A stretch of 34,647 nt of DNA from an uncultured Synechococcus sp. (lineage in GTDB: Bacteria; Cyanobacteriota; Cyanobacteriia; PCC-6307; Cyanobiaceae), in NCBI GenBank assembly GCA_913057985.1, contig CAJXPL010000028.1, positions 1 to 34,647 on the forward strand. Reading direction: 5' to 3'. Shown here piece by piece: positions 1 through 34,647 of the stretch (its first letter is position 1; every line of letters starts with the position of its first letter). A model generated the notes under the pieces. The model saw nothing but the letters and a program-made list of their open reading frames with translations, did no database searches and was not told where the DNA came from. Made by a program: the position numbers and the translations under genes.

Positions 1-25
1 TCTCCATGAGGTGGCTTTTTGTTGG

Positions 26-778
26 CTATTGTTCTGCTACTAGGAGAGCACTTACCTCGCGGAGTGATTGAACCACCGTGTGATCCCGTGGGTCACGGTC
101 GGGATTGCCCTCGCGAAGGCTGAAGAGAGTGTGCATTCCTGCCAAGCGGGCAGAATCACATTCAGCTCCGTTGTCACTCACAAACCAAATCGTGTTGGGC
201 AAGCTGTGAAGCTTCTTGGCGATTGTTGTATAGCTCTCCGTGGATTTTTTGGGGCCTGTATGTGTGTCAAACCAGTGACTGAAAAGATCTTCTAAATCAC
301 CATTTGAGCTGTGTCTGTAAAGCAGTTTCTGAGCTTGAATGCTGCCCGATGAATACACGGAAAGCGTCAATCCTTGTTCATGCCATTGGCGCAGACATTC
401 CGCAGTTTCCGGGAACAGTTGAGATTTGAGCTCGCCATTGCCATAGCCGTATTCCCAGATTTTCCCTTGCAGATCTTTGAGTGCTGTTGACTTTCTGTCA
501 ATTGAAATCAGGTGTTTTAGGTATTGAATTAATCCGTCAACCTCCCCTGTCCCGCCCTGCATAACTTGTTGTTTGATCTTCATGCTTTCGGCGGATTGGT
601 CGTCCATCCATTCTTTCTTGGCCGCTTGGATGGGCTTGTTGTGAGGGCTTTTGTTCCAATGTTTTGTGATGTATTTGCTCAATTCTTTCTTGGCAAAGGG
701 AAACAAAACGTCGCTAACAAAGCTCACTGGGCATGTCGTTCCCTCGATGTCGAGCAGCAGATGTTGTTGATTCGTCAT
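26..778 (-). CDS. mtnC: Acireductone synthase (enolase-phosphatase E1)
   Basis: This enzyme of the methionine salvage pathway enolises and dephosphorylates 2,3-diketo-5-methylthiopentyl-1-phosphate to give the acireductone. It is a cytosolic HAD-family phosphatase. The N-terminus carries the HAD nucleophile motif in the E1 form (DIEGTTCPV, residues 10-18); a Ser-Ser-Gly motif (YSSGS) near residue 142 and a late VSDN motif near residue 200 complete the HAD core. The 250-residue length is normal for the family. Its ATG overlaps the stop of mtnB by 4 bases (ATGA), so the two are surely cotranscribed and translationally coupled. Base composition is odd: 60-base blocks starting at 241, 481 and 661 contain only 24, 21 and 22 G+C by hand count, against 41 in the block at 1861 within mtnA. 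This suggests a separate origin from its neighbours. Confidence 0.95.
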   Translation of the reverse strand: MTNQQHLLLDIEGTTCPVSFVSDVLFPFAKKELSKYITKHWNKSPHNKPIQAAKKEWMDDQSAESMKIKQQVMQGGTGEVDGLIQYLKHLISIDRKSTALKDLQGKIWEYGYGNGELKSQLFPETAECLRQWHEQGLTLSVYSSGSIQAQKLLYRHSSNGDLEDLFSHWFDTHTGPKKSTESYTTIAKKLHSLPNTIWFVSDNGAECDSARLAGMHTLFSLREGNPDRDPRDHTVVQSLREVSALLVAEQ

Positions 779-1392
779 AAATGTCCAATTTGCATTTGAG
801 TCAATTTCACCATCAAAAGAAATTCCAGGATTTCCAGGTGTCGTTTGCTCGCATCCAGGTCAGGCCCCCACGCGTAGAGGCCATGTCCAGCCACGAGAAA
901 TCCGCAGGGTGCGGTTTCCAGAAAGGGTGCGATGGTATCTCCCAGCTCCTGCATCGACTGACTGTTGCTGATCACGGGGATGGTGACGCTGCAGGCGTGG
1001 GTCTTGATTCCAACCAAGCCTTTCAGCATTTCCCAGCCCTCCAAGGCAATCCCTCCTGTGGTTTCGTAATGGCGGGATAACACCGTTCCGGGAACGGAAT
1101 GGGTGTGCAGCACAGCTCCCGCTTGGGTCGCTTCAACAATGCGCAGATGCAACCCTGTTTCGGCACTGGCTTTTCCCTTGCCCGTTAATACCTTGCCTTC
1201 TCCATCCACAACAATCAGCTGATCGGCAGGTACCTGCCCCTTGTCCACTCCACTGGGTGCCATGAGCAACTCCAAGGGCTGATGCTGCAGCACAACGCTG
1301 AAGTTCCCTCCAGTGCCATCGCACCAGCCGCGTCGGTGGATGCCTTGCATCACCTCAGTCAAGCGATCGCGCTGGGTTTGGTTTGCGGTCAC
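775..1392 (-). CDS. mtnB: Methylthioribulose-1-phosphate dehydratase
   Basis: MtnB dehydrates 5-methylthioribulose-1-phosphate in methionine salvage and belongs to the zinc-dependent class II aldolase/adducin fold. Visible motifs are the phosphate-binding GTGGNFS segment near the N-terminus, the zinc-binding LHTHS motif in the middle, and a later AGHGLYAWG zinc histidine. The GTG start at 1392 is chosen because it leaves about 22 residues before the GTGGN motif, as in the family, and a GGAGG-like sequence lies about a dozen bases upstream. The frame is open to an ATG at 1443, but that extension is basic, non-conserved-looking and would collide with the mtnA start. The gene's end overlaps mtnC by 4 bases. 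The start is uncertain; the family assignment is not. Confidence 0.9.
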   Translation of the reverse strand: MTANQTQRDRLTEVMQGIHRRGWCDGTGGNFSVVLQHQPLELLMAPSGVDKGQVPADQLIVVDGEGKVLTGKGKASAETGLHLRIVEATQAGAVLHTHSVPGTVLSRHYETTGGIALEGWEMLKGLVGIKTHACSVTIPVISNSQSMQELGDTIAPFLETAPCGFLVAGHGLYAWGPDLDASKRHLEILEFLLMVKLTQMQIGHL

Positions 1393-1442
1393 AATCCGCT
1401 CATCCCTCCATCTTCTATACAGGACACAGCGGCCCACGTGCA

Positions 1443-2456
1443 TTGACGCTTCCCCCCAGTTGCCGCTGGAGCCGTGATCACCTGGAGTTGCTGGATCAGC
1501 GACTACTGCCCGGTGCTGTGGTCTTCATGCAATTGCACCGATGGCAGGAGGTTGCTGAGGCGATTTCCTCCATGGCTGTGCGCGGTGCACCCGCGATCGG
1601 TATTGCGGCGGCCTGGGGGGTTGTGTTGGCTGCACGCTCCGGTGATGACCTCCCCACTGCCATTAGAGGCCTGCGTGCATCACGGCCAACCGCCGTCAAC
1701 CTTGGCTGGGCCCTCAATCGGATGCAGGCGGCCATGGGTTCCGCCGCCCCAGTTGATGTTGAAGCGCTCGCCGGCGTGGCCGCTGCGCTTCAGCGTGAGG
1801 ATTGTGTTCTGACCCAGCGGCTGGTGGATCACGGCGTTTCCCTGTTACATCAGGGTTGCCGGGTCTTGCATCACTGCCACACGGGGGCGATCGCTACGGG
1901 TGGCGTTGGAACCGCCCTCGGTGTGATTGCAGCCGCCCATGCCCGTGGTCTGCTTCGCCATGCCTGGCTGGATGAAACGCGTCCCCGCTTGCAAGGTGCT
2001 GCTCTCTCTGCCTGGGAATTGGGTTGTCTCGGGGTTCCTTGCACCGTGATTGTTGATGGAGCCAGTGGATTGCTGATGCGCCGGGGTGAGGTGGATGCCG
2101 TGATGGTGGGCTGTGATCGAGTCGCTGCCAATGGCGATGTTGCCAACAAGATCGGCACCTACAACCTGGCGCTTGTGGCCCGAGCCCATGGCATCCCCTT
2201 CTATGTCTGCGCCCCTGGCAGCAGCATGGATCGAGCGACGGTTGATGGGGACGCGATCACCATTGAGGAACGGGATGCAGAGGAGATCACCCACGTGCGG
2301 GGCATGGATGTCGCGGCTCCCGGGGCCAAGGCCTGGAACCCTGCCTTCGACATCACCCCGGCTCATCTGGTGACGGGCTTCATCACCGAGTTCGGCGTGC
2401 TTCGTCCTCCCTATCGGGAGGTTCTCACGGCGCTTCCGCTGCCCAATCAGCTTTGA
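1443..2456 (+). CDS. mtnA: Methylthioribose-1-phosphate isomerase
   Basis: MtnA isomerises 5-methylthioribose-1-phosphate to methylthioribulose-1-phosphate, the substrate of the divergently encoded MtnB. It is related to the eIF2B alpha family. Family motifs seen are RGAPAIGIAAAWG (early), the catalytic-cysteine region HHCHTGAIATGG in the middle, and the catalytic-aspartate segment CDRVAANGDVANKIGTYNLA. No ATG or GTG exists in frame before the conserved N-terminus. TTG at 1443 gives 337 residues beginning TLPPSCRW, close to the usual length; another TTG at 1383 would add 20 unlikely residues. The start is therefore inferred. The 3' end overlaps mutM on the other strand by 10 bases. Confidence 0.93.
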   Translation: MTLPPSCRWSRDHLELLDQRLLPGAVVFMQLHRWQEVAEAISSMAVRGAPAIGIAAAWGVVLAARSGDDLPTAIRGLRASRPTAVNLGWALNRMQAAMGSAAPVDVEALAGVAAALQREDCVLTQRLVDHGVSLLHQGCRVLHHCHTGAIATGGVGTALGVIAAAHARGLLRHAWLDETRPRLQGAALSAWELGCLGVPCTVIVDGASGLLMRRGEVDAVMVGCDRVAANGDVANKIGTYNLALVARAHGIPFYVCAPGSSMDRATVDGDAITIEERDAEEITHVRGMDVAAPGAKAWNPAFDITPAHLVTGFITEFGVLRPPYREVLTALPLPNQL

Positions 2457-3283
2457 CAGGTCGGGCACCAGTGGGTGCTTCGGCCGGACAGTTTCTCTCT
2501 TTGAATGGTCGTTCCACAGCTGCGGCAGGGTTCCCCTCCACGCCGGTAGACCCAGGCCTGGCCGCCGTAGTTGCCATTCACCCCCTCAAGATCGCGGAAA
2601 TCACTGAAGGTGGTGCCACCGGCTCCAATGCTGATGGTCAGCACATTGACCAGGGCATCCCGCAACCTCTCCAGTTGTTGGAGATTCAGCTGCCCTGCTG
2701 GCGTGAAGGGGGCGATGCCTGATGCGAAAAGGGATTCATCCGCGTAGATGTTGCCCGCCCCGGCCACCAGGGCTTGGTCCAAGAGCGCTGTTTTGATCGG
2801 TCGGCTGCTGCCCTTGAGTTTCTGCTTCAGATAACTGGCGGAGAAGTCGGCGCTGAAGGGTTCAGGGCCGAGCCGCGTTAACCCTGTGATCACCTCTTCA
2901 ATCGCCTGACCCGGAGGCACCCACCACATTTCTCCGAAGCTGCGCACATCCACAAAGCGCAACTCCTGTTCTTTCGAGTTCCAGAGGCGAACACGGGTGT
3001 GTTTGCACGGTTCGGAGGACTGCTCATGCCATTGGAACTGGCCGGTCATGCGCAGATGAACACCCCAAACACCGCCTTCGGGCTCAAGGGCGGCCATAAG
3101 ATATTTCCCTCTGCGCTGCCACTGCCCCACCGTTGTGCCGCAGAGGCCAGTAACAAACTCGTCAGGACCTCCAAGGCTGGCAATCGCCCTTGGTCTGCAG
3201 ACTTCAACCTGCGCAATTTTGAAATCGACGAGACGGTCTGCCAGTCCCCGGCGGACCGTCTCGACTTCAGGAAGTTCAGGCAA
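2447..3283 (-). CDS. mutM: Formamidopyrimidine-DNA glycosylase (Fpg)
   Basis: Fpg/MutM excises oxidised purines such as 8-oxoguanine and cleaves the abasic site, protecting DNA in an oxygen-producing cell. The protein starts PELPEVETVRRGL, giving the catalytic Pro2 and Glu3. A conserved lysine follows near residue 60 (RRGKYLMA), and the C-terminus has a four-cysteine zinc finger (CRSC ... CPTC) that grips DNA. The GAGNIYADESLF segment of the helix-two-turn-helix region is intact. At 278 residues it is complete. It lies 5 bases downstream of psaE on the same strand, so it may be transcribed from the strong psaE promoter. Confidence 0.97.
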   Translation of the reverse strand: MPELPEVETVRRGLADRLVDFKIAQVEVCRPRAIASLGGPDEFVTGLCGTTVGQWQRRGKYLMAALEPEGGVWGVHLRMTGQFQWHEQSSEPCKHTRVRLWNSKEQELRFVDVRSFGEMWWVPPGQAIEEVITGLTRLGPEPFSADFSASYLKQKLKGSSRPIKTALLDQALVAGAGNIYADESLFASGIAPFTPAGQLNLQQLERLRDALVNVLTISIGAGGTTFSDFRDLEGVNGNYGGQAWVYRRGGEPCRSCGTTIQREKLSGRSTHWCPTCQS

Positions 3284-3288
3284 CGGCC

Positions 3289-3498
3289 TCAGGCCGGCTC
3301 GAGCTCAGCTTCAGCGAAATTGTTGGTGTTGATGCCACCGTCAACGCCTTGCAGGCCGCTGTAGTTGACCTTCTCGAAGCGAACGACAACGGGGTAGCGG
3401 ATTCCCGAGGTGTCGATGGAGGCAACGGTGCCAACTTCGTTGAACCAGTAGGACTCAGGACGCTTGATGCGCACCTTGGCGCCGCGGGTGATCGCCAT
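3289..3498 (-). CDS. psaE: Photosystem I subunit IV (PsaE)
   Basis: PsaE is a small SH3-fold protein on the stromal (cytoplasmic) face of photosystem I. It helps dock ferredoxin and supports cyclic electron flow. The 69-residue product shows the family's start ([17 protein letters not shown]), the central VASID...[12 protein letters not shown] strand pattern, and the end [16 protein letters not shown]. The ATG at 3498 is unambiguous. mutM follows after 5 bases. The upstream gap to the divergent hypothetical gene is only about 40 bases, so the psaE promoter probably lies partly within that gene's 5' end. Confidence 0.98.
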
Positions 3499-3539
3499 CG
3501 CTGGGCATAAGGAGATGCATTCGGAGCGTATCTCGTGGA

Positions 3540-4643
3540 ATGGATGGTGATGACCGCTGCGTCACAGAATGTCGTCCCTTCGTTGTCGGCGTCCCTTTGA
3601 CCAGTTCCATCGCCCTTGATCCAGATCCGTCGCTGCTCCAGCTGGATTTGCCGGACCCGGAGCAGGACGACATCAGCACGATGGAATTTCTGGCCCGCCT
3701 CGAACAGGCCTGGGCCGTCTGCGATCGCTTTGATCTCCAGACCGAGATCTGGCGTGGTCGCATCCTCCGCGCTGTGCGGGACAAGGAAAAGCGTGGTGGT
3801 GAAGCCCGGGGCGCCGGATTTCTGCAGTGGCTGCGGGAGCGGGAAATCAGCAAGACCCGCGCCTACGGCTTGATTCAACTGGCGGAATCCGCCGACAGCA
3901 TGCTCAGCGACGGCACCCTGGAAGAGAGCAGCGTCAATCAATTCTCCAAGCGGGCCTTCATGGAAACCGCCCAGGCGGATCCTGAAGTGCAGCTGATGAT
4001 TTCTGAGGCTGCCAACGAGGGGCAGGAAATCACCCGCAAGCAGGTGCGCCGCCTCACCGATGAATTCACGGCAGCCACGAGCCCTTTGCTGCCGGAGGAA
4101 ATTCGTCAGCGCACCCAGGAGAACCTTCTGCCACCCCGTGCGGTGGCTCCCTTGGTGCGGGAATTGGCCAAGCTGCCTGAGCCGCAGCAGGAAGATCTGC
4201 GCAAGGTGCTCCGCGATGAGCCCGAACTCGATCGGATCAAGGACGTCACCAGCACAGCGCGCTGGATCACCAAGGCAACCGAGTCGGGTGTTGCCGTGCG
4301 GGCCTTCCAGCAGGGGGAACTGGATCTTGACCGCGCCATGCAGGAGGCCCAGCGCCTGGACGCCCTTGGCTTGCTGGCCGATGCGGTGGGCCAGGCCCAG
4401 GCCCTTGAGTCTGCGGTGTTGAAGCTGCACACCTCCTGGCGGCGCTTGGGGGGGCTCCAGGAGCGGCTTTGGGTTGAAAGCGGAAGCAGCACGCCTTACC
4501 TCCGCGATGTGCTCAATGCCCTGCAGACCCTCAGCGGTGCCACCTTGCGGGTGTCGTTGGGAGAGTTGGCTGGCGGCAAGCGGGTGCGGCTCCAGCTGGT
4601 GGAGGAGTCCCCCGATCAATTGGATCCCCCGCCGCTGGCCTGA
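3540..4643 (+). CDS. Unknown protein with HTH-like segments
   Basis: I do not recognise a named family. The 367-residue product is soluble, with no signal peptide or membrane segment, and rich in charged helices. Residues about 65-125 include a segment ([23 protein letters not shown]) that resembles the helix-turn-helix in ParB/KorB-like and DUF3102-like proteins. A second segment near 160 ([13 protein letters not shown]) resembles another short DNA-binding helix pair. The C-terminal third is helical and ends in a basic, beta-like stretch before an acidic tail. ATG at 3540 is used; a TTG at 3597, just before SSIALDPD, is an alternative. It sits between psaE (divergent) and recQ (same strand). 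A DNA-binding role is inference. Confidence 0.75.
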
Positions 4644-4668
4644 CACCAGATCTTGTGCTCGATAATCT
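4640..4668 (+). promoter_or_regulatory. Putative recQ promoter
   Basis: A CTGACA -35-like hexamer at 4640-4645 lies 17 bases before TAATCT at 4663-4668, a fair sigma70-type -10. The -35 overlaps the stop codon of the preceding gene. Transcription would start near 4675, about 17 bases before the likely recQ start region. This is pattern matching only. Confidence 0.35.
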
Positions 4669-4691
4669 GAAGTCTCCACATCTGGTGTGTT

Positions 4692-6173
4692 CTGGCTTCG
4701 CTCGAGCGTGCACTGCAGACCCACTTCGGTTGGGATGGCTTCCGCCCCGGGCAACGGCCCGTGGTGGACGCCGTGCTGGCCGGCAAGGACGCGCTTGCGG
4801 TGCTGCCCACCGGTGGTGGCAAATCGCTCTGTTATCAGCTGCCGGCCCTGGTGCGCGAGGGCCTGGTGGTGGTGATCTCACCGTTGGTGGCGCTGATGGA
4901 GGACCAGGTGATGGCCTTGCAGCGACGGGGAATCGCTGCGGCCTGCCTGCATGCCGGACTCGAGCCCGCTCGACGCCAGCAGGCTTTGGAGCAGCTGCGG
5001 GACGCCACACTGCGCCTGCTCTACATCGCGCCGGAACGACTCCAAGGTGAGCAGACAAGGCTGATGCTGGAACGTCATGCCACGGAGGGGCGACTAGTGG
5101 CCCTGGCGGTGGATGAAGCCCATTGCATCAGTGCCTGGGGGCATGACTTCCGCCCCGATTACCGCCGCCTTGGCCAGATCCGCAGCCTCTGCCCGGGAGT
5201 GCCGATGCTGGCCCTCAGTGCGACGGCAGCCCCAAGGGTGAGGGCCGACATCATTCGCCTGCTGGATCTGCGTCGCCCGCTTGTGCAGGTGAGTTCGGCC
5301 CGCCGGGACAACCTTCACTACACGATGCAGCGGCGGCCCAGGGATCCCATGCCTCAGGTGTTGGAGGCACTGGAGATGTCCCGTGGTGCTGCGCTGATCT
5401 ATGCCCGCACCCGTCGTTCTGTGGAGCAGTGGGCGGAACGTCTCAGTGATCAAGGGGTTGCAGCAACGCCGTATCACGCCGGCTTGGATCCGGAGACCCG
5501 CCAGCAGGCTCTGAAGCTGTTTCTCGAGCATGAGCGGCCTGTGCTGGTGGCGACGGTGGCCTTCGGCATGGGCGTTGACCGTGGCGATGTGGGCTTGGTG
5601 CTTCATCTCGATCTGCCGGCCACGCCCGAGGGCTATCTGCAGGAATCGGGCCGCGCCGGCCGAGATGGCAAGCCCGCCCATTGCCAGGTGCTGTTTTCGC
5701 CGGGTGATCGCACCAGTCTGGGCTGGGCCATGCAGGCTTCGGCCCGGGGCAGTAACGCCCTGGAGGACCGTCGCCGCCTGGACCTGGCGCAGCAGCAGCT
5801 GCGGCGCATGGAGGCCGTCGCGGAGGGTGAGATGTGCCGTGAACAGGCGTTGCTGCTTGCGGTTGGCGAGTTGGTCGGTCCCTGTGGTCGCTGCGATCGC
5901 TGCATGGAGTCCCCCAAACGACGCGACTGGTCAGCCCAGGTGGAAACGCTCCTGGCCCATCTGGCCGAGCAGGACGGCACGGAGATGCGTCGCCTTGGAG
6001 AGCACCTGGCCCTGCATGAGCCCGGACGCCACGACCGCTGGACCTGGTTGGCCCGTCGGCTCGTTCAGGAGGAGCTGATCCAGGAAAGCAACGACGGTGC
6101 TCAGCGGCTTTATCTCCGCGAAAGCGGCCGGAGATTCCTCGATTCGCCCTGGCCGCTTGATTACGCCGCCTGA
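4692..6173 (+). CDS. recQ: ATP-dependent DNA helicase RecQ
   Basis: RecQ is a 3'-5' superfamily 2 helicase acting in recombination and fork repair. Motif 0 (FGWDGFRPGQ), Walker A (LPTGGGKSLCYQLPAL), the DEAH box (AVDEAHCISAWGHDFRPDY), the SAT motif, and motifs V-VI (ATVAFGMGVDR, QESGRAGRDG) are all visible. A zinc-binding cysteine set (MCREQ ... CGRCDRC) follows. There is no separate HRDC domain; the C-terminus is short, giving about 493 residues. The open frame begins after TGA at 4668-4670 and contains no ATG, GTG or TTG before motif 0. The first ordinary start is GTG at 4761, which would delete motif 0. CTG at 4692 is offered as the start; ATC at 4680 is another possibility. Confidence 0.9.
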   Translation: MASLERALQTHFGWDGFRPGQRPVVDAVLAGKDALAVLPTGGGKSLCYQLPALVREGLVVVISPLVALMEDQVMALQRRGIAAACLHAGLEPARRQQALEQLRDATLRLLYIAPERLQGEQTRLMLERHATEGRLVALAVDEAHCISAWGHDFRPDYRRLGQIRSLCPGVPMLALSATAAPRVRADIIRLLDLRRPLVQVSSARRDNLHYTMQRRPRDPMPQVLEALEMSRGAALIYARTRRSVEQWAERLSDQGVAATPYHAGLDPETRQQALKLFLEHERPVLVATVAFGMGVDRGDVGLVLHLDLPATPEGYLQESGRAGRDGKPAHCQVLFSPGDRTSLGWAMQASARGSNALEDRRRLDLAQQQLRRMEAVAEGEMCREQALLLAVGELVGPCGRCDRCMESPKRRDWSAQVETLLAHLAEQDGTEMRRLGEHLALHEPGRHDRWTWLARRLVQEELIQESNDGAQRLYLRESGRRFLDSPWPLDYAA

Positions 6174-6179
6174 TTCAGA

Positions 6180-7205
6180 TCAGGCCTTGGCCTGACAACG
6201 ATCCTTCACCAGGTCTTGTTCGAAGCGGTTCTTCGGCGCTTCCCAGGTTTTCCAGCTTCCGTCGGAACCGGTGGCATTGATCTTCTTGGCGGAACAGTTC
6301 ACAGCCAGGTACAGAGCCTGCCCCTGGGCATTGAGGGTGGGCACCACCTGACTGCCACCCATGGCCTGCCAGTTGCCCCAGTCCACCTGAAGGGGGCCAT
6401 AGGTGCGCCAGTCAGCCGACTTGGCCAGGGTCTGCTTGGGCTTGGCAGCCTCGACCGGCTTGGCCTTGGCCACGGGGGTTTTGACCTGAACCGGTTTCAT
6501 TTGCGCTGCCTTGGTTTGGACGGGTGTCGCCTTGGCTTGAACCGTGGGCTGCACCGTCACAACTGTTCTGCCGGCGGTGACTGACGGTTCCGTTGTGGCG
6601 GGCTGCGCTTGGTGAGTGGAGGGTGTCTGGAAGGAGGGATCCGTCAGATACAGGCGCGTGCCCACCTCCACTTTGTTGGGGTCGCTCAGCTGGTTGATGC
6701 TGATCAGGCTGGCCACCGGCAGTTTGTAGGCCTTAGCGATCTGCGTGAGGGTCTGCCCTTTGACAACGGTGTGTTCCGTGGCTCCTGGGATCGGGGTCAC
6801 GGCCACCGGTTTGAAGGCCGGACGGGGCATTACGGCGTTGCTGGGGAGTCGCAGGTTCTGGCCAACCTCAACGTGGTTGGCATTGCGCAGGTTGTTGAGG
6901 GCGATCAGGTCGCGACTGCGGACCTGGTACTGGCTGGCAATGCTGCTGAGGGTTTCACCGCTGTTGACGCGATGGCGGCCGGAGCCTGCTGTCACCGTGG
7001 GGCCTGGCACCTGCAAGCGGAGTCCGGCCTGAACAAGGTCTGGGTTGCGGATCCCATTCATCCGCATCAGGGTGCCGACGCTCACCCCGTAGCGGTCTGC
7101 GATATCCGAAAGCGTCTCCCCGGATCGCACCGTCACCGAGGCAGCCGTGGCTGACAGGGGGAACCAGGCCGTCAGCAGCAGGGCGGCAAGAGCGGTACGG
7201 CGCAT
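6180..7205 (-). CDS. Secreted LysM-repeat envelope protein
   Basis: This is probably a peptidoglycan-binding periplasmic or wall-associated protein. The ATG at 7205 is preceded by GGAG at a good spacing and opens a typical signal peptide (MRRTALAALLLTAWF, cleavage after an Ala-rich site near 21). Three LysM domains follow, each with the pattern GETL/GQTL...IA...Y, at about residues 24-68, 75-120 and 144-188. Then comes a long linker rich in Thr, Pro, Lys, Val and Ala. A final domain of about 75 residues has several Trp, two Cys and the segment YGPLQVDWGNWQAMGG; I do not recognise it. No amidase or peptidase domain is present, so it may be a structural or adaptor protein. It is convergent with recQ, 6 bases apart. 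Confidence 0.88.
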   Translation of the reverse strand: MRRTALAALLLTAWFPLSATAASVTVRSGETLSDIADRYGVSVGTLMRMNGIRNPDLVQAGLRLQVPGPTVTAGSGRHRVNSGETLSSIASQYQVRSRDLIALNNLRNANHVEVGQNLRLPSNAVMPRPAFKPVAVTPIPGATEHTVVKGQTLTQIAKAYKLPVASLISINQLSDPNKVEVGTRLYLTDPSFQTPSTHQAQPATTEPSVTAGRTVVTVQPTVQAKATPVQTKAAQMKPVQVKTPVAKAKPVEAAKPKQTLAKSADWRTYGPLQVDWGNWQAMGGSQVVPTLNAQGQALYLAVNCSAKKINATGSDGSWKTWEAPKNRFEQDLVKDRCQAKA

Positions 7206-7304
7206 TTGTCTCCGGCAGATCCCCGCAAGATACGGTGCCTGAGCTAAAGCGCCAGCCCCCCAGAGCACCTGCTGCAGAAGGGATGTGGTGGCGATGAGTG
7301 CGAC

Positions 7305-8684
7305 TTATCCCGCCAGCCGCTTCAGCAGGTTGAGATCCACCTTGTAGGGCGGGTAACGCAGCTTGAAATCAAACCGGAAGGGGCGCTTCAGCACCGCCTT
7401 GTGGTGGCTGAATGTGTCGAAGCCGCTTTGGCCGTGGTAACTGCCCATCCCACTGGCGCCGACGCCCCCGAAGGGCAGCTGGGGCACGCCGGCCTGCATC
7501 ACCACGTCGTTGAAGCAGACCCCGCCTGAGCTGGTGGTAGAGAGCACCTGCTGTTGCTGGGCCTCATCACCGCCGAACAGGTAGAGCGCCAACGGTTTGG
7601 GCCCTTGGCGGATCTCCTGAAGGGCTGTGGTGAGGTTCTCGAGCACCAGCACCGGCAGGAGAGGGCCGAACAGTTCCTCGGCCATCAGCGGATCGTGGCG
7701 GTCATCCACGCGAATCACGGTGGGGGCGATGCGCCGCTGCTCCCGGCTGATTTCGCCTCCGATCAGGATGCGACCGTCCGCTCTGGCGGACTCCAGCAGC
7801 TGTTCCAGCCGATTGAACTGGCGTTCATTGATGATCCTCCCCAGCTGATTGGAGTTGAGGGGGGCGGCGCCATACATCTCGGTTCGGGCCTCCTCCATCG
7901 CCTTCAGCAGCGGTGAACGCAGGGCGGGTGGTACCAGCAGATGGTCTGGTGCGATGCAGGTCTGCCCGGCATTGATCCCCTTGCCCCAGATCAAGCGGCG
8001 CGCTCCCACCGTGAGGTCGGCACCTTCAAGAACGATGGCGGGGCTCTTGCCCCCCAGCTCCAACGTCACCGGCGTGAGGTGTGCAGCGGCCCCCTCCAAC
8101 ACCTTCCGGCCGATGTTGCCGCCACCGGTGAAAAAGATGTGGTCGAAGGGCATGGCCACCAGCTCGGCCGCGACGGCTCCATTTCCCAGGACCACCTGCA
8201 CCACCTCAGGCTCGAAGTGCTGAGGGATCAGCCGTGCGATCAGATCCGCGATGGCACTGGCGTGTTCCGAAGGCTTGAGCACGGCGGTGTTGCCAGCAGC
8301 CAGGGCACTGATCAAGGGCCGCAGCGTCAGTTGAAAGGGGTAGTTCCAAGGTCCGATCACCAGAACGCACCCGAGTGGTTCCGGTACAACCTTGGCCTGG
8401 CCGGGGCGGAGTGAGAGGGGCACAGCCACGCGGCGCGGGCGCATCCACCGCTCCAGCTGCCGGCCGGTGAGCTTGAGCTCCTGTCGCAGGGCCACCAGCT
8501 CAAAAAAGGCTTCGGTGGGTGGTTTGCCGAGGTCGGCGGCGAGGGCGTCGAGCACCTCCGATTCATGCTTCTCCACCAGAGCGGAGAGCCGTTGCAATTG
8601 CTCTCGGCGCCAGGCCAGGGGACGGGTCAGCCCAGCCCCCACGAGCTCCTGCATCCGGCTCAGTTGCGTTTGGGTGAGGGCCAC
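7305..8684 (-). CDS. Aldehyde dehydrogenase, class 3-like
   Basis: This is an NAD(P)-dependent aldehyde dehydrogenase of the fatty-aldehyde/class 3 type. Motifs are the cofactor-binding FTGGGNIGRKVLEGAA, the general base in TLELGGKSP, and the catalytic cysteine in NAGQTCIAPD. The late PFGGVGASGMGSYHG motif and basic C-terminus (KVDLNLLKRLAG) are also typical. Related cyanobacterial enzymes act on fatty aldehydes and apocarotenals, so detoxifying lipid-derived aldehydes is a reasonable guess. GTG at 8684 gives 459 residues; ATG at 8654 is a possible alternative. It is divergent from treS with a 54-base gap. Confidence 0.93.
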   Translation of the reverse strand: MALTQTQLSRMQELVGAGLTRPLAWRREQLQRLSALVEKHESEVLDALAADLGKPPTEAFFELVALRQELKLTGRQLERWMRPRRVAVPLSLRPGQAKVVPEPLGCVLVIGPWNYPFQLTLRPLISALAAGNTAVLKPSEHASAIADLIARLIPQHFEPEVVQVVLGNGAVAAELVAMPFDHIFFTGGGNIGRKVLEGAAAHLTPVTLELGGKSPAIVLEGADLTVGARRLIWGKGINAGQTCIAPDHLLVPPALRSPLLKAMEEARTEMYGAAPLNSNQLGRIINERQFNRLEQLLESARADGRILIGGEISREQRRIAPTVIRVDDRHDPLMAEELFGPLLPVLVLENLTTALQEIRQGPKPLALYLFGGDEAQQQQVLSTTSSGGVCFNDVVMQAGVPQLPFGGVGASGMGSYHGQSGFDTFSHHKAVLKRPFRFDFKLRYPPYKVDLNLLKRLAG

Positions 8685-8738
8685 AGGGCTGACGATCAGG
8701 CCAGTCGGGTCTAGCAGTGGTGAATCTGCAACCGGGGG

Positions 8739-10391
8739 ATGACCCCAGCGCTTCCGTGGTGGTCAGGGACGGTCATCTATCAGCTGATCGTTCGCAGCTA
8801 TTCCGATGGGAATGGCGATGGCACCGGTGATTTCAAGGGGCTTGCGGCGCGGTTGCCCTATCTGCGTTGGCTGGGGGTCAACACCCTCTGGTTGACCCCG
8901 ATCTATCCCTCCCCCCTGAGGGACGGGGGCTACGACATCACGGATTTCACCGGAATCCATCCGGACCTGGGGGATCTCTCCTCCTTCCACCGGTTCCTCA
9001 CGGCGGCCCACAGCCAGGGCATGCGCGTGATTTTGGACCTGGTGCTGAACCACACTAGTGACCTGCACCCCTGGTTCCAGCGGGCCCGCTGGGCTCCCAA
9101 GGGCAGTCCTGAACGGGATGTGTACGTCTGGAGCGACGACCCCAAGCGCTACGCCGAGGCACCGGTTCTGTTCCGGCATTTCGAGGCTTCCAACTGGGAG
9201 TGGGATCCGGTAGCCGAGCAGTACTACCTGCACCGTTTTCTGCGTCATCAGCCTGATCTCAATTACGAGAACCCCTGGGTGCAGGACACGATGCTGGAGG
9301 TGGTCGACTTCTGGCTGGATCGCGGCGTCGATGGGTTCCGCTTGGATGCGGTTCCGTTCTTGTTTGAGTCAGAGGGGACCCGCTGCGAGGGGTTGCCGGA
9401 AACCCATGCCTTCCTCAAGCGATTGCGGGAGCGGGTGGATGCCCATGGCCGTGATGTGCTCTTGCTGGGAGAGGCGATTCAGCCGGTGGAGGAGGCCGCT
9501 CCCTATCTGGCGGATGACGAACTGCATGGAGCGTTCAACTTCGTGCTCACCGCCCATCTGTTTGCCGCCATTGCCAGTGGCCGCACCCAGCAGCTCGGGG
9601 AGTGCCTGATCCAAGCCGAGCAGGCGGTATCTGGTCCTCGCTGGGCCCTGCCCCTGCGCAATCACGATGAACTCTGGTTGGGGGATGGCCATCTCATCAG
9701 CGATGACGTGATTCAGACCATCCGGGTGGGCCTGCCCCAGGGACAGGGGCACTGGTTGAACTGGGGCATCAACCGACGCTTGGCTCCTCTTCTCAATGGC
9801 GATCCACGCTCCAACCGGTTGCTGCACGGGCTCCTCTACAGCCTTCCGGGGATGCCCTGTCTGTATTACGGCGATGAACTGGGCATGGGCGACTGGCCCG
9901 GTCTGCGGGACCGTGATCCAAACCGCACGCCGATGGCCTGGACGCCAGCCCGCAACGGTGGCTTCTCCACGGCCCCCGATCCGCTGTTGGTGCTGCCCCC
10001 GATCACCGCTCCCGGCTACGACTACCGCGTGGTGAATGTGGAGGTGCAGAAGCAGCTGCCCGGGTCGCTGCTGAATTGGCACCGGCGCATGCTCACCTGC
10101 CGCCGCCTGCTGCCAGCACTGCGGCATGGAAGCTTCCGGTTGCTGCACAGCCCCCACCCTGGAGTGCTGGTCTATCTCCGCTGCACCGAGGCGATGACGG
10201 TGCTCGTGGCCGCCAATGTCACCGCTGCTGGAGCTTCGCTCAGTTTGGATCTGACGGAGTGGACCGGCGAGCGCACCCGTGAGGTGATGTGGGGATGTGA
10301 GTTCCCGCCTGCCGCAGCGGAGTGGTTCGTGAACCTTCCGCCCTATGGATTCAATTGGTGGTTGATCGGAGAGGTGGACGCTCAGTCCTAA
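8739..10391 (+). CDS. treS: Trehalose synthase (maltose isomerase, GH13)
   Basis: The enzyme most likely interconverts maltose and trehalose. It is a GH13 (beta/alpha)8 protein with region I VLNHTSD, nucleophile GVDGFRLDAVP, acid/base LLLGEA, and transition-state Asp in LRNHDEL. Several segments are TreS-like rather than general amylase: EGTRCEGLPETHAFLKR, INRRLAPLL and YYGDELGMGDWPGLRDRDPNRTPMAW. At 550 residues it is a stand-alone TreS without a fused maltokinase. An in-frame TGA at 8721 limits the start, so ATG 8739 is secure although its ribosome-binding site is poor. With glp genes and a second GH13 enzyme nearby, a role in osmolyte or glucan turnover is plausible. Confidence 0.88.
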   Translation: MTPALPWWSGTVIYQLIVRSYSDGNGDGTGDFKGLAARLPYLRWLGVNTLWLTPIYPSPLRDGGYDITDFTGIHPDLGDLSSFHRFLTAAHSQGMRVILDLVLNHTSDLHPWFQRARWAPKGSPERDVYVWSDDPKRYAEAPVLFRHFEASNWEWDPVAEQYYLHRFLRHQPDLNYENPWVQDTMLEVVDFWLDRGVDGFRLDAVPFLFESEGTRCEGLPETHAFLKRLRERVDAHGRDVLLLGEAIQPVEEAAPYLADDELHGAFNFVLTAHLFAAIASGRTQQLGECLIQAEQAVSGPRWALPLRNHDELWLGDGHLISDDVIQTIRVGLPQGQGHWLNWGINRRLAPLLNGDPRSNRLLHGLLYSLPGMPCLYYGDELGMGDWPGLRDRDPNRTPMAWTPARNGGFSTAPDPLLVLPPITAPGYDYRVVNVEVQKQLPGSLLNWHRRMLTCRRLLPALRHGSFRLLHSPHPGVLVYLRCTEAMTVLVAANVTAAGASLSLDLTEWTGERTREVMWGCEFPPAAAEWFVNLPPYGFNWWLIGEVDAQS

Positions 10392-10417
10392 GGCGATTGG
10401 AGTTGGATCGGCTTTTG

Positions 10418-10948
10418 TTAGGCAGACAAGCCGGTCATCAGCCCCGCCATCCCAGGTTGCTGGTGGAGGTCGCGACGTACCACAAGGCGCAGCGTTTCAG
10501 GCTCGTCCGTCAACGGGAGGCTGATGATGGCTTCGCTGCGGCCCAGGGCCTGCTCCTCAGAGGTGAGCCAGGCCTCGATCACCCGTTGTTCCAGCAAGGT
10601 TTCGAAGTGATCGGGCTCGCGGATCCGGGAGCTGCCAACGGTCCAGATCCTTGCGAGGTCTTGAGGTAGGGCGGTTTCAGGGCTGAAGGCCGCCTCCAGT
10701 CGAAGACCCCGCCCAAATTTCAGCCGCGCCGCCTGATGCACCCCCCGCTCCAACTGCAGGAGATGGCAGTCCCCCTCGATCTGCCAGAGACCATCGCGTT
10801 TCAGCATGTCGACCCCAAAGGCCTTCGCGCATTTCCGCTGATTTCTGCTGACGGTGGTTTGGTGCTGGAGCGTCAGAGCCCCAACCGCATTGCCTGACTG
10901 AAGCCAGATCAGACCGTCGAGACAGCAGAGCTGGTCGACCGTAACCAT
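10418..10948 (-). CDS. Unknown soluble protein
   Basis: The product is 176 residues, with no signal peptide, transmembrane helix or recognised motif. It has four cysteines in its N-terminal half (two adjacent near residues 8-9) and a mixed alpha/beta pattern ending in RLVVRRDLHQQPGMAGLMTGLSA. The ATG at 10948 is followed by a clean coding frame with normal codon use, and the gene runs in the same direction as, and 67 bases after, the split histidine kinase. It may be cotranscribed with that two-component system, but no function can be given. Confidence 0.7.
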   Translation of the reverse strand: MVTVDQLCCLDGLIWLQSGNAVGALTLQHQTTVSRNQRKCAKAFGVDMLKRDGLWQIEGDCHLLQLERGVHQAARLKFGRGLRLEAAFSPETALPQDLARIWTVGSSRIREPDHFETLLEQRVIEAWLTSEEQALGRSEAIISLPLTDEPETLRLVVRRDLHQQPGMAGLMTGLSA

Positions 10949-11015
10949 GCTGTTGGCCAGGATCTTCAGATCCTTCTAGCCAGCAGCGGTTCAGGCAATC
11001 CCCAGTTCTGGGGGG

Positions 11016-12356
11016 CTAGCCCTGTCTGGGGAGGAGCAGCACCGCGCGGGTGCCGCCGCTGGGGCTGAGGCCGAGCGTCAGTTCTCCGTTATGCCCCTCC
11101 ATCGCCGAGCGCACGATGAACAGTCCCAGGCCACTGCCGGAAGGCTTGCTGCTGTAGAGCGGCATGTCACCAGTGTGGTCGTCAGGCAGTCCGGGCCCGT
11201 TGTCGTCGAAAACGATCGCCCAATGCTGTTCTTGGCGTTCGAGTCGAATCACGATCTCCGGAGCAGCCGTGGTTGGAGGTTGATGCGACAGGGCATCCAC
11301 AGCATTCTTCACCAGATTGATCACGGCGATCTGGAGCTGGATGGCATCGCCCTCCACCCAGGGCTCCTGTCTCTTCAGCTCGGAGGGCAGAGAGGTCGTG
11401 ATCCAGCTGCTGGCTTCAATCAGGTTGGAGTTCACATACAGCTCAATGCTGTCCAGCACATCACGCAGATCGATCCGGCTCAGGCTGGTGTTCGCATTGC
11501 GGATGATCGCCTTCATCTGGTCGGTGGTCCGTGCGATCCGGCTGGCTTGATCGTCAAGGATCTGCAGGGCTTCCAGCAGTTCGACGGGATCGTCCGTTTC
11601 GGCACGCTCGCGTACTTGATGCTTTAAACGTTGTGCCGTCAGGCGCAGGATGCTCAGGGGTTGATTGATTTCGTGGGCGATGGCCGCGGCTTCAAGACTC
11701 ACCTTCAGCCGATCGTTCATCTGGGTCAGGGCTTGTTCATCCTGCAGGCGCTGCTCCTGAAACATCCGCGTGATCTGCTGCTCCTTGGCGGCGAGGTTCT
11801 GGGTGAGTTGATTGAAGGCCTTCACCATCGACTGAACCGCCACGTTCAGGTCCAGCAATTCCTGGCCGCTGTTCTGGTCCAGTTCACAGCGGTATTCCAA
11901 AGCCTGAGGCTGGGCATCTTCCAGCTGGTTGATTTGCTGTTCCGTGGTCTGGCTGGCCCGCTGCAGGGCGCTCAAAGGCTGAAGAATCCTGTTGATCAGG
12001 CTGCGGTTCAGCAGCAAGGTGAAGCCCAGAGCCAGCACGGCAGCGCCGACCTCAACGGCGAGTGTGAGTCCGGCTTGCGTCACCTCCGCGTTGGCACTGC
12101 TGGCGGTCAGCAAAATCCAGTCGAGACCGAGGTCGCTGCCCCATGGCGTCGACTGCAGCAGGAAGGCTCCGTCCTTGTGGCGCAGGAGTTGAGGCTGCGA
12201 TGCGTCTCCTGCCGTCTGTTGGATCCGGAGCAGCATCTCCGCCAAAGGGTGCTCCAGCTCGCTGAGGCTGCTGCGCTCGTTGCTTTCTCCTGTTGTTGTA
12301 AGGGGAATGCTTGGGTCTGAGCTGGCGATCAGACGTCCATCGGCTTCGACGAGCAA
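11016..12356 (-). CDS. Histidine kinase, C-terminal part after in-frame stop
   Basis: This is the downstream part of a membrane histidine kinase. In frame with the upstream part, it begins after TGA 12371-12369; a TTG at 12356 is the nearest conventional start. It holds the second half of a Cache-type sensor (LLVEADGRLIASSD), a transmembrane helix (about residues 96-118), a HAMP-like and coiled-coil linker, the H-box (AAAIAHEINQPLSIL, His about 228), N-box (NLVKNAVDAL), G1 (DDNGPGLPD) and G2 (GSGLGLFIV). All catalytic motifs look intact. If translated alone it would lack the first transmembrane helix and most of the sensor domain. Its fate depends on the nonsense codon described separately. 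Confidence 0.8.
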   Translation of the reverse strand: MLVEADGRLIASSDPSIPLTTTGESNERSSLSELEHPLAEMLLRIQQTAGDASQPQLLRHKDGAFLLQSTPWGSDLGLDWILLTASSANAEVTQAGLTLAVEVGAAVLALGFTLLLNRSLINRILQPLSALQRASQTTEQQINQLEDAQPQALEYRCELDQNSGQELLDLNVAVQSMVKAFNQLTQNLAAKEQQITRMFQEQRLQDEQALTQMNDRLKVSLEAAAIAHEINQPLSILRLTAQRLKHQVRERAETDDPVELLEALQILDDQASRIARTTDQMKAIIRNANTSLSRIDLRDVLDSIELYVNSNLIEASSWITTSLPSELKRQEPWVEGDAIQLQIAVINLVKNAVDALSHQPPTTAAPEIVIRLERQEQHWAIVFDDNGPGLPDDHTGDMPLYSSKPSGSGLGLFIVRSAMEGHNGELTLGLSPSGGTRAVLLLPRQG

Positions 12357-12368
12357 GGCCAGGCCATC

Positions 12369-12371
12369 TCA
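12369..12371 (-). other. In-frame TGA splitting the histidine kinase
   Basis: The codon TGA lies in the same reading frame as both flanking halves (11016-12368 and 12372-13070), which together make 684 sense codons. The protein reads HQVWGS, stop, DGLALLVEADGRLIAS, and the junction falls inside one Cache-like sensor domain. A single base change from CGA, GGA or TCA would explain it. No frameshift is needed. Confidence 0.9.
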
Positions 12372-13070
12372 GCTTCCCCACACCTGGTGGAGCCAGGTGC
12401 TGAGTTGGTTGATCACCATGTCCACGCCGATCACCCCCAGCAACTGGCCATCACCGTCAAGCAGGGGGGTGTTGAAAGAAACCGAATGAACCTCGGGCTG
12501 GTCTTCCCAGGCGTAGATGCTGCTCCAGCTCGAACGTCCGGCCGCAACGGTGTCGACGTACCAGGCTTCCTCGTGGGTGGCACTCATGCCGGTGATGACC
12601 TCGGTTGGCTCGAGGCGTTCCCCACGGGGTGAGAGGGAGAACACCGTCAATTGACCCCGCCCCAACCGTGTGCTGTCTTCGTAGAGCAGAACGTCACCAT
12701 CCGAGCCGCGCTCCAGACCCAGAAAGGAGCCATCTGGCGCGCCGTAATTGATGTAATCAACAGGGAAGGCCTTCAGCTGATGCCAGAACCGACGCCCCAG
12801 GGTGTCGAAGTTTTTCAACAGATTGGGCTGAGCATCAATGGCCGACGCATTGAGGTCATTGAGAAACATCGGAACCCGCAACTTGCCGCTCAGTTGCTCA
12901 CGGATCTCAGTGATCAAAAGATTGGTTCGGTGCCTTTCACTCTGCTGAATCCCGCTGTTCCGCCCCAGCGTGTAAGTCAACAGACTGAATGAACCTGCCA
13001 CCAGGATCAGTTGCAGTCCGGTGGACCGGACCAGCCGTTGCCCCAGGCTCAATGTGGAGTGCTGGCTCAT
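12369..13070 (-). CDS. Histidine kinase, N-terminal sensor part
   Basis: The 233-residue open frame encodes the first transmembrane helix (about residues 17-36) and most of a periplasmic dCache-like sensor. Typical features are the strand-rich YVDTVAAGRSSWSSIYAWED segment and the LLGVIGVDMVINQLSTWL end. It stops at the TGA inside the sensor, so alone it would be a membrane-anchored sensor fragment with no kinase domain. The ATG at 13070 overlaps the response-regulator stop by 4 bases (ATGA), showing cotranscription and coupling. Together with the frame downstream it forms a classical sensor kinase. Ligand unknown; Cache domains commonly bind small organic molecules. Confidence 0.85.
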   Translation of the reverse strand: MSQHSTLSLGQRLVRSTGLQLILVAGSFSLLTYTLGRNSGIQQSERHRTNLLITEIREQLSGKLRVPMFLNDLNASAIDAQPNLLKNFDTLGRRFWHQLKAFPVDYINYGAPDGSFLGLERGSDGDVLLYEDSTRLGRGQLTVFSLSPRGERLEPTEVITGMSATHEEAWYVDTVAAGRSSWSSIYAWEDQPEVHSVSFNTPLLDGDGQLLGVIGVDMVINQLSTWLHQVWGS

Positions 13071-13633
13071 GGGCGCGGATTGATCTGACGTGTCAGGGAT
13101 GCCTCTCGAATCAATTCAGCGCCGCTGAGCTTGAGTTTCTGGGTGATGGCCTTGCGGTGCGATTCGATCGTTGATGTGGCGCTGTTCAAAATGTGGGCGA
13201 TCTCCTTGGTGCTTTTGCCGGCACCAATGAGCTCGAAGATTTCGCTCTGGCGTGGCGTCAAACGTTGATGGGCTGGTTGCAGAATCGTGCTCAAGCTGTG
13301 GTGCAGTGCATCGAACGAATCACGCTTGTCGATCAGGGCATGGATTGATCCACGCAGTTCATGCGAAATCCTGAAGTCTTCCGGTTCTCCTGTCAGAACA
13401 ATGAGTCGAATTGAGGGATTGCGTTGGATAAGACGTTGTCCCAGTTCGCTGCCGTCACCATCTGGAAGATGCAGATCCAGGATGGCTAAATCCACCGGCA
13501 TATCCTTGCTGACGGTGATTGCTTGTGCGCACGTTGTGGCCTTCGAGACAGTCGAGATCTCGGAGAAAGCGTCCACGATGGTTGCCAGCAGATCCAGCAA
13601 AATTTGCTGATCTTCAACAACGAGGCAGTGCAA
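13067..13633 (-). CDS. NarL/LuxR-type response regulator
   Basis: This DNA-binding response regulator is partnered with the adjacent kinase. The receiver domain (residues 1-120) has the acidic pair Glu7-Asp8, phosphoacceptor Asp53 (AILDLHLPDGDG), Thr81 and Lys103. A LuxR-type helix-turn-helix follows from about 126 to 180 (LTPRQSEIFELIGAGKSTKEIA, then the recognition helix with TIESH). The total is 188 residues. The start is TTG at 13633, supported by GGAG at 13641-13644, 7 bases upstream, and by the conserved HCLVVEDQQ that follows. The gene begins 46 bases after glpD on the same strand, so glycerol-related control is possible but only inferred from position. Confidence 0.93.
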   Translation of the reverse strand: MHCLVVEDQQILLDLLATIVDAFSEISTVSKATTCAQAITVSKDMPVDLAILDLHLPDGDGSELGQRLIQRNPSIRLIVLTGEPEDFRISHELRGSIHALIDKRDSFDALHHSLSTILQPAHQRLTPRQSEIFELIGAGKSTKEIAHILNSATSTIESHRKAITQKLKLSGAELIREASLTRQINPRP

Positions 13634-13640
13634 GTGTTTT

Positions 13641-13644
13641 CTCC
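13641..13644 (-). promoter_or_regulatory. Ribosome-binding site that fixes a TTG start
   Basis: GGAG on the minus strand lies 7 bases before the TTG at 13633 of the response regulator. No ATG or GTG is available near the conserved N-terminus, so this site decides the start. Confidence 0.6.
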
Positions 13645-13679
13645 ACTGATGATCAAAACCTAGGCCGTCTAGTTCGCTT

Positions 13680-15209
13680 TTACATCTGTTCCAGTTCGTT
13701 GTTCACCAGAGGGCTTAGCCGCTCTGCCTCAGCTGCATCCACCATCGCGAGCCTGCAACGGCGGCTCAGAACATCATCGGAGCTGCTGGCGTGCTCCTTG
13801 TGGATGGCGTGCTGGATCTCGGCGCGGCAGATCGGGATCACGCTGCTCAGTGGTTCGCGTGCCTCCATCGGAGCCTTCGCCACCACCGCCTCGGCACCCA
13901 GTCCGAAGTTGTGCTGCAGATGCAGGATCTGTTGGGCTCGTTCGGGTGTGTCGGGCAGCAGGTCCTCGAGGGCCAAAGCTTGCTGCCGCAGTTCGGTGGT
14001 GGTGTGCTCGGGGTTGGCGGCTGTCCCGAGCAGCGGCAGGGATTGTGGCTTCGGCAGGGGTGCTGAAAGCTGGCGTTCCACCGCGGTCAGGGTGTCATCA
14101 GCCATCGGTCGGCAGGTGGTCCACTTGCCCCCCATCACGCTCACCAGGCCGCAGGCCAGCGTCTCCACCTCGTGCTCCCGCACCACACGGCTGCTGTCCA
14201 GGCCCTGGTCCGCTGGCTTCAGCAGCGGGCGTCCCCCCGCCCATCGGCTGCTCACCTTCGGATCCTGGAGCTGGGGAAACCAGTCACGCACGTAGTTGAG
14301 CAAGTAGGCCTCCTCCTCTGGAGAGGGGGATGTGGCGTTCTCCTTGCTGCAGGCTTCATCCGTCGTCCCCACCAGGGTGCGGCCGTGGAAGGGGAGCATG
14401 AACAGCACGCGTCCATCCGCAGTGGATGGCACCAGAAGCCCAACACCTTCCGGGCAGAGGTTCTGCTCCAGCACGATGTGGGCCCCACGGCTGGTGAGCA
14501 TCCGAGGAGGGGCTTCAGCCTCCGCCATCTGGCGGATCTCATCCGCCCGGATGCCCGTGGCATTCACAAACGCCGAGGCGCACCAGCGTTCCCGTTGGCC
14601 CGTGGCCGATTGACTGATGGCGGCCTTGAGCTGGCCCGTGCTGCCAGTCTCCAGCTCCACCACCCGGCAACGGGTGCGCAGGGTTGCCCCCCGTTGCTCG
14701 GCGGTGAGGGCCAAAAGCAGGTTGAGGCGTGCATCGTCGAACTGTCCGTCGCTGTAGGCCACGCCGCCCTGACACGCCTTCAGCAGAGGCAGGGCCTGAC
14801 GCATCTGCTGCTGGGACAGCAGTCGGCTGTGCCCGATGCTTCGTTGACCGGCCAGGGCGTCGTACACCCCCAGCCCAACTCGGTAGTAGGCCTGGCCCCA
14901 GAGCTGTTGAGTGGGCAGGGCCAGCTCCAGTCGTCGGGCCAGGAATGGTGCCTGGGTCAACCAGTGGCTCCGCTCGAGCAGTGCTTCCCGCACCAGCCTC
15001 AGCTGGGCCAGGTCCAGAGTTTTAAAGGCCAGCTCCAGGTAGCGCACCCCGCCATGGAGCAGCTTCGTGCTGCGGCAACTGGTGCCACCGCCGATGTCTC
15101 CGGCCTCGAGCAGGGCCACGCTCAGCCCCCGTCGTGTTGCTTCATAGGCCACGCTGGCACCGCTGGCGCCGGCGCCGATGACCAGCAGGTCAACCTGGTG
15201 ATCAGCCAT
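13680..15209 (-). CDS. glpD: Glycerol-3-phosphate dehydrogenase (FAD)
   Basis: GlpD is a membrane-associated flavoenzyme that oxidises sn-glycerol-3-phosphate to dihydroxyacetone phosphate and passes electrons to quinone. The N-terminal FAD-binding motif is clear (DLLVIGAGASGASVAYEATRRG), followed by GGTSCRSTKLLHGGVRYLE, typical of GlpD. A later GTTDE and a C-terminal glycine/serine-rich GKWTTCRPMADD segment also fit. Starting at ATG 15209 gives 509 residues; the frame is open to 15275, but that extension lies inside glpK. The start overlaps the glpK stop by 8 bases (ATGGCTGA), so glpK and glpD are translationally coupled. In cyanobacteria this pair feeds or drains the glycerol-3-phosphate pool used for lipids and glucosylglycerol. 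Confidence 0.96.
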   Translation of the reverse strand: MADHQVDLLVIGAGASGASVAYEATRRGLSVALLEAGDIGGGTSCRSTKLLHGGVRYLELAFKTLDLAQLRLVREALLERSHWLTQAPFLARRLELALPTQQLWGQAYYRVGLGVYDALAGQRSIGHSRLLSQQQMRQALPLLKACQGGVAYSDGQFDDARLNLLLALTAEQRGATLRTRCRVVELETGSTGQLKAAISQSATGQRERWCASAFVNATGIRADEIRQMAEAEAPPRMLTSRGAHIVLEQNLCPEGVGLLVPSTADGRVLFMLPFHGRTLVGTTDEACSKENATSPSPEEEAYLLNYVRDWFPQLQDPKVSSRWAGGRPLLKPADQGLDSSRVVREHEVETLACGLVSVMGGKWTTCRPMADDTLTAVERQLSAPLPKPQSLPLLGTAANPEHTTTELRQQALALEDLLPDTPERAQQILHLQHNFGLGAEAVVAKAPMEAREPLSSVIPICRAEIQHAIHKEHASSSDDVLSRRCRLAMVDAAEAERLSPLVNNELEQM

Positions 15210-16707
15210 GCCACCCCAGGCTTCTGGAGACGGCGTCCTGCCAGCGTGAGCGCCACCTGTGGCGCTCGGATGCATCCATCTGTGGGTGGAACAGTTCCGC
15301 GCCGTCTCTCCGTGCGGTTGCGAGCTGCTCCAGGTCGCTGATCGCCCCAGCCTGAAGGCCTGCGAACAGCGCCACCCCCCGGGCGGTGCTCTCGAGGCTG
15401 GCGGGACGCCGCACCGTCAGACCGGTGCAATCGGCCTGTGCCTGCAGCAGAGGATCCGAGGCCGCGGCGCCACCATCCACCGCCAGTTCACCCAGGCCCG
15501 TGCCGAGGGCCTGCTCGGCAAGTTCCACCAAGGTCGCCACCGACAGGGCGATTCCCTCCAGCGCTGCTCGGGCGATGTGACCGCGTCCGCTGTCGCGGGT
15601 GAGGCCCACCAGAACGCCGCGTGCCTGGGGATCCCAGTGCGGTGTTCCCCAGCCGGTGAAGGCGGGCACGAGCATCACCCCTCCCGAATCCGGCACCGAA
15701 CGCGCCAGTTCGTTCACCTGAGGGGCCTGATCAATGATCTGCAGCCCATCCCGCAGCCACTGGATCACGGTGCCGGCGTTGAACAGACTTCCCTCCAGGC
15801 AGAAGCTGGGTCTTCCGGCGGCATCGGTCCAGCCGAGGGTGCTGAGCAGCCCCGCATCCGAGCGGCGGATGACGTCACCGGTGTTGATCACCAGAAAGGC
15901 TCCCGTGCCGTAGGTGCACTTGCCTTCTCCGGGCTGCAGACAGAGCTGGCCCAGGGTGGCGGCCTGTTGGTCGCCAAGCATCGCCTGGATCGGTAGGCCT
16001 GCGAAGGGAAGATCCGTAGTGATGTGCCCGAACTCCCCGCGGCAGGGCAGCAGTTCGGGCAGAGCGTTGGCCGGGAGCCCTGTGGGCTCTCGGAAGTCAT
16101 CCACCCAGCGCTGCTGCTCCAGGTCCATCAGCAGTGTTCGGCTGGCATTGCTCATGTCACTGCCGTGGCGCTGCCCGCCGGTGAGTTGCCAGAGCAGCCA
16201 GCTCTCCACTGTTCCGAAACAGAGGTCATCGCTGGCTGCGGCAGCCTGGGCGTCCTGGTAGTGATCGAGCATCCAGCGGATCTTGCTGGCACTGAAGTAG
16301 GGGTCGAGCAGCAAACCGGTGCGCCGGCACCACTCCTGCTCCAGTCCCTGCTGCTTCCAGTCCTCGCAGATTGCGGCGGTGCGGCCGTCTTGCCAGACGA
16401 GGGCCGGGCCACAGGGGAGTCCATTGCTGCGGCGCCAGAGCACGGTGGTTTCCCGTTGGTTGGTGATGCCGCAGCTCACCACTGCCTTGCGCTGTGCATC
16501 GCTGAGCTTCGAATCGAGCTGCACCAGGGCCTGCCGCTGGCTGGTCCAGATCGCCATCGGGTCCTGTTCCACCCATCCATCGGCGGGGTAGGAAATCGGC
16601 AGCGGCGCACTGGCGCTGATCACCAGATCTCCGGAGCTGCTGAAAAGCGCGGCTCTGGAGCTGCTGGTGCCCTGATCGAGGGCCAGAAGAAGAGGCTGCT
16701 CAGCCAT
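15202..16707 (-). CDS. glpK: Glycerol kinase
   Basis: GlpK phosphorylates glycerol to glycerol-3-phosphate with ATP. It is a FGGY-family kinase. The N-terminal phosphate motif is LALDQGTSSSRAALF; CGITNQRETTVLWRR and the DQQAATLGQ region follow, and the C-terminal half has ELAVDGGAAASDPLLQAQAD, the adenosine-binding part. ATG at 16707 gives 501 residues. A TTG at 16713 is also possible and sits 9 bases after an AGGAG (16723-16727), the better ribosome-binding spacing, so two extra residues are plausible. It is divergent from the GH13 glycosidase gene and overlaps glpD. No glycerol facilitator gene is nearby. Confidence 0.96.
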   Translation of the reverse strand: MAEQPLLLALDQGTSSSRAALFSSSGDLVISASAPLPISYPADGWVEQDPMAIWTSQRQALVQLDSKLSDAQRKAVVSCGITNQRETTVLWRRSNGLPCGPALVWQDGRTAAICEDWKQQGLEQEWCRRTGLLLDPYFSASKIRWMLDHYQDAQAAAASDDLCFGTVESWLLWQLTGGQRHGSDMSNASRTLLMDLEQQRWVDDFREPTGLPANALPELLPCRGEFGHITTDLPFAGLPIQAMLGDQQAATLGQLCLQPGEGKCTYGTGAFLVINTGDVIRRSDAGLLSTLGWTDAAGRPSFCLEGSLFNAGTVIQWLRDGLQIIDQAPQVNELARSVPDSGGVMLVPAFTGWGTPHWDPQARGVLVGLTRDSGRGHIARAALEGIALSVATLVELAEQALGTGLGELAVDGGAAASDPLLQAQADCTGLTVRRPASLESTARGVALFAGLQAGAISDLEQLATARRDGAELFHPQMDASERHRWRSRWQDAVSRSLGWHG

Positions 16708-16721
16708 GGCCAATGTCTTTC

Positions 16722-16740
16722 TCTCCTGCTAGCCAGGAGA
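16722..16740. repeat. Inverted repeat between glpK and GH13 gene
   Basis: Seven-base arms TCTCCTG and CAGGAGA flank a 5-base spacer. Each arm also contains the AGGAG ribosome-binding sequence of one of the two divergent genes, so the symmetry may simply reflect back-to-back ribosome-binding sites. An operator for a dimeric regulator is the alternative. Confidence 0.5.
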
Positions 16741-16758
16741 TGGCTGACTGCAAAGGCT

Positions 16759-18189
16759 TTGCCAGCGACCACTCCGTTTCGTGATCCCCCTGCCTGGGTG
16801 GCTGATGCGGTGCTCTACCAGATCTTTCCCGACCGTTTTCGCCGCAGTGGGAGGGTTGATGCGCAGCGCCATCTCACCCTGAAGCCATGGGGGACGGACC
16901 CTCGCGAGGAGGGATTCCAGGGCGGGGATCTCTACGGCGTCATCGATGCTCTCGATGGGCTTCAAGCCATGGGCATCACCTGCCTTTATCTCACGCCGAT
17001 CTTCAGTTCACCCGCCAACCATCGCTACCACGCCTACGACTACTTCGAGGTGGACCCTCTGCTGGGGGGCAATGCAGCACTCAGGGATCTGATCGATGCC
17101 GTGCATCGGCGCGGCATGAAGTTGGTTCTCGATGGGGTGTTCAACCACTGCGGCCGCGGCTTTTGGGCCTTTCATCACGTGGTGGAGAACGGTGCGGATT
17201 CGCCCTACCGGGACTGGTTCCATCTGCACCGGTGGCCCCTGCAGCCCTATCCCGCCCCAGGCGAGGACTGCGGTTACGACGGCTGGTGGGCCTTGCCGGA
17301 TCTGCCCAAGTTCAACCATGCCAATCCAGGGGTTCGGGAGCACCTTCTGGCGGTGGGCCGTCATTGGCTCGAGCAGGGCATTGATGGCTGGCGTCTTGAC
17401 GTTCCTGCCGAGGTCCCGGCCGACTTCTGGGTGGAGTTTCGGCAGATGGTGCGGTCCACCAACCCGGAGGCTTGGATTGTCGGAGAGGTGTGGGGTGATG
17501 CCACCGCCTGGCTGCAGGGGGACCACTTCGATGGCGTGATGAATTACCGGCTGGGTTGGAGCAGCATCTGCTGGGCCGCCGGGGAAGCGTTGCGGCGGGA
17601 CTACCGCAATTCCGAATACCCGCTCGATCCCCTGGATGGCCAGGCTTTGTTGACCATCTGGACGACCACAACGGGTTCCTACCGGGAGGTGGTGAACAGG
17701 TCGCAGATGAACCTGCTCGACAGCCATGACGTGCCACGGGCCCTTCACAGCCTCAACAACGACCTGGCGGCCCTGAAGTTGGCCCTGCTGCTGCTCTTCC
17801 TCCATCCAGGGGCACCCTGCGTTTATTACGGGACCGAAGCTGCTCTGGCGGGTGGCCCTGAGCCGGGCCCTTCCAGCGGTCCCGGACCGGCCTGTCGTGA
17901 GGCCTATCCCTGGGATGTCCCCTGGTCCGCTGATCTCCGCTCCTTCATTCAATCCCTCGCAGAACTCCGCCGTGCCCATGGGGTCTTGCGCAGGGATGGC
18001 CTGCGCTGGTCAGCCCAAGGGGCGGACGTGCTCGAGGGCGTTTCGGATGGCCTGCGGGTTGTGATCAACCGCAGTCGCTTCAACTCCGTGCCTTTAACAA
18101 TCGAGCCTGGAAGGTCCTGTGTCTGGACGCTGGGGACGGTCGAAAATCGTGCTGTTGGACCGCAATCGGCGGCTGTTCTGGAGTCCTAA
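16759..18189 (+). CDS. GH13 glycosidase (maltodextrin/neopullulanase-like)
   Basis: This alpha-glucan-active GH13 enzyme probably hydrolyses maltodextrins or cyclodextrins in the cytosol. The core begins DAVLYQIFPDRF, then GGDLYGVIDALDGLQAMGI, region I DGVFNHCGRG, nucleophile GIDGWRLDVPAE, acid/base WIVGEVWGD, and the third catalytic Asp in NLLDSHDVPR. The FPDRF start and YDGWWALPDLPKFNH block are typical of the neopullulanase/MalZ-type group, but the long N-terminal accessory domain of those enzymes is missing. TTG at 16759 gives 476 residues; an ATG at 16740 is out of frame and soon stops. The frame is open far upstream to 16024, but only as an antisense shadow of glpK. Substrate unsettled. 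Confidence 0.88.
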   Translation: MPATTPFRDPPAWVADAVLYQIFPDRFRRSGRVDAQRHLTLKPWGTDPREEGFQGGDLYGVIDALDGLQAMGITCLYLTPIFSSPANHRYHAYDYFEVDPLLGGNAALRDLIDAVHRRGMKLVLDGVFNHCGRGFWAFHHVVENGADSPYRDWFHLHRWPLQPYPAPGEDCGYDGWWALPDLPKFNHANPGVREHLLAVGRHWLEQGIDGWRLDVPAEVPADFWVEFRQMVRSTNPEAWIVGEVWGDATAWLQGDHFDGVMNYRLGWSSICWAAGEALRRDYRNSEYPLDPLDGQALLTIWTTTTGSYREVVNRSQMNLLDSHDVPRALHSLNNDLAALKLALLLLFLHPGAPCVYYGTEAALAGGPEPGPSSGPGPACREAYPWDVPWSADLRSFIQSLAELRRAHGVLRRDGLRWSAQGADVLEGVSDGLRVVINRSRFNSVPLTIEPGRSCVWTLGTVENRAVGPQSAAVLES

Positions 18190-18194
18190 CCCCT

Positions 18195-18215
18195 CTCCCC
18201 TGGTGCCGAGGGGAG
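18195..18215. terminator. Possible terminator hairpin
   Basis: CTCCCC (18195-18200) can pair with GGGGAG (18210-18215) around a 9-base loop, just after the glycosidase stop and just after the 3' end of tRNA-Thr on the other strand. There is no T-run on either side, so a terminator role is uncertain. Confidence 0.3.
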
Positions 18216-18221
18216 GAAGAA

Positions 18222-18293
<72 letters not shown>

Positions 18294-18303
18294 ATGTGGA
18301 GGA

Positions 18304-18385
18304 TGGGCCGGGTTGGATTTGAACCAACGTAGGCAGAGCCAGCGGATTTACAGTCCGCCCCCATTAACCACTCGGGCACCGACCC
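18304..18385 (-). tRNA. tRNA-Tyr (anticodon GTA)
   Basis: This 82-base class II tRNA has acceptor GGGTCGG/CCGGCCC (one G-U pair), anticodon stem GCGGA/TCCGC with loop CTGTAAA, a long variable arm (GGCTCTGCC region) and T-arm GTTGG-TTCAAAT-CCAAC. Bases 36-38 are AAA, the context recognised for isopentenylation at A37, the substrate position of the nearby MiaE enzyme. No CCA is encoded. Confidence 0.95.
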
Positions 18386-18469
18386 GAACCACACCGCAAG
18401 AACTTACCAGTCGGTGTGTCCTTCGCCACGATCTCGATACGATCTGCCGAGCTGAACCGATCTCCAGCC

Positions 18470-18910
18470 ATGCACGTTCTGCTGCTGAACGGTCCGAATC
18501 TGAACCTGTTGGGTCAGCGTGAGCCTGGGATCTATGGCCATTCCTCTCTGGCGGACATCGAAGCGGCGCTGACGCGGGAAGCGGAGCAGGAATCTGTGCA
18601 GCTGGACTGCTTTCAGAGCAATTTCGAAGGCGCCCTGGTGGATCGGATTCACCAGGCCATGGGCCGATGCGATGGGATCTTGATCAACGCCGGCGCCTAC
18701 ACCCACACGTCCATCGCCATCCGTGATGCCCTGGCTGGCGTCGCGATCCCCTACGTGGAATTGCATCTCAGCAACACCCATGCCCGGGAAAACTTCCGCC
18801 ATCACTCGTTTCTGGCTGAGCAGGCTGTTGGTGTGATCTGTGGGTTCGGCCCCGCCAGTTACAGCCTTGCCTTGAACGGATTGCTTAGCCACCTGCGCCG
18901 GAACGCATGA
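18470..18910 (+). CDS. aroQ: 3-Dehydroquinate dehydratase, type II
   Basis: AroQ removes water from 3-dehydroquinate in the shikimate pathway. The short, single-domain type II enzyme is recognised by [17 protein letters not shown] (catalytic Tyr22 and Arg17), [22 protein letters not shown] and the catalytic histidine in [12 protein letters not shown]. At 146 residues the length is typical. ATG 18470 is chosen; the frame is open to 18416, but those residues precede the conserved start. The gene overlaps miaE by 4 bases (ATGA). The 84 bases upstream also serve tRNA-Tyr on the opposite strand. Confidence 0.97.
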
Positions 18911-19596
18911 CCGCCACTGCTCCACCACAAACTGTTCCCTCGAAGACAGTCCCCTCCAAGGCAGTGGCGTCGATCCGCTGGTTGGCCGCACCCACCAGCT
19001 GGAGCTGGGTGGAGCAGGCCAACGCTCACCCGATGGAGGTGCTGATCGATCACGCCCACTGCGAACGCAAGGCTGCCGGAGCTGCAGTGCAGATGATGTT
19101 CCGCTACCTCTGCGAACCGGGTCTGGGTGAAGCCCTTAGCCCTTTGGCGCGGGAAGAGCTGGAGCACTTTGAGCAGGTGCTGGCGTTGATCAAGGCCCGG
19201 GGGCGCTACCTGGAACCGATGCCTTCTCCGGGCTATGGCGCTGATCTCGCCAGGCAGATCCGTAAAGGTGAGCCGCAGAGAATGCTCGACTCGTTCCTGG
19301 TGGCGGGTCTGATCGAAGCCCGCAGCCATGAGCGCATGGCCCTGCTGGCGGAGCACAGCCCGGATCCTCAATTGAGGGAGCTCTACAGCGATCTCTTGGC
19401 GAGTGAAGCGCGCCACTTCGGCCTGTACTGGGTGTTGTGTGAGCAGCGTTATCCGCGAGAGCTGATCGTCGAGCGCCTCGAAGTGCTGGCCCTGGCCGAA
19501 GTGAAGGCCTTGGAAGGGGAGTTAACTCGCCCTGAAGACGTGCGAATGCATTCCTGTGGTGTGGACGTCAGTGCGATCAGAAGTCAGATCAGCTGA
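18907..19596 (+). CDS. miaE: tRNA-(ms2io6A) hydroxylase, MiaE
   Basis: MiaE is a non-haem diiron monooxygenase that hydroxylates the isopentenyl group of ms2i6A at position 37 of tRNAs reading codons that begin with U. The four-helix diiron ligands appear as [28 protein letters not shown] and [10 protein letters not shown], in the expected order. The product has 229 residues, with a short N-terminal extension containing a repeated VPSK segment (residues 10-18). It is translationally coupled to aroQ through an ATGA overlap, and its last 13 bases overlap the SulP gene on the other strand. tRNA-Tyr, a likely target, is encoded nearby. Confidence 0.93.
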
Positions 19597-21260
19597 GCCG
19601 CCTCCTGCAAGGCCTCCAGCCTGGACGGTCTGAGCACACCCTCCACACCGAATTGCCGCAGCCGTTGTTCGAGGGTCTTGTTGGCTCCGGCGATGAACAG
19701 GGTGCGTCCCGCTGATCGTGCTTCCTCCACCATGCGTTCAATGGCCAGGGTTGCGGTGACACCGATGCGGGGCACGTCGGTGAGGTCAAGGATCAGAACC
19801 CTGTAGCTCTGGATCAACCCCATCCGGGCACTGATTCCCTTGGCGGCGCCGAAACTCAGAGGGCCGCGCAGCCGGAACAGCATCAAGGCCTTGCCGCAGC
19901 GCAGGATCAGGGCTTCCTCTTCCGGGGAGAGATTGGCGTGCAGTGCATCCGTGGCATCGGAAGGGTTGTCCTCTTCCATGCCCTCAAGTTGGGACCGCGT
20001 GATCGAATCAACGGTCAACAGGTTGGCCACGAACATCCCCACCAAAACGCCCCAGATCAGGTCCCAGAACACCGTCATCAACAGCACGGCGTACATCAGT
20101 GCAGCCGTTTTCGCCGACAGGCGATGGGCGCGGAGCAGAAAGCCCCAATCGATGATGTCGAGGCCGACCTTGATCAGGATTCCCGCCAGCAGCGCTGTCG
20201 GGATCTGTGCTGCCAGGGGGCCTGCCCCGAGCAGCACGAGCAACAGCACCAGGGAGTGGGTCATGCCCGACCAGGGCGTCTGACCACCGGATTTGATGTT
20301 GATCACCGTTCGCATCGTGGCGCCGGCACCGGGAAGGCCCGAGAGAAACCCGGCCGCTGTGTTGGCGATGCCCTGGCCGATCAGCTCACGGTTGGAGTCG
20401 TGGTTGGTCTGGGTGATGTTGTCGGCCACCAGGGAGGTGAGCAACGAGTCGATTGCCCCGAGCAGGGCAAGAACCATCCCGGCTTTCACCAGCTCCGGCA
20501 GGTGCTGGCTGAAATCGGGAACCACCAGTTGCAAGCCCCCTTCAGGGATGGCTCCAATCCGGGCGATGGGCTCAAGGCCCAGCTCCAGCAGCCGGTCGTC
20601 GTTGAACAGCACCAGCGACAACGGCGTCACGATCAGCAGCGCCAGCAGAGGCGTTGGTACCCACTGACGGATGCGCATGGGGGTCAGAAACACCACGGCG
20701 AGTGTCATCAATCCAACGGCGAGCGCGGCTGGATTCCAGCTGGGTGCCTCGAGCAGCGAACCCAGGGACGCAACCACGCCGCCCCCGGTGCTCACCCCGA
20801 TGAAGGGCCCAAGTTGCAGCACCAGGATGATGAAACCGATCCCCGACATGAAGCCGGAGACGACCGAGTAGGGCACCAGGGTGATGAAGCGCCCCAGCCG
20901 CAGCACCCCGAGCAGGGCTTCAAACACACCACCGATCACCACAGCGGCCATCACCAACGGCAGCATCTCGCCGGCATTGAGATCGCGACTGATGCCGATG
21001 GCGGCCAGGCTCGAGACGATCCCCGCCACGGTGACGCTCATCGGTCCGGTTGGTCCGCTCACCTGAGCGGGAGTCCCCCCGAGCAGAGCCGCCAGGAATC
21101 CGGTGACGATGGCGCCGTAGAGGCCATAAATGGCGCCGCCTGGCCCCAGGGCGGCATTGCCGAAGGCCAGGGCTAGGGGCAGCGCGACCACGGCTGCCGT
21201 CAGTCCTCCGAGAAGGTCACCTCGGATGTTGCGCTGATGCAGGCCGTGAATCGGTGCCAT
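19584..21260 (-). CDS. bicA: SulP-family anion transporter, BicA-like
   Basis: This inner-membrane SulP/SLC26 transporter has about 12-14 hydrophobic helices and a C-terminal STAS domain (from about residue 440, with LILDLTDVPRIGVTATLAIERM). The start, LHQRNIRGDLLGGLTAAVVALPLALAFG, is close to my memory of BicA, the sodium-dependent bicarbonate transporter. Segments AIDSLLTSLVAD and GLPGAGATMRT match the Asp, Thr and Gly-Ala-Thr residues reported for the BicA sodium site. At 558 residues it is full length. Bicarbonate uptake is therefore preferred; sulfate remains possible because SulP substrates are not safely read from sequence. Its ATG lies one base after the stop of the Trx-fold gene. Confidence 0.87.
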   Translation of the reverse strand: MAPIHGLHQRNIRGDLLGGLTAAVVALPLALAFGNAALGPGGAIYGLYGAIVTGFLAALLGGTPAQVSGPTGPMSVTVAGIVSSLAAIGISRDLNAGEMLPLVMAAVVIGGVFEALLGVLRLGRFITLVPYSVVSGFMSGIGFIILVLQLGPFIGVSTGGGVVASLGSLLEAPSWNPAALAVGLMTLAVVFLTPMRIRQWVPTPLLALLIVTPLSLVLFNDDRLLELGLEPIARIGAIPEGGLQLVVPDFSQHLPELVKAGMVLALLGAIDSLLTSLVADNITQTNHDSNRELIGQGIANTAAGFLSGLPGAGATMRTVINIKSGGQTPWSGMTHSLVLLLVLLGAGPLAAQIPTALLAGILIKVGLDIIDWGFLLRAHRLSAKTAALMYAVLLMTVFWDLIWGVLVGMFVANLLTVDSITRSQLEGMEEDNPSDATDALHANLSPEEEALILRCGKALMLFRLRGPLSFGAAKGISARMGLIQSYRVLILDLTDVPRIGVTATLAIERMVEEARSAGRTLFIAGANKTLEQRLRQFGVEGVLRPSRLEALQEAAQLI

Positions 21261-21261
21261 T

Positions 21262-21672
21262 TCAGTTCAGGCCACTCCAGCGGCTCAGGGCTTCCAGGGA
21301 CTGAACTCCAACTTTTCGGCGTCCATCGGGGAGAACCCAGGTGGGGTAGGCCCGGATCTCTGCGGCGTTGCAGGCGTCGGCTTGCTCCGGCAGCTGCTTC
21401 GGCTTGCGGCATTCCACGTAGGTCAGATCTGCTCCAGCCTGTTTTCCGAACAGATTCATCTGCTTGAAGCAGGCCGGGCAGGTCCAGGCGCCGTAAAACT
21501 TGGCCCCAATCGCCTTCAGATGTTGCGTCAGTTCAAGGGCCTGGGGGCTGGAGTTGCGCAGGGGCTCTCCGATCGTGCTGGTCCAGGGAGCTGCCAATAC
21601 CCGTGGGCTACCGATAGCTCCGCCAGCTGCGACCAGAACAGATGCCAGCAGGGATGAAGCCGTGCTTCTCAT
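21262..21672 (-). CDS. Secreted thioredoxin-fold protein
   Basis: The 136-residue product has an N-terminal signal peptide or anchor (hydrophobic residues about 6-28, ending VLAA) followed by a thioredoxin-like domain. The active site is WTCPACFKQM, and a second cysteine pair lies further on (VEC...DAC). The C-terminus has a cis-proline motif (AYPTWVLPDGRR) and SLEALSRWSGL. It closely resembles the Trx domain normally fused to cyanobacterial VKOR, here stand-alone, so a role in disulfide chemistry in the periplasm or lumen is likely. It is directly upstream of the SulP gene with a one-base gap, implying cotranscription. Confidence 0.85.
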   Translation of the reverse strand: MRSTASSLLASVLVAAGGAIGSPRVLAAPWTSTIGEPLRNSSPQALELTQHLKAIGAKFYGAWTCPACFKQMNLFGKQAGADLTYVECRKPKQLPEQADACNAAEIRAYPTWVLPDGRRKVGVQSLEALSRWSGLN

Positions 21673-21788
21673 GCTGATGCAGCGGTTGGCCTGAAACTAG
21701 GTCGCATTAAGGCGTTCGGGCTTCCCTCCATGCGGAAGCAACAACGCAAGCCCTGTTGCGGTGAAACTGGACTCACCACTGGATGGGT

Positions 21789-22775
21789 ATGGCAGGCAGC
21801 GGATACAAGGATTATTTCCAGGTGCTCGGTGTTGATCGCAGCGCTGATGCCAACGCCATCAAAAAAGCTTTTCGCAGCCTGGCGCGCCAGCACCACCCTG
21901 ACGTCAACCCCGGTGATGCCCAGGCTGAAGCGCGGTTCAAGGAGATCAGTGAGGCCTACGAAGTGCTCTCCGACCCCGAGAAACGGCGTCGTTATGAGCA
22001 ATTCGGCCAGTACTGGAACCAGGCCGGTGGCATGGGCGGGGGAGCCGCACCCGGCATGGACGTCGACTTCGGTCGCTACGGCAATTTCGATGATTTCATC
22101 AACGACCTGCTGGGCCGTTTCGGTGGACCAGGCGGCGGTGGCTTCCAGGGGGGTGGTTTTCCTGGGGGTGGATTCCCCGGCGGGGGATTCGCAGGAGGTG
22201 GTTTCCCCCGTGGTGGCCAGGCTTCACGCGCTCCGGTGAATCTGGATGCCGAAGCTTCGGTGAATGTGACGTTTGCGGAGGCTTTTCGAGGTGGAGAACG
22301 CAGCCTCTCGGTGAACAATGAGCGCGTTCAGGTGCGCATTCCTGCTGGGGTTAAGAACGGCTCGCGGCTGCGGTTGAAGGGCAAGGGCAACCTGCAACCG
22401 GGAACCGGACGGCGAGGCGATCTCTATCTCAATCTCAAGATTCAGGAGCACCCAATTTGGCGGCTGGAGTCGGATCAGCTGCGGGCCGACCTGCCCGTCA
22501 GCCTCGATGAGCTGGCCCTTGGAGGCATGGTCTCGGTGATGACGCCCGATGGTGAGGCCCAGGTGAGCATTCCGGCCGGCACCGCTCCGGGCCGCAGCTT
22601 GCGGCTCAAGGGCAAAGGTTGGCCGTCGAAGACCGGTCGTGGTGATCTCCTGCTCACACTGACGTTGGCCATGCCGTCCTCCTGGAGTAAAGAGGAGCGT
22701 CGCTTGCTCGAGCAGTTGCGTGCCAAGCGCACGGACCATCCACGTCAAGAGTGGCTTCGTTCGGCGTCCCTCTGA
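21789..22775 (+). CDS. DnaJ-type co-chaperone, type II (J + G/F + CTD)
   Basis: This co-chaperone stimulates DnaK. The J domain spans residues 1-70, with the HPD motif (ARQHHPDVNPGD) and YEVLSDPEKRRRYEQFG. A Gly/Phe-rich region with near-identical GGGF(P/A/Q) pentapeptides follows at about 116-140. The two beta-rich C-terminal substrate domains are then visible (VNVTFAEAFRGGERSL, IPAGVKNGSRLRLKGKG and IPAGTAPGRSLRLKGKGWP). The zinc-finger cysteines of type I DnaJ are absent, so this is a CbpA/type II protein. ATG 21789 starts at AGSGYKDYFQVLGV; ATG 21783 is an equal alternative adding two residues. dnaK is not in the window. Confidence 0.93.
   Translation: MAGSGYKDYFQVLGVDRSADANAIKKAFRSLARQHHPDVNPGDAQAEARFKEISEAYEVLSDPEKRRRYEQFGQYWNQAGGMGGGAAPGMDVDFGRYGNFDDFINDLLGRFGGPGGGGFQGGGFPGGGFPGGGFAGGGFPRGGQASRAPVNLDAEASVNVTFAEAFRGGERSLSVNNERVQVRIPAGVKNGSRLRLKGKGNLQPGTGRRGDLYLNLKIQEHPIWRLESDQLRADLPVSLDELALGGMVSVMTPDGEAQVSIPAGTAPGRSLRLKGKGWPSKTGRGDLLLTLTLAMPSSWSKEERRLLEQLRAKRTDHPRQEWLRSASL
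22134..22208 (+). repeat. Five in-frame 15-base repeats (GGGFx)
   Basis: Five consecutive 15-base units encode GGGFQ, GGGFP, GGGFP, GGGFA and GGGFP in the G/F region of the DnaJ-like gene. Codons differ between units, so the repeat is kept at protein level, but the region could still gain or lose units by slippage. Confidence 0.85.
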
Positions 22776-22814
22776 TCCGGTGACCCTTACGATCGCACCT
22801 TGTGTTTGGGTCTG

Positions 22815-23816
22815 ATGGAGCTCACCTACCGCCCCCGTCGTCTGCGGCGTACGCCCGCCCTACGCGCCATGGTGCGTGAGCACAGCCTCTCGGCTGCAGA
22901 CTTCATCTACCCCCTTTTTGTGCATGAAGGCGCTGAGGTGGAGCCGATCGGTGCCATGCCTGGTGCCAGCCGTTGGAGCCTCGCGGCCCTTACCGGCGAA
23001 GTGCAGCGTGCCTACGACCTGGGAGTGCGTTGCATCGTTCTGTTCCCCAAGGTGTCCGAAGGGCTGAAGACCGAAGACGGGGCCGAATGCTTCAACGCCA
23101 AGGGCCTGATCCCGCGGGCGATCCGCCAGATCAAGGAAGCCATCCCCGAGATGGCGATCATGACTGACGTCGCCCTGGATCCCTACTCCTGCGATGGTCA
23201 TGACGGGATCGTCAGCCAGGACGGCGTGGTCCTCAACGATGAGACGATTGAACTGCTCTGCAAGCAGGCCGTTGTGCAGGCTGAAGCGGGCGCTGATCTG
23301 ATCGGTCCCAGCGACATGATGGACGGCCGGGTCGGTGCCATCCGGGAAGCCCTCGACGATGAAGGCTTTGAACACGTGGGCATCATCAGCTATACGGCGA
23401 AGTACTCCTCCGCGTACTACGGACCCTTCCGTGAGGCGCTCGACTCAGCCCCGCGTGCCGCCGGCAGCAAGCCGATCCCCAAGAACAAAGACACCTATCA
23501 GATGGATCCCGCCAATGCCCGGGAAGCCATCACCGAAGCCCAGCTCGATGAGCAGGAGGGCGCCGACATCATGATGGTGAAGCCAGGTCTGGCCTATCTC
23601 GACATCATCCACCGGCTGCGCGAGGAGTCGGAACTCCCCATCGCTGCTTACAACGTGAGTGGTGAGTATTCGATGGTGAAGGCCGCGGCGGAGCGGGGCT
23701 GGATCGATGAAAAGGCTGTTGTGCTGGAGACGTTGCTGAGCTTCAAGCGCGCCGGTGCTGATCTCATCCTCACGTACCACGCCTGCGATGCAGCGGCTTG
23801 GTTGAAGGAGGCCTGA
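22815..23816 (+). CDS. hemB: Delta-aminolevulinic acid dehydratase
   Basis: HemB condenses two 5-aminolevulinate molecules to porphobilinogen, an early step toward haem, chlorophyll and bilins. Schiff-base lysines are found in YTAKYSSAYYGPF and MMVKPGLAY. The metal region DVALDPYSCDGHDGI has Asp in place of the zinc cysteines, marking the magnesium-dependent plant/cyanobacterial type. The product has 333 residues from ATG 22815; the open frame from 22800 adds five residues before the conserved MELTYRPRRLRR. A 4-base gap separates it from the VOC gene, so cotranscription is likely. Confidence 0.97.
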   Translation: MELTYRPRRLRRTPALRAMVREHSLSAADFIYPLFVHEGAEVEPIGAMPGASRWSLAALTGEVQRAYDLGVRCIVLFPKVSEGLKTEDGAECFNAKGLIPRAIRQIKEAIPEMAIMTDVALDPYSCDGHDGIVSQDGVVLNDETIELLCKQAVVQAEAGADLIGPSDMMDGRVGAIREALDDEGFEHVGIISYTAKYSSAYYGPFREALDSAPRAAGSKPIPKNKDTYQMDPANAREAITEAQLDEQEGADIMMVKPGLAYLDIIHRLREESELPIAAYNVSGEYSMVKAAAERGWIDEKAVVLETLLSFKRAGADLILTYHACDAAAWLKEA

Positions 23817-23820
23817 GCCG

Positions 23821-24219
23821 ATGGCAACAGCCGATCAACCCAAGGGTGTGGATCGTCTCGGTCACGTTGCGATCCGTGTTGAGAACGTCGATCGGGCTGT
23901 TGCCTTCTACACCGATCTGGGCATGCGTCTGGTCTGGCGTGCCGACGACTGGTGCTATCTGGAAGCTGGGGAAGGTCGCGACGGACTCGCCTTGTTAGGC
24001 CCGGATTACAAGGCCGCTGGCCCACATTTCGCCTTCCACTTCCGCGATCGTGCGGAGGTTGATGTGATTCACGACCGTCTCAAATCGCAGGGTGTGCACG
24101 TTGGTGCCGTCCATGACCACCGTGACGGCACGGCGTCTTTTTATCTGAAAGACCCTGAAGGCAACTGGCTCGAAATGCTCTATGAACCCCCCGGTGGCAT
24201 CCCCTCCAACTGCAATTGA
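23821..24219 (+). CDS. VOC-superfamily (glyoxalase-like) protein
   Basis: A 132-residue vicinal-oxygen-chelate protein with two beta-alpha-beta-beta-beta modules. LGHVAIRVENVDRAVAFYTDLGM supplies the first metal-binding histidine, AGPHFAFHF a second, and the end GNWLEMLYEPPGG the metal-binding glutamate. The pattern is nearest to glyoxalase I and dioxygenase-like relatives, but the substrate cannot be read from sequence. Its ATG lies 4 bases after hemB, and its last bases overlap mutS2 if mutS2 starts at 24182. It is probably part of one transcript from hemB to mutS2. Confidence 0.88.
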   Translation: MATADQPKGVDRLGHVAIRVENVDRAVAFYTDLGMRLVWRADDWCYLEAGEGRDGLALLGPDYKAAGPHFAFHFRDRAEVDVIHDRLKSQGVHVGAVHDHRDGTASFYLKDPEGNWLEMLYEPPGGIPSNCN

Positions 24220-26620
24220 CTTGGGTCAGGAGGCGGATCGGGCTCAGCAGGAAACCCTCGAACTGCTGGAGTGGCATCGGGTCTGTGACCATCTCAGCGG
24301 CTTTGCCAGCACCGGCATGGGCCGTGATGCGGCCCGGGTGCAACCGCTTCCTGCCAGCCTGGATGAGTCGAAACAACGTCTGGCCGAGACCGTTGAAATG
24401 GCGGTACTTGATGACCTCACCGAGGGGGGGCTCAGCTTCCGCGGCGTGCAGAACCTCGAGCCCGTGGTGCTGCGTTGCAGCAAGGGAGGAGTGGCCTCCG
24501 GCGAAGAGCTGCTGGCCGTGGCGGAAACGTTGGCAGCGGCCCGTCGCTTGCGCCGTCTGATCAACGACCCCGAGCTGCGCCCGGTGTGCACCGCGTTGAT
24601 TGAAACGATGGTGACGCTGCCGGAGTTGGAGCAGCGGCTCAAATTTGCCCTCGAAGAGGGCGGCCGTGTCGCTGATCGCGCCAGCGCGGCCTTGTCGGCG
24701 CTCCGGCATCAATGGAACGGACTGCGCCAGGAGCGTCGCGACAAACTTCAGGAGTTGCTGCGTCGCCTAGCGCCATCCCTGCAGGACAGTGTGATCGCCG
24801 AGCGTCATGGGCGTCCTGTTCTGGCAGTGAAGGCCGGTGCCGTGAGCCAGGTTCCGGGGCAGGTGCACGACAGTTCGGCCTCGGGCAGCACCCTCTTCGT
24901 GGAGCCCCGCTCGGTGCTCACCATGGGCAACAAGCTGGCGGAGCTGGAGTCCCGCATCCGGGATGAGGAACGCAAGGTGTTGGCTGAGCTGAGTGCTCTG
25001 GTGGCTGAAGAGGCGTCTGCCCTCAACCAGGTGGTGGCCGTGCTGCGCACGCTTGATCTTGCGCTAGCTCGCGGGCGTTATGGCCGCTGGCTTGGCGGCG
25101 TCGAGCCGCAACTAGAGCCGGCAGCGGAGGCTCCGTTTCGCTTTGCAGGTCTGCGGCACCCGCTGTTGGTGTGGCAGCACAAGCGCGCGGATGGCCCACC
25201 CGTGGTCCCCATTTCGGTGGAGGTGTCTCCGGAGCTGCGGGTGGTGGCGATCACCGGCCCCAACACCGGTGGCAAAACGGTCACCCTGAAAAGCATCGGC
25301 CTCGCTGCACTGATGGCGCGCGCCGGGATGCTGTTGCCCTGCTCAGGCCAACCCTCCCTTCCCTGGTGTGCCCAGGTGCTGGCGGACATCGGCGATGAGC
25401 AATCCCTTCAGCAGAGCCTGTCCACATTCAGCGGCCATGTGAAGCGCATCGGGCGCATTCTTGAGGCGCTCCAGCGCGGCAGTGCCCCTGCCCTGGTGCT
25501 GCTGGATGAGGTGGGTGCTGGAACGGATCCCAGTGAGGGAACGGCCCTGGCTACGGCTCTGCTCAAGGCTCTTGCCGATCGAGCCCGGCTCACGATTGCC
25601 ACCACCCATTTCGGTGAACTCAAGGCCCTCAAATACGACGACGCTCGTTTTGAGAATGCCTCTGTGGCCTTCAACCCTGAGACGTTATCCCCCACCTACG
25701 AGTTGCTGTGGGGAATTCCGGGACGCAGCAATGCGCTGGCGATCGCGACGCGCCTGGGGCTCGATTCGGATGTGCTTCACCAGGCTCAGCAGCTGCTAGC
25801 TCCAGGAGGTGATGGTGAGGTGAACAGTGTGATCCGCGGCTTGGAGGAGCAACGGCAGCGCCAGCAGGCCGCGGCAGAAGATGCTGCAGCACTCCTGGCA
25901 CGCACTGAGCTGCTGCACGAGGAGTTGCTGCAGCGCTGGCAGAAGCAAAAGCAGCAGACCGCGCAACGTCAGGAGCAGGGTCGTCAACGCCTGGAGCAGT
26001 CGATCCGTCAGGGCCAGAAGGAAGTTCGCACCCTGATTCGCCGTCTGCGGGATGAACGCGCGGATGGGGAAACCGCGCGGCGGGCTGGGCAACGGTTACG
26101 CAGCCTGGAGGACCATCACCGCCCCACCCCTGAACGGCGTGCACCCAAGCCAGGCTGGCGTCCGGCCGTGGGCGATCGCGTGCGCTTGCTGGCCCTCGGT
26201 AAGGCTGCAGATGTGTTGGCCATCACCGATGACGGCCTCCAGCTGACAGTCCGTTGCGGTGTGATGCGCACCACGGTGGATCTGACGGCGGTGGAAAGCC
26301 TGGATGGGCGTAAGCCCGAGCCTCCTCCAAAGCCGGTGGTGAAGGTGCATGCCCGTTCAGCCGGTGGCGGTGGTGCACAGGTGCGCACCAGTCGTAACAC
26401 TCTTGATGTGCGGGGCATGCGGGTGCATGAAGCCGAAGCAGCGGTTGAGGAATGCCTGCGCAGTGCCAATGGCCCGGTTTGGGTGATCCATGGCATTGGC
26501 ACGGGCAAGCTCAAGCGCGGCCTGCGCGCCTGGCTGGACACGGTGCCCTACGTGGAACGGGTGACTGATGCTGAGCAGGGGGACGGCGGACCGGGCTGCA
26601 GCGTTGTCTGGGTGCGCTGA
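24182..26620 (+). CDS. mutS2: MutS2 endonuclease/ATPase
   Basis: MutS2 acts on recombination intermediates and, in some bacteria, on collided ribosomes rather than in mismatch repair. Seen in order: a MutS core lacking the mismatch-recognition domain, Walker A (GPNTGGKTVTLKS) near residue 360, Walker B (LVLLDEVGAGTDPSEG) near 440, a long Gln/Glu/Arg-rich coiled coil at about 540-640, a KOW-like RVRLLALGKAADV segment, and a C-terminal Smr domain (LDVRGMRVHEAEAAVEECL, then HGIGTGKL). At 812 residues it is complete. ATG 24182 overlaps the VOC gene by 38 bases; TTG 24221, just after that gene's stop, is an alternative. Confidence 0.95.
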   Translation: MNPPVASPPTAIDLGQEADRAQQETLELLEWHRVCDHLSGFASTGMGRDAARVQPLPASLDESKQRLAETVEMAVLDDLTEGGLSFRGVQNLEPVVLRCSKGGVASGEELLAVAETLAAARRLRRLINDPELRPVCTALIETMVTLPELEQRLKFALEEGGRVADRASAALSALRHQWNGLRQERRDKLQELLRRLAPSLQDSVIAERHGRPVLAVKAGAVSQVPGQVHDSSASGSTLFVEPRSVLTMGNKLAELESRIRDEERKVLAELSALVAEEASALNQVVAVLRTLDLALARGRYGRWLGGVEPQLEPAAEAPFRFAGLRHPLLVWQHKRADGPPVVPISVEVSPELRVVAITGPNTGGKTVTLKSIGLAALMARAGMLLPCSGQPSLPWCAQVLADIGDEQSLQQSLSTFSGHVKRIGRILEALQRGSAPALVLLDEVGAGTDPSEGTALATALLKALADRARLTIATTHFGELKALKYDDARFENASVAFNPETLSPTYELLWGIPGRSNALAIATRLGLDSDVLHQAQQLLAPGGDGEVNSVIRGLEEQRQRQQAAAEDAAALLARTELLHEELLQRWQKQKQQTAQRQEQGRQRLEQSIRQGQKEVRTLIRRLRDERADGETARRAGQRLRSLEDHHRPTPERRAPKPGWRPAVGDRVRLLALGKAADVLAITDDGLQLTVRCGVMRTTVDLTAVESLDGRKPEPPPKPVVKVHARSAGGGGAQVRTSRNTLDVRGMRVHEAEAAVEECLRSANGPVWVIHGIGTGKLKRGLRAWLDTVPYVERVTDAEQGDGGPGCSVVWVR

Positions 26621-26642
26621 GTTGCCTCAGCCGTCGCAGTCA

Positions 26643-27821
26643 TTAACGGATCGCTTCTCCATCCGCCTCGAACAACCGCCAGCCTGTGGGGTCAGGGTCG
26701 AGGTGGATGGCATCGCCGGCCTTGATGTTGATGTCCGCTGAACCTCTGACCTGGATGAGTTGATCACCATCCACGAGCCGACAGGTGAGGATCTGCTCAT
26801 TGCCCAGCCGCTCGCAATGGCTGACCTCGGCTTGGAGATTTCTGTTCGTTGCTGGTGCCAGGTGCCAGTGTTCAGGCCTCAATCCTGCGGTGAGGTGTTG
26901 GCCTTCTCGTTGAAGTAAGGGCTCAACCATTTCACCTTCAACCTGAATGCGCTTGCTTCCCAAAATGAGGGTTGCATTGGCTCCCACCGTGACGGGCAAC
27001 AGGCTCATCGCTGGGCTGCCGATGAACTGGGCCACGAAGATGTTGGAGGGCCACCGGTACAACTCCATCGGTGTTCCCAGTTGTTGCAAGCGCCCTTGGT
27101 TCAACACGGCGATGCGGTCGCCCATGGTCATCGCTTCCACCTGGTCGTGGGTCACATAAACCGTCGTTGTTCCGAGCTCTCTCTGCAGCTCGACGATTTT
27201 TTGGCGCGTGCTCGTTCTGAGTTTGGCGTCGAGATTGCTGAGCGGTTCATCCATCAAGAACACCTCAGGATTGCGCGCCATGGCGCGTCCGAGGGCGACC
27301 CGTTGTTTCTGTCCGCCGGACAGTTCCTTTGGCCTTCGATCGAGCAATTCGGTTAGTTCCAGAGATCTGGCAACGGTGTGCACCCGGGCTTCGATGCGTT
27401 CTTCTCTGACTGACCGCACACGCAGTGGTTTGGGCAACATGCGCGTGGATCGAAAGGCTTGATCTTGGATGCGCTGGACTGTTGATCTCGCCTGGCTTCT
27501 GCGCAGTCCGAAGCTGAGGTTGTCCCTCACGCTGAGATGCGGGTAGAGCGCATAGCTCTGGAACACCATGGCGACGTTGCGGCGCGCTGGCGGCACATCG
27601 CTGATAGGCCGAGTTCCGATTCTGATTTCGCCGCTGGTGGGGCTGTCGAGACCAGCGAGCAGTCGCAGCAAGGTGCTTTTGCCGCACCCCGAGGGACCGA
27701 CCAGCACCAAAAACTCGCCATCGTTGATCGTCAGATTCAACTGACGAATCACATCAACGGGATAACCGCCGCCGCGTCCTGGGAAGGTCTTGCTGAGGTC
27801 TTCGAAACGGACGCCGGCCAA
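26643..27821 (-). CDS. ABC transporter ATPase, MalK/UgpC-like
   Basis: This is the ATP-binding subunit of a sugar or polyol import ABC transporter of the CUT1 type. Walker A is GPSGCGKST, the Q-loop MVFQSYALYPHL, the signature LSGGQKQR, Walker B VFLMDEPLSNLD, and the H-loop YVTHD. A C-terminal TOBE/OB regulatory region (from about 250, with GLRPEHWHL) follows. An unusual insertion of roughly 30 residues, basic and helical, lies between the Q-loop region and the signature (about residues 110-145). No permease or binding protein is adjacent, so it is an orphan ATPase that may serve a transporter elsewhere, for example the glucosylglycerol system. GC appears a little lower than in mutS2. Confidence 0.9.
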   Translation of the reverse strand: MAGVRFEDLSKTFPGRGGGYPVDVIRQLNLTINDGEFLVLVGPSGCGKSTLLRLLAGLDSPTSGEIRIGTRPISDVPPARRNVAMVFQSYALYPHLSVRDNLSFGLRRSQARSTVQRIQDQAFRSTRMLPKPLRVRSVREERIEARVHTVARSLELTELLDRRPKELSGGQKQRVALGRAMARNPEVFLMDEPLSNLDAKLRTSTRQKIVELQRELGTTTVYVTHDQVEAMTMGDRIAVLNQGRLQQLGTPMELYRWPSNIFVAQFIGSPAMSLLPVTVGANATLILGSKRIQVEGEMVEPLLQREGQHLTAGLRPEHWHLAPATNRNLQAEVSHCERLGNEQILTCRLVDGDQLIQVRGSADINIKAGDAIHLDPDPTGWRLFEADGEAIR

Positions 27822-27879
27822 CGGCAGAGCTGCAGCGGCTGAATCTTAGGGTTATGGATTGGATTGAGCCGGCAGCACC

Positions 27880-28869
27880 GTGCAGTTCATCGATCAGGCA
27901 CGGATCACGGTCCGAGGCGGGCGCGGCGGCGATGGCATCGCTGCATTTCGCCGTGAAAAGTATGTGCCCGCTGGAGGCCCCTCCGGAGGTGACGGCGGTT
28001 GTGGGGCTCCTGTGGTTCTGGAGGCCGACAGCAACCTGCAAACCCTGCTCGACTTCAAATACAAACGCCTGTTCGCTGCTGATGACGGGCGACGCGGTGG
28101 CCCGAACAAATGCACCGGTGCATCGGGGAAAGACCTGGTGATCAAGGTGCCTTGCGGCACGGAGGTACGCCATCTGCGCACCGGCATTCTTCTGGGCGAC
28201 CTCACAGCGCCGGGTGAACGTCTCACCGTTGCCTTCGGTGGGAGAGGTGGTCTGGGCAATGCCCATTACCTGAGCAATCGCAACCGTGCTCCGGAGAAAT
28301 TCACCGAGGGGCGTGAGGGTGAGGAATGGCCCCTTCAGCTGGAACTCAAGTTGCTGGCTGAGGTGGGCATCATTGGACTTCCCAATGCCGGAAAAAGCAC
28401 CTTGATCGCCGTGCTGTCGGCAGCGCGACCCAAGATTGCCGATTACCCCTTCACCACTTTGGTCCCCAACCTTGGTGTGGTGCGCCGGCCCAGTGGAGAT
28501 GGAACCGTGTTCGCGGATATTCCAGGCTTGATTGAAGGGGCAGCCCAGGGCGCTGGTCTTGGCCACGACTTTCTGCGTCATATCGAACGCACCCGTCTGC
28601 TGATCCACCTCGTGGACGCAGGATCCGAGGATCCCGTGGCTGACCTGAACGTCGTCCAGCAGGAGCTGGAGGCCTATGGCCATGGTCTGGTTGATCGGCC
28701 ACGTCTGCTGGTGATCAACAAACAGGAGTTGGTGTCAGAGGACAATCTCCCCACGTTGCAGCAGGAGCTTGAAGCGGCGAGTGGTCGTCCCGTTCTGTGC
28801 ATTTCAGCCGCCATGGGAACCAACCTGGATCAGTTGCTGGCAGAAACCTGGGCCGAGCTCGGGGTGTGA
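27880..28869 (+). CDS. obgE: GTPase Obg/CgtA
   Basis: Obg is an essential GTPase tied to 50S ribosome assembly and stress responses. The N-terminal glycine-rich Obg fold ([29 protein letters not shown]) leads to the G domain: G1 [10 protein letters not shown]2 YPFTTL, G3 DIPGLIEGA, and G5 CISAA. The G4 motif reads NKQE, not the usual NKxD, so the base-specificity position carries Glu. The product has 329 residues and lacks the variable C-terminal domain found in some bacteria. It starts at GTG 27880, right at the conserved [14 protein letters not shown]. Confidence 0.96.
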
Positions 28870-28926
28870 GCTGATCCTCCAGACAATCTTCATGTGATCA
28901 GCAACACCGATGCTTGTGGGCTGATC
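28870..28926. repeat. Alternating GCTGATC/GATCAGC motifs
   Basis: GCTGATC occurs at 28870-28876 and 28920-28926, with its reverse complement GATCAGC at 28896-28902. The middle copy could pair with either neighbour. The motifs fill most of the gap between obgE and the next small gene. Whether this is regulatory or chance is open. Confidence 0.4.
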
Positions 28927-28962
28927 GCAGGAGAGCCATAACGGGAATGTCTCTCCCATGAC

Positions 28963-29145
28963 ATGACCTTTTACACCTGTCTGGACAACAAGGGCGACGT
29001 GATTGCCCGGTGCCAAACGAAAGAGGATGTTGCTGTGCTTCAACGCATGGGACGCCCGATCGCTGAAGTGAAGGCAATGCGTAATGAGGAGGCTGTCGTC
29101 TGCAGCCTGACCGGCAGCCCCTCCGATTACAACGAGGACTATTGA
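28963..29145 (+). CDS. Small unknown protein
   Basis: A 60-residue product, cytosolic-looking, starting TFYTCLDNKGDVIARCQT and ending in an acidic tail (SDYNEDY). The segment after it resembles a small alpha/beta fold (KEDVAVLQRMGRPIAEVKAM). It has three cysteines and no signal peptide. ATG 28963 is used; an out-of-frame ATG lies at 28958. I recognise no family, but the normal codon use and clean start favour a real gene. It follows obgE by 93 bases. Confidence 0.65.
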   Translation: MTFYTCLDNKGDVIARCQTKEDVAVLQRMGRPIAEVKAMRNEEAVVCSLTGSPSDYNEDY

Positions 29146-29175
29146 GGCCTCGTTGAATTAACCGCGTTTGTTGGC

Positions 29176-29394
29176 TCAGTCGTCGTAGACGCGGCACTCC
29201 TCGGCATCGGGATTGGCCTCGCAATGCAGCTCGAGGGAGGTAGGGTCGTGGCTGTCGCCGGGGTGGTGTTCCTTGTATTCCTCCAGCGACTTCAACTCAT
29301 CGGTGAGGTGACGAACCTTGGCGTCGTCTCCAGCTGCTTTGGCAGCTTCAATTTCCGATTGATCCTTCTGGATGTGTTCGTCGATGGACTTCAT
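29176..29394 (-). CDS. CP12 family protein, C-terminal-cysteine variant
   Basis: CP12 is a small, largely disordered redox protein that links glyceraldehyde-3-phosphate dehydrogenase and phosphoribulokinase and turns the Calvin cycle down in the dark. The C-terminus LELHCEANPDAEECRVYDD is a clear CP12 signature with its GAPDH-binding cysteine pair. The N-terminal cysteine pair and the AWDxVEEL core are missing; that part is replaced by a helical Lys/Glu/Asp stretch. The length is 72 residues. It therefore probably binds GAPDH but may not assemble the full complex with phosphoribulokinase. It is convergent with the preceding small gene, 30 bases apart. Confidence 0.85.
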   Translation of the reverse strand: MKSIDEHIQKDQSEIEAAKAAGDDAKVRHLTDELKSLEEYKEHHPGDSHDPTSLELHCEANPDAEECRVYDD

Positions 29395-29499
29395 GAATTC
29401 AGACCGTGGCCTGGCTGCACCTTACGGCGATTCATCGGTTTTGGAGTGGTGGAATCCCCCCCCCATGACCATCCGTCAATCTTGATCTGAGGCGGCGGT

Positions 29500-29521
29500 A
29501 GCCGTGGCTACAACCACGGCT
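29500..29521. terminator. Hairpin downstream of the ABC-F gene
   Basis: AGCCGTGG and CCACGGCT pair over 8 bases with a 6-base loop, 13 bases beyond the stop of the leftward ABC-F gene and within the 139-base gap to the CP12 gene. No T-run follows on the minus strand, so it could be an RNA-stabilising or weak terminator structure. The rest of the gap shows no other clear signal. Confidence 0.5.
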
Positions 29522-29533
29522 CCAGCTCCTTGC

Positions 29534-31435
29534 TTAGGGAGCCAATTCGCTGAGTTCCAGCCAACGTTCTTCGGCCTGTTCGATGCGGGAGATCAGATCA
29601 GCCAGATCAAGGCTGAGCTTGGCCATGTCGGCGCCCTCCTGCGTCATCTGCTGTTCCAGCTCCTCCTTCTGCAACTCCAGGTCAGGCAGCTGTTGATCGA
29701 GAGCCGCAAGCTCCTTGTTTTCTTTAAAGTTTCGACGCCGCGGACCATCGCGCTTGGTTTCGCTGCTGCGCTCCGGTTTTGGTGAGGAGGGTTTGCTCGC
29801 CTGGTTCTGGCTGCGTTCCTCCTGGCGCTGCTGCTCCAGAAACGCGCTGTAGTTCCCTTCAAAGCGATTAAGCCGTCCTTGGTCGAAGCAGAACAGGCGA
29901 TCAACGGTGCGATCCAGGAAATAACGGTCGTGGGAAACAACGATCACGCAGCCCCGGAAGTCTTCAAGGAAGTCTTCGAGAACGCTGAGGGTCTGAACAT
30001 CCAGATCGTTGGTGGGTTCGTCCAACAGCAAGACGTTGGGCGCCTGGATCAGCATCCGGCAGAGGGTGAGGCGGCGGCGCTCGCCTCCCGAGAGCTTGGC
30101 CAAGGGGCTGTGCTGCTGGGCCGGTGGAAACAAAAAGCGTTCCAGAAGCTGCGATGCGGTGACCTGTTCACCCCCCAGATCGATCCGGCTGGCGGCTTCT
30201 TCCACGAACTCGATCACTTTGCGATCGAGCCCTTTGCCTTTGTTGAAGTCTTCGGTGTGCTGGTCCAGGTAGCCGATGTGCACGGTCTCCCCAAGCAGCA
30301 GGCTGCCTTGGGTTGGCTCGCGCCGTCTGGCAATGAGATCAAGCAGGGTGGATTTGCCGCTGCCGTTGGGGCCGATGATGCCGATTCGGTCTTCAGGGCT
30401 GAAGCTGTAGCTGAAGCCATCAAGGAGTGGGCGACCGCCTTGGCTGCCATCGGCTGTGACCCCAACGTCTTCCGCTTCAATCACCTGTTTGCCGATGCGC
30501 CGGCTGATGCCGGTCATCTCCAGCTTCGCTTTGGCCTGATTGGGTTTCTGCTCGCGCATCGCTTCGATGCGTTGCAGTCGCGCCTTCTGTTTGGTGCTGC
30601 GCGCCTTGGGGCCCTGGCGTAGCCAGGCCAATTCTCGGCGAAGCACGCTTTTGAACTTGGCCGCTGAGGCTGCTTCTGAGGCTTCTTCTTCCGCTTTGTG
30701 CTGCAGAAAGGTGCTGTAGTTCCCCTGATAGGTGCGGGCCTGGCTTCGGTCCACCTCCACCATCCGTCGTGTCACCCGATCGAGCACATAGCGGTCATGG
30801 GTGACCAGCACCAGAGCCCCGGGGTAGCGATCCAGCCAGCTCTGCAGCCATTCCACGGCAGCGGCGTCGAGATGGTTGGTGGGCTCATCCAGCAGCAGCA
30901 CATCGGGGCAGGCCACCAGAGCTGATGCCAGACCCACCCGTTTGCGGTATCCGCCAGAGAGGTCGTCGACCGGGCGCTGGAGATCGCTGATGCCCAATTT
31001 CTGCAGCACTTCCCGGCATTGCTGCTCCAGGCTCCAGGCTTCTTCTTCATCCATCCGTTGGCTGAGCTGACCCAGCTCCGCCATGAGTGCTTCGTTGCTG
31101 GGGTCTGCCGCGATGGCGTCGCTGAGGGCGCTGAAGCGCACCAGCAGATCCCGTTTGGCGCCGCAGCCTTCCAGCACCTGTTCCAGCACCGTGAGCCCCG
31201 GAGTGATTCGGCTCTCCTGACCCACCAGCTCCACCCGAAGCCGCGGCGAACAGCGGCGTTCCCCCTCACCGAGCGGCTCTTTCCCCGCCAGAACCTTCAA
31301 CAGGGTGGATTTGCCGGCGCCATTGGGACCGATCAGCCCGAGCCGTTCTCCTTCAGCGATGTGGAGATCGAGATCGGAAAAGAGGGTGCGGATGCCGAAA
31401 TCCTTGGCCGCACCCACCAGGCTGATCAGACTCAC
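29534..31435 (-). CDS. ABC-F ATPase, Uup-like
   Basis: An ABC-F protein of 633 residues with two ATPase domains on one chain and no membrane segments, acting on ribosomes rather than as a transporter. Domain 1 has Walker A GPNGAGKST, signature LSGGYRKR and Walker B LLLDEPTNHLD; domain 2 has GPNGSGKST, LSGGERRR and LLLDEPTNDLD. A charged linker (RQGPKARSTKQKARLQRIEAM) and a C-terminal coiled coil from about 550 to the end are typical of Uup. The start overlaps the stop of the DUF2301 gene by 4 bases (31432-31435), so these genes form an operon with the GST gene upstream. Confidence 0.93.
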   Translation of the reverse strand: MSLISLVGAAKDFGIRTLFSDLDLHIAEGERLGLIGPNGAGKSTLLKVLAGKEPLGEGERRCSPRLRVELVGQESRITPGLTVLEQVLEGCGAKRDLLVRFSALSDAIAADPSNEALMAELGQLSQRMDEEEAWSLEQQCREVLQKLGISDLQRPVDDLSGGYRKRVGLASALVACPDVLLLDEPTNHLDAAAVEWLQSWLDRYPGALVLVTHDRYVLDRVTRRMVEVDRSQARTYQGNYSTFLQHKAEEEASEAASAAKFKSVLRRELAWLRQGPKARSTKQKARLQRIEAMREQKPNQAKAKLEMTGISRRIGKQVIEAEDVGVTADGSQGGRPLLDGFSYSFSPEDRIGIIGPNGSGKSTLLDLIARRREPTQGSLLLGETVHIGYLDQHTEDFNKGKGLDRKVIEFVEEAASRIDLGGEQVTASQLLERFLFPPAQQHSPLAKLSGGERRRLTLCRMLIQAPNVLLLDEPTNDLDVQTLSVLEDFLEDFRGCVIVVSHDRYFLDRTVDRLFCFDQGRLNRFEGNYSAFLEQQRQEERSQNQASKPSSPKPERSSETKRDGPRRRNFKENKELAALDQQLPDLELQKEELEQQMTQEGADMAKLSLDLADLISRIEQAEERWLELSELAP

Positions 31436-32070
31436 GGCGTGCCAGCGGGCAATTGACCGTCCAGATAAGCAAACACGCTCTTATCGCCCACATCCGCTGC
31501 TGCCTCCATGCCGAATTTGCGCAGGGCCAGCAGCACCAGCAGCACCGCTGCAGCTTCCAGTAGAGCCAGGCAGAGGGGACCATTGATCAGTCCCACCAGA
31601 TGCCCCAGCAGCGCTGCCGGCAGCAGCAAGGTGAGACCAATGGCTTCGGGCCGTTGGAAGCAGAAAAACTCCTTGAAGCCGATTCCCGCCAGGGCAGCAA
31701 ACAGTGGCCCGATGGCCAGGATCCACAGTGGCTGATCCCGGAGGACGGAGAGCACTTCGGTGGGGCCGGCCTGCAGCAGCAGGGCTCCCCAACCGATGCA
31801 ACCGCTGAGCCAGAACAGTTGAAGGGCCCGGTGCAAGGGACGGAGATAAATGTGAATCCAGCGCAGCGCCAGGCCCAGGGCTGTGGCCATCGGCAGCACC
31901 CAGAGCCATGCCCAGGGGCTATCGGTTTGCCACCATTGCAGCAACCCTGCGGCCAGGCTGAGGCCGGTGATCAACAGGGCGATTCGATAAAAACGCACCT
32001 CCTGGCGATCGGCAGCGGTTATTGAGTAGGTGCCGTAGACACCTTCGAAGGTTGGATCTGCGTTGGTCAT
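31432..32070 (-). CDS. DUF2301-type integral membrane protein
   Basis: The 212-residue product has six to seven hydrophobic helices after a soluble N-terminus (YGTYSITAADRQEVRFYRIALLI), which is how I remember the cyanobacterial DUF2301 family. Function is unknown. A short cytosolic C-terminal tail ends in AYLDGQLPAGTP. The gene overlaps both neighbours by 4 bases each: its start with the GST gene stop and its stop with the ABC-F start, giving a tight three-gene operon in the order GST, DUF2301, ABC-F. Confidence 0.75.
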   Translation of the reverse strand: MTNADPTFEGVYGTYSITAADRQEVRFYRIALLITGLSLAAGLLQWWQTDSPWAWLWVLPMATALGLALRWIHIYLRPLHRALQLFWLSGCIGWGALLLQAGPTEVLSVLRDQPLWILAIGPLFAALAGIGFKEFFCFQRPEAIGLTLLLPAALLGHLVGLINGPLCLALLEAAAVLLVLLALRKFGMEAAADVGDKSVFAYLDGQLPAGTP

Positions 32071-33041
32071 CCCGACGCTGCCGTGCTGTTCACCAGTGTG
32101 CTCAGGTCAGGACCGGCTGGAACGATGCCGCTGGGATTGAGGGGGAACAGGGCACCGAAGTAATCGTGTCGCCAGGCGCTGCCGTCGCAGGTGTCCGCCA
32201 CGCCCGGCAGGCGATAAAAGCGCTGTCGCCACGTCCAGAGGTTCGGGTAGTGCCAGAGCGGCTGCCGACTGCAGCCGAACAGGGGGGCATACACCAGCTC
32301 CCAGCGGATCAAGGTGGGGAACAGCCGCACATCCGCCAGGGTCAGTGCTTCTCCGCACAGCCATGGACCGTTGCTTTCGAGGCTCTGCTCCACCGCATCG
32401 AGGGCGGCGAAGAGATCGGCTTCAGCGTGGTCGTAGGCCGCTTGGTTGCGGGCGAAACCGCAGCGGTAAACCCCATCGTTGATGGCCGGTTGCAGCCGCT
32501 GCTGCCAGGCCTGGATCCTGTCGGTTGCTTTTGCTGGTGCCAGGTCCACAACCTCGTCGTGATGGGGCCAGCGGTTCAGTATGTCCACCAGTGGTGCACT
32601 GTCATTTCCCAGCAGGGTGCGCGTCTTGGGATCCACCAGCACAGGCACGGTGGCCCGGTAGCTGGGGTGGGCGCCGCAGTGCTGATACAACTCCAGCAGC
32701 GTTTTGCACCCCTCCCAGGCTGGATCGAGGCCCCAGCGTCCAGCGTTGTGATCCGCCCGTGCCATCACAAGGGTGACGCTGTCGTGCAGATGGCGCAGCT
32801 GATGCACCAGCCAGGTGCGGTGGGCCCAGGGACAGCTGCGCCCGATCACCAGCATCGGCCGTTGACCTGCGCTGCGCTGGAGCAGGTCCGCAGGATTTAA
32901 GGCCGGCGGGGTGAGCGGATCGCTGCTTGGGCGGGTGTAATTGCCGGCTGCATCGGCTGGGCCCAGCCCACCCATGAGCCGTTGCCATTGCCATCGCCAG
33001 CTGCGACGGGCGGCCGTGACCACGACAGGTGGGATCGACAT
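32067..33041 (-). CDS. Xi-class glutathione transferase (hydroquinone reductase)
   Basis: The protein resembles YqjG/ECM4-type S-glutathionyl-hydroquinone reductases, which reduce glutathione conjugates of quinones. The catalytic cysteine sits in the diagnostic SCPWAHRTW motif near residue 76. The N-terminal thioredoxin-like domain has ATVPVLVDPKTRTLLGNDSAPLVDIL, and the C-terminal helical domain has YRCGFARNQAAYD and DVRLFPTLIRWELVYAPLF. At 324 residues it fits the family. ATG 33041 is divergent from the aspartoacylase gene. Quinone-conjugate repair makes sense for a photosynthetic cell but is inferred. Confidence 0.9.
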   Translation of the reverse strand: MSIPPVVVTAARRSWRWQWQRLMGGLGPADAAGNYTRPSSDPLTPPALNPADLLQRSAGQRPMLVIGRSCPWAHRTWLVHQLRHLHDSVTLVMARADHNAGRWGLDPAWEGCKTLLELYQHCGAHPSYRATVPVLVDPKTRTLLGNDSAPLVDILNRWPHHDEVVDLAPAKATDRIQAWQQRLQPAINDGVYRCGFARNQAAYDHAEADLFAALDAVEQSLESNGPWLCGEALTLADVRLFPTLIRWELVYAPLFGCSRQPLWHYPNLWTWRQRFYRLPGVADTCDGSAWRHDYFGALFPLNPSGIVPAGPDLSTLVNSTAASG

Positions 33042-33111
33042 GGCTCGGTTTGGATCGCTTTCATCCTCGCTGTGACTCGTGCTTCAGTCAGAACTTGGTT
33101 CGCTGTGGTCC

Positions 33112-34026
33112 ATGAGCAGCTGTGGCGTTCTTGTGGTGGCCGGTACCCATGGGAATGAGGTGAATGCCCCTTGGTTGCTGCAGCAGTGGCAGGCCAACCC
33201 TGATCTGATCGACACGGCTGGCTTGGCGGTCCAGAAGGTGATCGGCAACCCAGAAGCATTGCGCCGCCGCTGCCGATACGTCGATCGCGATCTCAACCGC
33301 TGCTTCCTCCCGGAACAGCTGGAGAAGGGGGCCCCTGGCTTGGAGTTCCAGCGTGCTGGAGAACTCCTGCGGTTGCACGGCCCGAGTGGCGAGCAGCCCT
33401 GCGCTGTTGCCATCGATCTGCACAGCACCACTGCGGCCATGGGCAATTCCCTTGTGGTGTACGGCCGACGCCCTGCTGATCTGGCCCTCGCGGCTTTGGT
33501 GCAGGGGGCCCTTGGCCTGCCGATTTATCTGCATGAAGCCGATGCTCAGCAGACCGGCTTTCTCGTGGAATCCTGGCCCTGCGGTCTGGTGATCGAGGTG
33601 GGCCCTGTGCCGCAGGGTCTGCTCAATGCCCGGGTCGTTGAACAGACCCGTCTTGGCTTGGAAACCTGCCTGAGGGCCTTGGATCAGGCAGATCAGGGCT
33701 TGGCCAGGCTGCCGGATGCTCTGGTGGTGCACCGTCACCTGGGGAGTCGGGATCTTCCGAAGGCGGAGAACGGAGAGCCTCAGGCCCTTGTGCATCCCGA
33801 ACTGCAGGGCCGCGATTGGCAGGACATCAGCTCAACCCAGGCGATGTTCCGCGCTGCGGATGGGACCGATCGAGGTGAAGCGTGGGTTGAGGGGGAGATT
33901 CCCGTGTTTGTGAATGAAGCGGCCTACGCGGAGAAAAGTATTGCTTTTTCCCTCACGCGCCGGGAGGTGTGGCCCGTGCAGCCCACCTGGCTGCCGGCCT
34001 TGCAGCAGCTGGTCTCTGCGGCTTAA
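33112..34026 (+). CDS. Probable aspartoacylase (AspA/AstE family)
   Basis: A zinc-dependent deacylase of the aspartoacylase/succinylglutamate desuccinylase family. Zinc ligands appear in [13 protein letters not shown] (His, Glu) and [13 protein letters not shown] (His). The substrate arginines lie in [11 protein letters not shown], and the glutamate in the [10 protein letters not shown] region is likely catalytic. ATG 33112 gives 304 residues; the frame is open to 33079, but the conserved part begins at CGVLVVAG. Its natural substrate in cyanobacteria is not established to my knowledge. Its stop overlaps that of the lipoprotein gene in TTAA. Confidence 0.9.
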
Positions 34027-34349
34027 CCGCAGGCCCAAACACCTTTCCCTTCTTGAGAGCAGATCAGATTGCTCGTCTGACCATCGGCCCAGTACATCCG
34101 CAATCGGTCGTCCTCGGTGCCGATCCGCAGGGTGAGGGATCGCAGCGGACCGGCCGGGGTTTTGCTGTCGGCATCGCCGCCGGGCAATTTGATTTGTTGC
34201 AGCTCTCGCTCCAGCTGGTTGATGCGTTGTTCCAGCTGTTTGATCGAAGCGCTTGCGTTTGGTTGGTCGCCGCTTGAGCTCACCAGTCCACAGCTGGTGA
34301 GACCAATCGAGGTCAGCCCAAGACAAATCAGGGGAATCAAACGCTGCAT
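34023..34349 (-). CDS. Small lipoprotein
   Basis: A 108-residue secreted protein with a signal peptide ending in a lipobox, LTSC, near residues 17-20, so it should be lipid-anchored. A short coiled coil ([19 protein letters not shown]) follows, then a beta-rich domain of about 45 residues with two cysteines near the end ([14 protein letters not shown]). I do not recognise a named family. Its stop overlaps the aspartoacylase stop by 4 bases, tail to tail. Confidence 0.85.
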
Positions 34350-34376
34350 GGGCCTGTGCTGATTGGCCCCAGCCTC

Positions 34377-34568
34377 TCAACAGAACTGGCCCTGGGCCAG
34401 ACGTTCACTCCAATACACGGTGGCACCTTGAGCCTCCAGCTCCAGTCGCCTGTGGCGGGCCTGGGTCAGAGGAACGGTTTCCTCCAAGCGGTGGCCGGCT
34501 TGCATCCAGCGGATCAGAACCAAAAGCGCCTTGGTGAGTCTCATGAATCTTAAGTCTTTCGAAAGCAT
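34377..34568 (-). CDS. Small unknown protein
   Basis: A 63-residue product, basic in its N-terminal half, with a mildly hydrophobic helix (LTKALLVLIRWM) and an end WSERLAQGQFC. ATG 34568 is favoured by GAGGAAG at 34572-34578 just upstream; ATG 34544 is the alternative. No family recognised. It is upstream of the lipoprotein gene on the same strand, 27 bases apart. Confidence 0.6.
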   Translation of the reverse strand: MLSKDLRFMRLTKALLVLIRWMQAGHRLEETVPLTQARHRRLELEAQGATVYWSERLAQGQFC

Positions 34569-34612
34569 CGTCTTCCTCGCATGGGGCTCTTAAGCGTTGG
34601 TTTCGCAATCTG

Positions 34613-34642
34613 TGGACACACAGCGCAAACTTCCTTTACACT
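34613..34642 (+). promoter_or_regulatory. Promoter reading out of the right edge (psbA?)
   Basis: TGGACA (34613-34618) and TACACT (34637-34642), 18 bases apart, make a reasonable sigma70-type promoter pointing rightward at the edge. In Prochlorococcus the aspartoacylase gene is followed by psbA as I recall, so this may be the psbA promoter. Transcription would start just outside the window. Confidence 0.4.
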
Positions 34643-34647
34643 CGATC

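Follow-up and report, generated by a model that had tools for sequence, protein, structure and literature searches.

A sensor histidine kinase gene of an uncultured Synechococcus sp. has probably become an ordinary loss-of-function allele, through a single C-to-T change on this lineage that turned an arginine codon (CGA) into TGA. The window analyzed here is a stretch of 34,647 nucleotides (assembly GCA_913057985.1, contig CAJXPL010000028.1). The gene and its parts are as follows.

11016 to 13070, minus strand: histidine kinase frame of 684 codons plus stop, with one interruption (translation through the TGA; HisKA and HATPase_c pass the Pfam cut-offs)
12372 to 13070, minus strand: part before the stop, 233 residues, with a hydrophobic helix at the N terminus and the beginning of a Cache sensor (open reading frame, Pfam, structure model)
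12369 to 12371, minus strand: in-frame TGA, codon 234; CGA in the relatives G024 and L009 (sequence, ortholog alignment)
12354 to 12356, minus strand: TTG at codon 239, proposed earlier as a restart; weak pairing, GTG in G024
11016 to 12368, minus strand: part after the stop, with the remaining sensor, a HAMP-like stretch (below cut-off), HisKA, and HATPase_c (open reading frame, Pfam)

We propose that CGA changed to TGA after the split from the closest relative, G024. Translation would then end after 233 residues, and the product would consist of an N-terminal membrane helix, predicted from a hydrophobic stretch, plus the beginning of the Cache sensor. Only leakage would yield the remaining sensor, the second membrane helix, the HAMP stretch, the phospho-accepting histidine, and the ATPase domain, and an intact LuxR-type response regulator would be left without its kinase. 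We infer that the stop is real rather than a consensus error and, judging from the sequence, that the kinase protein is inactive; the allele is most likely a null.

An in-frame TGA interrupts a sensor kinase frame

The open reading frame at 12369 to 13070 encodes 233 amino acids, and the same frame stays open past the TGA to 11016. As the preliminary description had stated, the two halves share one frame, and translation through the TGA gives 684 residues. G024 carries this frame, 97% identical, with no stop, and it is open in all other listed matches as well, so its continuity here goes beyond chance. The kinase motifs were also correctly described as intact: on the read-through frame, and only there, HisKA (residues 460 to 519) and HATPase_c (residues 574 to 683) score above the Pfam cut-offs. 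The same read-through frame contains a dCache_1 stretch at residues 166 to 255 with an E value of 1.4e-9, although its 38.3 bits fall below the gathering score of 45. The domain set of a dCache sensor histidine kinase (Cache, HisKA, HATPase_c) is thus present on the read-through frame only, with Cache below its gathering score. Codon 234 falls within the dCache stretch, which bears out the claim that the stop cuts the sensor domain. In a structure model of the ortholog L009, residue 234 lies in a short loop between a helix (221 to 231) and a strand (236 to 242) of the sensor. This model is weak overall (mean pLDDT of 63.2, pTM of 0.41) and was used only for placing residue 234; the block from 231 to 240 has a pLDDT of 78.

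Among the genomes compared, the stop is found in this one alone

The nearest relative found, G024, matches the window in one collinear alignment of 34,109 columns with 96.6% DNA identity and 4 gap columns. Codon 234 was aligned across 10 orthologous loci. It is CGA in L004 (the G024 locus), L009 (a metagenome-assembled genome), and L015, CGC in L005, L007, L012, and L014, CGT in L006, GAG in L008, and CAA in L013. The two nearest sequences, G024 and L009, therefore both have CGA, and the eight further loci have codons for Arg, Glu, or Gln. The preliminary description had named a TGA carried by all orthologs as an argument against recent decay; TGA occurs in none of those examined. Kinase matches at an E value of ≤1e-60 occur in 6 of 34 genus genomes, with the stop in this genome alone and the frame open in the other five. 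Across the family, 39 of 300 genomes have a match, and again only this genome has a stop within it (38 of 38 others open); two genomes are common to the five others of the genus list and the 38 others of the family list. Over 39 loci, in which two genomes are counted twice, residue 234 is Arg in 26, Gln in 6, Asn in 2, and Glu, Asp, Lys, His, or Thr in 1 each. Neither Trp nor Cys occurs at this residue in any of the 39 loci, which rules out Trp as the ancestral residue.

The absence of a stop from the relatives, together with CGA in the nearest two, indicates a single C-to-T transition on the branch of this genome. As is typical of a pseudogene, the stop is absent from the orthologs and lies one step from their codon. 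The suggestion of a recent inactivating mutation, one of several offered at first, is the one that these comparisons favor.

Assembly error and other broken genes

A single base decides between a broken and a whole gene, and the assembly consensus could be wrong at this base, in which case the strain has CGA and an intact kinase. Two more lesions in the 234.6-kb sample described below could be errors as well, and the branch still shows constraint (see below). Against this, the change is a substitution outside any long homopolymer, and the comparison of the window contig with G024 (4 gap columns in 34,109) revealed no other broken gene among the 24 compared. We consider a consensus error unlikely.

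To put the lesion in context, each of 125 open reading frames of G024 was checked against this genome, and each of 123 in the reverse direction, over three contig pieces totaling 234.6 kb. The census covered frames that were aligned over at least 95% and showed third-position periodicity. Ten of the 125 G024 frames were flagged as broken in this genome and 3 were kept, namely the kinase, a gene with a TAG, and a gene with a 58-base deletion; in the other direction 5 of 123 were flagged and 1, with a one-base insertion, was kept. The 11 remaining cases were dropped by eye: 10 of them had their stop or shift within or close to an N terminus presumed to be over-extended (in one, at codon 124 of 610, before the recognizable protein begins), and the last was the tail of a gene broken in G024. 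Close inspection covered 13 of the 15 flagged cases; of the other two, the kinase was already known, and the second, which has stops at codons 17 and 29 of its 316, was assessed from the comparison output alone. The counts of 3 of 125 and 1 of 123 do not differ reliably. With two further broken genes here and one in G024, the kinase lesion is not exceptional.

The TAG replaces a TGG of G024 at codon 301 of a 402-codon gene (G000:C1:85717-85719, minus strand, within L103; G000 is the present genome). The 58-base deletion relative to G024 lies at about 3515 to 3520 of G000:C2, within L104, and breaks a 600-codon ABC-transporter-like gene; identity to G024 is 100% over its first 178 residues and 94% over the remainder. 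In G024, a one-base G insertion in a run of G (L121, about 11380 to 11400; G024:C1, about 656390) breaks a transporter-like gene that is open in G000. This insertion may be a mutation or an error; G024 is a single-contig genome.

Restart of translation after the stop

A second alternative is a real split, in which translation restarts past the stop and yields a sensor-less kinase that is still active. HisKA and HATPase_c do stay open, but the restart proposed in the preliminary description, TTG 12356, is disfavored. This TTG arose on the present branch (G024 has GTG and L009 a Val codon), and a protein begun there would be missing the N-terminal helix and half of the sensor. Shine-Dalgarno pairing at this codon is weak, -3.6 kcal/mol, compared with -6.4 for the start of the response regulator and -7.4 for that of glpK. 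Replacement of a GTG by TTG is the opposite of what selection for a start would produce. Other in-frame candidates pair like the neighboring genes (GTG codon 345, -6.8; ATG 415, -6.0; ATG 436, -6.1 kcal/mol; spacing unscored); starts there would produce kinases that lack most or all of the sensor. No pairing is seen at the native kinase start (+0.4 kcal/mol), as fits its overlap with the upstream gene; the locus can evidently do without pairing, and a weak value by itself does not settle the matter. The part after the stop also has the higher ratio of nonsynonymous to synonymous changes (12:9, against 3:6 before it), which speaks against this reading, though the same holds in most other pairs of sequences. 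On balance, an active split kinase is highly improbable.

UGA readthrough and recoding

The stop might also leak: tRNA-Trp would read UGA at a low rate, and the little full-length kinase made in this way would suffice for function. UGA is the most leaky of the stop codons, with readthrough of 0.001 to 0.01 or more reported in Escherichia coli and Salmonella (PMC4989110). Orthologs differ at residue 234 (R, Q, N, E, D, K, H, T), and the modest structure model places it in a loop; the protein may therefore accept a different residue at this point. The genome has one tRNA-Trp gene (CCA), at positions 1501 to 1577 of L134 (G000:C6:21280-21356), which by hand numbering from the drawing appears to carry A24, the base produced by the Hirsh mutation G24A of the E. 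coli UGA suppressor (PMC13092985). On the other side, Trp is found at the position in none of the 39 loci, the relatives all lack a stop, and the anticodon stem of this tRNA has 5 bp; in E. coli, increased readthrough of UGA is reported for a 4-bp stem (PMC13092985). The gene has a full-length match of 97 to 100%, a figure for the gene as a whole, in 30 of the 33 other genus genomes, and this tRNA is therefore not a special adaptation of the present genome. We regard functional leakage as very unlikely. A stronger form, in which the tRNA-Trp of the genus, with its apparent A24, reads UGA at a few percent, the kinase dose is far below that of the regulator, and the frame remains under selection, is likewise very unlikely.

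No sign of programmed recoding was found in the sequence. No special suppressor tRNA was found: neither a UCA anticodon among the 37 tRNA genes found in the draft genome nor a 4-bp tRNA-Trp stem was present; tRNA-Ile(GAT) is missing among the 37, so the tRNA set is incomplete and a gene could have escaped it. A search of the draft assembly for tRNA-Sec gave nothing above the cut-off (best, 46.5 bits versus 47); ARAGORN identifies the best candidate as a tRNA-Ser, and ordinary tRNAs lie at the other nine places. Selenocysteine is ruled out by this result and by the absence of both TGA and Cys from all 39 orthologous loci. A changed genetic code is likewise ruled out, since TGA ends 92 of the 120 nonoverlapping open reading frames of at least 250 amino acids in the sample.

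Selection and age of the stop

Changes on the two branches were counted as nonsynonymous to synonymous (N:S), omitting ambiguous sites (2 N and 7 S with the G022 outgroup) and the stop codon. With G022 as the outgroup, the branch of this genome has the counts after and before the stop given above, and the G024 branch has 4:10 after the stop position and 0:4 before it. With L009 as the outgroup, the counts are 12:12 and 3:5 on this branch and 4:10 and 0:7 on the G024 branch. The whole gene has 15:15 on this branch versus 4:14 on the G024 branch (P = 0.073), and versus 107:236 for the other window genes on the same branch (P = 0.043, uncorrected); those other genes have 102:279 on the G024 branch. 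Amino acid changes in the kinase thus appear mildly raised on this branch.

The whole-gene N:S nevertheless lies under the neutral expectation (P = 0.003 to 0.024 for kappa of 1 to 4), suggesting constraint on the gene that lasted through much of the branch or continues. For the post-stop part alone, neutrality is not rejected with the G022 outgroup (P = 0.06 to 0.18) and is rejected with the L009 outgroup (P = 0.008 to 0.043). Among six sequences, dN/dS is higher in the second part of the gene for 14 of the 15 pairs, with G022-G027 as the exception, so the excess after the stop is partly a regional property. The stop is probably young relative to the G024 split, or some function is left.

Gene neighborhood

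The neighboring genes that bear on the role of the kinase are listed here.

10418 to 10948, minus strand: u176, a conserved 176-residue protein downstream of the kinase (conservation)
13067 to 13633, minus strand: response regulator, intact, with receiver and GerE/LuxR-type DNA-binding domains (Pfam; 97% identical in G024)
13680 to 15209, minus strand: glpD-like FAD-dependent glycerol-3-phosphate dehydrogenase (NCBIfam below cut-offs, Pfam DAO above); taken from the likely start, the longest open reading frame reaching 15275
15202 to 16713, minus strand: glycerol kinase, glpK (NF000756 above cut-off, FGGY domains)

These genes form a same-strand string in the order glpK, glpD, response regulator, kinase, u176. 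The stop codon of the response regulator overlaps the ATG of the kinase. The regulator had been called intact from the outset, and its domains and its identity to G024 confirm this. The six genus genomes (of 34) with the regulator are also those with the kinase, some of the genomes without a match being incomplete; of the 19 genomes with completeness of 90% or more and contamination of 5% or less, 3 have both. Six strong u176 matches fall in the same six genomes as the pair, and weaker matches occur in six more. The glpD-like gene is present in 32 of 34 genus genomes. The order glpD, regulator, kinase, u176 recurs in L004 to L011 (eight loci, six sequences), and regulator and kinase stand together in all 31 loci from L012 to L042, with u176 nearby in part; glpD was not detected near these 31 loci within flanks of about 1.5 to 4 kb. 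The regulator and kinase are presumably partners, and the two-component system may act on the neighboring glycerol genes, in glycerol or glucosylglycerol metabolism. In some cyanobacteria glpK and glpD lie beside glucosylglycerol genes, as a review notes (PMC6753628). A scan of positions 10300 to 17000 found no promoter-like site, and terminators were at the level of shuffled sequence.

The u176 protein matches no Pfam family up to an E value of 5, and by eye its N terminus is helix-turn-helix-like. Its differences between G000 and G024 are mostly amino acid changes (dN/dS of 0.71, 11 N to 5 S). TGAs that appeared inside glpD in many genomes fall at query residues 16 and 20 only (25 loci of 32 matches); they precede the likely true start at residue 23 and are an artifact of an over-long query.

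Comparison with known systems

Here a two-component module that is patchily distributed and sits next to glycerol genes has probably lost its kinase recently. Open-ocean clades of Synechococcus were reported to have few regulatory systems in a comparison from 2008 (PMC2441476); a kinase gene whose frame broke only a short time ago would show one such loss in its early stage. Our literature search met no report on this locus, which is not proof that it is unreported.

The gene resembles dCache kinases that accompany a LuxR-type regulator in having dCache_1 (below the gathering score), HisKA, and HATPase_c on the read-through frame; it differs in that the frame is interrupted. The predicted fold of the kinase model matches solved kinases such as HK853 and the ligand-binding domains of the amino acid chemoreceptors PctA and Mlp24. 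With selenoprotein and other UGA-recoded genes it shares an in-frame TGA within an otherwise open frame, but its relatives have neither TGA nor Cys at the position, and tRNA-Sec scores stay below the cut-off.

Parallels are also found among nonsense or frameshift alleles of cyanobacterial sensor kinases, namely a hik43 allele with TGG changed to TGA in evolved Synechocystis (PMC5738210) and a truncated sasA in evolved Synechococcus elongatus (PMC12435244). The likeness is that of a histidine kinase gene stopped early, by one base change in the case of the one hik43 allele. Those alleles came out of evolution experiments and are confirmed, with loss of function shown or argued; the present allele affects another kinase, and its loss of function is a prediction. 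No new mechanism is needed to account for it, and it is probably an ordinary nonsense allele, recent and inactivating.
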